DNA of 64,000 bases from Mariniblastus sp. (lineage in GTDB: Bacteria; Planctomycetota; Planctomycetia; Pirellulales; Pirellulaceae). Below the pieces are notes generated by a model, which was not told where the DNA came from, ran no database searches, and worked only from the letters and a program-made list of their open reading frames with translations. A program made the translations under genes and the position numbers. Each line of letters starts with the position of its first letter. Within the stretch, counting starts at the first letter, position 1. Where the stretch lies: contig JAQXDZ010000032.1 in assembly GCA_029251085.1 (NCBI GenBank), positions 62,001-126,000 of the forward strand. The letters are read 5' to 3'. Below, one piece after another: positions 1 to 64,000 of the stretch.

Positions 1-966
1 GGGCACGATTTTCGTCCAGATTACACACGCGTGGGAGAGATTCGGCATCGCCTAGGAAACCCTACAACTATCGCATTGACGGCGACGGCAACTCCCGAGG
101 TTCAAGCGGACATTGTCAAACAGCTAAATTTGGAACCTCCAACGGTAGAGTTGTTTCACGAGGGTATCGACCGGCCAAACTTAGACTTAAATGTCGAACA
201 AGTTTGGGATGATGACGCGAAATACGAAACGATTGTCAAAGCACGGACAAATACGGATGGATGTGGAATTGTTTATTTCACATTGATCCGAAAGTTAATG
301 GAATTTAGTGACCGACTGTGGGCCGACAAGATTCCGCATTTAATTTATCACGGAGATTTACCGAGATCGCGGCGAAAGTCACTTCAGGAATCTTTCATGA
401 CCGAACCGGGGCATCTTGTATTGGCAACCAATGCGTTCGGAATGGGCGTCGATAAAGAAGATATTAGATATGTCTTACACGCAGATTTGCCAGGTTCATT
501 GGAGTCGTATTATCAGGAAATCGGCAGAGCCGGACGAGATGGAAAACCTTCACAGTGCGTACTGTTGTATGACGAACGCGACCTTGCAACTCAGATGGAA
601 TTTATGAACTGGAGCAATCCAGACGCAGAGTTTTACCAACGCGTTCACGATTTTTTAAAAAATGAAACTGAAAAAATAAATGCTTTTGGAATTGATTGGC
701 TGAGAGAACGAATTCATTATAAACAAAAACATGATCGTCGTTTGGAAACAGCGTTAGCCATGATGGACCGCTGGGGCGTCATCGAGGGAACACTTCAACC
801 TCTCAAAGTCAAAGTAATTAGTGAACTGCCAGAACACTTAAAAGACAGCGCAGGTCTCGCTGAGAAGTTGAAAAGAGATCAGTCAAAGTTGCTTACGATG
901 TTGCAATACGTTAAACATCAGGGTGATCGAAAACAGTATATCCATGATTATTTTGGGATTAACTGA
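1..966 (+). CDS. RecQ-family ATP-dependent DNA helicase, C-terminal part (5' end cut by window edge)
   Basis: The frame is open from base 1, and the first residues read GHDFRPDY, a signature at the end of RecQ helicase domain 1. Then follow motif III (ALTATAT), the second RecA-like domain, and motifs V and VI (ATNAFGMGVDKEDIRYV; YYQEIGRAGRDG). RecQ helicases unwind forked and recombining DNA with 3'-5' polarity using ATP. The Walker A and DEAH motifs lie outside the window. The chain ends with YIHDYFGIN, where many RecQ proteins continue with a four-cysteine zinc module and an HRDC domain. Neither is present and no cysteines occur in this tail, so this is a short RecQ/RecS-like form. The true start lies upstream of the window. 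Confidence 0.93.
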   Translation, partial: GHDFRPDYTRVGEIRHRLGNPTTIALTATATPEVQADIVKQLNLEPPTVELFHEGIDRPNLDLNVEQVWDDDAKYETIVKARTNTDGCGIVYFTLIRKLMEFSDRLWADKIPHLIYHGDLPRSRRKSLQESFMTEPGHLVLATNAFGMGVDKEDIRYVLHADLPGSLESYYQEIGRAGRDGKPSQCVLLYDERDLATQMEFMNWSNPDAEFYQRVHDFLKNETEKINAFGIDWLRERIHYKQKHDRRLETALAMMDRWGVIEGTLQPLKVKVISELPEHLKDSAGLAEKLKRDQSKLLTMLQYVKHQGDRKQYIHDYFGIN

Positions 967-1031
967 ACATATTATTTCAACTGATTTAATAGCCGCTCGC
1001 TACTCGTCAAACGCATCAAGGGAATGAGTTA

Positions 1032-1805
1032 ATGGGATTCGTGGTAACTCCGCAGCAACAACGTGAATTCAGCGAAGACGGTTACTTAATCGTGCCGGGT
1101 TTGTTAGATCAGCGTGAAACAAATCTGTTAATGACAGTCGCTAAATCAGATCGTGCGAGTTTGACCGGGGCCTACGCCAAGAAAGATGCTTCCGGTGGCG
1201 AAAGCCGCCTGGTTGTTCATAACGAACTTGACCATTCTCCTTACGCGGCGATCGTTCGAAGCCAGCGAATTGTCATGGCAATGCAGTCGTTGTTAGCTGA
1301 CGAAGTCTATCACTACCACCATAAAATGATGCTGAAAGAACCGCTCATTGGTGGAGCGTGGGAATGGCATCAGGATTATGGTTATTGGTACGACAATGGC
1401 TGCCTTTACCCTGATATGGCGAGTTGTTTAATCGCAGTCGATCGGGCGACACAGGAAAATGGTTGTTTACAGGTGGTCCGTGGATCTCACAAACTGGGGC
1501 GACTTGAGCACGGGAAGACGGGAGGGCAAACAGGCGCCAATCTCGAACGCGTGGCAGCGGTACTCGAACGTTTAGAACTGGTTTATTGTGAATTGTCGCC
1601 CGGCGATGCAATTTTCTTTCACGGTAATACGCTCCATCGGTCGGATCAAAACAAAAGCCAACATTCGCGTTGGTCGTTAATTTGTTGTTACAACACAAAA
1701 CACAATAATCCTTATGTCGAAAGCAAACATCCAAGTTACGAGCCTTTGGAAATTTGGAATGATCAAGATGTCGCCAAGCACCTGGAATCTCACCTCTCAG
1801 AGTAG
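1032..1805 (+). CDS. Phytanoyl-CoA dioxygenase (PhyH) family protein
   Basis: A 257-residue cytosolic protein without a signal peptide. The N-terminus (QQREFSEDGYLIVPGLL) is the typical PhyH opening. The Fe(II) ligands appear as H-x-D in WEWHQDYGYW and a distal His in FFHGNTLHRSDQN; the Arg in SRWSLICCYN would bind 2-oxoglutarate. Members are Fe(II)/2-oxoglutarate-dependent hydroxylases of varied small molecules, and planctomycetes carry many of them; the substrate cannot be read from sequence. The ATG at 1032 is preceded by GGGAATGAG. A Gfo/Idh/MocA oxidoreductase follows 95 bases downstream on the same strand, so the two may act on the same sugar-like or polyol metabolite (inference). Confidence 0.88.
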   Translation: MGFVVTPQQQREFSEDGYLIVPGLLDQRETNLLMTVAKSDRASLTGAYAKKDASGGESRLVVHNELDHSPYAAIVRSQRIVMAMQSLLADEVYHYHHKMMLKEPLIGGAWEWHQDYGYWYDNGCLYPDMASCLIAVDRATQENGCLQVVRGSHKLGRLEHGKTGGQTGANLERVAAVLERLELVYCELSPGDAIFFHGNTLHRSDQNKSQHSRWSLICCYNTKHNNPYVESKHPSYEPLEIWNDQDVAKHLESHLSE

Positions 1806-1900
1806 CGGTCTTGGGGATCCAATGTGGTCTCACTCGGTAGCAGTAGTCTGATGAAACTATGTCCATCCAGTCGGTAACCAACCCCTAAGCGGAGAAGAAA

Positions 1901-3088
1901 ATGCGAGTTTGTTTGTTAGGTGCGGGACTAATCGGCATGTTTTATACGATGTCGCTGCACGGAAAACGCGGACGAGATCGTGTATCGGTGGTCTACTCAA
2001 GAACTCAAAAGTCGGCCGATCAATTTGCAAAGCAGTGGGAAATACCAGTCGCAACCAACGATATGATGGCGGCAATTGAACGCGATGACATCGACGTCGT
2101 GATTGTGGCTCTGCCTAATCACCTTCACAAATCGGCTGTGATGGCCGCCGCTGCTGCCGGCAAACCGGTGCTGTGTACTAAACCACTCGGACGCACAGCA
2201 GCCGAGGCGCAGGAGATGATGGAAGCGGTTGAAGCAGCGGGTGTGTTTGCTGGATATCTCGAAGACTTGGTTTATACACCAAAGACTCTCAAGGCGTTAA
2301 AGTCCGTTCGTGGGGGAGCGATTGGAGATGTGCTGTGGGTTCGGTCGCGCGAGACGCATCCCGGTCCGCATAGCGATTGGTTTTGGAATCAGGAAATGTC
2401 AGGCGGTGGAGCGATAATCGATATGGGTTGTCATTGCATCGAAATCGCCCGTAATTTTATTGGAAAAGATATTCGCCCTGTGGAAGTAGTTTGCTGGGCG
2501 GATACACAAGTTCACCCAATCGAAACAGAAGACCATGCGATTGGTATGGTTCGTTATGAAAATGGCGCGATCGGCCAATTTGAAGTCAGCTGGGCATTCC
2601 GCGGTGGAATGGACCTCCGCGATGAAGTTGCAGGCACTGAGGGTACGATTTGGTTAAATCACTGGTTGCGAACGGGCATGGAAATGTTTTCCGCCGGAGG
2701 GGAGGCGGATTATGTTGCAGAAAAAGCCGAATCTTCTAAAGGGTGGCTGTTTCCGGTTGGGGATGAACCAAGTGCGTTAGGCTACGTCGATATGTTTACC
2801 GACGTGCTCGATGCGCTGGAGCAGGGCAGGGAACCATCGGAAACTTTTTACGATGGCTACGTCGTCAATGCGATCATGGATGCCGCCTATCAGTCGGTAA
2901 AATCGAAACGATGGGAGTCAATCGAGTTACCGGTTTGGCGAGGTCAAGAGCAAGCGGACCATATTTCAGTAAGTCGGGATTTTGATGATGAACACCACCT
3001 GGTAAAACAAGAGCGAATGCCCGATGGTTCCACAAAGGTGATCTTGAAAAACAAAACGACCGGTGAAATTAGCCAGAAAATTATCTAG
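1901..3088 (+). CDS. Gfo/Idh/MocA family NAD(P)-dependent oxidoreductase
   Basis: A 395-residue protein. The N-terminal Rossmann fold has GAGLIG at residues 7-12 and [15 protein letters not shown], and the family EKP motif appears as the variant TKPLG. The C-terminal α/β domain has the conserved [16 protein letters not shown] helix, in which the His is usually the catalytic residue. Family members oxidise or reduce hydroxyls of sugars, inositols or related compounds. There is no Tat or Sec signal, unlike many planctomycete paralogues, so it should be cytosolic. A good ribosome binding site (GGAGAAG) lies just before the ATG. It follows the PhyH gene closely and is probably co-transcribed. The last ~50 residues are a charged tail. 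The substrate is unknown. Confidence 0.92.
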
Positions 3089-3115
3089 TGATTTTCTAAT
3101 TTCATCGGTGGTCGT

Positions 3116-3886
3116 TTAACGCAGCTCCAATAGTTCGCTGACATCGTAACGACTTGCCACGTGTACTGGAAAATCATCTCCTAAAATTTCGCGGTGAATC
3201 TCGCGAGCACGAGCGGGTTCGTTATTTTCTTCGGAAAGATGGCAAAGACAGGCCCATTGAAGACGTTCGGTTTTTGTTTGCTTCAATAACATCGCTGAAT
3301 CTTTGTTGGAGAGATGCCCTCCATCTCCGCTAATTCGTGATTTTAAATGCTCCGGATAGGGTCCGTTTTCAAGCATCTCCGTATCGTAATTACTTTCAAT
3401 GATGACAGCGTCCAGCGATTTTAAAACATCCCGCAACCCATCAAATGCATGCCCTAAATCAGTCAAAATTCCAACACGATGTTTTTGATCTTCGACAACA
3501 AATGCAACGCCGTCGACACTATCGTGCGGTGTCGGAATCGAGTGAACCGTAACAGAGCCAAACGACTGAGAATTTCCGGCAGTAAACAGTCGAATACGAT
3601 CGAGTTTGCCGATTTTCTGATTGCGTTGAACCGCGTCTAGTGTTCGGCGGGTAATGTAAACCGGCATTCCAAATTTTCGCTGGAAAACGCCGACCGCGCG
3701 AGTGTGGTCACTATGGTCGTGGGAAATAAACAGTGCGTCGACGTCGCGAATGTCTCGATCGTGGTGGGCAAGTCTTATTTCGGCTTGTTTCCCGCTGATG
3801 CCAGCGTCAAACAGGAGCTTAATGTCCCCTGATTCGACGTAAAAACAATTTCCGTTACTTCCGGATTGAAGAGATACTACTTTCAT
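3116..3886 (-). CDS. MBL-fold metallo-hydrolase (YycJ/WalJ-like)
   Basis: A 256-residue metallo-β-lactamase-fold protein. The chain opens SLQSGSNGNCFYV, typical of the YycJ/WalJ group. The metal-binding motif H-x-H-x-D-H is at residues 56-61 (HDHSDH), followed by further conserved ligands in ILTDLGHA and LCHLSEENN. YycJ-type enzymes are predicted 5'-3' DNA exonucleases linked to mismatch repair or to coordination of replication and cell division; that role is family knowledge. An in-frame TTG at 3895 would add three residues, but the ATG at 3886 is preferred. No clear Shine-Dalgarno sequence is visible for either. The gene converges on the oxidoreductase ending at 3088 and stands alone. Confidence 0.9.
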   Translation of the reverse strand: MKVVSLQSGSNGNCFYVESGDIKLLFDAGISGKQAEIRLAHHDRDIRDVDALFISHDHSDHTRAVGVFQRKFGMPVYITRRTLDAVQRNQKIGKLDRIRLFTAGNSQSFGSVTVHSIPTPHDSVDGVAFVVEDQKHRVGILTDLGHAFDGLRDVLKSLDAVIIESNYDTEMLENGPYPEHLKSRISGDGGHLSNKDSAMLLKQTKTERLQWACLCHLSEENNEPARAREIHREILGDDFPVHVASRYDVSELLELR

Positions 3887-4090
3887 AGACGTCAATTTTA
3901 TGGTGACAATTCAGTTTGACTAGACGACGGCTTTGGAAACTAGTTCTATGTGAAGTAATCGACGAACTGGAATCAAAATCGCATTAGGAACGCCGATGGA
4001 ATCTTAGGCACGGATCTATTTTTTTAAAAAAGGTGAATAAGTAATGCGAAAAAAGCTAAACTAGCTGAATCAATTCATTTCTTTCGTGAA

Positions 4091-4927
4091 GTGGGTAGCA
4101 AATACACTTCGCCGGCTGAGGGTCAGTTGACCAATCATATCGACAGTTATCGAAATACAGAATTACCGAAACATCAACATGAACCGGTAGATCCCCGACT
4201 TGTTGTGTCGATTGTAATCCCGTTCTTCAATGAATCTCAAACCCTCGAGACCTTGGTGAATCGTGTAGTTGACAATCCTTTCTCCAAAGAGATTGTCCTC
4301 GTGGATGATGGCAGCACAGACGATTCTCTTGCCATAGCGCAGCGGCTTGCCGCTCAACACTCAACTAGCCCGGATGGTTTTGCTAATCGGTTAATTGTAA
4401 AAGTACATGAAAAAAACATTGGAAAGGGTGCCGCGCTGAAGACAGGCCTGTTGAGTGTTAGTGGTGAGGTGGTTGTTTTACAGGATGCGGATTTGGAATA
4501 TCATCCCGAAGAGATTTTGCAACTAATTCAACCGATCATGGATGGTCAAGCGGATGTGGTGTATGGGAGTCGGTTTATTAACAGGGGCTCGGATCAATCT
4601 CGCAATCAGTCCTCTGGCTATCGCTCCAATTACATTGCCAATCAAGTCATCACCCGTTTCTCAAATTTGTTAACCGGCCTGAACCTGACCGACATCGAAA
4701 CTGGTTACAAAGTCTTCACTCGGGAAGTGGCCCAGAAACTCGCTCCGGCGCTAGTGAGCCGAAGTTTTGCGATCGAGCCGGAAATTACGGCGAGGATCGC
4801 CAAACAAAAAGTGCGGGTAGTTGAAGTACCGATCAGCTATTCCAGTCGAACCTATCAAGAGGGAAAGAAGATCGGCTGGTGGGATGGGATCAAGGCGTTA
4901 CTGACGATTCTTCGGTTTGCAGTCTGA
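4091..4927 (+). CDS. Glycosyltransferase family 2 (DPM1/DPG-synthase-like)
   Basis: A 278-residue GT-A glycosyltransferase. After ~40 variable residues it shows VSIVIPFFNESQTLE, then EIVLVDDGSTDDS (nucleotide-sugar binding), the DxD-type DADLEYHPEEI, VVYGSRF, and GYKVF followed by an acceptor-side EPEITARI. This pattern matches polyprenyl-phosphate mannosyl- or glucosyl-transferases, which move a sugar from a nucleotide donor to a membrane lipid. There are no C-terminal transmembrane helices, so it would act at the inner membrane surface from the cytosol. The start is a GTG at 4091 with no in-frame ATG before the catalytic domain. The stop lies only two bases from that of the convergent P-protein gene. 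Confidence 0.9.
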   Translation: MGSKYTSPAEGQLTNHIDSYRNTELPKHQHEPVDPRLVVSIVIPFFNESQTLETLVNRVVDNPFSKEIVLVDDGSTDDSLAIAQRLAAQHSTSPDGFANRLIVKVHEKNIGKGAALKTGLLSVSGEVVVLQDADLEYHPEEILQLIQPIMDGQADVVYGSRFINRGSDQSRNQSSGYRSNYIANQVITRFSNLLTGLNLTDIETGYKVFTREVAQKLAPALVSRSFAIEPEITARIAKQKVRVVEVPISYSSRTYQEGKKIGWWDGIKALLTILRFAV

Positions 4928-4929
4928 GT

Positions 4930-7158
4930 TTAGAGAACTCTCTGGCTTGCCGGAAAACTGCCGAGGACGGTTAAATTTTTACAGTGGGCACGAGCCTCAC
5001 CGATGATTTGAGCAATCGCTGAATTAGTGCGGTGCCCCTCGATGTCAATAAAAAATGTGTAATCCCAGTTTTCTTCTCGACTGGGGCGTTTTTCCAGATG
5101 GGTGAGATTGATTGAGTTTCGTTTGAAAACTTCAAGCACATCCATCAAAGCTCCCGATCGATCAGTGGTAGTAAACATGATGGAAGTTTTATCGTTACCG
5201 GAGATTAGAGTTTTGCTCTTCGATAAAATCAAAAATCGAGTCATGTTACTTTGTCGATCTTCGATGGCTTCAAAAAGTGGCCGAAGGCCGTAAATCTCGC
5301 CGGCCAAGGAAGAACCAATCGCTGCGACTCCGCAGTCAGGATCGTTATCTATTTCAGCTTTTGCTTTCATGGTTGCCAACGCAGTACTCTCGGTTGGTAC
5401 ACGCATGGCCTGTGGATATTGAGTGCTCAGCCAATTTCGACATTGCTCAAAAACACCTGGTTTCGAGTAAATTTTCTTTACTTGTTCTGGTTTGCAATTG
5501 GCAAGAAGACAGAACCGAATTTGAAATTTCACTTCACCATAAATATTTAATTGATCGTGAAGGTCGATGAATGAGTCGAGTGTTTCATTGATGCCTCCCA
5601 CGGAACTGTTCTCGACAGGAACGAGTCCGTAATCGATCTCTCCGTTTACTACTTGTTGAAAGACGGTGCGAATCTCACGTGCGGGAATAAAATTCACGCT
5701 CGATCCAAAATGCCGCACAGCAGCTAGGTGTGAAAATTCTCCTTCGGGTCCTAAGAAACCGATGCTTAGAGGTTTCTCAATTGCAAAACTGCCGCTCATC
5801 AATTCGCGATAGATAGATTCAAATGTTTTGTCGGTTAACGGACCGCTGTTCAGAGACTTAATCTTGTTGAGGACAGCGTGTTCGCGGTGAGGTGCATAAA
5901 TTGGAACATCAGATTTTCTTTTGAAATCGCCGACTTTCACAACCAAATTAGCCCGTTCGTTTACCAGGTCGACGACACGTTGATCCATCGTCTCAATCGC
6001 GGGTTCCAATTCTTTCAGTGAAGAATACTGGTTGGAAATTATCTCATTTTGATAGCGGTAATTTTCGTCATAAATTGGAAAGCTTCCGAGGACATGGAGG
6101 CTTTTACAGTAAGCTCGGACCTCACCGAGAATTTCAGCAATTTTTTCATCGTTGGCATGTCCAAGAATATCAACGAAAAAAGTGTAGTCACTTCCAACTT
6201 CGCGACCGGGTCGTTTTTCAATATGACTTAGATTGATGTTGTATCGTTTGAAAACTGAGAGAATATCTACCAAGGAACCAGGCCGGTCGGAGCAAGTAAA
6301 CATCAATGATGCTTTGTCTTTACCGGTAATTTCAGTTTCGCGTTTTGATAAAATTAGAAATCGGGTAATGTTGTTATTGCAATCTTCGATGCCGTCATAC
6401 AGCGTGTTTAACTCATAGAGTTCCCCGGCTTTGCTCGATCCGACAGCCACGACTCCATCCGATGGATTGGCAAGGTAGGCGATTTCAGCCGCACTGGCGG
6501 TACTCTGAGCGGGGATTTGCTGGGCGTTCGGATATTTTTGAGACAGCCACTGTCGGCACTGCGCTAGCGCTTCCCCTTTTGAGTAAATAACTTTGACGTT
6601 GTCAGGGTCACATTTTCCTAAAAGAGAAAATTGAATCGCTAATCGAATTTCTCCGTAAATTGTCAATCGGCCGTGGTAATCAGAAAATGAATCGAGGGTT
6701 TCGATGATTGCACCGCCGGTGCTGTTTTCGATCGGAACAAGTCCATAATCGACATGGCCTCGAGCCACTTCTTCAAACACACCTTCGAGTGCTCTTAGGT
6801 TTTCATAATTGACTGTAGGTCCAAAAAATTTGGAGGCCGCAAGATGGCTGAACGTTCCCTGAGGTCCAAGGTAACCAACCCTTGTTGGCCGTCCTAAGAC
6901 AAAGGCGCCGTTGAGAATTTCTCGATAAGCCCCTTCGAGCGCCGAATTGGGGATCGGGCCTTGGTTTTTGGAAACTACATTTCGGACTGCTTGAACTTCA
7001 GAATGCTGATCAATTCCACGGGCACCAGTTTGAGCCCGATGGATTCGGGCTCGTTCAACCGCCAGTTTTGATCGATCGTTGATCGCCTGAACCAGTCGCT
7101 GATCAACTTCGTCGATAGCGGTTCGCAACTGTAGTAGTGTTTTATCGGTCGCAGACAT
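4930..7158 (-). CDS. pheA: Tandem-duplicated bifunctional P-protein: chorismate mutase-prephenate dehydratase-ACT, twice
   Basis: One uninterrupted 742-residue frame holds two full P-proteins; the usual length is about 360-390 residues. Order: AroQ chorismate mutase 1 (~1-90), prephenate dehydratase 1 (~93-270), ACT 1 (~283-360), mutase 2 (~378-463), dehydratase 2 (~465-645), ACT 2 (~658-735). P-proteins convert chorismate to prephenate and then phenylpyruvate in Phe synthesis; the ACT domain binds Phe for feedback. Both dehydratases keep ENS (144-146, 516-518) and TRF (265-267, 640-642). The GTFS pocket motif of copy 1 is GEFS in copy 2. Both ACT domains have a G-S/A-L motif and EKRP where ESRP is usual. 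Mutase residues are split between copies: copy 1 keeps Arg12 and Arg29 only; copy 2 keeps Arg402, Lys413, Arg425, Glu426, Ser457 and Glu461 but has Glu385 where Arg is expected (E. coli alignment by eye). The ATG at 7158 has only a weak ribosome binding site. Confidence 0.95.
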   Translation of the reverse strand: MSATDKTLLQLRTAIDEVDQRLVQAINDRSKLAVERARIHRAQTGARGIDQHSEVQAVRNVVSKNQGPIPNSALEGAYREILNGAFVLGRPTRVGYLGPQGTFSHLAASKFFGPTVNYENLRALEGVFEEVARGHVDYGLVPIENSTGGAIIETLDSFSDYHGRLTIYGEIRLAIQFSLLGKCDPDNVKVIYSKGEALAQCRQWLSQKYPNAQQIPAQSTASAAEIAYLANPSDGVVAVGSSKAGELYELNTLYDGIEDCNNNITRFLILSKRETEITGKDKASLMFTCSDRPGSLVDILSVFKRYNINLSHIEKRPGREVGSDYTFFVDILGHANDEKIAEILGEVRAYCKSLHVLGSFPIYDENYRYQNEIISNQYSSLKELEPAIETMDQRVVDLVNERANLVVKVGDFKRKSDVPIYAPHREHAVLNKIKSLNSGPLTDKTFESIYRELMSGSFAIEKPLSIGFLGPEGEFSHLAAVRHFGSSVNFIPAREIRTVFQQVVNGEIDYGLVPVENSSVGGINETLDSFIDLHDQLNIYGEVKFQIRFCLLANCKPEQVKKIYSKPGVFEQCRNWLSTQYPQAMRVPTESTALATMKAKAEIDNDPDCGVAAIGSSLAGEIYGLRPLFEAIEDRQSNMTRFLILSKSKTLISGNDKTSIMFTTTDRSGALMDVLEVFKRNSINLTHLEKRPSREENWDYTFFIDIEGHRTNSAIAQIIGEARAHCKNLTVLGSFPASQRVL

Positions 7159-7358
7159 AAATTTATCGGTGGTATTGAAGCGTCATTGGGGATGGAGTAA
7201 CCCGCTATTCTAATGTGAATTGCAGGTTGAACCAATCCAGATTGAACAATACGAATTTGTTAATTCAGTCTCTACGTTTTTTAATATCGCCTTGGGAAAC
7301 GGAGTTTCCGGCCATGGTAGGTTCGCCGGTTAATTACCAGCAGAGCCGTGATTCGATT

Positions 7359-8801
7359 TTAAAGAAAAATATAGCCCTCTTCACCGTGCTGAGTGACATC
7401 GAGGCCGCGTTGCTCTTCTTCCGGGGTCACTCGCAGTCCGATCGTTACATTCAGAAGGGCTAAAAGGATGATTGATCCGACGATGGCAAGACTGGCGGCA
7501 GCCAAAATACTGACCAGTTGGTTCGTCAGCTGCGTGTAGTTCGTAAAGCCGCTTTCAATCAATCCCATGCGGCCTCCTTCTAGTTCGCCAGTGATGGAAC
7601 GACTGGCAAACACGCCGGTCAAAATTGCGCCAACGCCTCCGCCTACGCCATGTACGCCGAAAGCGTCGAGCGCGTCGTCATATTGAAATCTTTTCTTAAG
7701 CGATGTGCAGGCAAAGAAGCAAACAATGCCGGCGACGAAGCCGAGGACAATTCCTCCCATTGCGGTGACGGACCCGCAGGCTGGTGTGATACAAACCAAT
7801 CCAGCCACTGCGCCAGAACAGGCGCCTAAAACGGTTGCCTTGCCTCGTAATAGCCATTCGGCACCCGCCCAGGCGATCACTCCCGCGGCCGCAGCGAAGT
7901 GGGTTGAGACGAACGCGTTTACTGCACCGGTGCCCGCTGAAAGCGAACTACCGGCATTGAACCCAAACCAACCAACCCAGAGAAGAGCCGTGCCGATGCA
8001 TGTATAAGTCAAATTATGAGGTGGCATCTGGTCTTTTCTAAACCCAATTCGTGAGCCAACAAAAATGGCGCAAACAAGTGCGGACACACCGGAACTAATA
8101 TGCACAACGGTCCCGCCTGCGAAGTCGAGAGCAGGATATTTTGCTTCCGGGTTCCACTCGCATAACCAACCGGCATCACTCCACACCCAATGACAGATCG
8201 GGCAGTAAATTAATAAACCCCACAGAACCATGAAAATACACATGCTTGAAAATTTAAGTCGTTCGGCAAAGGCTCCGCAGATAAGCGCCGGAGTAATGAT
8301 GAAGAACATTCCTTGGAAACACATGAAAATAGAAGTTGGCAAAGTTCCTGTCGCAGGCGTAACAATTTCGCCATCAACAAACGAAGGGGTGACACCGGCC
8401 AGAAGAACATGGTCGAAGTTGCCGAAATAAGGATTTGTCCCGCCGAATGCCAAGCTATACCCAACCACAGCCCATAAGATCGACATTAATCCCATCAAGA
8501 AAATACATTGCATCATTATGCTGAGGATATTTTTCTTACGAACCAGTCCACCATAAAATAAGGCTAAACCCGGTGCGGTCATCATCAGAACCAACGCTGA
8601 ACAGACCAGCATCCACGCAATGTCAGCAGAAACGAACTCGGCTGGTGCTTCAGCGCCGATCGATTCTTCACCGAGACCATCGAGGAGGCTAGCGGGATTG
8701 GCTGTGTTTGCCGATGTTTCTTGAGCAACTAAAACGTGACAGTTCTGAGTTCCAATGACTAAGGCAATCAGCACTGTAATTGAGCGAATGATAACGCCCA
8801 T
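7359..8801 (-). CDS. amt: Ammonium transporter (Amt/MEP/Rh family), first copy
   Basis: A 480-residue membrane protein with an N-terminal signal peptide (to about VLVAQETS) and then about eleven transmembrane helices, as in Amt channels. Family marks include LALFYGGLVRKKN in the first helix, DFAGGTVVHISSG with the first pore His, PPHNLTYTCIGTALLWVGWFGFNAGSS, and a second pore His in LDAFGVHGVGGG. Amt trimers conduct NH4+/NH3 across the inner membrane. The cytosolic tail ends QHGEEGYIFL, matching the GlnK-contact tail of many Amts, but no glnK/glnB gene is adjacent. TAGAGGAG sits just before the ATG, a strong ribosome binding site. A second, divergent Amt gene lies at 51194-52696. Confidence 0.96.
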   Translation of the reverse strand: MGVIIRSITVLIALVIGTQNCHVLVAQETSANTANPASLLDGLGEESIGAEAPAEFVSADIAWMLVCSALVLMMTAPGLALFYGGLVRKKNILSIMMQCIFLMGLMSILWAVVGYSLAFGGTNPYFGNFDHVLLAGVTPSFVDGEIVTPATGTLPTSIFMCFQGMFFIITPALICGAFAERLKFSSMCIFMVLWGLLIYCPICHWVWSDAGWLCEWNPEAKYPALDFAGGTVVHISSGVSALVCAIFVGSRIGFRKDQMPPHNLTYTCIGTALLWVGWFGFNAGSSLSAGTGAVNAFVSTHFAAAAGVIAWAGAEWLLRGKATVLGACSGAVAGLVCITPACGSVTAMGGIVLGFVAGIVCFFACTSLKKRFQYDDALDAFGVHGVGGGVGAILTGVFASRSITGELEGGRMGLIESGFTNYTQLTNQLVSILAAASLAIVGSIILLALLNVTIGLRVTPEEEQRGLDVTQHGEEGYIFL

Positions 8802-9044
8802 GACACAACTCCTCTAAGAATTTCCATGCCGCCAGCCAGATACTTTGCAGAGGCTGTCGAGCTTACGTTTGAAGACGATTGTTGATCTAGCGAAATCTAA
8901 ATCGAAACAACATCTAACCTTGGGATGCCGTGAATGTCAACTCGCTCAAGCGGTTGCTCGACAGTTGCCGCGCATTAATCACGCTCTATTTCGTGTATCA
9001 AAATGAGGGTGGAAATAATCACCCGCAACACGCGTTAATGGCGT

Positions 9045-9569
9045 TCACTCTTGGGTGAGAAAAAACTCAACTGCGCGGCGATTAGATGCAAAAGCAAATC
9101 GGTCAAGAATTTCTAGTGAAGGTCGGGCAATGTGGAATGACTCAACCTCGCCGGGTTGAGCCGTTAGCGGGTCAAATGAATCAACCCTGCATTCAAAAAA
9201 AACGTCTAGTACATCAATTGTAATTCCGCGGTAAGTATATTGATTGGGAAACGAACAAAGATAGCTGGCGCGGGTTACTGTAAGTGATGTTTCTTCCATC
9301 ACTTCTCTAGAGAGAGATTGTTCAAGAGGTTCGCCAGGGTCTACAAAGCCACCCGGGAGACCAAATTTTCCTTTGCCAGGATCCCGCCCGCGCACCAGAA
9401 ACAGTAGTTCGTTATTTGAATTAACAACGATCCCGCCAACCGCAGCGACGGGACTAAAGTAAAATACGAAACCACATTCTTTGCATGCGAAAGGAGAGGT
9501 TCCAGTCGCCTGCGTCTCTGCGCCACATCGAGGGCAAAACTGAAATGCGTCGGCAATGTGTTTAGTCAT
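9045..9569 (-). CDS. Nudix hydrolase with N-terminal zinc ribbon
   Basis: A 174-residue protein. An N-terminal zinc ribbon (FCPRCG ... FACKECG, about residues 11-35) precedes a Nudix domain whose Nudix box runs GGFVDPGEPLEQSLSREVME and on to EET; the usual Gly after EEx is Ser here. The architecture recalls NudC-like and ADP-ribose/NADH pyrophosphatases: hydrolysis of a nucleoside diphosphate linked to another moiety, with Mg2+ bound by the Nudix glutamates. The exact substrate is unresolved; the NudC SQPWPFPxS signature is absent, so NADH/de-NADding specificity should not be assumed. It is monocistronic, or precedes the DUF255 gene's end on the same strand. Confidence 0.9.
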   Translation of the reverse strand: MTKHIADAFQFCPRCGAETQATGTSPFACKECGFVFYFSPVAAVGGIVVNSNNELLFLVRGRDPGKGKFGLPGGFVDPGEPLEQSLSREVMEETSLTVTRASYLCSFPNQYTYRGITIDVLDVFFECRVDSFDPLTAQPGEVESFHIARPSLEILDRFAFASNRRAVEFFLTQE

Positions 9570-9606
9570 TGTACAAGTCGTCTTTTATTCGAAATGCGGA
9601 GTGGCA

Positions 9607-11709
9607 TCATTCAGCAAATTTAGAGGCAGTTATCACCATTCTTGGAACGGCATGAGGGGCGCGGGTCAGGATAGCAGATGCCGCTAAAACGGTTTGCTTC
9701 GATTGTTTGAGATAGGCCTCTTGTTTCAGAGTCGTTCCAAGGTAATGCAGATTAGCGGCGGAAACACTGTTACCCCCGGGCATGGCTCCATCACTGGCTC
9801 GTTTGCTACGAGCGATAAGTTGCTCGTGGTCTTTTGAAGTGTAAAAGTAACCTCCTTTTTCATCCCAAAACAAATCGTCTTGAGTTTTTTGGAGCTGATT
9901 TGCTGCGTCAAGCCATTTTTGATTGCCATTAGCGCGATGAAGTGCAATTAAACCATCAATGACACAGGCGTAGTCAATCAGGTAGGCATTAAGTCGAGCC
10001 TGTCCATCGGTATAGGTTCGATAGAGTCGCCCGTCGGCAGAGACCATTTTTTCTAAAATAAAATCAGCAGCGTCTTCTGCTTTTTTAACATGATCCAAAT
10101 TGTTAAAAATTCGACCGGCATCCGCATACCCTCGAATCATTAACCCATTCCAGGCCGCTAATATTTTTGTATCCAGCAACGGTCGTTGACGTTTTGCCCG
10201 AATATCAAATAGTTTTTTCCGAATCGGGGTTAACTGAGACTCCAGTTCAGCAAGGGTCAATTTGCGAGCGGCTGCATGTTCACTCATCATCAATTTTAAT
10301 TGTGGAGCATAAAATTCTTCTTCAAAATTCGGAGGCTCATCCAGCCGATACAGTTTTGAAAAAAGCTCATACTCCTGATCCGTCAGTGCCGCTTTGATTT
10401 CCTCGAGATCCCAACGGTAAAACTTTCCTTCGATACCTTCGGATTCTGCATCGAGAGAAGCGTAAAATCCACCGCCAGGGGCGGACAGTTCCCGACTCAC
10501 GAACTTTAGAATTCCATTCGCAACATTTTTGAATTCCTCCTGGCCGGTAAGCTGGAATGCTTCGGCGTAGACGGTCGCGAGCTGACCATTGTCGTATAAC
10601 ATTTTTTCGAAGTGCGGGATGTGCCAAAATCGGTCGACGCTGTAACGATGGAAACCGCCTCCAAGATGATCATAAATGCCTCCTTTGAGCATACCTTCGC
10701 AGGTTCTGACCAGTAACTTGGAAGCCTGCTTGTGAGTTTCGTTCGAGGCGTCGGGGTTCTGCTGCAAGTAGTCTAATAAGAAAAACAGATTAGATGGTTC
10801 GGGAAATTTTGGGCGACTGGGGTTGAGCGCGCTGTAGCCAAAACCTCCGTATCGGCTATCAAAACTCGCACTCAAGTTTTCAATTGTGTTGGCAGGCCAC
10901 ACAGCTTGAATTGGTAACCCGGTGTCCGGTTCAAGTCCGGCCAATAATTCACGTGTCCTCTCGGAAACCAACTCGGAATCCTGAATAATTGCTTCTCGGT
11001 TGTTCTGATAAGCATCCGTCACTTTTTGAATGATCGTCAGAAATCCCATCGAAGCTCCACGATCTCCATCTCTGGCTGGCCAATAGGTGCCTCCAAAAAA
11101 TGGTTTAGCTTCCGGTGTCATGAACATCGACAGCGGCCATCCTCCTCCACCGGATCGGATGACTTGCAGCGCATTCATATAAATTTCGTCGACGTCTGGT
11201 CGTTCTTCTCGATCTACTTTGATGCAGATAAAATTCTCGTTCAAAAAATCAGCGATTTCCTGGTCGAGGAAAGATTCACGTTCCATCACATGACACCAGT
11301 GGCAACTTGAATAGCCGATAGATAGAAAAATGGGCTTCCCAGATTTCTTAGCCAGAGCGAGAGTTTCATCATTCCAGGCGTACCAGTTCACAGGATTGTG
11401 GGCGTGCATTAACAGGTAAGGACTGGTCTCTTTGGAAAGCGCGTTCTCATGTGACGGTGTTTGTGTTTGGGGTTGATTGATTTTAGTTGAAGGCGAAACC
11501 TCGATCGGGTCACCGGATGCCTTAGTTGTTGATTCAGTTGGTGCCTGAATTGTTGATTTAATTGCTGGTTCAATATCCTGAGATTCCGCTTTGGAAGCGG
11601 ATTTGGAATCCGACTTGGAATCGGATTGAGAAACGGATGGGTTTGAATTGCAGGCGGGCAGGGCGATCAAACAGCACAGGCAAAGTACATAACGACCGTA
11701 TTGAAACAT
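9607..11709 (-). CDS. DUF255 / YyaL-like thioredoxin-fold lipoprotein
   Basis: About 700 residues. The N-terminus (MFQYGRYVLCLCCLIALPAC) is a lipoprotein signal with lipobox LPAC, so the protein should be anchored outside the inner membrane. A Ser/Thr/Lys-rich spacer (~70 residues) follows, then the DUF255 thioredoxin-like domain: NPVNWYAWNDETLALAKKSGKP..SIGYSSCHWCHVM, with a CHWC active-site-like motif, then an α/α-toroid region as in N-acylglucosamine epimerases (FPEPSNLFFLLDYL; HIPHFEKMLYDNGQLA; LLDTKILAAWNGLMIRGYA). The family is YyaL/SPATA20; its reaction is not established. The ATG at 11709 is preferred to an in-frame TTG at 11721, which would add four residues before the signal peptide. 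Confidence 0.9.
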   Translation of the reverse strand: MFQYGRYVLCLCCLIALPACNSNPSVSQSDSKSDSKSASKAESQDIEPAIKSTIQAPTESTTKASGDPIEVSPSTKINQPQTQTPSHENALSKETSPYLLMHAHNPVNWYAWNDETLALAKKSGKPIFLSIGYSSCHWCHVMERESFLDQEIADFLNENFICIKVDREERPDVDEIYMNALQVIRSGGGGWPLSMFMTPEAKPFFGGTYWPARDGDRGASMGFLTIIQKVTDAYQNNREAIIQDSELVSERTRELLAGLEPDTGLPIQAVWPANTIENLSASFDSRYGGFGYSALNPSRPKFPEPSNLFFLLDYLQQNPDASNETHKQASKLLVRTCEGMLKGGIYDHLGGGFHRYSVDRFWHIPHFEKMLYDNGQLATVYAEAFQLTGQEEFKNVANGILKFVSRELSAPGGGFYASLDAESEGIEGKFYRWDLEEIKAALTDQEYELFSKLYRLDEPPNFEEEFYAPQLKLMMSEHAAARKLTLAELESQLTPIRKKLFDIRAKRQRPLLDTKILAAWNGLMIRGYADAGRIFNNLDHVKKAEDAADFILEKMVSADGRLYRTYTDGQARLNAYLIDYACVIDGLIALHRANGNQKWLDAANQLQKTQDDLFWDEKGGYFYTSKDHEQLIARSKRASDGAMPGGNSVSAANLHYLGTTLKQEAYLKQSKQTVLAASAILTRAPHAVPRMVITASKFAE

Positions 11710-11918
11710 GGGTTGTCCCAAGGGTTAAGCCAGAAGGAAAAAGAGTTTTTAAAGTTAAACGATGTCAAAAGCGAACCACGAAACCCAGCGAGAAATATCT
11801 ATTTGTCAAAATCAGATTGGCCGAGGTTCACTGGCCCGTGAAGCAGTTGCTCTCACGCTAGTTACCGCTTGGCAGCCGACTTGTTTTCAGACGGAGAGAG
11901 CCTAGCGGAAGAACCATC

Positions 11919-13112
11919 CTATTTGGGCATTTTCAGTTCGATGAGTTGATTGCCGTTTTGATTTGTTGTTAGTTCGTGAGTAAATGTTGTTTTTGCTTGA
12001 GAGATTCTGAGTCGATAAGTTTTGTCAGGTGCTAATCGAAATGAAAGCATGTCATTCATGTCAGCCGTACCCGCTTTTGTTGTCCCAGATTCGAGCACAT
12101 TGGTGCTTTTCGGATCGAATACTTCGACTTTGGCGATTTCCCGTTTTGATTTATCACGGTTCCAGACTCTCACCATGACATTGACGGCGTTGCTGATGGG
12201 AGCGTTTGTTTTTGGAATGTAGCGAATGGTGACATTTTCCGCAAAAACACGTTTTTCAGGAGACCAGACCATAGGAAAGGCTGTGTCGGTTTTTTGAAAG
12301 CTCGCCGCGTAGATAGAATGTAGTTTTGAATTGGGATCGGCGAGTGCGGCGTCTCCCTGAAACCAAGTTCGATTAAGACCTTGCGGGTTAGGTTCTGCTG
12401 CACCTGTAAATTGCCAGCCATCGTCCCAGACTTCGACCCAGGTATGGTTGCCTTTTTTATTTTTCCAACTGGGAATTCCTGCCAACCGCGCTGGTACGCC
12501 GACGCTTCGACATGCATCGGCTAGTAAAATAGAGAGACCGGTGCAGGAAGCCAGTCCTTGTTCAATGCTCTCTTTAGGGCTCTGGTTGGCGCGCTTTCTG
12601 GCGGTTGAATATTTGACGGATAACTGTCCAAACAGGGTAGCGTTAATTTTCTGAGCCGCTTCACCGGGGGTTTTGCAATTGGCGACAATCGGCTGGCACA
12701 GCTTGAAAAAATCTTCTCGCCAGGGATCACGCGGTTCATCGATATTGGCATAAGGCAAAACGTTGTTGAGAAATAGCTGATCGGAAATATCCCAGGGTGC
12801 AGCTTCTCTTGCTTGATAGGCAAGTCGAATGTTATTGAGCAGAAATTCTGCGGTAAGATTTTTTAAATCGTATTCTGGCATGTTGATCAGCAAAAACTCT
12901 AAGGCTTGCCGATGTTCTGGAGGAACTGTGTTGATTGCTTTTTGCAATTCATTTTGATTGTCTCCCGCTTGCCGAATCCGCATTTTTAGCAAGCCTGCTT
13001 TGTCGATCGACTTCTCATTCATGTCCTGTTTTTGTGCAGACGATGTCGAGACAATCATCCCAAGCGTCAATGCTAAAAAGAAAGTAGATTTGATAATCGA
13101 TGCGGTCTTCAT
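11919..13112 (-). CDS. Secreted transglutaminase-like domain protein
   Basis: A 397-residue protein with a Sec signal peptide (cleavage near STSSAQ). The central transglutaminase-like fold has the catalytic Cys in GLASCTGLSILLADACRSVG, His in GNHTWVEVWDDG, and a following Asp or Asn region. Such papain-like enzymes act as peptidases or amide transferases; many bacterial ones are uncharacterised. The N-terminal helical part (PPEHRQALEFLLINMPEYDL) is typical of planctomycete and bacteroidete members. The C-terminal ~110 residues look like a β-sandwich (VMVRVWNRDKSKREIAKVEV). The gene lies alone between the DUF255 gene and the divergent enolase-family gene. Confidence 0.85.
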   Translation of the reverse strand: MKTASIIKSTFFLALTLGMIVSTSSAQKQDMNEKSIDKAGLLKMRIRQAGDNQNELQKAINTVPPEHRQALEFLLINMPEYDLKNLTAEFLLNNIRLAYQAREAAPWDISDQLFLNNVLPYANIDEPRDPWREDFFKLCQPIVANCKTPGEAAQKINATLFGQLSVKYSTARKRANQSPKESIEQGLASCTGLSILLADACRSVGVPARLAGIPSWKNKKGNHTWVEVWDDGWQFTGAAEPNPQGLNRTWFQGDAALADPNSKLHSIYAASFQKTDTAFPMVWSPEKRVFAENVTIRYIPKTNAPISNAVNVMVRVWNRDKSKREIAKVEVFDPKSTNVLESGTTKAGTADMNDMLSFRLAPDKTYRLRISQAKTTFTHELTTNQNGNQLIELKMPK

Positions 13113-13343
13113 AAAAATTCCAGTAACTTGGTTGTCTCAAAAACAGCTCTTGTAGCTTGGCGATTCCACCGAACTTGCTCCCTCCAAGATTAACACGTTT
13201 CATCACAAAGAAACATTGTGAGAGTGCGTTATCAATGCTGATTCGAATAATTACAAATCACAATGGTGTGCATGATTACTTATAAAGCAAATATGCGTTA
13301 TGATTACGCGCCGATTCATACACGCTAAAACACCGGAAATACA

Positions 13344-14447
13344 ATGAAAATCGCTCGCATTTCTGCTTATCAAGTCGATCTCCCTTTAAAAGAGGGCAGT
13401 TATAAGTGGTCCGGTGGTAAGTCAGTCGATGTTTTTGACAGTACCGTCGTAGAAGTTGAGACAGATACTGGGCTAATGGGTTACGGAGAAGTTTGTCCGC
13501 TTGGTCCATTTTATTTACCAGCCTATGGTCCGGGAGTAAGAGCGGGAATTAAAGAGTTGGCGCCGCACTTGATCGGAATGAATGCGACTGATCTTGGGCC
13601 GCTAAATCGAATGATGGACGCGGCTTTGAAAGAGCATGCGTATGTCAAATCAGGTATCGACATGGCATGCTGGGATCTCCTTGGAAAATCGACTGGCAAA
13701 AGCGTTTGCGATTTAATGGGTGGCAAATACAGTGAGGATTTTGTGCTGTATCGAGCGATTTCCCAACAGGCACCCGAAGCAATGGCTGCCAATGTTGCAG
13801 GCTATCGAGCCGAAGGTTATCGCCGTTTTCAATTAAAAGTAGGTGGTGATCCGGATGTCGATATTGAGCGTATCAGACAGGTAGCAGCGGAAATGCAATC
13901 GGGAGAAAAATTGGTTGCCGACGCTAACACAGGCTGGTTGATGCATGAAGCAGCACGTGTGGTTCGAGCAGTTCGAGATTTAGATGTCTATATTGAACAG
14001 CCTTGCTTGTCTTACGAAGAATGTCTCTCGATTCGAAAACGAACAGACCACCCGTTCGTGATGGACGAGTCGATCCACGGAATGCCGGAATTGCTGCGAG
14101 CCAGTCACGATCAGGCAATGGATGTAGTGAATATTAAAATCAGTAAATTTGGTGGATTAACAAAAGCAAAACTCGCCCGCGATTTATGTATCTCGCTGGG
14201 CGTCGCAATGACGCTCGAAGATAGTTGGGGTGGAGATATCATTACCGCAGCCATTGCTTCTATTGCTCATAGTACGCCTACTGATTTACTGTTCACATCG
14301 ACCGACTTCAATAGTTATGGAACGGTCAGCATCGCAGAGGGCGCGCCGCAACGGGCCAACGGTCGACTCTCTGCGTCCGACGCTCCGGGTCTCGGTATCC
14401 AACCTCGAATGCAAGTCCTCGGAGATCGGGTTCTCGAAGTTTCTTAA
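13344..14447 (+). CDS. Enolase-superfamily enzyme (mandelate racemase group), hydroxyproline dehydratase/epimerase-like
   Basis: A 367-residue cytosolic enzyme. The N-terminal capping domain ([15 protein letters not shown]) is followed by a barrel with catalytic Lys in QLKVGGDP, metal ligands Asp in VADANTGW, Glu in YIEQPC and Asp in VMDESI, a second Lys in [11 protein letters not shown], and EDSWGGDI. The KxG/KIS pair with EDSWGGDI resembles cis-3-hydroxy-L-proline dehydratases and hydroxyproline betaine/proline betaine epimerases in the MR subgroup. These abstract the α-proton of a proline derivative. Substrate assignment is tentative; no proline catabolism genes are adjacent. The ATG start has CCGGAAATACA upstream, a weak ribosome binding site. 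Confidence 0.85.
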
Positions 14448-14486
14448 TGGAGAAGAAACCGAATTGACTTCGAATTGGCATGTGAA

Positions 14487-15260
14487 TTAGTGCTCGAATT
14501 GCACGGGGTCGATATCGAAGTATTCACAAAGCAGATCGTAGACGTCCGGTAAGTTTTTTTTGAGCCGACTTGGTGAATCGAAAAAGTTTTCACCACTGAC
14601 TGCAAAGAATTCCGCTAAGTTCGTTGCCGCATAGGCATCAATTCGTGGTTCGCGTCCGTGGTCAAGATCTTCATTGAGTTCCGTAAACCGTTGCTGAAAA
14701 ACATCGTCCCAGCGATGCCGAAGGGATTCAGATGAGATGATCGGCATGCCTCCCATTTCCCCGTCGAGTCCGTCGATATGGTGAATAAACTCGTGAATGA
14801 TCACATTTCGTCCATCTCCCGGTTGGCTGGCTCCCCTCAAAGCATCTCGCCATGAAAACACAAGTGGTCCGCCTTGCCATGCTAAGCCTGAATAATAGGC
14901 GGTCTCGTGACTTACGAGTCGCCCTTGTTGTACCGCTCGATTTTCAATGAGATCCGGGTGCACCAAAATGGTCGAGACACGATCAAAGTAAAATGGTTCT
15001 TTTAGACCAAGAGTTAAAAGCGAAGCGGTAGCCGCGATGGTGAGTTTGACTTCGTCAGTTACTTCGAAACCTTTAACAGCCTCCCATGATTTTTCGGCAA
15101 CAATAACTGTCGAAGATTGGAGGACTCTCTGTTGCTGCGTTGGAGATAAAGAAGAATATTGCCAAACGTTGTTGGTAATGATCTCTTCCCAAAGACTAGG
15201 AAACGATCGATTGAGCAATCGCTGCCTTCTGCGGTTTTTAAAAAAAGAAAACAAAAACAA
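14487..15260 (-). CDS. mtfA: M90-family zinc peptidase, MtfA-like
   Basis: A 257-residue cytosolic metallopeptidase. The zinc motif is HEFIHHIDGLDG (HExxH) with a downstream Glu in NLAEFFAVSGENFF, the arrangement of MtfA (Mlc titration factor A). Flanking family features are WEEIITNNVWQYSSL and ILVHPDLI. In E. coli MtfA binds the repressor Mlc and so affects glucose PTS control, and has aminopeptidase activity; whether a planctomycete has an Mlc partner is unknown. The start is TTG at 15260 (a second TTG is at 15254), as no in-frame ATG precedes the catalytic core; GGAC directly precedes it. It is convergent with the enolase-family gene 39 bases away. Confidence 0.9.
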   Translation of the reverse strand: MFLFSFFKNRRRQRLLNRSFPSLWEEIITNNVWQYSSLSPTQQQRVLQSSTVIVAEKSWEAVKGFEVTDEVKLTIAATASLLTLGLKEPFYFDRVSTILVHPDLIENRAVQQGRLVSHETAYYSGLAWQGGPLVFSWRDALRGASQPGDGRNVIIHEFIHHIDGLDGEMGGMPIISSESLRHRWDDVFQQRFTELNEDLDHGREPRIDAYAATNLAEFFAVSGENFFDSPSRLKKNLPDVYDLLCEYFDIDPVQFEH

Positions 15261-15523
15261 GTCCGAAAAAATAAGGAATTAGAAATTAACGAAACGGCAG
15301 GTTTACACAATGCTGCTGAGGAGAATTTGAGCGTCGAAGTTTTCTGAGATTAATCTATTGCACAAAATATAAGACCCGTCCATCGTTCGTCAATATTACG
15401 GTTTTTTCCAATCAGCCTCAGCCAGATCACTTTTACGAGGTCAATTAAGCCGAAAAACTGGTAACACCTAAGTTAATCCAGTACGCTTGAACCAGCACAA
15501 TTAAACTAACCAGAAAACGTAAA

Positions 15524-16201
15524 ATGAAATCATCCATTATTTTGCCTCCGCGACGTCAGTTCATTCAACGATCACTGGTAGGCGCCGGTGCGGTTGCTGG
15601 AACCTTGTTGTTTAACAGGCCCGGATTGTTTGCGGATCTGTTGTTAACGCCTTCGATGACCGAAGGCCCCTTTTATCCCAATCCATTACCTCTTGATACA
15701 GACAATGATTTACTAATTCTCAACGATGCAATCACACCAGCGGTGGGCGAGGTTACACACTTGTCGGGTACAGTCATGGATCGGAAAGGAAATCCGATTC
15801 CCAATGCCCGAGTTGAAATTTGGCAAGTGGATGGCAAAGGAGTTTATCTTCATCCCAAAGGTGGTGATCGAAAATTGCAGGATAAGAATTTCCAAGGTTT
15901 TGGTCGGTTTATTACTAACCTAAAAGGGCAGTATTATTTCCGGACAGTTAAGCCGGTTTCATATCCCGGTCGAACACCCCATATCCACGTAGCGGTTTAC
16001 GTTAAAAACAAACGGGTGCTGACGACTCAATGTTTAATTAAAGGTCATCCGCAAAATCAAAAAGACGGCTTGTTCAAGCGAGTGAAGAATCCAAAACTGC
16101 GAAACACGTTGTTGGTTGACTTCCAGCCTCTGCCGGATTCAAAAATTAAAGAATTAACCGCAACCTTCGATATCGTTGTTGGTTTAACACCAGCAGACTG
16201 A
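15524..16201 (+). CDS. Tat-exported intradiol ring-cleavage dioxygenase-like protein
   Basis: A 225-residue protein with a Tat signal (PPRRQFIQRSLVGAGAVAGT), so exported folded. The mature part matches protocatechuate 3,4-dioxygenase β-type folds: TEGPFYPNPLP with the first Tyr ligand, VEIWQVDGKGVYLHP, GQYYFRTVKPVSYPGRTPHIH with second Tyr and His ligands, and HVAVY. A non-haem Fe(III) site would cleave catechol-type rings between the hydroxyls. The periplasmic location and lack of β-ketoadipate pathway neighbours suggest a role in extracellular aromatic or lignin-derived compounds (inference). The EF-hand gene starts 122 bases downstream on the same strand. Confidence 0.88.
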   Translation: MKSSIILPPRRQFIQRSLVGAGAVAGTLLFNRPGLFADLLLTPSMTEGPFYPNPLPLDTDNDLLILNDAITPAVGEVTHLSGTVMDRKGNPIPNARVEIWQVDGKGVYLHPKGGDRKLQDKNFQGFGRFITNLKGQYYFRTVKPVSYPGRTPHIHVAVYVKNKRVLTTQCLIKGHPQNQKDGLFKRVKNPKLRNTLLVDFQPLPDSKIKELTATFDIVVGLTPAD

Positions 16202-16323
16202 CCGTGCGAGCGGGAAAAGTAGGGAAAAAAATTATTTAATTGCTTGTCCTGAATTTTACTCTGTTGCGTGTTTAAGTTTGAGCAGAGCGTTTCGGGAATA
16301 CAGAAAGAAATGAAAGAAGTACG

Positions 16324-17004
16324 ATGAAAAATACAAAAATGATGATATTTGCCGTCGCGATGACAATGTGTTTGGCAGCAACTGTGATGGCTCAACCTCC
16401 GGGTGGTCAGCGTGGTGGCGAGCGAGGGCAACGTGGCGGCGAGCGTGGCGGACCTGGCGGCGAGCGAGGTGGACCTGGCGGCCAACGCGGTGGTGGCGAT
16501 ATGGGGCGAATGATGCAGATGATGCCAGTTCTCGCTGCTCTAGATGCTAATAAGGATGGCGTAATTTCGAAGAGCGAGATCAATAACGCAGCCGCAGCAT
16601 TGCGAAAACTCGATAAAAACGGTGACGGAGAATTGGATGCAGAAGAGATGCGACCTACTCGTTCTGAAGGTGGACGCAGTCGCGGTGGTGCTCCTGAAGG
16701 CGGACCTGGCGGTGAGCGAGGCGAGCGTGGTGGTCGTTCTGCTGGAGCTGGTGGCATGATGGAACGAATCATGAGCCAGGATAAGAACCAAGACGGCAAA
16801 CTGAGTAAAGACGAAGTTGACGAGCGAATGTTGCCGATGTTTGATCGTTTAGATGCAAACAGTGATGGTTCCATTGATAAATCGGAAATCGAAGCAGCCG
16901 CGGCACGCATGGGTGGTGGTGGCCGTGGCGGTCGCGGTGGACCTGGTGGAAATCAGGGTGGTGGCCAGCGGCCAGAGCGTCCATCGTTCGATGGCGATAA
17001 CTAA
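16324..17004 (+). CDS. Secreted EF-hand protein with Gly/Arg-rich repeats
   Basis: A 226-residue protein with a signal peptide ending near TVMAQPP. Four EF-hand-like calcium loops are readable: DANKDGVISKSE, DKNGDGELDAEE, DKNQDGKLSKDE and DANSDGSIDKSE, in two pairs. Three low-complexity stretches rich in Gly and Arg (repeating GERGG and GPGG) lie at the mature N-terminus, between the pairs and at the C-terminus. Similar secreted EF-hand proteins are common in planctomycetes; function is unknown, with calcium-dependent surface or matrix binding a possibility. A strong intrinsic terminator follows at 17038. The repeats make the antisense strand look coding; that frame is a shadow. Confidence 0.88.
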   Translation: MKNTKMMIFAVAMTMCLAATVMAQPPGGQRGGERGQRGGERGGPGGERGGPGGQRGGGDMGRMMQMMPVLAALDANKDGVISKSEINNAAAALRKLDKNGDGELDAEEMRPTRSEGGRSRGGAPEGGPGGERGERGGRSAGAGGMMERIMSQDKNQDGKLSKDEVDERMLPMFDRLDANSDGSIDKSEIEAAAARMGGGGRGGRGGPGGNQGGGQRPERPSFDGDN

Positions 17005-17037
17005 CCCACGAATTTAAAGATTCTTGAAAACAATTAG

Positions 17038-17066
17038 CGCGCCGATCGTAATCGGCGCGTTTTTTT
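17038..17066 (+). terminator. Rho-independent terminator after the EF-hand gene
   Basis: A perfect 9-bp stem (CGCGCCGAT / ATCGGCGCG) with a 4-base loop (CGTA) is followed by seven T residues, 34 bases after the EF-hand stop codon. The run after it, ATGCGCGC, is shared with the terminator at 54757. Confidence 0.93.
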
Positions 17067-17196
17067 ATGCGCGCAGTGAAAAGCTAATAATTCGAAGTTA
17101 TTTATTTCCACATTATTGCATCGGGTTCGCTAGAATGGGCGGTTTCGATAATCGTGAAATACGCGATCAACTTTTTGCTTGGCTTGGGGAGACATT

Positions 17197-18972
17197 ATGT
17201 TGCGGGACTCCATTCGTTTATCTATCTATCTTCCATTGTTTGTTTTGTTATTGGTCAACTGCAAAATTGACTCAGCCGTTGCGAGACAGGTTGATCGCCG
17301 AGTGCCGCTTGAAGAAATTTCAACTGATTTTGAAATGGCGGACGGACCTGCTTGGGATGGATACTCACTAGTCATTCCGGATGTAAAAGGCCAAAAGTTA
17401 TTTCGTTATCTACCTGCGAAGAAACAAATGCAAACACTGATGCCCGAGTCAGGTCGAATCAGCGCGAGTTTTTACAATCATGGCCGCTTGTTTTTATCTG
17501 ACAATCCGGGCGGAGAAATAGCCTTTCTTGATGGGAAGAAAAAAGCCACGGTTGCATCTTTCGAAAGCGTGAAACAGGAAAAAGAAAAGCCCTATCGACC
17601 GAACGATCTTGTAGTTGATCAAAACGGAGGAATTTATGTAACGTTCACGCCCCAAAACAAGGTTGCGTATATAGATCCTCAGGGGAATGTATCGATAGCG
17701 GTAGATGGCATCCCAACACCCAATGGAATTACGATGTCGCCGGATGAAAAAACGCTCTATGTGTCTTCCTTCGTTCCCAAAAAAATCTGGGCCTATGATA
17801 TTGTCACTGCTGGGAAGACCGAACGCGGACGAATGATTGCCGCGATGGATGACGGGCCGGATCGAGGTGCTGATGGAATGACAATCGATCGTGCCGGAAA
17901 CATTTATTGCGCTGGACCGACTGATATTTGGATTTGGAATCCTGAGGGAAAATTACTCGACAAAATCGCGTGTCCTACTAAACCGATCAACTGCACGTTT
18001 GGCGATCAGGATATGCAATCGTTGTATATCACCGGGCCGGGGGGATTGTATCGGCAACGAATGCTAATCTGCGGGCGGTCTCCTGAGCCGAAAGCGATTT
18101 CTCTACAACCTCCCGAAAAATTTCCACGCAAAAAAAATATAGCCCAACCACCGACTTCGGTTCCTGAAAATGTTGTCGCACACCGTAATGTTGTGTTCGC
18201 CCAATACGATCAACGAAAAGTACTGATGGATATTTTTGTTCCATCCGATGCGACAGTGGATGAACCCAAACCGGCTGTCGTTGTTGTTCACGGCGGGGGT
18301 TGGCGAAAGGGTGATAAAACCAAGTTCCGAGCACTTGCAATCAAATTGGCTAGTCACGGTTACGTAACGGCAGCGATTGAATATCGGCTTGCTGACGAAG
18401 CTGCTTTTCCTGCTGCGATGCACGACTGCACTGCGGCCGTTCGGTTCTTGCGTGCCAATGCGGCGACTTACCATTTGGACCCGAAAAAAATCGGAGCTGT
18501 GGGCGGTTCCGCCGGCGGGCACTTAACCGGATTGATGGCATCTGGTGGAGGCAATCCAAAATTGAAAGGGGAGGGTGGAAACGCTGAACAATCTTCAGAA
18601 ATACAGGCATCCATTGTGATGGCTGGCCCGCTGGAGATGCTTACTGGATCGGTCGCTGATCGATCTCGGCAACCGGATTCAGGATCAAATTCGAACGTTT
18701 GGCTGCGAAGCACTGTCGATGAAAACCCGGAACTGTATGGCCTTGCCGATGCTTGTGCCCAGATCGATGCGTCGACGTGTCCCATTCTTTTTCTGGTGGG
18801 TGAACAGGATAACCCGGCTCGGAATCAACCCGCCCGCGATAAATTAACATTGTTAGGAATTGAAACAGGCGTAACCAGTTATCCGAATGCCAAACATGGA
18901 TGCTGGAATCGACAGCCCTGGTTTGAGGAAATGGCAAACGATATGGTCAAATTTTTTAATGAGCATCTTTAA
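17197..18972 (+). CDS. Secreted fusion: SMP-30/gluconolactonase β-propeller plus BD-FAE-type esterase
   Basis: A 591-residue protein with a Sec signal peptide (MLRDSIRLSIYLPLFVLLLV onward). Residues ~35-300 form an SMP-30/gluconolactonase-like propeller: DGPAWDG, then PNDLVVDQNGGIYVT and GADGMTIDRAGNIYCAG carry the expected metal-ligand Asn and Asp, with Asp at the position of the usual first Glu. Residues ~325-590 are an α/β-hydrolase: oxyanion HGGGWRKGD, nucleophile GGSAGGHL, Asp in LVGEQDNPA and His in NAKHGCWN. Together they would hydrolyse lactones and esters, perhaps on acylated sugars (inference). The start is the ATG at 17197, since GGGGAGA lies 5-11 bases upstream; an in-frame TTG at 17179 is rejected. 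The esterase half resembles the enzyme at 58596. Confidence 0.9.
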   Translation: MLRDSIRLSIYLPLFVLLLVNCKIDSAVARQVDRRVPLEEISTDFEMADGPAWDGYSLVIPDVKGQKLFRYLPAKKQMQTLMPESGRISASFYNHGRLFLSDNPGGEIAFLDGKKKATVASFESVKQEKEKPYRPNDLVVDQNGGIYVTFTPQNKVAYIDPQGNVSIAVDGIPTPNGITMSPDEKTLYVSSFVPKKIWAYDIVTAGKTERGRMIAAMDDGPDRGADGMTIDRAGNIYCAGPTDIWIWNPEGKLLDKIACPTKPINCTFGDQDMQSLYITGPGGLYRQRMLICGRSPEPKAISLQPPEKFPRKKNIAQPPTSVPENVVAHRNVVFAQYDQRKVLMDIFVPSDATVDEPKPAVVVVHGGGWRKGDKTKFRALAIKLASHGYVTAAIEYRLADEAAFPAAMHDCTAAVRFLRANAATYHLDPKKIGAVGGSAGGHLTGLMASGGGNPKLKGEGGNAEQSSEIQASIVMAGPLEMLTGSVADRSRQPDSGSNSNVWLRSTVDENPELYGLADACAQIDASTCPILFLVGEQDNPARNQPARDKLTLLGIETGVTSYPNAKHGCWNRQPWFEEMANDMVKFFNEHL

Positions 18973-19207
18973 AAATGCTTCGAGGACTATGTTCTCTAAT
19001 TCGAATTGGTTAACGCAGCGAAGCACCTCATTCGAAATTAATATTTTGTTAAAAACGTTGCTTGTGGATGAAGAAATCTTTCAAGCATATTCATAATTAA
19101 CAAACGCTATCTTCCCGTTATCTTTAAATGCGGACGCTAACCTATTGGCCTTTAAGGCGGAGTTAATCCGCATGTAATTGGCAATTTAAAGATAGGATCT
19201 AGTAGAA

Positions 19208-20338
19208 ATGAGCACACGAAAAAAGGGTTTTACACTTGTGGAACTTCTTGTTGTTATCTCCATCATTGGAATCTTAATGGCATTGCTGTTTCCAGCATTC
19301 GCAGCGGTTCGCGGAGCTGCCCGGTCGACCCAGTGTAAGAGTAATTTACGAAACTTTGCACTTTGCCTTCTTGCCAAGGCAAGTAACTCTCCTAACGGTG
19401 CCTACTGTTCTGGAGCATTTGATGGTAAGCGAGATGGTGCTTTTGATCAGTATTCATGGGTGTCGGATTGTGTTGCTCAAGATGTAATCCCGGGTGATAT
19501 GCTTTGCCCAAGTTCAAAATGCATCGCTTCGGAAAAGTGGAACGCTGCCAGTTCCAACGGGGCATCTGCTCCGCCAGCTCGTCAGGGTGTTCCATTGAAG
19601 CAGTCTTTACAAGCTACAGCTGAAGCCGGATTCAACACCAACTATGCAACCAGTTGGCATCTCGTTCGATCTGCTCCAATGTTTACCGGCACTGCAGGTG
19701 TGCAAATCACCAAGTCGGGCGGCCTAAAGGACTGGTACAAAGCATCGGGACAGCGCCAGTGTGTGGGGCCTTTGACGATGCGAGCGATGGATACAAGTGA
19801 TATTCCAGCGAGTGCTTTAGCGATCATGGGTTGCGGAGGCCAAGGCGATGTTGCTTTGCCTTACGACGGTAACGAAGACGGAATTCTTACGGAAACTATT
19901 TCGGAATCGCGCGGATTAGTCGCAGGAATCCCATTGGCGGAGAGCTTTAACGATGGTCCAGCTTATGTGGCGAGTGGAAATCGTGCGGCTGTAGTTTTAC
20001 AAGTAGACGGTACACCGCGAGTTGCGTTCGAAGCGCCAGCAGGTGGGTATCCCACTCTTGGTGAAGTCGGTGTTACCAACGTTTACTTGCAAGATACGCG
20101 AGATTTCTTCGCTTGGCACCAAAAGACGGTGAATATGGCCTTCGCTGACGGTAGCGTCCGCGCGATTGAAGACGCCAACGGCGACGGTTATATCAACCCC
20201 GGATTTGGAGTAGACCCGTCTATCGCGACATTTGAGAACACTGGCTACACATCGGCTGAGTGTGAAGTAAACCCATGGGATATGTTTCCTGGTGTCCTCT
20301 TGAACGGCTCAAATCCCGTCAAGAAATTCGAGCAGTAA
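19208..20338 (+). CDS. DUF1559 protein with type II secretion/pseudopilin N-terminus (first copy)
   Basis: A 376-residue planctomycete DUF1559 protein. The short leader MSTRKKG precedes [20 protein letters not shown], a type IV pilin-like prepilin cleavage site and hydrophobic helix, followed by [20 protein letters not shown]. The C-terminal part has the family's [11 protein letters not shown], where an H-x-G/A-D-G-S segment is typical. DUF1559 proteins are abundant in planctomycetes; they are thought to be pseudopilins of uncertain function. The ATG follows AGGATCTAGTAGAA, and the same AGGATCTAGT precedes the gene at 25676. It is followed by a second DUF1559 gene that shares only the N-terminal region closely. 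Confidence 0.93.
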
Positions 20339-20450
20339 ATCGCTTCTTTAGAAGAATTTAATTTTACTCTGTGAGTTTGAGTCTGTTTTGACCGCGTGTC
20401 AAAACAGACATTTTTCCTCTCGTCAACAACCGCTCGATTGTGATTTACCC

Positions 20451-21428
20451 ATGATGAATCGGTCTCCGAATCTTTACCCGCGGATCTGCAACAAATGCCG
20501 TGCGAATTTGCGACAAGGGTTTACTCTTGTTGAACTGCTAGTCTGCATTTCAATAATTGGAATACTTCTGGCACTTACGCTGCCCGCAGCACAGGCCGTT
20601 AGACAGGCAGCGCGTCGAGCAACCTGTCTTTCGAATTTGCGACAAGTGATGATGGCGGCATTAAGTTATGAATCGACAAACCAAGCTTTCCCTGCAGGCG
20701 ATAATGGTGACGGGATGGGCTTTCTCGGGCCCTTATTACCTTCCATGGAGGAAGAAGCGCTATGGGAGAAGTTGCGAGCCAAGCCGACTTCAGGTCAAAG
20801 TTATCAAAGCCGCTGGCAACAAATATCAGAGACAGAAATACCTGTTTTACTTTGCGGTGCCTCGGATCCCGAAGAAAATATCGCATCTCTAACAGGTTCA
20901 AATCAATACACGACCCATTACTACGGAGTATGTGGACCAACTAATCTGACGACTGTTTACGCTAAGCGGAAAACCAGTAAGTACCGTACGATTGTTTCAA
21001 ATGTATATGGTGATATTGGCTTGCAAGGCCTGTTTTCACCTTTGAAAAGCGGACAGTTTCGAGCGAAGCAATTGCGGGATGTTGTCGATGGTGTTTCCAA
21101 TACCTTTGCGATCGGAGAGATATCAACATTCCAAACCAGCGAAAATATTCAAATTCCACAACGAACCGCGTGGGCAATGGGTGCAAAATACGACGCTTCC
21201 AAAAGAGTTGAGCAACTATTTACGGTCAAATCAATAACTCAGCCAATTAACTCGACCAGTACAAAATTGAATAGCGTTCCGTTCGCAAGCAACCATGCTG
21301 GAGGCGCTCATTTTGCTTTGGTCGATGGCTCAACCCAGTACATCGATCAAAATATATCACTCGATATTTTAAAAATATATTCGAGCATTAATGGAAAAGA
21401 AAAAGAGTTAGGCGAACCACCTTTTTAA
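20451..21428 (+). CDS. DUF1559 protein with type II secretion/pseudopilin N-terminus (second copy)
   Basis: About 325 residues. A ~25-residue leader (MMNRSPNLYPRICNKCRANL) ends RQG before [20 protein letters not shown], then PAAQAVRQAARRATCLSNLRQ, the DUF1559 start region. Later it has DVVDGVSNTFAIGEI and the family's closing HAGGAHFALVDGSTQYI. The leader is long and contains two Cys, unusual for a prepilin. An in-frame TTG at 20388 would add 21 more residues; the ATG at 20451 is preferred because it shortens the leader, although no strong Shine-Dalgarno is visible for either. It is the likely second gene of a unit with the DUF1559 gene upstream. Confidence 0.9.
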   Translation: MMNRSPNLYPRICNKCRANLRQGFTLVELLVCISIIGILLALTLPAAQAVRQAARRATCLSNLRQVMMAALSYESTNQAFPAGDNGDGMGFLGPLLPSMEEEALWEKLRAKPTSGQSYQSRWQQISETEIPVLLCGASDPEENIASLTGSNQYTTHYYGVCGPTNLTTVYAKRKTSKYRTIVSNVYGDIGLQGLFSPLKSGQFRAKQLRDVVDGVSNTFAIGEISTFQTSENIQIPQRTAWAMGAKYDASKRVEQLFTVKSITQPINSTSTKLNSVPFASNHAGGAHFALVDGSTQYIDQNISLDILKIYSSINGKEKELGEPPF

Positions 21429-21608
21429 GTTTTTGAATGTTTTCACCTCTAAAATCTTATTCAGTAAGTTGGAAATGGCAGTCTGCATAGTGTTCGGCAG
21501 CGTTCTGTATATAATTCAAACTGTCCCGCTTTCCTTTACTCTTAAAGCGAGTTTTAAGCGAGTGGACCAACTAAAAAGGTAGCGACTGCTTAAATGGGTT
21601 TTTAGTAA

Positions 21609-22295
21609 ATGGAGATTTCATTTCGGCAAACATTGAATGTTGCGATGAGCCAGACAAAATTAATGGGCTGGCAGTCGCCATTGGACGTCCCAAATTTGGA
21701 TCGTCCGCAAAAGCGTCCTTCTGATTTGCCTGGTGACGGTAAAGTGGCCGCCGTCCTTGCTCTGTTTTGTGACCAAAGCAACGATGAGAAATCGGATGGT
21801 CTGCCGACCATGCCCGATCTTTTGTTAACGCAGCGAGCGATTAATCTCACCAATCATGGCGGTCAAATCAGTTTTCCCGGCGGTCGACTGGAGCCGGGTG
21901 AATCAACGCAACAGGCAGCGATTCGAGAAACCGAAGAAGAAATTGGCGTTCATGAGTCAAAGATTGAACTCTTTGGGCAGTTAACGAGTGTCTATATCCC
22001 CCCAAGTGACTTTACAGTAACTCCTTATGTGGGAGTAATTCGTGGCGAGCCGAATTTTAAGCGCTGCCCTCGCGAGGTCGAGCAAATTGTTCGGGCTCCC
22101 CTTAATCAATTGATGGAGCCTGAAGCTTTGACTTCGGGAATGGTGACCCGCTCAAACGGCGAGACTTTGAAAGTGCCCTGTTACCGAATCGGAGGGCATC
22201 AAATTTGGGGCGCAACCGCAATCATGGTCGGGGAATTAGTTGAACGTTTAAGGCGGGCCGGGGGAGTACCCACAAGTTCGGCGGATCAGAAGTAG
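21609..22295 (+). CDS. Nudix hydrolase, CoA pyrophosphatase type
   Basis: A 228-residue cytosolic protein. The segment LLTQRAINLTNHGGQISFPG followed by GRLEPGESTQQAAIRETEEE and IGV contains both the UPF0035/CoA signature (a Gln-rich L-T-x-R segment before the box) and the Nudix box. Downstream IPPSDFTVTPYVGVI matches the same subgroup. CoA diphosphatases split CoA to 3',5'-ADP and 4'-phosphopantetheine, thought to remove oxidised CoA. The ATG at 21609 is used; an internal Met at residue 13 is possible. It has no functional link visible to the convergent CPXCG gene. Confidence 0.9.
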   Translation: MEISFRQTLNVAMSQTKLMGWQSPLDVPNLDRPQKRPSDLPGDGKVAAVLALFCDQSNDEKSDGLPTMPDLLLTQRAINLTNHGGQISFPGGRLEPGESTQQAAIRETEEEIGVHESKIELFGQLTSVYIPPSDFTVTPYVGVIRGEPNFKRCPREVEQIVRAPLNQLMEPEALTSGMVTRSNGETLKVPCYRIGGHQIWGATAIMVGELVERLRRAGGVPTSSADQK

Positions 22296-22335
22296 TGAGT
22301 GAGACGCTGTAGTTTTCTACTTATTTCTGCAAATG

Positions 22336-22572
22336 CTATTCACCACGACTCCATACATTTGCCTCACCATCGTTGTTAAATTCGACAAAAATGATGTTGG
22401 GGTTACAGCAGACGGGGCAATCCTCCACGTATTCCTGAGACAAACCCTCCGAATAATCTAGGGGAACAATGATCTCTTCGCCGCATGAATTGCAGGTGTA
22501 TCCAGCCTCTTCATGAATAGCGGTATGATTTTCGGAGGTTTCGCTTTCACTATCGTCGAAAAAAAAGTCCAC
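22336..22572 (-). CDS. CPXCG-motif small cysteine-rich protein
   Basis: A 78-residue acidic protein. Its C-terminal two-thirds carry two Cys pairs, YTCNSCGEE and VEDCPVCCNPN, expected to bind one zinc ion, as in the CPXCG-motif family of small bacterial proteins of unknown function. The start is a GTG at 22572; an ATG five bases upstream (22577) is out of frame because of the length of an 8-base T run (in the gene's sense) shortly downstream. One more T would join that ATG to the frame, so a sequencing homopolymer slip at the start cannot be excluded, though the GTG start alone is sufficient. Confidence 0.85.
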   Translation of the reverse strand: MDFFFDDSESETSENHTAIHEEAGYTCNSCGEEIIVPLDYSEGLSQEYVEDCPVCCNPNIIFVEFNNDGEANVWSRGE

Positions 22573-22616
22573 GGCATACCTGTTCTGAAAATGTTATCGG
22601 TCGCGGCGCTAACCGT

Positions 22617-25397
22617 TTAGTCTTCTAGTTGAATAACTTGTGATTCTGACTGTGTTCCGTCAAAAGCATTAACGATTACTTTGGTGCCAGGTAAAACATC
22701 AATGAGTCCAGTGATAGCGATTTCTCCCTGATCGTTGCTTCGGGTTCCTCGAATAGCACTTCCGTTGGTTCTGTAAAAATGAACATCTGCATTGGGGAGC
22801 ACGCGAATAGAGGGAATTTTTGCTGTTGGCGTTCGCCCTGTGCGAGACGAAGTGGTTTCTAAACAGTCTCCTCCGCGAGGTGTTTCAGCGGGTGGGTCAA
22901 CAAGATTTCTGATGCGTAATTGAATGTTCGGGTCTTGCTGAGTGGGATCAAACTCCATTTCGAGGAAATTCCAGTAAAACGGGTCATGACTGGCGTGTGG
23001 TTCCTGATCGGGGTTTGCAAAATCTTTATGGTAGAGCGCATGGACTTGGATTACTCGTCCATCGACATCTTTCATTTGCCGACCAAATCCCGGGATTAAT
23101 GCCCTCCCACCATTTCGTCCAATTGGCCCAAAACTGCATTCGATCAACCCGTGATCGAGATTTTTCATAATGCATCCATTGTGAACATCGCCATAAACCG
23201 AAACGATTCCATCGCGTTGTCCCAACAGTTCAATGACTCGATCTGAACCAGCCTTCACCCAGCCGGCATAGTCGGCGGTAACACGATCGCGTTGCGAAAA
23301 GTTTTGGGGGTGGTTCTTGCTTGTGGATTCGCCGTTTTTCGCTCCCGCCCAAATGGTGTGCAATCCATTGATTCCCGTCAGGCAAATAAGAGGCGAAGAA
23401 TCTGTTGTGAGGAGAGACTGTAACCATCCGTATTGTTCTTCCCCTAAAAGGCTGCGAGTAGGGTCTGTTCGATCGTAAAGGCTTTTGAATTGATTCCAAC
23501 CCTGGTCATCCCAGATGTCGACATCTTGACTGCTTCTCCAGAGCCTCGAATCGAGAATGACGAAAGTAAAATCTCGGTTTGGCATTTTCCACGCCCGCCA
23601 TTTTTTTGGGTTTTCATAAGGGTCAACATGCTCGGCACCCGTCGTTAGATGGTGCACGATTTGAAAATTTCTTCGCATGTAGGCGGGATCTTGACCGAGT
23701 CCTTCCGTTTTTCGAATCAGTATTTGTTCGGGGCCTTTTACGTCGTCCATACCATAGTCGTGGTCGCCTGGATTGATGACGTTCCAGTGCCGCATCATTT
23801 GCCATCGACTCGTTGGACCGCAAATCGAGAGCGCCACAATTTTGTAAGCATCGTCGGTGCTCGGCGGGTACATGAGCAACTCCATGTACCAGACATCATC
23901 TTCCCAGACCATGATTTGAAAGTTGTAATCATCAAGGTGCTGATAAGCTTCAACGGTCGGTTGGTCTCGAACACCCCAGGTATCTTGATGCCCTGAAATG
24001 GTCCATCCGTCGTCGTTACGTTCTTGAAGTCCAGAATTGATCGCATGACAACTGAGGCCGCATAATTTATAGGGTGCCTTCAGCTGCGGTAGTCGACCGA
24101 CATAGTTCCCCCCTCCGGGGACTTCGCCCACCAACCCCATTCCCGGACCGCACGCTTCGGTACCGACTCTTTCGTCGGAAGTGACATTCTTGCCATCTTT
24201 CCAAACTGTGTAGTAAAGAGTTTTTTCAGAGGGATTAATGGGTAGAGTCACGTCAATCACAGCGGTATTCCGGCGCCATTGGTTGTCGACAATACGTCCC
24301 ACACCGGCAATCTTTACCTGTCCCCATCCACCTTGAGGAGCGGTTGAATCGGCAACCCGAATTTCTATCTTTTTACCGTCTGACGAAAACATACCTACAA
24401 AACGGACATGCCATTTTTCTTCCTTCAATGTCAGCGTATCGCCTAATGGATAACAGGCGAGGCAATCAGAATGGCCAATCTTCAGAGGTTTGTTCCGGTA
24501 GGGTTGAACTTTAAAGCGAGTAACACCAAAGTCGATGAGACCCCGCGATAGGACTCCGACAAATCCATCTGTCTTTTGATTTGGAAAGGAATGAGTAAGC
24601 GATACTGTTTTGGCATTCGCAGAAAAAGTTACTCGAACTTGGCATCGGTTTTCTTCCGAAGGCAGCACGTGCACTATTAATCGACACTTGTCTCCCGGCT
24701 TTAACTGCATTGCCTCAGTAGATTTCAAGATAGAATCGGTGGACGGTGACAGGCCGCCTTGAGAGCTTCTTTTGGCTGTTTTTGTTGGTCCCATAATGAC
24801 CAATTGCTGTTTGTCGCTCCAGCCAATTCTTATGAGTTGACCGAGTCGGTTATAGCTTTGGAAAACAGATTTTGCGCCAATCGCAATACCCATCAAACCG
24901 TAGCCATCCTGATGCATTTTCCAATTGGGTTGATCTCCTTTTGGCAATGCGGGTCGATCGGCGTGATAGGTAAATTCAGTTTCTAATTGATATTCACCGG
25001 AGAGCTTCCACTGTGGGGTATAGATGACTCCGCAATCTAAAGAGGGATCGTAATCAGTTTTGTAATCAAAGTTGTGAGTTTCGGCGTGAAAGGGAAAACC
25101 GGTTCGGCGCGCGCGGTCTCCATAATTTTGCAATCGTCGTCGAAGGGCACCATTTTCGATTTTCCAGAAACCGGGATTTAGCGTTTGCCATTGCTGGCCG
25201 TGATAATTGGAGTTGGGGCGGTCGAATTGATACTCCGTTTCCAAGCTCTTTGCAGAGTTGAAAGTTGACGATAGCGCTGGATGTGGAGGGAGTGCCGAGG
25301 CAGCCAGCGCGGCGCCTGTCGCTCCTACCGTACCCTCTAAAAACGAGCGGCGATCTAAATTCGTTTTTGGGTCCCGTTTGGGTTGGTCAGGATTCAT
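22617..25397 (-). CDS. Tat-exported PhoD-like metallophosphatase with large N-terminal domain
   Basis: About 926 residues. A Tat signal (NLDRRSFLEGTVGATGAALA) follows the ATG at 25397; a longer frame upstream to 25508 adds only unlikely residues before it. Residues ~50-350 form a β-rich domain (YQLETEFTYHADR; FVGVLSRGLIDFGVTRFKVQ) resembling a concanavalin/LamG-like sandwich. The C-terminal half is a PhoD-like metallophosphoesterase: MVWEDDVWYMEL, NPGDHDYGMDD, FVILDSRLWRS, LTGINGLHT, and VSVYGDVHNGCIM with a metal His. Export suggests action on extracellular phosphodiesters or phosphomonoesters; substrate unknown. It ends with a carboxypeptidase-regulatory-like fold (ALRGTR..GEIAITGL). Confidence 0.82.
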   Translation of the reverse strand: MNPDQPKRDPKTNLDRRSFLEGTVGATGAALAASALPPHPALSSTFNSAKSLETEYQFDRPNSNYHGQQWQTLNPGFWKIENGALRRRLQNYGDRARRTGFPFHAETHNFDYKTDYDPSLDCGVIYTPQWKLSGEYQLETEFTYHADRPALPKGDQPNWKMHQDGYGLMGIAIGAKSVFQSYNRLGQLIRIGWSDKQQLVIMGPTKTAKRSSQGGLSPSTDSILKSTEAMQLKPGDKCRLIVHVLPSEENRCQVRVTFSANAKTVSLTHSFPNQKTDGFVGVLSRGLIDFGVTRFKVQPYRNKPLKIGHSDCLACYPLGDTLTLKEEKWHVRFVGMFSSDGKKIEIRVADSTAPQGGWGQVKIAGVGRIVDNQWRRNTAVIDVTLPINPSEKTLYYTVWKDGKNVTSDERVGTEACGPGMGLVGEVPGGGNYVGRLPQLKAPYKLCGLSCHAINSGLQERNDDGWTISGHQDTWGVRDQPTVEAYQHLDDYNFQIMVWEDDVWYMELLMYPPSTDDAYKIVALSICGPTSRWQMMRHWNVINPGDHDYGMDDVKGPEQILIRKTEGLGQDPAYMRRNFQIVHHLTTGAEHVDPYENPKKWRAWKMPNRDFTFVILDSRLWRSSQDVDIWDDQGWNQFKSLYDRTDPTRSLLGEEQYGWLQSLLTTDSSPLICLTGINGLHTIWAGAKNGESTSKNHPQNFSQRDRVTADYAGWVKAGSDRVIELLGQRDGIVSVYGDVHNGCIMKNLDHGLIECSFGPIGRNGGRALIPGFGRQMKDVDGRVIQVHALYHKDFANPDQEPHASHDPFYWNFLEMEFDPTQQDPNIQLRIRNLVDPPAETPRGGDCLETTSSRTGRTPTAKIPSIRVLPNADVHFYRTNGSAIRGTRSNDQGEIAITGLIDVLPGTKVIVNAFDGTQSESQVIQLED

Positions 25398-25675
25398 GGT
25401 GTTTACGCTATAGGTGATAAAGTAAAGTTTGCAGGCCTTCTTCGAATCCATTAGAGCAGACCTAGATTGCCCGAGACACGCTTTGGTTAAATTTGCCATA
25501 ACCGGCACGGATGCCTTGCGGTCGCCAAGCGTTGTGACCGGATCGAGGTAGTGCCAAAGTGCTCTGAATTCTAATTTTTTATTTCTCGCGAATCTCTAAC
25601 AGAGTGTATTTAATTGTGTTGAAGGGGTTCAATAATGCAATCGGAATAAGAAGTTTTTAGAGACAGGATCTAGTC

Positions 25676-25969
25676 ATGAAATATTGTAAATTATCTCTCT
25701 TGTATGTTCCTTGCTGTTTCATTTTTGTATTGCTGGTACAAGCTTGGATGCCAGCAGTCTCACAGGCGCAGGAACCGAATTGGTATCCTTACGTGTTGGC
25801 GAGAGGGAATGACCGTTCGGTCATCAAGAACACTCATATCAATGATCGTCCGTATCGCCCCCTCCATTTTTATGGCAACGCGGTTCGGCGTAATCATTAC
25901 CGAGGCAACCCCGCTCCAATGCCGAAGGATCTGGTACGTGCTTCCACGGTAAGAATGCGACGGCGATAA
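25676..25969 (+). CDS. Small secreted protein of unknown function
   Basis: A 97-residue protein with a Sec signal peptide (MKYCKLSLLYVPCCFIFVLL onward, cleavage after SQAQE). The mature ~63 residues are rich in Arg, Asn, His and Tyr (GNDRSVIKNTHINDRPYRP; AVRRNHYRGNPAP), basic, and end MRRR. I do not recognise a domain; short basic secreted proteins of this type recur in planctomycetes. It is monocistronic, with AGGATCTAGTC just before the ATG and a strong intrinsic terminator 30 bases after the stop. These signals make it a real gene. Cell-wall or surface binding is only a guess from the charge. Confidence 0.75.
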   Translation: MKYCKLSLLYVPCCFIFVLLVQAWMPAVSQAQEPNWYPYVLARGNDRSVIKNTHINDRPYRPLHFYGNAVRRNHYRGNPAPMPKDLVRASTVRMRRR

Positions 25970-26345
25970 TGATTCGCGAAGCGGGTTAAAGGCTAAAATA
26001 GAACGGTGGGTTTTTCCTACCGTTCTTTTTTTGCGAATTTCGTCGGGAGAATTGAAGAATTTTGATTTGCACCCAAGGGCTCTCTAAGTCATGCGTCGCA
26101 TGGATTACGCGTAAGAGCGACTTTTGTATCGGTGTCAAAAAATACTTATCCGCAGTTTTTTTTAAATCAAAGTCTCTTTTGCCATTTTTTGTTGGCAGTG
26201 AAGAACCGGACGGTTTAAAAATGTTGTAGTTCGTAGTTTGGGCTGCTTGGATTTAAATAATTCAACCAGCTCAACCATCAGTTTCAATGTAGGCCACCGA
26301 GTGTCTATGTTTCACGATTTCCTCCTTCCGCGATTTTGATTTGAT
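25970..26345. other. Intergenic region between small secreted protein and first sulfatase
   Basis: 376 bases without a credible gene. The left end holds the intrinsic terminator at 26000. The rest is AT-rich with several T runs and probably contains the sulfatase cluster promoter, but no clear -35/-10 pair can be placed. Confidence 0.6.
26000..26032 (+). terminator. Rho-independent terminator after the small secreted protein
   Basis: An 11-bp stem (AGAACGGTGGG with CCTACCGTTCT, one G-T wobble) surrounds a 5-base T loop and runs into a tract of seven T residues. It lies 30 bases after the stop at 25969. Confidence 0.9.
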
Positions 26346-28175
26346 ATGAAAAATATTTTTGCGATCCTGTTTGTTCTTGTTGCTGGAACAGCGTTGGCAG
26401 AGGAACAACCGAATATTCTTTGGCTTACCTGCGAAGACAATAATATTAACTGGGTTGGGTGCTACGGAAATCCGTATGCGGATACGCCCAATATCGATCG
26501 CCTGGCTGGCGAAGGGTTTCAGTACATGCATTGTTACGCCAATGCTCCAGTTTGCGCGCCAATGCGAAGCACTTGGATTACGGGTGTTCATGCACTTTCG
26601 ATGGGAACTCACCCGATGCGTAGTCGATATCCAATCCCTCACGAAACGATTAAATATTATCCAGACCTTTTAAAGAAGGCAGGCTATTTCGTAGGCAATG
26701 CTCGAAAGACAGATTACAACATCGGCGGTCGCAATGATAAAAGTCCCTGGGATACCGACAAGGTGGATTGGGAAGTCCTTAAAAATAATCAACCGTTTTT
26801 CATGGTGATCAACAGCACCAAATCGCATGAGTCAAAAGCGTTTGGCGATGTTGATAATACGACTCATGATCCGAAGGATGTACGGCTTGCTAAGTACCAT
26901 CCAGACATTCCAGAGATCAGAAAAAATTACGCCCATTACCATGACCAGATAAAAAAGATGGATGCTGATATCGGATCAGCACTTGCGAAACTGGAAAAGA
27001 GTGGAATGGCAGACAATACGATTGTTATCCACAATTCAGACCACGGCGGTGTTTTGGCACGCAGCAAACGATTTCTATTTAATAGTGGAACGCATTGCCC
27101 TTTGATTATTAGGATTCCGGAAAAGTATAAGCACCTGCGCCCGGCCAAACCGGGAAACAAGGTTAACGAAATCGTTAGCTTTGTGGATATGACAAAGACT
27201 TGGTTGAATATTTGCGGCGCGGAGACGCCAGATTATTTGCAGGGAAAAGTCTTTCTCGGTCCGGATGCCGAATCTCGCGAGTACCACGTTAGCTTCCGTG
27301 GTCGCATGGACGAACGTTGCGACAATGTCAGAGCTATTCGAGATGGCAAACTTTTATACGTTAGGAATTACATGCCCTACGCACCGTGGGGGCAAAAGCT
27401 GAATTACCTGTGGCGAATGAAAGCGACGCAGGCTTGGGATCAATACCACCGCGAAGGCAAAACCAATGCTGTGACGGGTCGGTTTTTTGGAACCAAACCA
27501 ATGGAAGAACTCTACGACACTGCCGCGGACCCGGACAATATCAATAATTTGATCGATGATCCAAAGTATACCGGCGACGTAAAACGGTTGAGTAAGGCGT
27601 TGGATCAATGGCAGGTTGAGAAATTCGATTCTGGTTTAATACCGGAAAGTGAAGTTGTAAAACGATCGGAAGATTGTGGGAAAACCATTTATGAAATGGT
27701 CCGAGATCCTTCGCTGTACGATCTTCGCGCCTATCAAGCCGCATCAGCGATGGCACTGGAAAAGAATCCGAAGAATCTTCCTGTGTTTTATAAAAATCTC
27801 AATGCAGATGATTCCGGTGTCCGTTATTGGGCCGTCGTTGGTTGCTTTAATCTGCAGGGAGATAACTCTATCGATTTGGATAAAATAAAAACTTGCTTGA
27901 ATGATAAATCGCATCACGTTCAAGCAATGGCGGCTTGGATTTTATATCGAGCAGGGGATCAAGAGTCCGCACAAGCGTGCTGGAATCGCTTGCTTGCGGG
28001 TAGTTCTTATGCGTCCTTAAAGGTTCTAAATATTATTGACTGGATTGGTGATGGCGCAGAACCCTATGTGGAAGCCATGAAAAAATGTGAATTTAGTCAT
28101 CAGGGATACGTGCCAAATATGAAAGAAAATCTTGGTGTCGCAGTGTCGAAACCAAAAAAGAAGCGTGCCCCGTAG
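26346..28175 (+). CDS. Secreted sulfatase with C-terminal HEAT-like region (sulfatase cluster, gene 1)
   Basis: A 609-residue protein with a signal peptide (MKNIFAILFVLVAGTALAEE). The sulfatase fold starts PNILWLTCEDNNINWVGCYG; the formylglycine motif is C70-A-P-M-R74, followed by STWITGVH. Metal ligands appear in HNSDHGGVLARSKR. The catalytic Cys must be converted to formylglycine; anSME or FGE is not in the window. The last ~130 residues (YDLRAYQAASAMALEKNPKN onward, RYWAVVGCFNLQG, HHVQAMAAWILYRAG) are helical HEAT-like repeats, an extension seen in several planctomycete sulfatases. It is the first of four tandem sulfatases, all on the + strand, each with different sequence, suggesting stepwise desulfation of a sulfated polysaccharide (inference). 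Confidence 0.93.
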   Translation: MKNIFAILFVLVAGTALAEEQPNILWLTCEDNNINWVGCYGNPYADTPNIDRLAGEGFQYMHCYANAPVCAPMRSTWITGVHALSMGTHPMRSRYPIPHETIKYYPDLLKKAGYFVGNARKTDYNIGGRNDKSPWDTDKVDWEVLKNNQPFFMVINSTKSHESKAFGDVDNTTHDPKDVRLAKYHPDIPEIRKNYAHYHDQIKKMDADIGSALAKLEKSGMADNTIVIHNSDHGGVLARSKRFLFNSGTHCPLIIRIPEKYKHLRPAKPGNKVNEIVSFVDMTKTWLNICGAETPDYLQGKVFLGPDAESREYHVSFRGRMDERCDNVRAIRDGKLLYVRNYMPYAPWGQKLNYLWRMKATQAWDQYHREGKTNAVTGRFFGTKPMEELYDTAADPDNINNLIDDPKYTGDVKRLSKALDQWQVEKFDSGLIPESEVVKRSEDCGKTIYEMVRDPSLYDLRAYQAASAMALEKNPKNLPVFYKNLNADDSGVRYWAVVGCFNLQGDNSIDLDKIKTCLNDKSHHVQAMAAWILYRAGDQESAQACWNRLLAGSSYASLKVLNIIDWIGDGAEPYVEAMKKCEFSHQGYVPNMKENLGVAVSKPKKKRAP

Positions 28176-28233
28176 GTTTAGATTCACCTATTGAAATTTC
28201 TTGACTTCGTTTTCCCGCCTGCTGTATTTCAAT

Positions 28234-29661
28234 ATGAAAAAAACACTTGCTCTGCTGTGTCTATTGTTTGTGCTGCCATTGAGTGCGAAGGCGGTCGAAC
28301 GTCCTAACGTATTGATCATCATGGCGGATGATTGCACATTTTCAGACTTACCCATGTATGGGGGGCGAAATGCAAAAACTCCAAATCTGGAGGCGCTCTC
28401 GAAAGAGAGCCTAGTATTTAATCGTGCCTATTTGTCGTCAGCGATGTGCCAACCATGTCGTGCAGAACTCTATACCGGACAATACCCGATGAGGAATGGT
28501 TGTGCTTGGAACCATTCGGCAAGTCGGCCGGGCACAAAAAGTATGCCGCATTATTTGCGGAAATTAAATTATCGTGTTGGTTTGGCCGGGAAAGTACATG
28601 TGCTTCCCAAGAAAGCCTTTCCGTTTGAATCAATTCCAGGGTTTGATAAAAATTGCGTCCGGAATCCAACGTCCGCCCACGATCTAAGCGCGGCAAAAGA
28701 GTTCATTTCACGCGATGCGGAACAGCCGTTTTGTCTAGTCGTGGCTTTGGTGGAACCACATGTTCCGTGGGTCATGGGGGATGCTTCGGTTTACCCGCCG
28801 AAGGACTTGGAGCTCCCGCCAAATATTGCTGATACCCCGAGAACACGCGAAGATTTTGGGAAGTACCTCGCCGAGATTAGTTATATGGATGGTCAGGTAG
28901 GCGAGATTCTTAAAGCACTTGAGGAGTCGGGCGAATCAGACAATACGCTGGTTCTATTCACCTCCGAACAAGGAGCCCAATTCCCCGGCTGCAAATGGAC
29001 GAACTGGGATACAGGCGTTCATTCTGCATTAATGGCTCGATGGCCGGGGGAAATTAAGGGTGGATTGCGTACTGACGCGTTGGTGCAATATGCGGATATT
29101 TTACCGACGATTCTAGAACTCTGCGGTGGGAACTGTCAGGGCAAGCCGTTTGACGGAACCAGTTTTTCATCAGTTTTAAAACAACCCGACAGTCGTCATC
29201 GAGATTTTGTATTCGGGATGCACAACAATGTACCCGAAGGACCAGCCTATCCCATTCGTTCGGTCTGCGATGGTGAGTTTCACTATATTCGCAATCTCTC
29301 GCCTGCCGAAACCTACATTGAAAAACATCTTATGGGGGTGAAAGGGGAGGGCGTTCTCAACAATCCGTATTGGGGTACCTGGATTTGGGATTCGACAACA
29401 AACGAACGAACCTACGGATTGGTGAAACGTTACATGCATCGTCCTGCGGAACAATTATATCGTTTGACCAGCGATGCCTATGAAATGAACAACCTTGCAC
29501 TCGATCAGGAGTATCAGGCAACGCTTAATAAAATGAGCGGGGAACTCGATCGTTGGATGCAAGCTCAAGGCGATCCCGGGGTTGAGCAAGATACACGAGC
29601 AAGTCATCAAGCGGCAAAAAAAGGTCAACATCGTTTCACGCCTCCGTCAGAAACAAAATAG
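28234..29661 (+). CDS. Secreted sulfatase (sulfatase cluster, gene 2)
   Basis: 475 residues with a signal peptide (MKKTLALLCLLFVLPLSAKA). The metal site starts PNVLIIMADDCTFSDLPMYG; the formylglycine motif is C72-Q-P-C-R76, so both the catalytic Cys and a second Cys are in the motif. EPHVPWVMGD and LFTSEQGAQFPGCKWTNWD complete the active site. In the last, the usual D-x-G/N (TSDxG) is SEQG, with Glu replacing the metal-binding Asp. The start is the ATG at 28234; an in-frame TTG at 28201 is 11 codons earlier and would put residues before the signal peptide. It starts 58 bases after gene 1 and is probably co-transcribed. Confidence 0.92.
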   Translation: MKKTLALLCLLFVLPLSAKAVERPNVLIIMADDCTFSDLPMYGGRNAKTPNLEALSKESLVFNRAYLSSAMCQPCRAELYTGQYPMRNGCAWNHSASRPGTKSMPHYLRKLNYRVGLAGKVHVLPKKAFPFESIPGFDKNCVRNPTSAHDLSAAKEFISRDAEQPFCLVVALVEPHVPWVMGDASVYPPKDLELPPNIADTPRTREDFGKYLAEISYMDGQVGEILKALEESGESDNTLVLFTSEQGAQFPGCKWTNWDTGVHSALMARWPGEIKGGLRTDALVQYADILPTILELCGGNCQGKPFDGTSFSSVLKQPDSRHRDFVFGMHNNVPEGPAYPIRSVCDGEFHYIRNLSPAETYIEKHLMGVKGEGVLNNPYWGTWIWDSTTNERTYGLVKRYMHRPAEQLYRLTSDAYEMNNLALDQEYQATLNKMSGELDRWMQAQGDPGVEQDTRASHQAAKKGQHRFTPPSETK

Positions 29662-29725
29662 CGGCTGCCAAATAGGCGCTGAATGAGGTGATGCACCAAA
29701 CAATCATAAGTTCTCTGAGGAGCCC

Positions 29726-31243
29726 ATGAAAACCACACTTTCATCTGTATTGTTGGCAGTTTATCTGTCTTTCGGGGGCGCTCTTCTGGAACGAGCTGTC
29801 GCACAAGAGGCAGGCTCACAGTACAACGTCTTGTTCATCATTTCAGATGATCTGACCGCGACAGCCCTTTCTTGTTATGGAAACCCTCGCTGTCAAACAC
29901 CCAACATTGATGCGCTTGCTGCTCGCGGAACGCGCTTCACGCGGGCTTATTGCCAGGGGACATACTGTGGTCCCTCACGGGCTTCATTTATGTCGGGTTA
30001 CTATCCACATGCCACAGGCGTTCTTGGTTATAACAGCCCGCGGCCTAAAATCGGCGATCGGGCAACGTGGCCGCAGCATTTTAAAAATAACGGATATTAC
30101 ACTGCGCGGGTTAGCAAGCTTTTTCATATGGGAGTTCCCGGCGGCATCGAGGTCGGTTTTGGTATCAAGGATCACTTGGGATCAAATGGTTCCGATGACC
30201 CGGCATCCTGGACCGAGCGATTCAATTGTCCAGGGCCGGAGTGGAAGGCCCCAGGCGACATTGAACTGCTCGAGGGGAATCCGGACGGAAAAAAGGCACC
30301 GAAGGGTGGTAATAATTTTATTGTTGTTGAGGCCGACGGAGGAGACGAAGTCCACTCGGATGGGCTTGCGGCAAAGAAGGCAGTCGAGCTTATTGAAGCT
30401 CACAAAGATGAGCCGTTTTGGTTAGGGGTTGGGTTTGTTCGCCCTCATGTCCCATTTGTCGCTCCGCGAAGTTATTTCCCGCCCTTTCTCCCGTATTCGA
30501 ATATCGAATTACCAGAAAAAATTGCTGGAGATCGCGTTGATACCCCTCGCGCGGGAATCAACTACAAGACCAGCGAAAATATGAAAATGGATATTCGTCG
30601 GCAAAAAAAAGCGGTTGGCGGATATCTCGCGTCCGTGGCCTTTATGGATGCTCAGGTCGGAAAAGTGATGGATGCACTCGACCGCGCTGGATTACGAGAA
30701 AAGACAATTGTGATTTTTACAAGTGACCACGGGTACCATCTTGGCGAACATGATTTTTGGGCCAAAGTTAGTCTTCGTGAAGAATCGGCGGCAGTCCCTT
30801 TGATCATTTGTGTGCCTAATCAAGCGCCGGGAGTTTGTAACAGTCTGGTCGAGCTTTTAGATCTTTATCCGACGGTTGCTGATCTTTGCGGACTCAAGGT
30901 TCCGCAACGGCTGCAAGGTAAAAACATCAAATCGATGTTGAGCAATCCGGAGGCAACGGTGCGGGAATCTGCTTTTAGTGTGGCGCCTATGCGTAAAGGA
31001 TTTTTACTTCGTGAAAATAAATGGGCCTACATCCAATACGGGGAAGATGCTGCCAATGGAATCGAGTTGTACGACATGGATTTGGATCCCAAGCAATACA
31101 ATAATTTGGCAGGAGATCCGGCTCACACTGAGTTGATCGATGGTTTTAAAGCAAAGATGAAATTAAAAATGACTCAGATTAGAACCAACGATTTACCAAC
31201 TTTTAAAAAACAGAAGAAGCGAAAAAAACAATCTAAACCGTAG
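29726..31243 (+). CDS. Secreted sulfatase, iduronate-2-sulfatase-like (sulfatase cluster, gene 3)
   Basis: A 505-residue protein with a signal peptide (to about AVAQEAG). It shows NVLFIISDDLTATALSCYGN, the formylglycine motif C81-G-P-S-R85 with SFMSGYYPHATGV, FWLGVGFVRPHVPFVAP, and FTSDHGYHLGEHDFWAKVSL, the last typical of iduronate-2-sulfatase-like enzymes. Subfamily members remove 2-O-sulfate from uronic acids or related sugars; the true substrate is open. The C-terminus is Lys-rich (KKQKKRKKQS). CTGAGGAG precedes the ATG, giving a clear ribosome binding site. It lies 64 bases after gene 2. Confidence 0.93.
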   Translation: MKTTLSSVLLAVYLSFGGALLERAVAQEAGSQYNVLFIISDDLTATALSCYGNPRCQTPNIDALAARGTRFTRAYCQGTYCGPSRASFMSGYYPHATGVLGYNSPRPKIGDRATWPQHFKNNGYYTARVSKLFHMGVPGGIEVGFGIKDHLGSNGSDDPASWTERFNCPGPEWKAPGDIELLEGNPDGKKAPKGGNNFIVVEADGGDEVHSDGLAAKKAVELIEAHKDEPFWLGVGFVRPHVPFVAPRSYFPPFLPYSNIELPEKIAGDRVDTPRAGINYKTSENMKMDIRRQKKAVGGYLASVAFMDAQVGKVMDALDRAGLREKTIVIFTSDHGYHLGEHDFWAKVSLREESAAVPLIICVPNQAPGVCNSLVELLDLYPTVADLCGLKVPQRLQGKNIKSMLSNPEATVRESAFSVAPMRKGFLLRENKWAYIQYGEDAANGIELYDMDLDPKQYNNLAGDPAHTELIDGFKAKMKLKMTQIRTNDLPTFKKQKKRKKQSKP

Positions 31244-31300
31244 CCGTTCCTTCGATTCTTTCACGACTGCGGTTTAATCAAAATTTGCAAAAGAGAAACC

Positions 31301-33193
31301 ATGAGAATTTTATTTGTTTTGTTTAGCCTGTTTTTATCCAGTTGGACTACGGAAACTTTGTGGGGCGAAGAGCCGCCCAATGTGGTTGTGTTTCTTACCG
31401 ACGATCAGGGGTGGGGAGATTTGGGATGTTATGGGCATCCCAGAATTCAAAGCCCGCATTTGGACCAGTTTGCGGCTGAAGGCTTACGATTAACGCAGTG
31501 CTACGCCGGTTGCAGCGTATGTTCTCCTTCTCGGTCTGCTATTTTGACGGGGCGAACGCCCTATCGGAATGGCGTTTGGCGATGGATACCACCAGGAAGT
31601 CAGTATCATCTGCGAACGAGTGAAATTACGATTGCGGAGCTATTGAAAGAACGTGGTTACGATACCTGCCACGTTGGAAAATGGCATCTAAACGGAAAAT
31701 TCAACAGTGACGAGCAACCTCAGCCGAATGATCACGGATACGACCATTGGATGGCAACGCAAAACAATGCGGTACCTAACCACATGAACCCGGAGAATTT
31801 TGTTCGTAATGGAAATTCGATTGGTAAAGCGACCGGGCCGAGTTCCATGATTTGTGTGGAGGAAGCAATCCATTGGCTTGAGTCTCGAGAAAATTCTAGC
31901 CGCCCCTTTTTCTTAACCGTCTGGACTCACGAGCCTCATTTGCCAATCGAATCAGCTGAAAAATACATGCAGGCTTACGCTGATATCGAAGACGAAGGCA
32001 TTCGGCAGCATCACGGCAACATAACTCAACTCGACGATGCATTTGGTACTTTAATGGCGGGCTTGGATCGTCTGGATCACCGAAAAGATACGCTCGTAAT
32101 TTACACTTCCGACAATGGACCCGAGGGAAAAGGGACGTCGGGGAGGACGCGAGGATCCACGGGAGGGTTACGGGGCCGGAAGCGAGCGTCTCACGAAGGA
32201 GGAATCCGAGTGCCTGGAATTATTCGCTGGCCAGGACACGTGAAGGCAGGTTCACAGAGTGATACGCCAGTGATCGGCTCAGATATTTTTTCGACGATTT
32301 GTGATGTTGTAAAAATACCTTTGCCACAAGATCGAACGATCGATGGGGCGAGCATCTTGCCGGTTTTTGACAATCAACCGATCCTGCGAGAGCAACCACT
32401 CTATTGGCGAAACCATTTAGCTCCAGAGAACTCACGTGTAGCGATGCGAGTTGATGATTGGAAAATATTAGCATCTGAGAATTTAACAAAATTTGAGTTG
32501 TATAACATTCAAGAGGATTGGCAAGAAACAGACGACCTGCGATTGAAACGCCCTGTTAAATTTGAGTCACTCAAAAAGCAACTAATTCAAATGGATGCGG
32601 CGGTATTAGCCGAGGGTCCGGACTGGTGGAAAGAAGATAAATCCCGGTCTCGAAAAACAACTAAGACTGCTAACCCACCCCCTGGCACTGACAGCACGGG
32701 TCACTTTCAACAAGTCAATGGCGTCAGTGTGGCTGCGTGCGATTTGGGCTATCGCTTGAAAGCAACCGGTGAGGGCCTCGCATTGCGAAAGCTCGACTCT
32801 CCCATTGTCGGGCGAGCCGTCTTGAGCACAACGTATCGGAGCAATCAAAAAAAGGGGAAAATCCGAAATGCAGCGATCGTTTTTGGAACCGATTCTAGTA
32901 ATCAGCAGACATTAAAAATTGGCACAGCCATTGGAATGAATCAGCATGTGGCGTTTAGCGGCGGCTGGCAAAATGTTGGTGAGCTTGCCAAAGTTAACGC
33001 TGATTTCGAGCCGCTTGATACATTTCAGATCGAGGTTGAACTTGATTTAGATCGTCATTTGGCTATTACCAAGATCAATGGCAAAACGATGGAGGTAGCT
33101 TTGCCCGCGGCTTGGAAAGAAATTTCCTGGATAGGGTTTTACGTGAAAGCGACGGAATCAGATTTCGCCGATTTCAAAATTGAATTGGAATGA
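31301..33193 (+). CDS. Secreted sulfatase with C-terminal β-sandwich (sulfatase cluster, gene 4)
   Basis: A 630-residue protein with a signal peptide (to about TLWGEE). It shows VVVFLTDDQGWGDLGCYGHP, the formylglycine motif C74-S-P-S-R78 followed by SAILTGRTPYRNGVW, CHVGKWHLNG, and VIYTSDNGPEGKGTSGRTRG with KRASHEGGIRVPGIIRWPGH, all in full agreement with arylsulfatase A-type enzymes. After ~residue 450 a Lys/Pro linker leads to a β-rich domain (~180 residues) ending IGFYVKATESDFADFKIELE, like a LamG/keto-hydrolase type sandwich, likely carbohydrate-binding. It lies 57 bases after gene 3, closing the four-gene unit. Confidence 0.94.
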   Translation: MRILFVLFSLFLSSWTTETLWGEEPPNVVVFLTDDQGWGDLGCYGHPRIQSPHLDQFAAEGLRLTQCYAGCSVCSPSRSAILTGRTPYRNGVWRWIPPGSQYHLRTSEITIAELLKERGYDTCHVGKWHLNGKFNSDEQPQPNDHGYDHWMATQNNAVPNHMNPENFVRNGNSIGKATGPSSMICVEEAIHWLESRENSSRPFFLTVWTHEPHLPIESAEKYMQAYADIEDEGIRQHHGNITQLDDAFGTLMAGLDRLDHRKDTLVIYTSDNGPEGKGTSGRTRGSTGGLRGRKRASHEGGIRVPGIIRWPGHVKAGSQSDTPVIGSDIFSTICDVVKIPLPQDRTIDGASILPVFDNQPILREQPLYWRNHLAPENSRVAMRVDDWKILASENLTKFELYNIQEDWQETDDLRLKRPVKFESLKKQLIQMDAAVLAEGPDWWKEDKSRSRKTTKTANPPPGTDSTGHFQQVNGVSVAACDLGYRLKATGEGLALRKLDSPIVGRAVLSTTYRSNQKKGKIRNAAIVFGTDSSNQQTLKIGTAIGMNQHVAFSGGWQNVGELAKVNADFEPLDTFQIEVELDLDRHLAITKINGKTMEVALPAAWKEISWIGFYVKATESDFADFKIELE

Positions 33194-33219
33194 TTAATAC
33201 TTTGCCATCCAACTAGAAT

Positions 33220-33585
33220 TCACGATTCAATTAAAACCGTATCATCGTCCTCATAAGGCGGGCTACAGCAGCAGAGTAACCTTAGTACGACTGAGCCATC
33301 ATTTGAGATTTGATGAATCTGGCCGGGTGGGATCGAGACTGCGTCGCCAACGCCGACGTGTTGCGTCTGCCCTTCGATGGTCATGATTCCCTGACCCTCG
33401 GTAATGAAGTAGATCTCTTCCGCCTTGATGTGATAGTGCGGAATCGTTTGCCCGCCGACTGGCACACGCGCCTCTGCGAGACTTTGATTACGGATGGAAG
33501 AATTTCGATAAGATAACAACTCTCTAATTTCGGAGGAGTCCTTCGTGGTAAACGAAGGAACAACATTAAGGTTTTTGACATCCAC
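33220..33585 (-). CDS. Single-domain cupin protein
   Basis: A 121-residue cupin_2 β-barrel. The metal-binding motifs are GGQTIPHYHIKAEEIYFITE (two His, one Glu) and a second His in PPGQIHQISN. Proteins of this type include small isomerases, epimerases and sensors; substrate cannot be read. There is an unusual Cys-rich stretch near the end (LRLLCCCSPPYEDDD). The start is GTG at 33585 with AGGA eight bases upstream; the nearby ATG is out of frame. It is convergent with sulfatase 4 and tandem with the propeller gene upstream. Confidence 0.85.
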   Translation of the reverse strand: MDVKNLNVVPSFTTKDSSEIRELLSYRNSSIRNQSLAEARVPVGGQTIPHYHIKAEEIYFITEGQGIMTIEGQTQHVGVGDAVSIPPGQIHQISNDGSVVLRLLCCCSPPYEDDDTVLIES

Positions 33586-33637
33586 GGTTGAAGTCCTGAT
33601 TGTTATTTAAATTGTCTGGCGCGAATGGTGAATTAAG

Positions 33638-34747
33638 TTATTTTTTCGCATTGTTCAGTGGCTGCCAAAGGCCAATGCGTCCATCACTTCCCGAGGCCCA
33701 TCCTCGGTTTCCTGTTGGTGAAAATTGAACCGAATGAAATCCGGTTTCGGAAATGCGTTGCCAAGTATAGCCAAGGTCAAAAGAAATATCTGTTCCGCTA
33801 GGCCCTACAGTAATTGCACATTGTGCTCCGCGGTGGCGAGCTTGTGTTACACAACTGCGAAAACCAGAAGGAGGTTTGCCGCCGCTCGGAATTATCCATG
33901 TCACTCCCCCGTCGGAGGAAACCGCGTAGTTGTGAGTTTTGTCATCGGCTAGTGTATAGTTCCCGCCAACGACAACTCCGCATTTCTGATTGAAGAAGCA
34001 AACCGAAAAAATTCCCGAGGAAGGGTCTCTTGGGATGGGAACGTTAGCCATTGCCCACTGTTTTCCGGCGTCCCGAGAAATTGCGATTCGACTTGTTTCG
34101 CTGACTTGACCCTTAAGTTCGCTGCCTAAAGCAATAAAGATATTCGAGCCCGAGGTCGTAATCATGTTAGTACCGCTGGCGGCGAAGCCTGCTTCGCCGG
34201 GGCGAGTTGCCGGTGCGTTATCTACTGGTTTCCAAGATGCGCCTCCGTCGGTGGTTGCCAGAAGAAATAATTTTCCGTCAATTGGATCACCCATGATGAT
34301 TCCGTTTTCTTGATTTAAAAAAGAAAGCGCGTCGAGAAAGACTTTTTCATCTTTGTTTTCATACACCCGCTGCCAGTTGGAACCTCCGTCGGTGCTGCGG
34401 TAGACACAGGCAGGCGTTCCCGATGTCATGGCGACGATGGTTTTCGAGTCGATGGCGTGAATGTCTCGAAAATCAAGATTCTCAGCCCCCGGAACAATAC
34501 AGATGTTCCAGGTTTTACCGCTATTAGTAGAGTGGGCAATCGTTCCGCCGGTTCCACTGGCCCAAATGGTCGATTCCGAAAAAACGTGCAGCCCGCGAAG
34601 ACTAGCCTTCGTATCTAGTTGAATGACTTGCCAAGGATCGGCTGCACGGCTTTCATCCTCTTGGTATTCGTTTGCTTGTGTAAAACCAACAAGGAAGCTC
34701 GAAAAAGTGACAATTAATAGTAATGAATCAATCAGTTTAGTTTTCAT
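33638..34747 (-). CDS. Secreted YCF48/BNR-type β-propeller
   Basis: A 369-residue protein with a signal peptide (to about GFTQA). At least five repeats of the sialidase-type Asp box or YCF48 motif are visible: STNSGKTWN, STDGGSNWQ, TTDGGASWK, SRDAGKQWA and SSDGGVTWI, plus SFDLGYTWQ. This gives a six- or seven-blade propeller. YCF48/HCF136 is a photosystem II assembly factor in plants and cyanobacteria, but planctomycete members are outside photosynthesis and their role is unknown; some are called glycosyl hydrolase or oxidoreductase. No catalytic sialidase residues are visible. It faces the divergent DUF1549 gene at 34878. Confidence 0.87.
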   Translation of the reverse strand: MKTKLIDSLLLIVTFSSFLVGFTQANEYQEDESRAADPWQVIQLDTKASLRGLHVFSESTIWASGTGGTIAHSTNSGKTWNICIVPGAENLDFRDIHAIDSKTIVAMTSGTPACVYRSTDGGSNWQRVYENKDEKVFLDALSFLNQENGIIMGDPIDGKLFLLATTDGGASWKPVDNAPATRPGEAGFAASGTNMITTSGSNIFIALGSELKGQVSETSRIAISRDAGKQWAMANVPIPRDPSSGIFSVCFFNQKCGVVVGGNYTLADDKTHNYAVSSDGGVTWIIPSGGKPPSGFRSCVTQARHRGAQCAITVGPSGTDISFDLGYTWQRISETGFHSVQFSPTGNRGWASGSDGRIGLWQPLNNAKK

Positions 34748-34877
34748 TTGAAACCTTAGTTGACTTATAATCAGCGATTGAAAGCAGGGTTGTTTTGAGC
34801 TGGAAATTATTGGGTTGCAAATTGAAGTGTTGAAAAGTTAGAGCATCGACTAAATCGAAGATTGCTGGAATACTGAA

Positions 34878-37733
34878 ATGACTAAGCATAATTTAACTTA
34901 TCAGATTTGCTTTGGTGTAGTCTTCTTTCTCAATTTAATGTCGCACATTGGATTTGGACAGGATCAGGCGGAGATTAGCTTTGCCAATCAAGTACGGCCT
35001 ATTTTTGAAAAGCACTGCTACTCTTGTCATGGACCCGCCGCTCAAGAAAGCGAATATCGGTTGGACGTCAAAAGTGCTGCGATGGGTGTTGGTGATCGTG
35101 GTGATCAGCCAATCGAAGTTGGCGATCGAAAACATAGCCCATTGTTTATGTTTATTAGCGGCGCTGCGGACGACGAGCGAATGCCTCCAGTTGGCTCGGG
35201 TGAATCTCTTAATCCGGAAGAGATTGAGATTGTTGGCCGATGGATAGATGAAGGTGCAAATTGGCCGGACGAATTTGCGAATGAATCAGCAATTGAATCA
35301 GGGCGGCAACAAATTAAAACAGATCACTGGTCGTTTCAGCCGGTAGTCGATCATGTCCCTCCCGGCGTAGAGTGGCCGTTGCCGGTAAATTTTCCCATTC
35401 GGGGAGCAGTAGATCAATTTATTAGTCGGAGTCTTCAAGAGAGCGGGCTTCGTCCATCGTTGCCGGCGGATCGCAGAACGCTAATTCGTCGGGTCTATCT
35501 GAATATGCTTGGTCTTTATCCAACGTCTGAACAGGTTGAAAAATTTCTTGCTGATAAATCTGAAATTGCGTATTCGAATTTGATCGAACGGGTTTTGGCA
35601 AGTCCTCATTACGGTGAACGTTGGGCGCGTCATTGGCTAGATGTTGTTCGCTTTGGCGAATCCACTGGATACGAAGTAAATAGAGATCGGGCGAATGCTT
35701 ATTATTATCGAGACTATGTGATCGACTCACTCAACAACGATAAGTCCTACCAGGATTTTATTCTTGAACAGCTCGCGGGAGACTCGGTTGGATCGGATGT
35801 TGGAACTGGATTTTTGGTCGGCGGCGCTTACGACATTGTGAAAAGCCCGGATAAAAATTTGACACTCATGCAGCGGGAAGATGAGTTAGCCGATTATGTG
35901 AACACCACCAGCACGACGTTTTTAGGTTTAACCGTCGGGTGTGCTCGATGCCATAACCATAAATTTGATCCCATTCTGCAATCGGACTACTACTCACTTC
36001 AAGCAGTATTCGCCGGGGTTCAACATGGTGAGCGAAAGCTCAAAGAACACTTGGATCCATCCGTTCAGGTAACAATGGACAAACTTGAAGCGGAGCGAAT
36101 ATCTTGTCAGCAAGAAATTGCTGAACTTGAAAGTAGACTTTCTCCGCTGACGGCCAAGGCGGTTGATTTGCCGGCGGTTAATGCCAAGCAGAACGTCGAT
36201 AGTTTTCCACCCACCGAAGCGAAATACATTCGATTCAAGATCTTTCGAACGAATGGGGCAGAACCTTGTATTGATGAACTGGAAGTGTTCTCTCATCAAG
36301 ATCAGAAAAATGTGGCGCTGGCATCGAATGGGTGTAAAGTTCGCTCGTCAGGTGATTATCAGAATAATCCAAAACATAAATTGAAACATCTTAATGACGG
36401 CAAGTATGGAAATAATTTCAGTTGGATATCTAATCAGAAGGGCGCGGGTTGGGTAGAGATTGAATTGCCGGTGCCGACAACAATTGACCAGGTCGTTTGG
36501 GGACGAGAACGAAACGGAGCCTACGCCGACCGTTTAGCGCTGGGCTACATCATCGAAGTTTCCGTGGATGGGAAAAACTATCAGCGAGTTTCTGGTTCGT
36601 CGAGGCGACCATCGAGTGTGGCGGGACCGGTTCTGTTAGATCTTGATACGATTAGCCGCCTTTCTCAAGCAGACGCAGCGAAAGCGAAGAAATTGCTGGT
36701 GCTGTTAAACCAAACGGAAGCTCAGCTTGTCAAATTGACTCAGTCGATCCCGACTGCCTATGTGGGTAAATTCTCTAAACCGCCCGTGATTAAACGGCTT
36801 TACCGTGGTGATCCACTTTCTCCCCGGGAGGAAGTTTATCCAGACGCTCTGGCTGTTCTGGGAACGTTGGGAATGACTTCGGATGAACCGGAGCATAGTC
36901 GGCGACTCAAGTTAGCCAAGTGGATCGCTTCTGAGGATAATCCGCTAACGGCCCGTGTGATTGTTAATCGTGTATGGCATTACCATTTTGGCCGGGGGCT
37001 GGTCGCTACGCCCAGCGATTTGGGAAAAAACGGATCGGCCCCGAGCCACCCGGAGCTTTTGGATTGGTTAGCGATTCGATTCATTGAAAATGATTGGTCG
37101 TTGAAGTGGCTCCACCGCGAAATTTTATCATCGAGCACCTTTCAGCAATCCAGTCATCCACGAGCCGAAGCACTTGCCAAAGATGCTGATTGTAAACTGT
37201 TGTGGCGCTTCCCACTGAAACGGCTTGAAGCAGAAGCGATTCGAGATTGCGTATTGCAACTGACGGGAAAATTAAATCTAAAAGCTGGAGGTCCGGGGTT
37301 TTTATTGTTCAAGATCGATCGCGAAAATGTTCATCATTATTTCCCATTAGAGAGTTTTGGTCCTGAGCATTTCAGGCGGATGATTTACATGACCAAAATC
37401 CGCCAGGAGCAGGATGAAGTGTTTGGCGTATTCGATTGTCCAGATGGAGGTCAGACCATCCCAAATCGAAACCAGTCGACCACCGCGTTGCAGTCGCTCA
37501 ATATGCTCAATAGTAAGTTCATGGTAGAGCAAGCGGAATTTTTATCTCAACGGTTGCAACGTGAGGCAGGAAGTCAGGCAAATGATCAGATCAACCATGC
37601 GTTTGATTTAGCCTTTGCGAGAACTCCGACCACAGGGGAATTGGAGGATGCAAAAGCATTGATACAGGAATTTGGTTTGGCATCTTTTTGCCGAGCAATT
37701 TTAAATTCGAATGAATTTTTATTCGTGAGGTGA
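34878..37733 (+). CDS. Planctomycete cytochrome c DUF1549/DUF1553 protein with F5/8-type C domain
   Basis: A 951-residue exported protein. After a signal peptide comes a planctomycete cytochrome c domain with FEKHCYSCHGPAAQ (C-x-x-C-H haem site, ~residues 46-52), then DUF1549 (AVDQFISRSLQESGLRPSL; ADRRTLIRRVYLNMLGLYPT; HYGERWARHWLDVVRFGEST), then a discoidin/F5-8 type C-like β-sandwich at ~440-585 (KYIRFKIFRTNGAEPCIDEL; WVEIELPVPTTIDQVVWGRE), then DUF1553 (ADNPLTAR-type EDNPLTARVIVNRVWHYHFG; STFQQSSHPRAEA). The organisation is typical of planctomycetes; function unknown, with secreted redox-linked polysaccharide breakdown often proposed. DUF1501 starts three bases after the stop. Confidence 0.95.
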   Translation: MTKHNLTYQICFGVVFFLNLMSHIGFGQDQAEISFANQVRPIFEKHCYSCHGPAAQESEYRLDVKSAAMGVGDRGDQPIEVGDRKHSPLFMFISGAADDERMPPVGSGESLNPEEIEIVGRWIDEGANWPDEFANESAIESGRQQIKTDHWSFQPVVDHVPPGVEWPLPVNFPIRGAVDQFISRSLQESGLRPSLPADRRTLIRRVYLNMLGLYPTSEQVEKFLADKSEIAYSNLIERVLASPHYGERWARHWLDVVRFGESTGYEVNRDRANAYYYRDYVIDSLNNDKSYQDFILEQLAGDSVGSDVGTGFLVGGAYDIVKSPDKNLTLMQREDELADYVNTTSTTFLGLTVGCARCHNHKFDPILQSDYYSLQAVFAGVQHGERKLKEHLDPSVQVTMDKLEAERISCQQEIAELESRLSPLTAKAVDLPAVNAKQNVDSFPPTEAKYIRFKIFRTNGAEPCIDELEVFSHQDQKNVALASNGCKVRSSGDYQNNPKHKLKHLNDGKYGNNFSWISNQKGAGWVEIELPVPTTIDQVVWGRERNGAYADRLALGYIIEVSVDGKNYQRVSGSSRRPSSVAGPVLLDLDTISRLSQADAAKAKKLLVLLNQTEAQLVKLTQSIPTAYVGKFSKPPVIKRLYRGDPLSPREEVYPDALAVLGTLGMTSDEPEHSRRLKLAKWIASEDNPLTARVIVNRVWHYHFGRGLVATPSDLGKNGSAPSHPELLDWLAIRFIENDWSLKWLHREILSSSTFQQSSHPRAEALAKDADCKLLWRFPLKRLEAEAIRDCVLQLTGKLNLKAGGPGFLLFKIDRENVHHYFPLESFGPEHFRRMIYMTKIRQEQDEVFGVFDCPDGGQTIPNRNQSTTALQSLNMLNSKFMVEQAEFLSQRLQREAGSQANDQINHAFDLAFARTPTTGELEDAKALIQEFGLASFCRAILNSNEFLFVR

Positions 37734-37736
37734 CCT

Positions 37737-39227
37737 GTGAGACCAAAATTTAAACCGTCCCACTTATTGAACCGGCGTTCGTTTTTATCGAATACGATGA
37801 CCGGTTTAAGCGGAATTGCGTTGACACAATTGCTTGCCTCCGAACGTTTGCTCGCGAATGTGGATGAAAGAAAATCTCCGATTCGCCCGACAATTTTGCC
37901 GGAACAGCCGGCGTTAGCACGGAAATCACATTTTCCCGCTGCTGCGAAAAATGTCATCATGATCTTTTGCGCTGGAGCGTGTAGCCAAATAGATACTTTT
38001 GACTACAAGCCGGAATTGATCCGCATGCACGGCCAGGCGATGCCCGGAGAAAAGGTCGTTACGTTTCAAGGAGCGCAAGGAAGTTTGCAAAAAAGCCCCT
38101 GGGATTTCAAACCTCGCGGCGAAAGCGGCAAGATGGTTTCGACGCTAGTCGATAACATAGGCGAGATGGCAGACGATATTTGCTTTCTTCACTCGTTAAC
38201 AGGGAAGACGAATACACACGGGCCGGGTGAGAATTTTATGTCGACAGGATTCACACTCGATGGTTTTCCCAGCATTGGTGCCTGGGCGACCTATGCGCTT
38301 GGGAGTGATAACAATGAACTGCCGGCCTTTGTGGCGATTCCCGATCCACGCGGCACGCCCCAGTCCAGTGTCAATAATTGGGGGCCTGGTTTTTTACCCG
38401 CTGTATTTCAGGGCACCAATTTTAACGCTGCCAACCCCATTCGAAATCTCGCTCGACCGGGTGGAATTTCTAATCGAGAAGATGTCGCTACCCGCGCATT
38501 TTTGAAGCGAATGAATGAGCGGCATTTGGCTCAGTTTCCGGGGGACACTGAATTAGCAGCGCGGATAGCAAGTTACGAACTGGCAGCGAAAATGCAATTG
38601 AGTGTTCCAGAGATTAGTGATTTATCGACTGAGCCGGAACATATTTTGTCTCTGTACGGCGCGAACGATTCCACAAATGAGTTGAAATCTAGTTTTGCAA
38701 AGAACTGTATTTTGGCGAGGCGATTAGTTGAAAAAGGCGTTCGCTTCGTTCAGTTATTTAACGGTGCCTATCAGACCGGCGGCGAAGGAACTAGTAACTG
38801 GGATGGCCACAAATTCCTTGAGAAACAATATGCAGTCCATGGCCAGATACTCGACCAACCCGTCGCTGGGCTCCTCAAAGATCTCAAACAAAGAGGGTTG
38901 CTCGAAGATACTCTGGTCGTTTGGTGTACCGAATTTGGACGAATGCCGACGTTCCAGGCAGGAGCAAGCGGCCGGGATCATAATCCATCGGGCTTTACTG
39001 CCTGGCTAGCCGGTGCCGGAGTCAAAAAAGGGTTCAGTTTTGGTGCGACCGACGAGTTCAGTTACAAAGCGGTTGAGGATGTCGTTTCCGTTTATGATTT
39101 TCACGCCACAATACTCCATCTGTTGGGACTCGATCATGAGCGATTGAGTTTTTATCACGATGGAATTGAACGGCGGCTGACCGACGTGCACGGAAACGTC
39201 ATCAAGCAGATTTTGAATCGTACCTGA
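37737..39227 (+). CDS. DUF1501 family secreted protein
   Basis: A 496-residue protein of the DUF1501 (sulfatase/alkaline phosphatase superfamily-like) family. A Tat-like signal [20 protein letters not shown] opens the chain. It shows [21 protein letters not shown], the family's metal-site start, then [40 protein letters not shown] with [14 protein letters not shown], and [15 protein letters not shown]. The start is GTG at 37737, four bases beyond the DUF1549 gene's stop, with GAGG upstream: translational coupling is likely. DUF1501 with DUF1549/1553 is a very frequent planctomycete pair thought to act together outside the cell. Catalytic role unproven. Confidence 0.95.
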
Positions 39228-39256
39228 GACGCAGGATTTTAATCTAAGCAAAAATA

Positions 39257-39284
39257 GCGCTAACTCCAGAGCGCTAACTCCAGA
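39257..39284. repeat. Two tandem copies of a 14-base unit
   Basis: GCGCTAACTCCAGA occurs twice in direct succession, immediately before the end of the pepD gene and 30 bases after the DUF1501 stop codon. Each copy begins with the AGCGCT palindrome. It sits in the only gap between two convergent genes; no T run makes it a standard terminator. Confidence 0.8.
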
Positions 39285-39287
39285 GCC

Positions 39288-40748
39288 CTACTTTGTTGGA
39301 ATTTGCCGCAGCGTGGCGACTAAATAATCCCAATATTTTTTCACACTTGCGATCTCACACTTTTCGTCGGGGGAGTGTGGATTTTTGATCGTTGGTCCAA
39401 AAGAGATCATATCCAATCCAGGATAGACGCTTCCGATAATTCCACATTCCAGCCCGGCATGCACGGCATTGACGGTCGGTTCAACGCCGAACAGGTCAGA
39501 ATAAATTTGAGTCATTTGACGGAGGATTTCTGAATCAGCATTGGGTTTCCAGCCCGGATAGCCACCGGAATGTTCGACATCGGCTCCGGCGAGTTGGAAA
39601 GCGGATTCGATCGTTCTCGCAAGGTCATCACGAGCGGTTTCGACACTGCTTCGTGTCAAAAACTGAACCAAAACCGTACCGGATTTAACCAATACTCTGG
39701 CGAGACTGGTTGAAGTTTCAACGAGACCTGGCATTTCGTCGCTCATCCGGGCAACGCCACAAGGGGCTGCATAGACCGCCCGAATTAGATTTTCTTGTGA
39801 AGTGGAATCCATCACTGTTTCCACCGGGGATGCCGGTTCGATGGACACCATCAGCTCAGGCTCGGTTCGAATGAGTTCGGTTTGAATGACACCAATCGTC
39901 TCTGCAATGTGCTTTTTAAATTGATCGGCTTGATCGGAATCAACAACAACAACAGCAAACGACTCGCGAGGAATAGCGTTTCTTAGACTGCCACCGTCGA
40001 GAGATGCGATTCTAAGTCCAAAATTCTTGGAGCCGTCCCAGAGCAGACGGTTCATGATTTTATTGGCGTTTCCGCGACCAAGATGAATTTCACACCCCGA
40101 ATGGCCACCACGCAGACCTTTGACTGAAACTTTGAATGCGGTTCCGTCACCTGTAGGCACCTGTTCGTAGCTCGCATTGATATTTGTGTCGATTCCACCT
40201 GCGCAACCGATGCACAATTCTCCTTCGTCTTCGGTGTCGGTATTTAAGAGAATCGAACCGGTTAAGATTCCAGGTTGAAGCTTGAAGGCACCGGTCATTC
40301 CAGTTTCTTCATCAATGGTGAATAGCGCTTCGACCTGTCCGTGTTCGATATCGGTCGCGGACAGCACTGCCATAATCGAGGCGACTCCCATCCCGTTGTC
40401 TGCGCCGAGTGTTGTTCCTTCGGCGGTTAGCCATCCATCATCTGTGATGACAGATCGAATTCCTTCGGTTTCGAAATCGAAAACAGTATCGGCATTTTTT
40501 TGATGAACCATGTCGAGATGACCCTGAAGAATCACGCCCTGGCGGTCTTCCATTCCGGGAGTAGCCGGCTTGCGAATAATCACATTGCCAATCTCATCTA
40601 CAATGGTTTCCAGATTTAAACCCTCACCGAACTGTTTCATAAATTCGATAACCCGTCCCTCTTTTTTTGAGGGCCTTGGGACAGCGTTCAATTCTTCGAA
40701 GTGAGTCCAGACAGCGTTAGGTTCGAGTCGAGTTGCGGCTTCATTCAT
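39288..40748 (-). CDS. pepD: Aminoacyl-histidine dipeptidase (M20C, PepD)
   Basis: A 486-residue cytosolic M20 metallopeptidase. Zinc ligands appear in LQGHLDMVHQKN (His), LGADNGMGVASIMA (bridging Asp) and FTIDEETGMTGAF (Glu with catalytic base), plus a C-terminal HAGLECGIIG with His and PHSPDEKCEIASV. These are the marks of PepD, which cleaves X-His dipeptides such as carnosine and other unspecific dipeptides. Length matches the usual 480-490. The ATG at 40748 is clear; no strong Shine-Dalgarno. It is divergent from the DMT transporter at 40977, sharing a ~228-base upstream region. Confidence 0.95.
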   Translation of the reverse strand: MNEAATRLEPNAVWTHFEELNAVPRPSKKEGRVIEFMKQFGEGLNLETIVDEIGNVIIRKPATPGMEDRQGVILQGHLDMVHQKNADTVFDFETEGIRSVITDDGWLTAEGTTLGADNGMGVASIMAVLSATDIEHGQVEALFTIDEETGMTGAFKLQPGILTGSILLNTDTEDEGELCIGCAGGIDTNINASYEQVPTGDGTAFKVSVKGLRGGHSGCEIHLGRGNANKIMNRLLWDGSKNFGLRIASLDGGSLRNAIPRESFAVVVVDSDQADQFKKHIAETIGVIQTELIRTEPELMVSIEPASPVETVMDSTSQENLIRAVYAAPCGVARMSDEMPGLVETSTSLARVLVKSGTVLVQFLTRSSVETARDDLARTIESAFQLAGADVEHSGGYPGWKPNADSEILRQMTQIYSDLFGVEPTVNAVHAGLECGIIGSVYPGLDMISFGPTIKNPHSPDEKCEIASVKKYWDYLVATLRQIPTK

Positions 40749-40976
40749 GATTTAGAGCTACGAATAATGGACAGCGGATGTTTGCAGTCATTGTAGGAAT
40801 TCGAAGTTTGAATACTACTACTTTGAACGCTTTTGGGGTGATTGGAGGATGTTTTAACTTGGCTCAATCTTGTTTTTAATTTAAATCGTGTAGCAGGTCG
40901 ACGTTTTTCAGTGTGTCGTTTAGGCTGGGCGTCGATTCTCGAGAAATTTCAGCGCGCAATTTAAATCTCCAACTCT

Positions 40977-41837
40977 ATGATTTACCTGATATTACAAGTT
41001 GTATTTGCTTCGTCATTTACGCTGTTCATAAAATGGGCGCAAATTCGAAGGCAGGAAAATGTCATTACGATTGGAGCGATCAATTATATTGTCGCCGCAG
41101 TTTCAATCATTCCTGTGTTTTTTGTTTCGAATCTTTCTCCTGTTTCGTTTGGTGCGCTCTGGACGGGTGGCTCAATGGGAGCCGTTTATTTCATAGCCTT
41201 CTTTTTTGCGATTTACTCGATTCGTAAGGTGGGCGCATCGACGACGACAGTCGTCAGTGTCCTCTCAATTTTGATGCCGATTGGGTTCGCGGCTATTGTC
41301 TGGCAAGAAAAACCGGATGTTGTGCAGTCCATTGGCATTGGAATGGCGCTATTAGCGTTGACACTTATTGGGGCTCAAAAAAATCCTCATCCAAGTGATT
41401 TTGAGACGAAGTCTCGTTGGATGGTGCCGTTGGTGTTATTTTCGTTTTTTCTATTGTGTGGTTTCAGTCGCCTTTCACAGGAGGCTTTCAAACACGTTAG
41501 TTCTCCTGAGCATCGCCCAACCTTTATTTTGGCTGCCTTTACAGTCGCGGCAATTCCATCGCTAATTGTGTTGATTTACGGGAGACGTATGCCATCGCCC
41601 ATGGAGTGGTTCATTGGATTTTTGATGGGGATTTCCAATAATTTGCAAACCTATTTTGTGCTATTGGCCCTTCATTATTTTGAGGGCTTCATCGTTTTCC
41701 CCGTCACCAGCGCAGGAGGAATTGTTTTGACGACACTTGTCGCAACAGGGTTGTTAAAAGAACAATTAAATAGGCGCACCTACGCCGGGATTGCGATCGC
41801 AGTCGTCTCGCTATTTCTCTTGTATTGGATTCCGTAA
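40977..41837 (+). CDS. EamA/DMT-family transporter
   Basis: A 286-residue inner-membrane protein with about ten predicted helices and two EamA-like halves. The first helix begins ILQVVFASSFTLFIKWAQIR, with later VVSVLSILMPIGFAAIVWQE and TSAGGIVLTTLVATGLLKEQ, the latter matching the end of EamA repeats. Members export amino acids, drugs or metabolites; substrate not predictable. No signal peptide or other domain is present. It starts from the region divergent with pepD, so export of amino acids released by the peptidase is imaginable, but is only speculation. Confidence 0.85.
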   Translation: MIYLILQVVFASSFTLFIKWAQIRRQENVITIGAINYIVAAVSIIPVFFVSNLSPVSFGALWTGGSMGAVYFIAFFFAIYSIRKVGASTTTVVSVLSILMPIGFAAIVWQEKPDVVQSIGIGMALLALTLIGAQKNPHPSDFETKSRWMVPLVLFSFFLLCGFSRLSQEAFKHVSSPEHRPTFILAAFTVAAIPSLIVLIYGRRMPSPMEWFIGFLMGISNNLQTYFVLLALHYFEGFIVFPVTSAGGIVLTTLVATGLLKEQLNRRTYAGIAIAVVSLFLLYWIP

Positions 41838-41853
41838 AGCAATTAATGCAGCG

Positions 41854-42642
41854 TTACAGTGATTTGGTGCGACCACCATCAACTGGCAAGTTGATGCCGT
41901 TGATATAGGACGCCAGATCAGACGCGAGGAATGCAATTGCGGTAGCAACTTCACACGGCTCAGCAAATCGTTTTGCCGGGATGGAGTTCTTCATTGCCTC
42001 GCTGATGGCATCGGTTGACTTGCCTGTTTTTTCAGCTTTATTGGCGATGATCGTGCTTAAGCGTTCGGTGGCTGTCGCTCCCGGTAAAACGTTGTTGACC
42101 GTGATGCCGAAGGAGCCAAGTTCGTTGGCGAGTGTTTTAGACCAATTGGCAACGGCTCCGCGGATCGTGTTGGAGACACCCAGTCCATCGAGCGGTTGCT
42201 TTACCGATGTCGAAATTACGTTGATGATTCGCCCAAAACCTGCTGCTTTCATCCCAGGCACGACCGCCTGGGCGAGCAAATGATTACATTTGAGATGTTG
42301 AGTAAATGCATTTTCAAATTCAACCAACGATGCTCCGAAAACATCGCCGCCAGGAGGGCCTCCTGTATTGTTGACCAGAATGTGGAAGGCGGTCGAGCTA
42401 TTCAGTTGTTTCTTAACTGTTTCTGCAAGTGCATCAGGGTTTTGAAAGTCAGCGACCAAAAACTGGTGAGTCTGACCATCCAAGTTGGGTAATTCGTCTT
42501 TTACTTGCATTAACCGCTGTTCATTTCGAGCGACGAGGGTCACGTTAGCACCACATTGAGCCAGGGCGAGAGCCGAAGCCTTCCCGATTCCTTGAGTGCT
42601 GCCGCAGACGAGTGCATTCTTGTTTTTCAAGTCGATTTGCAT
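41854..42642 (-). CDS. SDR-family oxidoreductase with atypical active site
   Basis: A 262-residue short-chain dehydrogenase. The NAD(P) motif is CGSTQGIGKASALA (TGxxxGIG variant) with LVNNTGGPPGG later, and the C-terminal VATAIAFLASDLASYINGIN-type segment is the family one. The active site is odd: where YxxxK is expected, SNTIR appears after ISTSVKQPLDGLGV (Tyr to Ser and Lys to Arg), leaving Ser as the only clear catalytic residue. Such SNxxR SDRs form a recognisable subgroup often annotated as 3-oxoacyl reductases, with unproven function. It is divergent from the ACMSD-like gene, 82 bases apart, so may be co-regulated with it. Confidence 0.9.
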   Translation of the reverse strand: MQIDLKNKNALVCGSTQGIGKASALALAQCGANVTLVARNEQRLMQVKDELPNLDGQTHQFLVADFQNPDALAETVKKQLNSSTAFHILVNNTGGPPGGDVFGASLVEFENAFTQHLKCNHLLAQAVVPGMKAAGFGRIINVISTSVKQPLDGLGVSNTIRGAVANWSKTLANELGSFGITVNNVLPGATATERLSTIIANKAEKTGKSTDAISEAMKNSIPAKRFAEPCEVATAIAFLASDLASYINGINLPVDGGRTKSL

Positions 42643-42724
42643 TCAGATTCCTTTTTTATTGGTATATTTCATTGTACGGCATTTTCTAATACGCGTTCGA
42701 AACGAAAGATATTCTGTAACCCCA

Positions 42725-43810
42725 ATGGATCGTAAACTTCGTATTAACGGGCATTCGCATCTGCTTCCTTATCCGGAAGAAATTCCGCAGTTCTTAAAAG
42801 ACAATGAAATCTTTTGGGTCGATCAGGACAAAAAGTACATGTTGCAAAAAGGCTGGAAGCGACCGGTAACGGATTCCAGCTTTTTCCTCGATGAAAAACT
42901 GGAATGGATGGAACGTTATAAAATCGATCACGCTGTCGTCCTGAATCTATCGCAGTTGTACGGTAATGGCCTGCGTTTGGAAACCATGAAGAAAGCGTTG
43001 CGATTCCAGAACGATTTCAATGCAAGAATACAGCGAGAAAACCCCTCTAAATTTACTTGCGGGTTTGTGGTTCATCCCGGATACGTCAACGGAGCGTTGT
43101 GGGAAATCCAGCGTTGCGTTGAAGAACTTGGTTTGCGGCTACTTTGTTTGCCGACCCATTACATGGATACGATAGGTTCGTGGCAGTGCATTTTCGATGA
43201 AGAAAATGAAAAAATATTTGAGCTATGCAGTCGGTACAATTTAGCGGTCGAAGTCCATCCTTATGATGGAGAAAAATTTGTAAAGCTTGAAAATCGAGCT
43301 TGGCGATTTCATTTGATTTGGATGTTAGCCCAGTGTGCAGATGCCTATCACTTTTTAACGTTAAACGGATACCAGGATAAGTTTCCAAATATGCGTGTTT
43401 GTTTTGCGCACGGAGGACAACTCGCCCAAATCAATTTAGGACGCAGGATTCAGGGATTTGATGGCAGGCCAGATTTATTTGAGGGAATGCAGCATCCACG
43501 CCAAGCGGTTGGTCATAAAAATATCTTTTTCGATACGCTAGTCCACGATACCGGTTCGCTAAAACTTTTAATTGAGAATCAGGGCACCAATCAAGTAATT
43601 TTAGGACTCGACGATCCCTATCCGCTAGGAGAAATGGAGTCGGAACCTCAATCGTCCTATCCAGGGAAGATTCTTGATCTGGCGATTGAGAGAGAAATCA
43701 TCAACGAGTCAGAGTATGATTCCATTTGGTCTCAAAACGTAATTCAATGGCTTTGTGGTGATGACGAAGTTGAGAAAAAGCGACTCGTCGACCGAATTTT
43801 GTCAGTTTGA
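42725..43810 (+). CDS. Amidohydrolase, ACMSD-like (2-amino-3-carboxymuconate semialdehyde decarboxylase family)
   Basis: A 361-residue amidohydrolase-2 protein. Metal ligands: His10 and His12 in INGHSHLLP, His in VEVHPYDG, and Asp in LGLDDPYPLGE; the proposed catalytic His lies in VCFAHGG. It matches ACMSD in KFPNMRVCFAHGG, GRRIQGFDGRPDL and FDTLVHDTGSLKLLI. ACMSD decarboxylates the 3-hydroxyanthranilate ring-cleavage product, diverting tryptophan or nitrobenzoate catabolism to 2-aminomuconate. Neighbouring genes at 44976 and 46457 would do the next two steps. The ATG at 42725 is used; a longer frame from 42596 overlaps the SDR gene and looks non-coding. A related γ-resorcylate-type decarboxylase remains possible. 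Confidence 0.85.
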   Translation: MDRKLRINGHSHLLPYPEEIPQFLKDNEIFWVDQDKKYMLQKGWKRPVTDSSFFLDEKLEWMERYKIDHAVVLNLSQLYGNGLRLETMKKALRFQNDFNARIQRENPSKFTCGFVVHPGYVNGALWEIQRCVEELGLRLLCLPTHYMDTIGSWQCIFDEENEKIFELCSRYNLAVEVHPYDGEKFVKLENRAWRFHLIWMLAQCADAYHFLTLNGYQDKFPNMRVCFAHGGQLAQINLGRRIQGFDGRPDLFEGMQHPRQAVGHKNIFFDTLVHDTGSLKLLIENQGTNQVILGLDDPYPLGEMESEPQSSYPGKILDLAIEREIINESEYDSIWSQNVIQWLCGDDEVEKKRLVDRILSV

Positions 43811-43909
43811 CGTGTAACTTCCAGTTCAATTATTTTATCGCTGACCGCTCAATTGCTTGCCTCCACCTGATTTTTGCAAGAAAATCGATTGTCTTGATAG
43901 GAGCGAGTG

Positions 43910-44938
43910 ATGAAACGATCCGATACTTCGATCTCAAAAACAGTCGTCATCGATTTAGATGGAAAACCCGATTCAAGCTTGCCGACGGAAAATGCGCAGC
44001 GGCCTACTGTCAAAAGATACGCGCGGTATAAATCGGTGATCGATTGCGTTTATCGACGCGACCGGTTTTTATTATCCGACATTAAAACGGCGTGCTATCC
44101 GGAGCAGCCTGGATTCGTGACCCGGCTCGTCAATGATTTGGTGAACTCCGGGTGGGTGATTCGGGAATCCGAGGGCGGTAAAGATTACCGCTGGAACCCC
44201 AGCCGAACATTTTCTCCTATTCGTTGGATTGATGAAAAAATATTCGGGTCGCAAATTAAGGTATCGCCAAAGGCAGGTCGGCCTCGTGAGCGGTTGCTGC
44301 ATCAGGGTGCCGAGCTGTTGTCAAATTCAGAATTGCTCGCCATTCTCATTCGCAGTGGTCGACCGGGAGAATCGGCGGTTACGGCCGGGCAGAAAATTGC
44401 GAAGGAATACGATGGCCGCTTGGAAGATTTACCCGGCGCAGGACGTGGCGAGTTAAAATCGATCAGCTGCGCCGTCGAAAAGACAGCCTATTGTCAGATG
44501 ATGGCCGGGATAGAGCTAGGTCGACGAATTGCCGCACTTTCGGATGAGAAAATAACAGTTCGAATCAATTCAAGCTCGGACGCGATCGCTTTTTGTGAGC
44601 GTTTCTTTCAACGACTGATCATCGATGGAAAACAGGAAGAGTTTCACATCGTCACTTTGGATACAAAAAATCAGGTTATCGATACCCACCAAATTACCGT
44701 GGGAACACTCGATGCGAGTCTTGTGCATCCGCGGGAAGTATTTCGAGCTGCCATCAAAGATGCAGCCTCGTCGGTTATTTTGGTCCACAATCATCCCTCA
44801 GGCGATCCAACACCTAGCCAGCAAGACCACGCAGTTACTCGACGGTTAACGGAATCGGGGGAACTGATTGGGATTGAAGTTCTCGACCACATTGTCCTTG
44901 GCAAAAATGGATCAATAAGTATTCAAGCGTCGACTTGA
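43910..44938 (+). CDS. radC: RadC-family JAB/MPN protein with N-terminal winged-helix-like extension
   Basis: 342 residues, against ~225 in the usual RadC. The C-terminal part has the RadC helical start (RERLLHQGAELLSNSELLAI), a helix-hairpin-helix LPGAGRGELKSI, and the JAMM metal motif HNHPSGDPTPSQQD (His293, His295, Asp306). RadC is found in mobile and repair contexts but is not proved to be a repair enzyme. The first ~110 residues are extra: after a basic linker, RYKSVIDCVYRRDRFLLSDI..LVNDLVNSGWVIRESEGGKDY reads like a winged-helix DNA-binding fold. AGGAG six bases upstream favours the ATG at 43910, over a GTG at 43907. It separates the ACMSD-like gene from the ALDH/RidA genes. Confidence 0.9.
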   Translation: MKRSDTSISKTVVIDLDGKPDSSLPTENAQRPTVKRYARYKSVIDCVYRRDRFLLSDIKTACYPEQPGFVTRLVNDLVNSGWVIRESEGGKDYRWNPSRTFSPIRWIDEKIFGSQIKVSPKAGRPRERLLHQGAELLSNSELLAILIRSGRPGESAVTAGQKIAKEYDGRLEDLPGAGRGELKSISCAVEKTAYCQMMAGIELGRRIAALSDEKITVRINSSSDAIAFCERFFQRLIIDGKQEEFHIVTLDTKNQVIDTHQITVGTLDASLVHPREVFRAAIKDAASSVILVHNHPSGDPTPSQQDHAVTRRLTESGELIGIEVLDHIVLGKNGSISIQAST

Positions 44939-44975
44939 TCGAATTTGTGGGACAAAAATTCTTGTGTCACCGCAA

Positions 44976-46439
44976 TTAATCCTCAAACGCGATGCAAATA
45001 TTTTTTGGTTCAGTGAAAAACCGAAGCGCTTCAAGACCGCCTTCCCGTCCGACACCGGAGTTTTTCATTCCTCCAAAAGGAGTCCGAAGATCACGCATTA
45101 ACCAGGTGTTAATCCAGACAACACCGCATTCAATTTTCTTCGAAAGCCTCATCGTTCGATCCAAGTCTTTTGTCCAGATGGTCGCTGAGAGGCCGTACTT
45201 AACGTCGTTTGCCATCGTAATTAAATCTTCTTCATTATCGAATGGCATGAGAGTGACAACAGGGCCAAATATTTCTTCCTGGTTTAATCGACATTGGTTA
45301 TTTTGAACTTCTATGATCGTGGGTTCGATGTAAAAGCCTTGCTCGTATCCCTCGACAGTTGCTGGTTTACCTCCGCAGAGGATAGAAGCATCGGTTGGAT
45401 CGATTTCGTCAAAGTAAGAAAGTACTTTTCGATAATGGTCACCTGAAACCATGGCTCCGATTGCAGTTTCTTCGTTTGCCGGATGGCTGACCGTGAGTTG
45501 AGTGGTGCGGGCAATCAGGTCGGTTTTAAACTTCTCGTAGATACTGGACTCCACAAAGATGCGAGATCCGCAAAGACAAATTTGGCCCTGATTTGCAAAA
45601 GAAGAATGGATTGTCGTTTCCAAAGCCCGTTCGTAATTGCAATCGGCAAAAATAATATTGGGATTTTTACCTCCCAACTCAAGTGAGAGTTTTTTAAATT
45701 TTGGAGCGACGACCCGAGCGACGTGCTCACCGGTAGCTGTGCCACCAGTAAACGAAATTGCTTTAATTTTTTCATGTTCGAGAAGCGCTTGTCCCGCCCG
45801 AGGTCCCTCGCCCTGAATAATATTAAGTACGCCCGCCGGCAGGCCCGCTAGGTTGCATAATCCCCCAAGCATGGCTGCTGTTCGAGGGGTTAGTTCACTC
45901 GGTTTGGCGATGACGCAGTTACCCGCAGCCAAGGCGGGAGCAATTTTCCAAGTGAATAAATAGAGCGGTAGATTCCAGGGAGAAATGCAACCCACCACGC
46001 CGAGAGGCTGCCGCAATGTAAAGTTGATCGCGTTTTGTCCCACGCTTTCGTGGGATTCACTCGAGAATTGAGTGATGGCGTTTGCGAAGAAATGAAAATT
46101 ACTCGCTGCTCGAGGAATTTCGATTGTGCGGGCTCTACTGATCGGTTTACCACTATCTTCGCTTTCGGCGATGGCAAGCGATTCGAGGTTTTCCTCAATT
46201 AGATCGCCGATCTTGCTCAAGATCCGAGATCGTTGTTCTAATGTCGATTCACTCCATTGCGGTTGTGCATTCGCGGCAGCGATAACTGCGCGTTCCACAT
46301 CTTGTTCAGTCGAGTTAGCGATTTTGCCAAGCGAGGTGCCGTCCGCCGGATTGATGTTCTCGAGCCAGCCGTCACTGATGGGATCGCAATACTGGCCGTT
46401 AATAAAATTGAGGGTGGTTGTAGAGTTTGCTTGGTTCAT
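44976..46439 (-). CDS. Aldehyde dehydrogenase, 2-aminomuconic/2-hydroxymuconic semialdehyde dehydrogenase-like
   Basis: A 487-residue NAD-dependent aldehyde dehydrogenase. Cofactor and active-site marks are ISPWNLPLYLFTWKIAPALA, SFTGGTATGEHV, the catalytic Glu in LELGGKNPNI, Cys in SSFANQGQICLCGSR, and EEIFGPVVTLMPF. The pattern SFANQGQICLCGSR with LTPRTAAMLGGL is typical of aminomuconic/hydroxymuconic semialdehyde dehydrogenases, which oxidise the aldehyde after ACMSD. The RidA-like gene ends 17 bases upstream, so the two form an operon (ridA-like first). The product should be 2-aminomuconate. Other ALDH substrates cannot be ruled out. Confidence 0.92.
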   Translation of the reverse strand: MNQANSTTTLNFINGQYCDPISDGWLENINPADGTSLGKIANSTEQDVERAVIAAANAQPQWSESTLEQRSRILSKIGDLIEENLESLAIAESEDSGKPISRARTIEIPRAASNFHFFANAITQFSSESHESVGQNAINFTLRQPLGVVGCISPWNLPLYLFTWKIAPALAAGNCVIAKPSELTPRTAAMLGGLCNLAGLPAGVLNIIQGEGPRAGQALLEHEKIKAISFTGGTATGEHVARVVAPKFKKLSLELGGKNPNIIFADCNYERALETTIHSSFANQGQICLCGSRIFVESSIYEKFKTDLIARTTQLTVSHPANEETAIGAMVSGDHYRKVLSYFDEIDPTDASILCGGKPATVEGYEQGFYIEPTIIEVQNNQCRLNQEEIFGPVVTLMPFDNEEDLITMANDVKYGLSATIWTKDLDRTMRLSKKIECGVVWINTWLMRDLRTPFGGMKNSGVGREGGLEALRFFTEPKNICIAFED

Positions 46440-46456
46440 CGAAACGCCATTGAAAG

Positions 46457-46873
46457 TTAGTTTTGAGGGCAGTAGGCCATGGCTTTGATTTCAATTTTCA
46501 AATCTGGGTGAGGCAGTTGATACGCTGCGATGGTCGTTCTTGCCGGCCCTGAAGTGGCCGCAAAGAATTCACCATAGACCTCGTTATACCCTGAGAAATC
46601 ATCCATGTTGACGAGAAAGGTGGTGACGTCGACAACATCTTCAAGCGTAGCGCCGATTTCTGATAGATAGTCTTTAATGTTTTCTAATACCGCGCGGGTT
46701 TGTTTGCGTATGTCGTAGATCTTTTCACCGTCAACGATCTCCATGCCTGTGATGGAGTTATCTTTGCGACGAGAACTGGTGCCGGAAATAAATACAAAAT
46801 CTCCCGCACGTTTAAGGTGCGGGTAGGCTCCCAATGGCTTCGCTTTACCTGCAAATGTCTTGCTGTTTTTCAT
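46457..46873 (-). CDS. RidA-family protein, 2-aminomuconate deaminase-like
   Basis: 138 residues. Compared with general RidA it carries features of AmnD/NbaF 2-aminomuconate deaminases: [65 protein letters not shown] and [20 protein letters not shown]. The enzyme removes ammonia from 2-aminomuconate to give 4-oxalocrotonate. It is followed by the aldehyde dehydrogenase gene that would supply its substrate, strong context support. Ordinary RidA imine deaminase activity is the alternative. The ATG at 46873 has weak ribosome binding. Confidence 0.88.
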
Positions 46874-47014
46874 AGAACGTGTTTGATATTTAAGATTGGA
46901 TAGGTCGAAATTGAGTTCGATAAGACGGGCTTAGTCAACAGAGTTTGATTAACTGGACTCAAATGAATAGCAGTTGTTAAGGTGTAAATTTACCAGCGAA
47001 AGTAAGTGAGAGGA

Positions 47015-47061
47015 GTTTTAAAATGAACCGCGACGGTTTCTGCTCGGATTCATTTTAAAAC
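47015..47061. repeat. Long inverted repeat, possible bidirectional terminator or operator
   Basis: GTTTTAAAATGAA (47015-47027) is matched exactly by TTCATTTTAAAAC (47049-47061), a 13-bp perfect stem, extended by CCG/CGG pairs across a one-base bulge; the loop is 15 bases. It lies between the two minus-strand genes, about 140 bases upstream of the ridA-like start. Confidence 0.8.
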
Positions 47062-47436
47062 AATTTCTAGTCTAATTGTAGCAGTAGAAAAGAGGCTCAA
47101 GTGAGTTGGCCAATGAGTAGGTCAATGAGTAGAGGCGAGGCTGGTTACCAATACTGCCAAGAGAATCTTGTCCTCGACGACGTCTGAGCTCAATTCAATT
47201 GCTTCGCTTGAAGGCGGTCAGTCGATTAGGAGAAATACAAACTGGCGGCGGGTATTTGTAACAGTCAACCGTTAGCAGGAAAGGCACGGTTTAGAATTTG
47301 GGATCACCGCCGGAGCCGCTCAAGGGTGTTGGAGCAATGATCGCACGCGAAGAAGAGTACAGCCAATTTAGCAATCGTTTGGTCACGAAAAACCGTTAGG
47401 AATGCCAAATAGCGGTTGCTAAGTAAGCGAGCGAAG

Positions 47437-47466
47437 CAGCCGGCCTGTTGGAAACCAGGCCGGCTG
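47437..47466. repeat. GC-rich hairpin downstream of the S9 peptidase gene
   Basis: CAGCCGGCCTG (47437-47447) pairs perfectly with CAGGCCGGCTG (47456-47466) around an 8-base loop, 13 bases after the end of the peptidase gene. There is no T run on either strand, so it may protect the mRNA 3' end or act with Rho. Confidence 0.75.
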
Positions 47467-47478
47467 TCACACTACAAA

Positions 47479-50400
47479 TTACTTTGTTTCTGGCTTTGGC
47501 TGAGCCTTCGGTTCCATCAATTCCAAGCCGAATTTTTTACCCTTGTCGACACCGGGAACGCCGTACGCCATCCATTCGGGTTCGGGGGCGTCCATTAGGT
47601 AAAAATCAAAGAACTGTTGCATCCGAATGGCAAAATCTTTTCGATTCGCGTCCTTCATAACCCAGTGTGGATCGCCATTGTAGTTAAGAAGCCAAGCGGG
47701 TTGTTCGAGTCGTCGCAAGGCAACAAATAGTTCGATGCCTTGATACCACGGAACTGCACCATCTTGATCGTTGTGGAGGATCAACAGCGGAGTGTTAATT
47801 TTGTCGGCAAAGAACACCGGAGAGTTAGCAATGTATTTATCACGCGCTGACCAAAGATCGGCACCAATCCGAGATTGAGTTCGTTCGTATTGAAACATCC
47901 GACTCATCCCACTGGACCAACGAATTCCACCGTAGGCGCTGGTCATATTGCTAACCGGTGCTCCTGATTCCGCACACGCAAACATGTCTGTCTGTGTGAC
48001 CAGATAAGCAGTTTGGTAACCACCCCAGCTATGTCCCTGCATGCCAATTTTTTTAGGGTTGATGAACCCTTGTTTGACAATGGATTCCACACCGGGAAGT
48101 ATAGCATTCGCGGCGCTGGGCCCTGGCTCGCCAGTTTTGTAGGGGATATCGGGAATGAAAACGACGTAGCCCCGGCTGACATAAAAGCTGTGATTGATGA
48201 TCGAGCGACCCGCTGCTGGCGTGTAATACGAATGAAGATTGTCAGAGTTCCGCTCGTAAAAATAAACCATCATCGGATATTTCTTTTTCGGATCGAATCC
48301 ATCAGGTTTGATGAGGATACCGTCCAGAGGTTGCCCATCAGTCGCATTCCAATGGACTAGTTCGGCAGAACCCCAGCGATAATTTTCCTGTTGCGGATTG
48401 ATGTCGCTGATTCGGTAGATTTTTTTGAATGCAGTAGTGCTAGACCATAAATCGGGACAGCGTCTGAATGTGCTGCGACTAAAAATCACATCATTGGTAT
48501 TCTTGGATTTGCTCAATCCAGAGACACGTTCGTCGAGCATCATAAGCCGCTTTAATTTTGGACTGATTGATTCTCCACTGGTTTTGGCTTCACCGCCAGA
48601 AGGAGCGGTAAGCGTCAGCTGGTAAAAGCCGCTGGCTTTTGTTTCGTCATCAAACGCTGAAAGGAGAACTGATTGTTCAGGCGAAATCGCACGAAGTTCT
48701 CGGTCGAGCCGTTGATATCGAAAACGAATTTTTTCTTCTCGCCCAAGATTGTTGGTAATACACACAGGTGCATCTTTGCCGGTGGGGTCAGCCAACCAAA
48801 TGTCGTAACGATCATAAATTAATAACCCAGCATCATTCTCCAGCCAACCCGCCGCGCCGTACGCGCGAGCCAGTGAAGGGGTGTCGTGTAACTCATTTTG
48901 AAGCGGGTAGGGAATTCCTTTACTGATTTCTACTGGTTCGCGATTTTTTCCTGTTGAAATGGCATACCATTTTCGAGCTTCTGCATCGAACCAGGTTACA
49001 AACTGTCCGTCAGGTGAAAGAGTTGCGCTGAACTTACTTTTTTCAATAATCGTTTCTACAACACCGGTATCGAGATTGATCAAATAGGTATCTTGAAAAC
49101 CCGGAATGTCCCAGGAAAGCATTTTTCGATAAGGCATGTTTGAGGATCCAACCACTAGGCGAGAGGGAGACCTCGGATCGATCCGAACGTCGGGAATTCT
49201 GAGAGTTGCCAACTGGATTAGTTTTTTTGATTTGACGTTATAAACAGCTCGGTAGTTTCGCCGCCGTTCACGTTCGGCTTGAAGTAGTTGTTGAGGTTGG
49301 AGAAGTGGATCCTGCCAATGCCAAACATCTAATTTGGCTTTTTCGGGTTCTGGTTTAGCAGACTCGCCATCTTTAGATTTTGCCATTCCCTTCCGCTCTT
49401 TCAACACTGCTTCAGGAACTGGAGCGGTATCAAAAAACAATCGCTGTCCATTTTCACTAAATGTGGGATTGGTGCTGGAGGAAATCCACCATCCGACCGG
49501 AAGGCCAACACTGGATTCTGTCGCGACCTTGGTCGCCATTTTTTGGCCTGATTTCCAATGAAATACAGCCCAGCGGGGAGTCTTAGATTTGTAGTCGTCG
49601 CGGTTGGTAAGGAAGGCAACTTGGTTTCCAGCGTCACTAAAGGCGAGTTGTTTGTATTCTCCTTTGCCCTCAAGCAAAATCTGAGACTCAAGTGATTTTA
49701 GATTGACAAGAAATAGTCCATCGCCAACTGGTTTTGTTTTACTACCGTTCTTATTTGATTTCGCTTGCGGCGATTGAGAAGTTCCTGCTGATTCTACAGA
49801 TGTGGAGTAAGCCAACATCGTCCCTTTTTTGTCGAACCGGAACTGCACGACATTAGGATAAGTTTGTTGGGTGTCGGTTCGCAGGTCGTGAAGCACCAAA
49901 GTCGTGCCGGGGTTTTTCTTTTTGTTGTTTTTATTTTCGACTTCTGTGGTTTTCGATTTTTTTGCCGCAGGTTTTTTGACAGGAGCTGGTTTCGTTTTAT
50001 TTTTTACTGGCGGAGTGACTAATGGATCAGCGGGTCGTTTTTTAAGAGCCTTCTTGCGAGTTGGTTTTTTTAAACCAGTTCCAGTTACTTCGTAAGTTTC
50101 AACGACTTTTGAAGTTTGCTGTTTGACAGATTTTCGATCAATCGGTTTGGTGCGGAGGTAGGCAATCCAATCGCTATTCTCATCGGGAATCTTGAAAGAC
50201 GAGACACGATCAATGGAAGTTCTCTTTCCGGTGGACAAGTTCATGATTTCAATAATGGTTCCCGGGATTTGATCTGCAGGAACCTTCGCTTTTTTGAGCG
50301 AAGCTATTTTTTCAGGGTCAGGCGTGATTCGGTAAATCACAAATTTCGAATCGAATGTAAACTTCGCTCCACTTCCCCGAGGAATAGAATATTCTTTGGT

Positions 50401-50679
50401 GGCTCGGTTTTGGCGGATGAAGAGTGTTGGTTGAGCCTTAGATTTTCCGCTTTTTGTCGAGAACGAAATCCATTTGCCGTCGTTCGAAATTTGTTGACTT
50501 GAAAGCGACGTCCAAAGGTCGTAATCCGAATGATCGAGCGATCGCAACGTGTCAGTTTGCGCTTGAAGATGACAGGGGTTTGAGAGAAACGCCGCGGTGC
50601 TTAAAAGACAACAAAAGAAAACAAAGCAACGGGAATAGTGAGTGGTGCGCATGGTGGTCTTAAAAATAGAGTTCAACAT
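47479..50679 (-). CDS. Secreted prolyl-oligopeptidase-family (S9) peptidase with Lys/Pro-rich insert
   Basis: 1066 residues with a signal peptide (RCFVFFCCLLSTAAFLSNPC; cleavage near HLQAQT). The large N-terminal part is a β-propeller of WD40-like/DPP repeats. The catalytic α/β-hydrolase domain carries GHSWGG (Ser884), Asp973 in HNDQDGAVPW and His1005 in NGDPHWVM. S9 enzymes cleave peptides or tags, usually after Pro or from N-termini. Residues ~200-258 form a Lys/Pro-rich, disordered-looking insert (KKPTRKKALKKRPADP, KTKPAPVKKPAAKKSK), and a shorter Ser/Lys insert lies near residue 300. The ATG at 50679 is used; the Met at 50652 is a possible start. It is alone in its unit. Confidence 0.92.
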   Translation of the reverse strand: MLNSIFKTTMRTTHYSRCFVFFCCLLSTAAFLSNPCHLQAQTDTLRSLDHSDYDLWTSLSSQQISNDGKWISFSTKSGKSKAQPTLFIRQNRATKEYSIPRGSGAKFTFDSKFVIYRITPDPEKIASLKKAKVPADQIPGTIIEIMNLSTGKRTSIDRVSSFKIPDENSDWIAYLRTKPIDRKSVKQQTSKVVETYEVTGTGLKKPTRKKALKKRPADPLVTPPVKNKTKPAPVKKPAAKKSKTTEVENKNNKKKNPGTTLVLHDLRTDTQQTYPNVVQFRFDKKGTMLAYSTSVESAGTSQSPQAKSNKNGSKTKPVGDGLFLVNLKSLESQILLEGKGEYKQLAFSDAGNQVAFLTNRDDYKSKTPRWAVFHWKSGQKMATKVATESSVGLPVGWWISSSTNPTFSENGQRLFFDTAPVPEAVLKERKGMAKSKDGESAKPEPEKAKLDVWHWQDPLLQPQQLLQAERERRRNYRAVYNVKSKKLIQLATLRIPDVRIDPRSPSRLVVGSSNMPYRKMLSWDIPGFQDTYLINLDTGVVETIIEKSKFSATLSPDGQFVTWFDAEARKWYAISTGKNREPVEISKGIPYPLQNELHDTPSLARAYGAAGWLENDAGLLIYDRYDIWLADPTGKDAPVCITNNLGREEKIRFRYQRLDRELRAISPEQSVLLSAFDDETKASGFYQLTLTAPSGGEAKTSGESISPKLKRLMMLDERVSGLSKSKNTNDVIFSRSTFRRCPDLWSSTTAFKKIYRISDINPQQENYRWGSAELVHWNATDGQPLDGILIKPDGFDPKKKYPMMVYFYERNSDNLHSYYTPAAGRSIINHSFYVSRGYVVFIPDIPYKTGEPGPSAANAILPGVESIVKQGFINPKKIGMQGHSWGGYQTAYLVTQTDMFACAESGAPVSNMTSAYGGIRWSSGMSRMFQYERTQSRIGADLWSARDKYIANSPVFFADKINTPLLILHNDQDGAVPWYQGIELFVALRRLEQPAWLLNYNGDPHWVMKDANRKDFAIRMQQFFDFYLMDAPEPEWMAYGVPGVDKGKKFGLELMEPKAQPKPETK

Positions 50680-51193
50680 TTAGAAACTAACGTAAAAAGA
50701 GTCTGTATTAAGGTAGTTCGCGAATCATCGAAGGGAAAGTAATTGATCGAGTTGATGACGAAGGTGTTAAGCAATTGCGTATAGTTTTCCACCAAATTCC
50801 TATAATCGCACCCCAAAAACACGATTCTGCGAGCAACTGGGACGGATCTCTGCCGGGAAGGTTTCTGTTCGTCCAATTGCTTGGAATCGGTAGGTAAAAC
50901 CAAATCGTTGGTTGGAAACAAGGTATTGGCTCGATGGGACAATTAAAAAGCGAAAGCTAACAAAGCTCAAGGGAGGCCGTGTGACATGAATTTTGTCAAT
51001 TGTTGAAGCCGACGATTGCAGTCCATGAAATAAAAAAACGTTCCACCCAAATTGGATGGAACGTCCTTCCGAGGCCATGCCGATGCACGACCATTTCTTA
51101 TTGTGCACTTTGATATGTCGTTTAAAAATTAAAAGAGTGAACAAGTTGTCCGCGTGATTGGCGGGCTCCGTTATTCTTGTTCTGTTCCATCTC
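50680..51193. other. Intergenic region between S9 peptidase and second ammonium transporter
   Basis: 514 bases with only shadow frames. It contains the amt terminator at 51032-51064 and should contain the S9 peptidase promoter; no clear promoter boxes can be identified. No tRNA or repeat seen. Confidence 0.6.
51032..51064 (-). terminator. Rho-independent terminator of the second ammonium transporter
   Basis: On the minus strand ACGTTCCATCC pairs with GGGTGGAACGT (one G-U wobble) around a five-base loop and is followed by seven T residues. It is 130 bases beyond the amt stop at 51194. Confidence 0.9.
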
Positions 51194-52696
51194 TTATTCT
51201 GCTCCAGCAAGTTTTGTCGCTGCTGGTGCAGGCTCCGATACGGGTGGAGCAATGGTTATCGGCGCCGCACCCATGGTTCCCGGTAATTCGGATGGATAGG
51301 CACTCATGCCGTGTTCGCTCATATCGAGTCCCTGCAGTTCCTCAGATTCGGAGACACGTAAAACTCCCAGGAACTTTAAAGCGCTAAACAAAGCGATCAT
51401 TGTCACAAATGCCCAAGCGACAATGGAAACCGTCCCGATGGTTTGAATCAGAAAAGAAGTCGCGCCGCTCTCGAGGTGAGCGTTGGGAATAAATCCAATT
51501 GCCAGGCACCCCCAAATGCCGCAAAGACCATGCACAGGCCAAGCGCCAACTGGGTCATCTATTTTTAAACGGTCAAGGAGACGTACGCCGGCAACAACAA
51601 TTGCACCGGCGCACGCTCCAATCACCATTGACCACCATGGTGTAAAACAGTCAGGACCAGCAGTGATTCCAACCAAACCTCCCAAGGCTCCGTTCAAGCC
51701 AATTGAGATGTCTGGTTTTCCAAGCCAAACCCAACTAATAAGAGTAGCAACGATTGCACCGGCAGCGGCGGCAAGCGTTGTGGTTACGGCAATGTAAACC
51801 GTCGCGTCAATGTCAGCGGCGGTTCCAAAGGCAAGTTGGCTTCCGGGATTAAATCCGTACCATCCAACCCACAGAATAAATACTCCGAGTGCTGCGAAAG
51901 TCATGTTGTGACCGGGCATTGGTTGAGGTTTTCCCTCTTTCGAAAACCGGCCAATGCGTGGCCCGAGAACGAGAGCGCCCGCAAGTCCTGCGAACCCTCC
52001 AACCGCGTGTACAACTACTGAACCAGCGAAATCTTGAAATGCCATTGAATAGGTACCGTCGGGCAACAGTTCCCCAAACTGAGTTAGCCAACCACCTCCC
52101 CATTTCCAATAACCACTGATTGGATAAACCAATGCAGTCAGGACGGCACTGAAAACCAGGTAGGCTCCAAATCGCATGCGACCGGCAACAGCGCCTGAGA
52201 CGATAGTTGCAGCCGTTGCGGCGAATACGGCTTGGAAAAACCAATCTGCATAAGGCGATAACGCATCGCCATCGGAGGCTCCATAAATTCCAAAGCCACC
52301 AAACGAGAAGTAAGCATTGCTGACTTCACCGTAGCAGCCTGGATACATCAAGGCGAAACCAACAGTAAAAAACAATAATACCCCGACAGATAAATCCATT
52401 AGATTTTTGAACAAGATGTTGACCACGTTCTTCGAACTGTTGAGTCCAACTTCAACCATCGAGAAACCAGCCTGCATAAACAAAACCAAAACCGCACAGA
52501 TAAAAATGATTGCGTTATTAAAAACGTAAGAAAGCTCGTCGGTGGTGATGGAATTGCTCTCGGGTGCATTAACAATTACTTCCGTCGAAGCCACAACTTC
52601 GGCAATGTCTTCTTGGGCGAAAACGGAATTTGATTGATCCAGATTTGTGCAGGCGAGAATTAGAATTACACCGATCACAATCGATAAGTGTTTCAT
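51194..52696 (-). CDS. amt: Ammonium transporter (Amt/MEP/Rh family), second copy
   Basis: About 500 residues with a signal peptide (MKHLSIVIGVILILACTNLD; cleavage near VFAQED) and eleven membrane helices. The Amt marks are VLFMQAGFSMVEVGLNSSKN, DFAGSVVVHAVGGF with a pore His, PMPGHNMTFAALGVFILWVG with FNPGSQ, and PVHGLCGIWG with the second pore His. It belongs to a different Amt subgroup from the gene at 7359 (MVEVGL rather than FYGGLV, FNPGSQ rather than FNAGSS). The tail SEELQGLDMSEHGMSAY is the conserved P-II contact region and is followed by a Pro/Ala-rich extension. The ATG at 52696 is preferred over a longer upstream frame. No glnK nearby. Confidence 0.95.
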   Translation of the reverse strand: MKHLSIVIGVILILACTNLDQSNSVFAQEDIAEVVASTEVIVNAPESNSITTDELSYVFNNAIIFICAVLVLFMQAGFSMVEVGLNSSKNVVNILFKNLMDLSVGVLLFFTVGFALMYPGCYGEVSNAYFSFGGFGIYGASDGDALSPYADWFFQAVFAATAATIVSGAVAGRMRFGAYLVFSAVLTALVYPISGYWKWGGGWLTQFGELLPDGTYSMAFQDFAGSVVVHAVGGFAGLAGALVLGPRIGRFSKEGKPQPMPGHNMTFAALGVFILWVGWYGFNPGSQLAFGTAADIDATVYIAVTTTLAAAAGAIVATLISWVWLGKPDISIGLNGALGGLVGITAGPDCFTPWWSMVIGACAGAIVVAGVRLLDRLKIDDPVGAWPVHGLCGIWGCLAIGFIPNAHLESGATSFLIQTIGTVSIVAWAFVTMIALFSALKFLGVLRVSESEELQGLDMSEHGMSAYPSELPGTMGAAPITIAPPVSEPAPAATKLAGAE

Positions 52697-53502
52697 TGAA
52701 GTTAAAGAATTGTGCACTTGATTGAATTCCTTTTTGGAGATGGCAACGGTTATTGGCTCGGAAGTTGCCCGCCGAAACAGGGCAATTTTCTCATTCGCAA
52801 ACTTCATACCAATTCGAAATAGGATTCAGTGCACGGTGGCAGTAAATGGGTTTCAAGCGGAAAAAACGCTATCATTTTTTCTGTTTTTTTCTTTTGCAAA
52901 AATCAGTCGTCTCCGAACAACGATGTTGATCGCTTAATTCGAGTGCAGGTGAGTTTCATTCCGAGGCAGCCAAATTTCTATCTCGACCTTGCAAAACTGA
53001 AAGGGTTGAATTTCTACCCTTGCTTGGTGAAATCACAATAAATTTGATTTTTAGTGCTCAAAAGTTGCACAAAAAACAATCAAATCCTGGTGTTTAACAG
53101 TTGTCCTTGGTTGACGTCGTGTTCAGATCCGAGAGAGCTCACGGTGATTTGAAAAGGCGAAAACAGGTCTCTTTTGAACTTCCTTTTGTTGTTCAAATTT
53201 CTCGTTTCTAGCTGGTCTCGGAGCACTGATAGCAGTCTTCAAAATTGCTCGCCGGAAGTCTTTTTTTAACCGTTAAAGCTTGACAGCTTTGGGTGGATCG
53301 ACCGTTTCAATCGTCAAAGTTACGCACCTTTGTCACTTCCAGATCGGGAATTACAGAAAATAGGTGAATTTGGAATAGTCGTCACGGGCGTCACAACCGA
53401 TTCCCAAAGATGTAGTAAATGGCGAGCTCAGCCAACATCGTGTTGGGTTTGTTGCTGATAAGAAAACAAATAACGATGTTAGTTACAACACAGGGTGGTG
53501 AC
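52697..53502. other. Long divergent upstream region between amt and porin genes
   Basis: 806 bases without a credible gene between two divergent membrane-protein genes. It is AT-rich, with several T and A runs and a 6-bp hairpin (AAAGCT/AGCTTT) at 53275-53290 that contains TTGACA, but no well-spaced -10 follows. No σ54 -24/-12 box upstream of amt could be read. Likely to contain the regulatory sites of both genes. Confidence 0.5.
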
Positions 53503-54726
53503 ATGAAACGCGGAAAGTCAGGCTGGATGTTTGTCTTGGGCCTAATTGGATCGGGAGCTTTGGGGCTCTCCGGTGTCCAAGGACAAACGATTAACAATGT
53601 AGGAACACCCGCAACGGTAGTTTCTTTTCAAGACGATGCAGCAACTCCCGCACCTGTTGCGGAACCGGTTGTCTGCTGTGATTCCGGGCTCGGTGAGCCA
53701 CGGACATTATTTGGAAACGGATGTTCAGATAGTTGTTTGAACATCGGTGGCTGGTTTGCGATGGGCATCCATTCCAAATCGAATGATCTTTTCAACTCGA
53801 ATCCAGATTCTTTTGACTTGAGTCAAGGCTGGATGTTCGTTGAAAAAGAAGCAAACTCCACAAGTGGTGAACTTGCTTTCGGTTTCCGTTTCGACGCGAT
53901 GTACGGTGTCGATGGTCCTGACACTCAGGCATTCGGCAATCCTGGCCCAACTTGGGATCGCGACCCTGCCTTTACACGTGGTGGTAAGTATGGCTGGGCT
54001 TTGCCACAGCTTTACGGTGAAGTTGCCATGGGTGACTTGAGCGTCAAGATCGGACATTTCTATACATTAGTTGGTTATGAGTCCGTTCCCGCTCCACAGA
54101 ACTTCTTCTACTCACACTCAATCATGATGTACAACAGTGAGCCCTTTACTCACAGTGGTGCTATCGCAACGTATGAGATGAATAACTGCACCACATTGTA
54201 CGGTGGATGGACAGCTGGTTGGGATACTGGATTCGATCAGTTTGGTGACGGCAGCACTTTCTTGGGCGGCTTCACTCGCAAGTTCAACGACGACGCTTCG
54301 TTTACCTACATGACCACCTTTGGTGATCTTGGTGCTCGTGGCGACGATGCTTACTCACACAGCATGGTTCTTGACTTGCAACTAACTGAGCGGCTGCAGA
54401 CAGTGTTCCAAAGTGATGTGCTTCGAGTAAACAGCACTGGTGAAGACAACTTCGCACTTAGCAATTACATGTTCTACACAGTTTCAGATCGTCTGACCGT
54501 TGGCCGGCGTATTGAGTGGTGGAAAGGTGACAATGTCACTGGATACGCTCCTCACGGCGGAACTCTTCCTGCAAGTGGATCGCACTCGCAATACGAAGGT
54601 ACCTACGGATTCAACTACCGAGCGACTTCGAACCTAACGGTTCGTCCGGAGTACCGATACGATTGGTCTCCTGGACTCGACTACAAAGAGAGCGTCTTTG
54701 GAATTGATTTCGTAATGACGTTCTAA
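53503..54726 (+). CDS. Outer-membrane porin (BBP2/OmpL-like β-barrel)
   Basis: About 407 residues with a Sec signal (MKRGKSGWMFVLGLIGSGAL; cleavage after GVQGQ). The mature chain has alternating aromatic and polar β-strands, such as LNIGGWFAMGIHSK, LPQLYGEVAMGDLSVKIGHF, TTLYGGWTAGWD and LTVRPEYRYDWSPGLD, and ends in Phe (IDFVMTF), as outer-membrane barrels do. Planctomycete members are annotated as BBP2 porins. The ATG at 53503 is chosen: the strong AGGGTGGTG precedes it and it begins the signal peptide; an upstream frame to 53419 is poor. Codons look more uniform than in neighbours, as in highly expressed genes. Its terminator follows at 54757. Confidence 0.9.
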   Translation: MKRGKSGWMFVLGLIGSGALGLSGVQGQTINNVGTPATVVSFQDDAATPAPVAEPVVCCDSGLGEPRTLFGNGCSDSCLNIGGWFAMGIHSKSNDLFNSNPDSFDLSQGWMFVEKEANSTSGELAFGFRFDAMYGVDGPDTQAFGNPGPTWDRDPAFTRGGKYGWALPQLYGEVAMGDLSVKIGHFYTLVGYESVPAPQNFFYSHSIMMYNSEPFTHSGAIATYEMNNCTTLYGGWTAGWDTGFDQFGDGSTFLGGFTRKFNDDASFTYMTTFGDLGARGDDAYSHSMVLDLQLTERLQTVFQSDVLRVNSTGEDNFALSNYMFYTVSDRLTVGRRIEWWKGDNVTGYAPHGGTLPASGSHSQYEGTYGFNYRATSNLTVRPEYRYDWSPGLDYKESVFGIDFVMTF

Positions 54727-55031
54727 GCAACCGACTGAGCTGAACGCTTAAAATTAAACTCTCCGCAGTGTTTCTGCGGAGAGTTTTTTTATGCGCGCTC
54801 TAATTTAATTGGAATGATAACTTGATGACTGGAAACGAAACTTACTTCCGTCTCATTTAACGCGAGGTAATGGCCGTGGTTGTAATGAAATAGTTAACAG
54901 CGTCGAGGACGCACTGAATTCACCCGGTAAGGCGCGAATTGAATTTGTAAAAATAAAGCCAATCTAGTTTGACGTTCTTGCCTCAGTTTTGGACAATGAT
55001 CGTAGTTTCCAAATTCCAGAGTAAGATAAAA
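54727..55031. other. Intergenic region between porin and PhoD-like gene
   Basis: 305 bases. It holds the porin terminator at 54757-54790 and then AT-rich sequence that should include the PhoD-like gene's promoter; no boxes are clear. Confidence 0.6.
54757..54790 (+). terminator. Rho-independent terminator of the porin gene
   Basis: A 12-bp perfect stem (AACTCTCCGCAG / CTGCGGAGAGTT) with loop TGTTT continues into seven T residues, about 30 bases after the stop. The sequence after it, ATGCGCGC, equals that after the terminator at 17038. Confidence 0.93.
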
Positions 55032-56981
55032 ATGAATCAGATCAGACCAAACAAGTATTTTCGTTTAGAAGTGGGCATTGGCTGCCTTGCATTTGTCCTT
55101 ATTTCGCTGCTAAGCAGCCAATCGTTAATGGGACAAAAACAGGAACAACCGCGGATTTTTGGAGAGAAATTTAAAAATCTGGAGTCGATGGCGACCGGCC
55201 AATGGTGGAAAGTTAAACCAAATAAGCGCCGGACCATGAATCTGAATGTGCCGCGCAACGAGGTCGTTGGATTCGCTGTTTATACTCACGACCATGGCGT
55301 TTTAAAAATGTCAGCTCAGCTCTTTCCCCTCATGCCGGACGAGGCGCGAGTGGTTCGTTTAGAACTGAAGCAGCCTTCTGGAGAGTGGCAGGAAGTCGCG
55401 AAAGAAAAAGTCATTGATCTTGGTTGGAGCGCACATTTTAGATTAGAAGACTGGGACAATACAAAAGACGTTGCCTATCGTGTCCGGCATGGTGCCGAGG
55501 CGCAGTTCGAGGGTGTCATCCGAAAAGACCCTGTCGACAAGGATGTAATTGTCGTTGGCAATCTGTCTTGTAACAGTTCGCGGACTCCCGGTCCCCGACC
55601 TAAAATGCTCGACAATTTAAAAAAGATAGATCCCGACTTTTTATTCTTTGCTGGAGACCAGTCTTATCATCACACCGAGCATACCTACGGTTGGTTAGAA
55701 TTTGGAATGCAGTTTCGAGATATTTTGAAGGATCGACCGGTCGTTACTATTCCTGACGATCACGATGTCGGCCAGGCAAATATTTGGGGCGAAAATGGGA
55801 AACAAGCGAGCAATCCACAAGGGCCAAGTGGAGGTTATTTTTATCCGGCAAAATACGTCAACATGGTTCAACGTTGCCAAACATGGCACCTTCCGGACGC
55901 ATATGATGCAACTCCCATTGAGCGTGGAATTGGCGTTTACTATACCGATTTGACAATTGGCGGAATCAATTTTGCGATTGTCGAGGATCGAAAATTTAAG
56001 AGTGGGCCGGAAGGAAAAATTCCTAAAATGGGACCTCGGCCCGACCATATCAACGATCCTAAATACGATCGCGCGGCGGTTGATCTTTCAGAATTGAAGC
56101 TGATGGGTGACCGTCAATTAGAATTTCTTAATGCGTGGAGTCAGGATTGGACGGGTGCTGACATGAAATGTGTCCTCTCCCAAACTGCCTTTTGCGGAGC
56201 AGTTCATTTGCACGGCCAGGAAAGCAATCGATTGCTCGCAGATTTAGATAGTAATGCGTGGCCGCAAAAAGGTCGTAATAAAGCACTGGTTGAAATTCGA
56301 CGGGCGTGGGCTCCTCACTTATGCGGTGATCAACACCTCGCTGTTTTTGTAAAACACGGGATCGAAAATTTTGGAGATGGCCCTTATGCATTCACCAGTC
56401 CAGCGATCGTCAATACAATTTATGGTCGTTGGTGGTGGCCGGAAAATGAAAAGCCAGGTCCCAATGCGGTAGCTGGCAGCCCTCTTCCGTGGACTGGAGA
56501 CTATCTTGATGGTTTGGGAAATAAGATCACGATGCTGGCCTATGCCAATCCGCCGAACCGCCAAGATGAAAAACAACGGGGAGATGGATTCGGAGTCGTT
56601 CGGTTTGACAAGAAGAACCGGAAAATTACCGTAGAGTGTTGGCCTCGGTTCGCAGACGTTGATCAGGGGGACAAAGCTCAATTTGCCGGATGGCCGATTA
56701 CATTCGATTACCGCAATAACGACGGCCGCAAGCCAATTGGCTATTTACCAGAAATGGTAGTCAAAGGTGTAGAGCGACCGGTGGTGCAAGTCATCGAAGA
56801 CGCGACTGGTGATATACTCTATACCGTTCGAATGGATTCTAATCGGTTCAAGCCACCGGTTTATTCAAAGGGAAATTACACAGTAAAAATAGGCCGGGAA
56901 AAGCCAGACCTTTCCAAAATTAGCGGTCTGGCGCCGGTGCAACCGGGTAGCAATGCGAAGCTTCAAGTAGATTTGAACTAG
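55032..56981 (+). CDS. Secreted PhoD-like alkaline phosphatase/phosphodiesterase (second copy)
   Basis: About 649 residues. The chain starts MNQIRPNKYFRLEVGIGCLA..FVLISLLSSQSLMGQ, a Sec signal peptide. A ~130-residue β-rich N-terminal domain is followed by a PhoD-like metallophosphoesterase: VVGNLSCNSSRTPG, DFLFFAGDQSYHHTEHTYGW, PVVTIPDDHDVGQANIWGE, ILSQTAFCGAVHLHG (as VLSQTAF) and RAWAPHLCGDQHLAVFVKHG with metal-binding Asp and His. A C-terminal β-sandwich completes it. Export suggests phosphate scavenging or surface polymer processing. It differs from the Tat-exported enzyme at 22617. The ATG at 55032 is used; the frame continues to 54969 without support. Confidence 0.9.
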   Translation: MNQIRPNKYFRLEVGIGCLAFVLISLLSSQSLMGQKQEQPRIFGEKFKNLESMATGQWWKVKPNKRRTMNLNVPRNEVVGFAVYTHDHGVLKMSAQLFPLMPDEARVVRLELKQPSGEWQEVAKEKVIDLGWSAHFRLEDWDNTKDVAYRVRHGAEAQFEGVIRKDPVDKDVIVVGNLSCNSSRTPGPRPKMLDNLKKIDPDFLFFAGDQSYHHTEHTYGWLEFGMQFRDILKDRPVVTIPDDHDVGQANIWGENGKQASNPQGPSGGYFYPAKYVNMVQRCQTWHLPDAYDATPIERGIGVYYTDLTIGGINFAIVEDRKFKSGPEGKIPKMGPRPDHINDPKYDRAAVDLSELKLMGDRQLEFLNAWSQDWTGADMKCVLSQTAFCGAVHLHGQESNRLLADLDSNAWPQKGRNKALVEIRRAWAPHLCGDQHLAVFVKHGIENFGDGPYAFTSPAIVNTIYGRWWWPENEKPGPNAVAGSPLPWTGDYLDGLGNKITMLAYANPPNRQDEKQRGDGFGVVRFDKKNRKITVECWPRFADVDQGDKAQFAGWPITFDYRNNDGRKPIGYLPEMVVKGVERPVVQVIEDATGDILYTVRMDSNRFKPPVYSKGNYTVKIGREKPDLSKISGLAPVQPGSNAKLQVDLN

Positions 56982-57027
56982 GCCGCAAAGGAACAGAACA
57001 GCATTCGGTCTTCGATTTAGAACACGT

Positions 57028-57053
57028 ATCTCGATAACGCTCGTTATCGAGAT
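57028..57053. repeat. Inverted repeat between PhoD-like and RdgC-like genes
   Basis: ATCTCGATAAC (57028-57038) pairs perfectly with GTTATCGAGAT (57043-57053) around a four-base loop, 46 bases after the PhoD-like stop. The arm GTTATCGAG recurs at about 57162-57170. T content after it is moderate, so it may be a weak terminator. Confidence 0.8.
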
Positions 57054-57263
57054 TTCGTTCATTTTGGGAATTGATTGGGTGTCGAGATTTTTCGATTTTT
57101 AGAAGAATTCGCTAATGTTCCAAACGATCAAGTTTGTCAGCCACATAACCGAATAAAACGTTATCGAGCTACTCCATGAAACGACATCTAGATTGATGCA
57201 TTGCTTTGGTATGGAGTGGGACATCGAGAGTCTCCTTCATTATTTGTGATTAGGTCATCAAGC

Positions 57264-58448
57264 ATGGGTTTTCTTTCAGGCAGTGTTACTTTCGAGCGTT
57301 TTCGAATTGAAAAAGATTCTAGTGGCAGCTTCGGTGACGAGCACTTGGAGATTTTGAAGCAGCATCGAATCGGAAAATCCAACGCGAGCCTGCACGAACA
57401 GCCAAGCATTGGATTCACTGGGGGTTCGCATCTTCTCGATACAGAATTCGATCGCGAGAAAAATATCCTTGGCGAAGCGATGCATTTTGGCGTGCGGATA
57501 GACACTTGCAGCATTCCCGGGCCAATCAAACGTGCCTGGATGCAAATCGAGTTAGTGGGCATCATGGGTGACCAGCTTGGCAGTCGACCGACCAAGGCCC
57601 AGCGGGAAGAGGCGAAAGAAGCTGTCGATGCCCGCTGCGAACTGGAGGCTCAAAAGGGCAATTACAAGCGGATGGCGGAAACATCAATTCTCTGGGATGC
57701 TGACACAGAGACAGTTTTTCTTGGAAGCGCAAGTGAAAAAACGAATGACTCCTGCATCGACTTGCTAGAGCGAGCTTTTGGGTTGGAGTTCAGTCGCGTA
57801 TCTTCCGGCAAGCTCGCACTTGAATACGCACATGAAGCAGGCACTAATGCAGAACTGTTCGCGATCGAGCCGACCGCGTTTCTTCCGGGTGAATCTGCCC
57901 AGGTGACTTGGTGGAACGGAATGACTGACAATTATGACTATTTGGGAAATGAATTTTTACTGTGGTTGTGGTGGAAGTGGGATACCGGGCCTGACACACT
58001 CTTGCTTGCTGATGAGTCCGAGGTTTCTGGAATGTTTGCCAGGTCGTTAAGCCTCGACTGTCCTCAGGGTGAACATGGAAAAGAGTCAATTTCATCAGAG
58101 AGTCCAGTTGCCCTACCGGAAGCAGGAATGGCGATTCGCATGGGAAAGCTACCGCGGAAGGCCGGTCTGACTTTGGTACGCAACGGTGAGCAGTATGATT
58201 TTAATTTGCAGGCGGAAACTGGCATTCTTGGAAGTGCAAAAATCAGTCACCCAGGTGATAGCGGTACCGAAATGAAAGATACCGGAGATCGGATAGAGAG
58301 CCTTCGCACGATGGCGGAAACATTTGATTTATTGTTCGAATTGTTTTGTGCCAAGCGAATTGGCAAAGCTTGGACTGCAGAGTCCAAGAAGTTGACCCAG
58401 TGGCTCCAATCCGACGCGACGATCAGAAAACGAAAAACTGCCGCCTAA
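57264..58448 (+). CDS. RdgC-like protein (putative recombination-associated protein)
   Basis: 394 residues, cytosolic. The opening GFLSGSVTFERFRIEKD and the segments GFTGGSHLLDTEFDREKN, MHFGVRIDTCSIPGPIKRAW, SRPTKAQREEAKEAVDARCE and TSILWDADTETVFLGSAS follow the general order of RdgC: an N-terminal hydrophobic strand, an R-rich central ring region, W-D, then LERAFGLEFSRVSSG. RdgC is a ring-shaped dimer that binds dsDNA and checks RecA in E. coli. The C-terminus adds WWNGMTDNYDYLGNEFLLWL and WWKWDTG, which differ from the short proteobacterial form. The match is by eye and tentative. The ATG at 57264 starts the family region; an upstream frame to 57201 is unlikely. Confidence 0.5.
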   Translation: MGFLSGSVTFERFRIEKDSSGSFGDEHLEILKQHRIGKSNASLHEQPSIGFTGGSHLLDTEFDREKNILGEAMHFGVRIDTCSIPGPIKRAWMQIELVGIMGDQLGSRPTKAQREEAKEAVDARCELEAQKGNYKRMAETSILWDADTETVFLGSASEKTNDSCIDLLERAFGLEFSRVSSGKLALEYAHEAGTNAELFAIEPTAFLPGESAQVTWWNGMTDNYDYLGNEFLLWLWWKWDTGPDTLLLADESEVSGMFARSLSLDCPQGEHGKESISSESPVALPEAGMAIRMGKLPRKAGLTLVRNGEQYDFNLQAETGILGSAKISHPGDSGTEMKDTGDRIESLRTMAETFDLLFELFCAKRIGKAWTAESKKLTQWLQSDATIRKRKTAA

Positions 58449-58595
58449 GCTTTCTTAAGTACATAGAGTAGAGTCAGTCCACCATTTTTTTCAGCCTGAG
58501 AATGGTTTAAACTGCCCATCAATGTAATGAAGTTGCTCGATTACTTTGCAACTTAGCGCTGGTCGGTCTAATAACTTTCTAAGTTGGGGAAATTG

Positions 58596-59735
58596 ATGGA
58601 CGGAAAAATAGTTTTCTGGTTTGTATTCTTACCGGTTGCCTGGCTCAGTTGTGTTTCCCTTAGTTGTGTTTCCGTAACCGCTCAGACAGTGGTTTCGCCA
58701 GATTCAGCAAACCCAGCTAAACCAGACGGCCGTTTTCTTCGCTGGGATAAAAATAAAGATAATCGCCTGACGCGCGATGAATTGCCGTCGGCCATTCGTG
58801 GTAATTTTGATCGTGTGGATACTGATCGAAGCGGATGGATTTCACCGGGTGAGCATTTCCGTTTTTTAAATCGTAATGCTGATCCATCCACTTCTGCAAT
58901 TGCAGACATCAAAACGCTAAAGAATCTTGTCTATGTAAAGCAAGGGCACGAACGTCATCGGCTCGATCTTTACCTGCCTCAATCCCAGCCATCTGCCGCC
59001 GCGCTGCCATTGATTATTTGGGTTCACGGCGGTGGTTGGAAAAATGGATCAAAAGATCGGTTTGCGCATTTGACTCCATTGCTCAAGCGCGGATTTGCAG
59101 TTGCAAGTATTAATTACCGGCTAAGTCATCACGCTACATTTCCGGCGCAGATTCACGACTGCAAGGCGGCAGTTCGGTTCCTTCGGAAAAACGCTCAGCG
59201 ATTTGGTTTGGATCCCAAAAAATTTGGCGCATGGGGCTCCTCTGCAGGAGGCCATCTCGTTGCACTTTTGGGAACCACTGGAGAAGTAACCGAACTGGAA
59301 GGGGAACTTGGAACGGTCGGTGTGTCCAGTCGTGTTCAAGCAGTTTGTGACTGGTTTGGGCCAACGGATTTACTAAAGATGAACCAGCAGGCGGGAGCGA
59401 CAGGAAAAATAAATCACGATGCCCCCGGTTCCCCGGAGTCGTTGTTGGTCGGTGCTCCGATTCAAGAGGTGCCTAAAAAAACCACAAAACTTAATCCAAT
59501 TGAATACGTGACCGCGGATGATCCACCCTTCTTAATTATGCACGGTGATCAGGATCGTTTGGTTCCGTTCCAGCAAAGTCAAATGCTAAATGATGCTCTC
59601 AAAGCGGCTGATGTTTCGACCACCCTCGTTTTGGTTCGGGGAGCGGGGCACGGTCTCAAAAATCAGAGAGATCGTGATCAGGCTATCGATTTTTTTGCAA
59701 ATCAATTTTTGAAAGCTGAGAAGACGAACAAATAA
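58596..59735 (+). CDS. Secreted α/β-hydrolase with EF-hand pair (BD-FAE-like esterase)
   Basis: About 379 residues. A signal peptide ([20 protein letters not shown] onward, to about VTAQT) is followed by two EF-hand loops, [12 protein letters not shown] and [12 protein letters not shown], then an α/β-hydrolase with oxyanion HGGGWKNGS, nucleophile GSSAGGHL, Asp in [12 protein letters not shown] and His in GAGHGLKN. This is the bacterial BD-FAE (glucuronoyl/feruloyl-type) esterase group that acts on acylated polysaccharides. GGGGAAA seven to eleven bases upstream of the ATG at 58596 supports that start over the TTG at 58584. The hydrolase half resembles the C-terminal half of the protein at 17197. 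Confidence 0.9.
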
Positions 59736-59760
59736 AGTTTTGTCGGCGGCCTAAATTGTT

Positions 59761-60999
59761 TTAGCGGGTTGAACTACGTTTCCGTTTGACTTGGTTCTCG
59801 TACCAGACGACGTTGTTGTTTTGGTGTCCGGCACTGAGAAGGTCGAGGTCGCCATCGCCATCCATGTCGATCGCTCGAAGGTCATAGCTTCCTTGATTGC
59901 GGTCAATGACAGAGGGATGAAAATTGCCCGATCCGTCGTTTTGATACCACATCGTGATCCCGTCGGTCGTGCGTCCACAAACGGCAATGTCGATATCCTG
60001 ATCACCATCGAGATCGGATGTGACAAGTGTGTGCGGTCCTTCGATTTTAGAGTCGATTTCAATCGGCATAAAATTGGGACCCCGGAACCAAAACACTCCG
60101 GTGCCGTGACCGCGGGTTGCGACGATATCGATCGTGTCATCCCCATCAATAGAAACGGGGTTGATGTTGGATGCTCCCGCCTGGTTTTCAGCCAACAAAT
60201 GTTTCTTCCATGGTCCTCGCGGATCGACAGGTTGCTCCCACCAGGCAAACCACTCTCCACCAGGAAAGGGTTGGCCTTTTGCGCCGCAGGTGATGTCTCC
60301 ACGTCCATCCCCGTTGAGGTCACCAAACCCCATGTAATGCGATCCACCCGGTGCATCCCGATCGGCAAAAACATGGCGTTTCCAATGTTTTGCATTCCGC
60401 GGGTTGGCGGGGATTTCGAGCCAGGCGATAGAGCGAGGCACGTTGGTTTTTTCCTCGTCGTGGAATGAGTTGGCGATTAAATCCATGGCACCGTTCCCGT
60501 CTACATCGGCGGCTAACACACAATGCGAACCAAGCATCTCGTCATCGATGGTTCGATAAACCCATGGAATGCCTGACAGAGGTTTCTCGGGGCATTCAAG
60601 CCAGAATAAGGTTTGATTAGAGCCAATGAAATCGAGGTCGCCATCTTGGTCGACATCGATTAAACAACTGTGAATGCAAGCTTTCCCCGGTTTGGTTCGG
60701 GAATTGGCAGAATCGAATGAGTGGATTTTGACGGGTTGCCAATCGGTACCGCGATGAAGGAAAACAGCGCCTTGATAGGATGCGATTATGTCCAGCTTTC
60801 CATCGCGATCAAAATCGTTTGCGACCGCAGAATTGATAGCCGTTTTTTGGCGATCGATAATTGTGTGCTTGACCCAGTTTGGTTTGTTACCGTCGGGAAT
60901 AGTCTGGCAGTATCCAAGTTGTTCATTGCTTGTCAGCAGAATTAGAAACAGGGTCAGGAGTAGCGAAACGTTGGCACAAGATTGAAAATTTGAGTTCAT
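59761..60999 (-). CDS. Secreted FG-GAP/VCBS-repeat protein
   Basis: A 412-residue protein with a signal peptide (to about SNEQLGYCQ). At least seven integrin-α-like repeats with Ca2+ loops are visible: NDFDRDGKLDIIAS, DVDQDGDLDFIGS, DVDGNGAMDLIAN, DLNGDGRGDITCG, SIDGDDTIDIVAT, DLDGDQDIDIAVC and DMDGDGDLDLLSA. They form a seven-blade propeller. Such proteins are abundant in planctomycetes and probably bind ligands or surfaces; no catalytic residues are seen. The tail KRKRSSTR is basic. It is convergent with the EF-hand hydrolase and precedes no co-directional partner closely. Confidence 0.92.
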   Translation of the reverse strand: MNSNFQSCANVSLLLTLFLILLTSNEQLGYCQTIPDGNKPNWVKHTIIDRQKTAINSAVANDFDRDGKLDIIASYQGAVFLHRGTDWQPVKIHSFDSANSRTKPGKACIHSCLIDVDQDGDLDFIGSNQTLFWLECPEKPLSGIPWVYRTIDDEMLGSHCVLAADVDGNGAMDLIANSFHDEEKTNVPRSIAWLEIPANPRNAKHWKRHVFADRDAPGGSHYMGFGDLNGDGRGDITCGAKGQPFPGGEWFAWWEQPVDPRGPWKKHLLAENQAGASNINPVSIDGDDTIDIVATRGHGTGVFWFRGPNFMPIEIDSKIEGPHTLVTSDLDGDQDIDIAVCGRTTDGITMWYQNDGSGNFHPSVIDRNQGSYDLRAIDMDGDGDLDLLSAGHQNNNVVWYENQVKRKRSSTR

Positions 61000-61061
61000 G
61001 AATTTGCTGTTCTTAATGAATTTCTAATGCTGAACTGTCGAAATTAAATTGTCAATCCAAT

Positions 61062-63596
61062 TTATCGAGATCGGAAGATTTGGCTGGTCGCAACAGATTT
61101 CACAAGGTCTCGAAATCCATTTCCGGTTGTGTCGATCGATTGGGCGATTTGCTCAATCTCCTGATGATCCTGAAACGAAACGGCACGCCCCGTTCCAAAA
61201 ATTAGTAATTTTTCAACCAGCGTTTTAGCAAACTGTTTTTTCCTCGACATGAGAGACAATTTAAGTTCGAACTCATTGTTGAACGAATCGCCATCGGGAA
61301 AATTTCCGGTGCCATCAATCTGTTTTCCTTTTCCTCTAAGTCCCTTGGCGGGGTAATTCGATCGATAGCTTCCGATCGGATCGTAAAATTCCAACGCGAA
61401 CCCAAGGGGATCGATTTTGGAATGGCAGTCGGCACAGGCGGTGACGTGCCGATGTTTTAGTAATTGCTCGCGGATGGTGGTTGTGCCGCGAGTGTCAGGT
61501 TCGATTGGCTCAACATCTGGTGGAGGAGGGGAGGGGGGCGATCCTAATAGATTTTCTAAGATCCAAACGCCGCGTGTCACGGGTGAAGTTTCAACGCCGT
61601 TCGCAGTGACCGTTAAAACACTCGCTTGACCTAAGAGTCCGCCTCTGTGAAGCGATTCGGGAATCGATATTTTTTGAAAGCCTTCCCCGAATTCTCCCTC
61701 TAATCCATAGTGGGTCGCGAGGCTGTCGTTGACGAATGTGTGTTGGCTATTAAGCAACTCAAAAATTGAACTATTTTCCTTGAGTAAATCCTGCAGGAAG
61801 TGATAAGTCTCTTGTTTCATTGCCGATTCAAGTCGGTGCCGGTAGTAGGACTTAAATGTCTTACTATCGGGAGGCATTGATCCAAGTTCGTTTAATCGGA
61901 GCCAACTGTCGGCAAAGTTTTCTATAAATACGGAAGACTTTGGATCTTGCAGCATTCGTTCGACTTGTTCGCGAATTACATTAGGTTCGTCGAGTCGATT
62001 CTCGCGGGCGATTCGGAACAACTCGTCATCGGGCATCGAATTCCAAATGAAATACGACAACCGAGATGCGAGTTCGAAGGATGACAGTGCGGTGTTTTGA
62101 TTTTCGTCACCTTCGTCGAGGTAAAGGAACCGTGGCGAGGTAAGGATGGCAGCAAGCCCAAGCCTGATAGCTTCATCTGCAGTCTGCCCATTAGTTATTT
62201 TTTGTTTGACAAACTGGATGTAGTGTTCGAATTCTTCGGGTTCCAATTTTCGTCGGAACGCTCGTTGAGCGAATCGTGAAATCGTGGATTCGAGATCCAG
62301 GTCTTCCGGTCGCATCGTCTTGCCATAAATTTTCTGATGACTTTCCGGCGGCCAGGATGTGTAATGCGGACCTTCAATTTCCATTGAAAAAATTCGAACT
62401 CGCGGGCCATCGTAAACTTCCGAAAGCAGGCGATTCTTGGTGTTTTTAGCACGCTCTTTCAATTGCCGTCCCGCTTCAACTCCGCCATTCTTTGCCATGT
62501 CTTCGGCGTATTGTTTCGGCCGCATGACTTCCGGGTGATACTTCTCTCCGACCTTGCGGATTGTTCCCTTTGAACTAAAGCCATTCACCCAGTGAACAAA
62601 GGGGGTGCTTCCTTTCGTGAGCCACACTGTTGCTGAATAAACCCTGGCTTCCTCATCAACTAGATCAAAAACTTTAATCAAACGTCGACCTTCGGACGCG
62701 CCTTTGATCAGCAAATCAGGCGTTGGAGCAATCCACATCCCAAGCTTCATCGGTTGTCGAAAATCGTATTCAAAATCTTTGTCAGCGTAAGGATGATCGA
62801 GACGGTTAATGGCAGAGGCTTTAACGCGAATGTCGTAGTATCCGTCGTGAGGCACCCCCGTTTTGCTAAATGCCCGGGGATACGTTGCGTGCCGTTCGAC
62901 GGGTTGTCCGTGTCCAATGTCGAGGTGCTGATTGTCAACATTCAAGATCCACAGCACAGGAGCCCGGTCGTATTTGTCTTTGTGAGACATTTGCTCTGGC
63001 ATAAATTGAACAAGCTTGGAATCGGGTTTTTCGTAGCCAAAATAAGACGCTCGCTCCAATACGCCTTGAGCAGCTTTCATATATTTTTTGAGTTGGAAAT
63101 CTGAAAGAACCTGAGACCTGCCTACGTTGGCGAATCCGTCTGTTCTTGAATCGCTTGGAAAGTCAGCAGTTGGATCAAAGGCATTGGTGTTAAAATCAAG
63201 AAGATCGCGGATTGTATTTCGATACTCATCGCGTGTCATTCTTCGCAAAATGGTGGTGTTGTCAGTCGAATTTAAGTGCTGATTTTTAAGTTCTTTTTCA
63301 ATTGATGCCACAAACATTCGACGTTCGGCATCGGAAGGCTGAGGCGATTTTGAGGGAGGCATGTCGCCGCGGTTGATGGCGTTGATCGCTTCCTCTAAAA
63401 GCGATAAATCCTGCTCATTGAGTGAAGTCAAATCAATCGTGTCAAACTGTCGATCCCCTTTTTGGGCGGAACCGGCATGGCACTTAAAACAGAAGTCTTT
63501 AAAAAATGAGTCAGCCTTAAAAGATGATTCCTGCGCCCACGATCCACCGGACATAAGCATTATCAAAACTGTAGCCAAGAGGTATTGGTGTATCAT
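61062..63596 (-). CDS. Planctomycete cytochrome c DUF1587/DUF1592/DUF1588/DUF1585 protein
   Basis: 844 residues with a signal peptide (to about GSWAQE). It has a cytochrome c-type haem site FKDFCFKCHAGSAQKGDRQF, DUF1587 (ILRRMTRDEYRNTIRDLLDF), a middle region with a carbohydrate-like β-domain, DUF1595/1592 (SRFAQRAFRRKLEPEEF; FELASRLSYFIWNSMPDDEL), DUF1588 (GGLLGQASVLTVTANGVETS) with a Pro-rich SPPSPPPPDVEPIEPD, and DUF1585 (GTGRAVSFQDHQEIEQIAQS). The layout is standard for planctomycetes. The DUF1552 gene ends on its start codon: TAATG, so the pair is translationally coupled and probably acts together outside the cell. Confidence 0.95.
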   Translation of the reverse strand: MIHQYLLATVLIMLMSGGSWAQESSFKADSFFKDFCFKCHAGSAQKGDRQFDTIDLTSLNEQDLSLLEEAINAINRGDMPPSKSPQPSDAERRMFVASIEKELKNQHLNSTDNTTILRRMTRDEYRNTIRDLLDFNTNAFDPTADFPSDSRTDGFANVGRSQVLSDFQLKKYMKAAQGVLERASYFGYEKPDSKLVQFMPEQMSHKDKYDRAPVLWILNVDNQHLDIGHGQPVERHATYPRAFSKTGVPHDGYYDIRVKASAINRLDHPYADKDFEYDFRQPMKLGMWIAPTPDLLIKGASEGRRLIKVFDLVDEEARVYSATVWLTKGSTPFVHWVNGFSSKGTIRKVGEKYHPEVMRPKQYAEDMAKNGGVEAGRQLKERAKNTKNRLLSEVYDGPRVRIFSMEIEGPHYTSWPPESHQKIYGKTMRPEDLDLESTISRFAQRAFRRKLEPEEFEHYIQFVKQKITNGQTADEAIRLGLAAILTSPRFLYLDEGDENQNTALSSFELASRLSYFIWNSMPDDELFRIARENRLDEPNVIREQVERMLQDPKSSVFIENFADSWLRLNELGSMPPDSKTFKSYYRHRLESAMKQETYHFLQDLLKENSSIFELLNSQHTFVNDSLATHYGLEGEFGEGFQKISIPESLHRGGLLGQASVLTVTANGVETSPVTRGVWILENLLGSPPSPPPPDVEPIEPDTRGTTTIREQLLKHRHVTACADCHSKIDPLGFALEFYDPIGSYRSNYPAKGLRGKGKQIDGTGNFPDGDSFNNEFELKLSLMSRKKQFAKTLVEKLLIFGTGRAVSFQDHQEIEQIAQSIDTTGNGFRDLVKSVATSQIFRSR

Positions 63597-64000
63597 TAGA
63601 CCGATTCCATTCCGGCAAGCGTGCCAGTCGATTGACCGAATTGATCAGTTTCCATGCCGAACTGTTGCAGCATGCTAAGAAACAAATTCGATGCAGGTGG
63701 GCGATTGTTTTGATTTTCAAAACTGAGGTGTCGTCCATGTCGAAATCCACCGCCGGCGAGAATCAAGGGAAGGCGTTTGTTGCTGTGAGAGCTCGCATTT
63801 CCCATGCCGCTACCGAAAAGAGTGATCGTATTGTCGAGCAATGTCTTTCCGTTAGGTTCTTCGATAGAGCTTAATTGGTCGAGGAAGCCTGCAAACTTTT
63901 TGACAAGAAAAGATTCAATAATGGAGAGTTCGGCGATGTAGCCCGGAACTTTGCCATGATGAGTTAGCTGATGGTAACCGCGTGTGACGCCCAGTCCGCC
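63596..64000 (-). CDS. DUF1552 protein, C-terminal part (5' end beyond window edge)
   Basis: 135 codons of an open frame that continues past 64000. The right-hand part reads GVTRGYHQLTHHGKVPGYIA and IIESFLVKKFAGFLDQLSSI, then TLLDNTITLFGSGMGNASSH, LILAGGGFRHGRHLSF and SNLFLSMLQQFGME, all marks of the DUF1552 family, a relative of DUF1501. DUF1552 proteins are typically ~450 residues and Tat-exported; the N-terminus is missing here. The stop codon shares its last A with the start of the DUF1592-type gene. It pairs with that cytochrome, as DUF1501 pairs with DUF1549. Confidence 0.95.
   Translation of the reverse strand, partial: GGLGVTRGYHQLTHHGKVPGYIAELSIIESFLVKKFAGFLDQLSSIEEPNGKTLLDNTITLFGSGMGNASSHSNKRLPLILAGGGFRHGRHLSFENQNNRPPASNLFLSMLQQFGMETDQFGQSTGTLAGMESV

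Follow-up and report, generated by a model that had tools for sequence, protein, structure and literature searches.

The 64,000-nucleotide stretch of DNA analysed here (the window) encodes a P-protein in which the series of chorismate mutase (CM), prephenate dehydratase (PDT) and ACT domains occurs twice in a single chain. Because the N-terminal and C-terminal halves have lost complementary active-site residues, we consider that this chain is probably a covalent pseudo-heterodimer: two fused former subunits, with one composite site per pair of N-half and C-half CM domains, preferably paired in cis, acting as the only mutase found. A plain P-protein has one CM-PDT-ACT unit in about 360-390 aa and is normally a homodimer. 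With two units in 742 aa, the protein described here is thus a variant and not a plain P-protein.

Gene and domain layout

The gene lies on the minus strand, from an ATG at 7158 to a stop at 4930, and its frame of 742 codons plus the stop is unbroken. Pfam models found CM_2, PDT and ACT in the order of P-proteins, in two stretches each, and the N half is 49% identical to the C half across 358 aligned residues. The preliminary description had proposed a double P-protein in one chain, and the single 742-aa frame in which each domain is found twice confirms it. It had also described the whole three-domain set as repeated. This is right for the presence of CM, PDT and ACT, all of which are doubled, but the active site of the first CM has degenerated strongly. 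The NCBIfam model TIGR01807 gives 36.5 bits in the N half versus 70.6 bits in the C half, the first CM being weak. The features, in window coordinates, are:

4930..7158, minus strand: tandem P-protein gene, 742 aa, CM-PDT-ACT-linker-CM-PDT-ACT
6067..7158, minus strand: N half, residues 1-364
6910..7128, minus strand: CM domain of the N half (PF01817, 38.7 bits); R12 kept, most other active-site residues lost
7123..7125, minus strand: R12, equivalent to E. coli Arg11, present in 12/12 N halves
7039..7041, minus strand: H40, equivalent to E. coli Lys39; the catalytic Lys is gone in 11/12 N halves
6892..6894, minus strand: G89, equivalent to E. coli Gln88 (Glu in single P-proteins); lost in 12/12 N halves
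6337..6879, minus strand: PDT domain of the N half (PF00800, 186.2 bits); catalytic residues present
6118..6309, minus strand: ACT domain of the N half, residues 284-347, from Pfam
6019..6066, minus strand: linker between the halves, 16 residues (365-380), without predicted helix or strand
4933..6066, minus strand: C half, residues 365-742
5773..6000, minus strand: CM domain of the C half (PF01817, 68.9 bits); equivalents of Arg28, Lys39, Arg51, Glu52, Ser84 and Glu88 present
6004..6006, minus strand: E385, equivalent to E. coli Arg11; Arg is gone in 12/12 C halves (E in 9; G, N and Q in the others)
5920..5922, minus strand: K413, equivalent to E. coli Lys39, present in 12/12 C halves
5212..5763, minus strand: PDT domain of the C half (PF00800, 186.6 bits); catalytic residues present in most doubles
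4996..5187, minus strand: ACT domain of the C half, about residues 658-721, placed by homology to the N half

Distribution and origin of the doubled gene

Among the 28 genomes of the window's genus, 12 encode a double P-protein, 14 a single one and two none. The doubles are those of the window's own genome (G000) and of G100, G119, G144, G350, G351, G355, G357, G358, G359, G360 and G366, in frames of 744-830 aa from stop to stop with two PDT and two CM matches. Their linkers are alike, the window's halves share 60 to 99.7% identity with those of the other 11, and these 11 stem from several sequencing projects, judging by their accession prefixes. The window's genome is a draft (171 contigs, 92.67% complete), which lends some substance to the idea that an assembly join or a missed stop created the long frame. 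This is ruled out because the same double frame recurs in 12/28 genomes of the genus, with similar linkers and with halves falling into two clades supported at 100/100; we give it practically no probability. The preliminary description had asked whether a clade of planctomycetes shares the fusion; its recurrence in the genus, with a tree built half by half (see below), bears this out. Two genomes, G361 and G362 (77% and 92% complete), have no PDT or CM match and are possibly auxotrophs or affected by gaps.

The scan of a contig collection, from which 79 loci were kept, returned 11 doubles, apparently the same as the 11 others of the genus. In the family sample, with all matches listed, the in-frame pair occurs in 4/149 genomes, all four of the window's genus. 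In the phylum sample, 225/392 genomes match the protein and, among the matches listed, the window's own alone spans both halves; the order sample (246 genomes) may contain further doubles beyond the matches listed. Long frames in G213, G241 and G344 (order sample) and in G575 (phylum sample) were left out of the survey of doubles. Several other candidates were rejected. The frames of 726-773 aa in G064, G041 and G099 have one PDT match, and those of G041 and G099, both scanned, are DAHP synthase fusions; the long frames L213, L207, L244 and L235 have one set of P-protein motifs each, behind an apparent non-coding read-through. The domain families themselves are known. Doubling of the whole unit with complementary decay of the mutase was not found described in open-access papers, most subscription journals being outside the scope of the search, and may be new.

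How did the double arise? A tree built from 49 sequences, halves and singles, has the 12 N halves in one clade (100/100) and the 12 C halves in another (100/100). These two clades join 9 of the 14 genus singles (97/95), and the remaining five are just outside. A sister relationship of the two clades has a support of 51/0 (AU test, p 0.407), and the halves of G144 have long branches. A RecA tree, from which G350 and G359 were left out because the full RecA was not recovered, places 9/10 sampled doubles in one clade (99/96), with G144 unplaced and adjoining. The double is therefore likely to have a single origin, which the species tree does not prove. In the flanking stretches compared, the window's double and 10 of the 11 others have in common neighbors that, by names read from sequence, are MBL-fold, glycosyltransferase, ammonium transporter, Nudix and DUF255-type genes; within the same scope, the window's neighbors are absent beside the G144 double and beside all 14 genus singles.

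Both halves are under purifying selection, since dN/dS is 0.016-0.074 in every domain of each half. In the N half it is 0.074 for CM, 0.021 for PDT and 0.017 for ACT; in the C half the values are 0.031, 0.016 and 0.022, and in five close singles 0.060, 0.019 and 0.041. The CM of the N half thus has the highest value of the six domains, yet it is close to that of the singles' CM. These values (NG86, 15 pairs among six close doubles) are rough because dS is about 0.85-1.5. They agree with the earlier suggestion that the duplication has diverged while each half was maintained.

The two mutase domains

For the E. coli CM site, PMC5526877 attributes Arg28, Lys39, Asp48, Arg51, Glu52 and Gln88 to one monomer and Arg11 to the other, and lists Val35, Leu55, Ile81 and Val85 as hydrophobic residues of the site. 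The change Lys39Ala lowers kcat/Km of the E. coli enzyme 10^4-10^5-fold (PMC10520331). We compared the double P-proteins with 25 singles, 14 from the genus and 11 picked from the family as nearest. In all 25, columns 11, 28, 35, 39, 51, 52, 55, 81, 84, 85 and 88 are invariant, with Glu at 88, and column 48 is Ala or Ser.

The doubles divide these residues between their halves. Every C half has lost Arg11 (Glu in nine; Gly, Asn and Gln in the others), and all 12 keep positions 28, 39, 51, 52, 84 and 88. Every N half keeps Arg11 and Arg28, and has changed at 35, 51, 55, 81 and 88; position 39 is changed in 11/12, 84 in 9/12 and 52 in 3/12, the nine retained Glu52 being assigned by alignment within a drifting loop. 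The alignment block around Arg11 has no gaps. Over ten pocket columns, 85/120 cells deviate in the N halves versus 2/120 in the C halves. At the Lys39 position the N halves have His, Tyr, Phe, Asp, Gly or Gln, a variety that points to repeated drift, and that of G357 still has Lys, so that graded states exist within the doubles. A complete AroQ-alpha site results solely when the Arg11 of an N half is combined with the remaining residues of a C half. Neither half alone suffices, and in this comparison of residues N:C is the one pairing that completes a site, N:N and C:C being incomplete.

In all, 137 columns are invariant in singles when one exception is allowed. Defining a column as lost when changed in at least 9 of 12 halves, 24 are lost in N, 15 in C and none in both, the last having a chance of 0.039. 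The losses of N halves at pocket columns (7/10) versus other invariant columns (6/19) do not differ significantly (p = 0.064). Since the 12 doubles form one clade, such residue counts are not independent events. The N-terminal part of helix 1 (residues 5-27) is nearer to the genus singles in the N half, and the other three CM blocks are nearer in the C half, in 12/12 doubles each. As a control, we used 119 further single P-proteins: positions 28, 39, 51, 52 and 88 are intact in 73 of them, and all 73 have Arg11; 13 of the 73 duplicate sequences already among the 25 singles. The part of the control from the contig collection is intact in 68/68, but its members were chosen for their similarity to the doubles; as one selection pattern (SDVPIYAP) lies in the CM loop, the control depends on Arg11 alone, which is absent from all patterns. 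Among P-proteins of the family and order samples (L003-L053), 46/51 have a CM without the full catalytic set, in a sample that is biased because its loci were the top PDT scorers.

These patterns could also be produced if the N-half CM were a decaying relic, with the C-half CMs alone active and tolerating the loss of Arg11. Such a relic would fit with the loss of most of its site and with a dN/dS that exceeds that of every other domain. Against this, Arg11 is kept in all N halves and lost in all C halves, no single with the rest of its site intact lacks it, either among the 25 or among the 73 others, the N-terminal part of helix 1 is better kept in the N half, and the dN/dS of the N-half CM is near that of the singles' CM. 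We therefore regard a relic as improbable. Missing residues are in any case no proof of a dead site, since M. tuberculosis CM has neither the Lys nor a Gln88 equivalent and yet performs well in complex with its partner (PMC7762937). A third possibility is that two full P-proteins, both complete with mutase and dehydratase, were linked for dosage or stability. In its favor, PDT and ACT motifs are present in both halves, but neither CM is complete, alone or as a homotypic pair, which makes it very unlikely.

Could another enzyme provide the mutase activity? In the 12 doubles the tandem P-protein is the only PF01817 mutase and the only PF00800 dehydratase found, and the window's genome has no PF00800 match elsewhere. 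Outside P-protein frames, PF01817 has no match in the 28 genus genomes (26 of which have matches), and the AroH-type mutase (PF07736) is found in 0/28, with a positive control that matched 4/14 reference genomes. The sole-mutase result covers these two models. A missed mutase gene is possible in one genome, since the window's draft is 92.67% complete, and unlikely in all 12 doubles. The window's genome also has a gene for chorismate synthase and a 318-aa frame for prephenate dehydrogenase.

We propose that a P-protein gene (CM-PDT-ACT) was duplicated in tandem and then fused, probably once, inside this genus. The fused copies would have taken over the roles that the two subunits had in the homodimer, and one of its two symmetric mutase sites would have been abandoned. 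From the N-half CM would come mainly helix 1 with R12, and from the C-half CM R402, K413, R425, E426, S457 and E461 (equivalent to Arg28, Lys39, Arg51, Glu52, Ser84 and Glu88). The sequence predicts one such site per N:C pair. It would convert chorismate to prephenate, from which the PDT domains would make phenylpyruvate on the way to Phe, and which the separate prephenate dehydrogenase would use on the way to Tyr. Being the only mutase found, this site would have to supply both branches. Dehydration and feedback by Phe probably still use both halves, since each keeps the PDT catalytic residues and ACT motifs of the Phe-binding type. We infer the pairing of N-half and C-half CMs, with cis preferred, a single active mutase site and the activity of each PDT.

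The same composite site could instead be formed between chains, the N-half CM of one pairing with the C-half CM of another to give dimers or polymers. This variant is nested in the covalent pseudo-heterodimer and differs from it in cis versus trans alone. The residue losses are compatible with any N:C pairing and the linker of 16 residues decides neither way, but covalent linkage should favor pairing in cis. AlphaFold2, run on an alignment of 37 rows (pLDDT 84.2, pTM 0.67), predicts each CM to be an AroQ-like three-helix unit, long-short-short, with helices at 4-44, 51-63 and 71-89 in the N half and at 381-416, 423-436 and 443-461 in the C half. By a rough calculation, a pTM of roughly 0.5 is expected when two halves each fold well but their mutual placement is undefined, so the observed value is mildly in favor of a defined arrangement of the halves inside one chain and hints, weakly, against assembly between chains, which we hold to be a minor but real possibility. 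The preliminary description had suggested that the chain may be its own covalent dimer. For the mutase part, the complementary losses give this strong indirect support, and pairing inside one chain would be the preferred arrangement. The description did not notice that a single mutase site would be left.

Dehydratase domains and related enzymes

The PDT catalytic residues, which we take to be Asn160, Ser208, Gln215 and Thr278-Arg-Phe (E. coli numbers), are all present in both halves of the window's protein and in 12/12 N halves; the Thr278 position corresponds to T265 and T640 of the chain. In the C halves each is found in 12/12, except Asn160 (11/12; Ser in G358) and Gln215 (11/12; Ala in G144). 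The motifs of Phe-sensing ACT domains are presumably GALV and ESRP, and the window's protein appears to have variant forms of them, GSLV/EKRP in the N half and GALM/EKRP in the C half; the genus singles have GSLV, GSLA or GALV with E/DKRP. The position of Ser/Thr114 in the G-S/T-Y/F-S loop of PDT is Glu in 12/12 C halves (E474, 5737-5739 in the window), and S, T or N, never Glu, in all 147 non-double rows (133 distinct). The C halves have Val or Ile at PDT position 163. At 232 the N halves have Gln; all 14 genus singles and 11 of the 12 C halves have Glu there, and the position is variable elsewhere.

The invariant PDT columns that were lost form a mosaic: all 10 lost in the C halves lie before position 200 and 7/8 of those lost in the N halves lie after it (p 0.00025 with the cut chosen after looking; permutation p 0.0019 with a cut at 190), p-values that flatter because neither columns nor sequences are independent. 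In GqqA, residues 86-170 make up a subdomain of their own (PMC8192741), and the cut at 190 approximates the lobe border of this protein. The mosaic may reflect a specialization of the halves, beyond which we propose no mechanism. One could go further and suppose an obligate pseudo-heterodimer whose dehydratase is divided too, with N keeping the PDT lobe 103-189 (E. coli numbers) and C keeping 190-274; each chain would be left with a single composite site for the mutase and a single dominant one for the dehydratase, and the abandoned sites would be free for regulation, as in yeast CM. We find this rather unlikely. Elsewhere, in the family member G147 (C1:1018950-1019475), the PDT is split over two frames (256 + 138 aa), perhaps by a frameshift or as a split gene.

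The sequences nearest to the window's halves are the single P-proteins of its genus. Each half has the same domains, order, PDT catalytic residues and ACT motifs as these and as PheA of E. coli. Unlike in the single P-proteins, the unit is doubled in one chain and its mutase residues appear to be shared out, with one composite site left. In yeast CM (AroQ-beta) the monomer resembles the E. coli CM dimer and, following an ancestral duplication, one site was kept and the other became regulatory. The residue pattern of the window's protein would fit two fused protomers giving one site, but its CMs are separated by PDT-ACT and its halves arose within the genus. Yeast CM has a single function and has diverged very far, whereas the halves of the window's protein are still 49% identical and include PDT and ACT, and the genus also has relatives without the duplication. 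A similar principle, of duplicated and fused subunits that specialize, is seen in fused archaeal tRNA-splicing endonucleases, which are unrelated to P-proteins. Obligate homodimers are thought to give rise to single-chain enzymes when the subunit is duplicated and fused and one of the two equivalent sites is lost, yeast CM being an ancient example, and an intermediate stage of this process seems to have been caught here in a central metabolic enzyme.

In a structure search, the first 16 of the best 50 of 1344 rows are chains with the prephenate-dehydratase fold, each aligned to one half. Among the rest of the best 50, HisG, periplasmic binding proteins and transferrins predominate, at low TM-scores, and a few entries are ACT or chorismate mutase proteins; a two-half P-protein is absent from the 50. 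Three genomes of other genera encode P-proteins of 720-766 aa (L078, L079 and L080). L079 and L080 (720 and 766 aa) are long P-proteins from related Pirellulaceae, the family of the window's genome, but have a single CM and a single PDT, fused to DAHP synthase (PF00793), with an ACT match below the cut-off in L079 and none in L080. L078 proved to be similar. The genomes of L079 and L080 have a second PDT gene besides the CM-PDT-DAHP synthase fusion.
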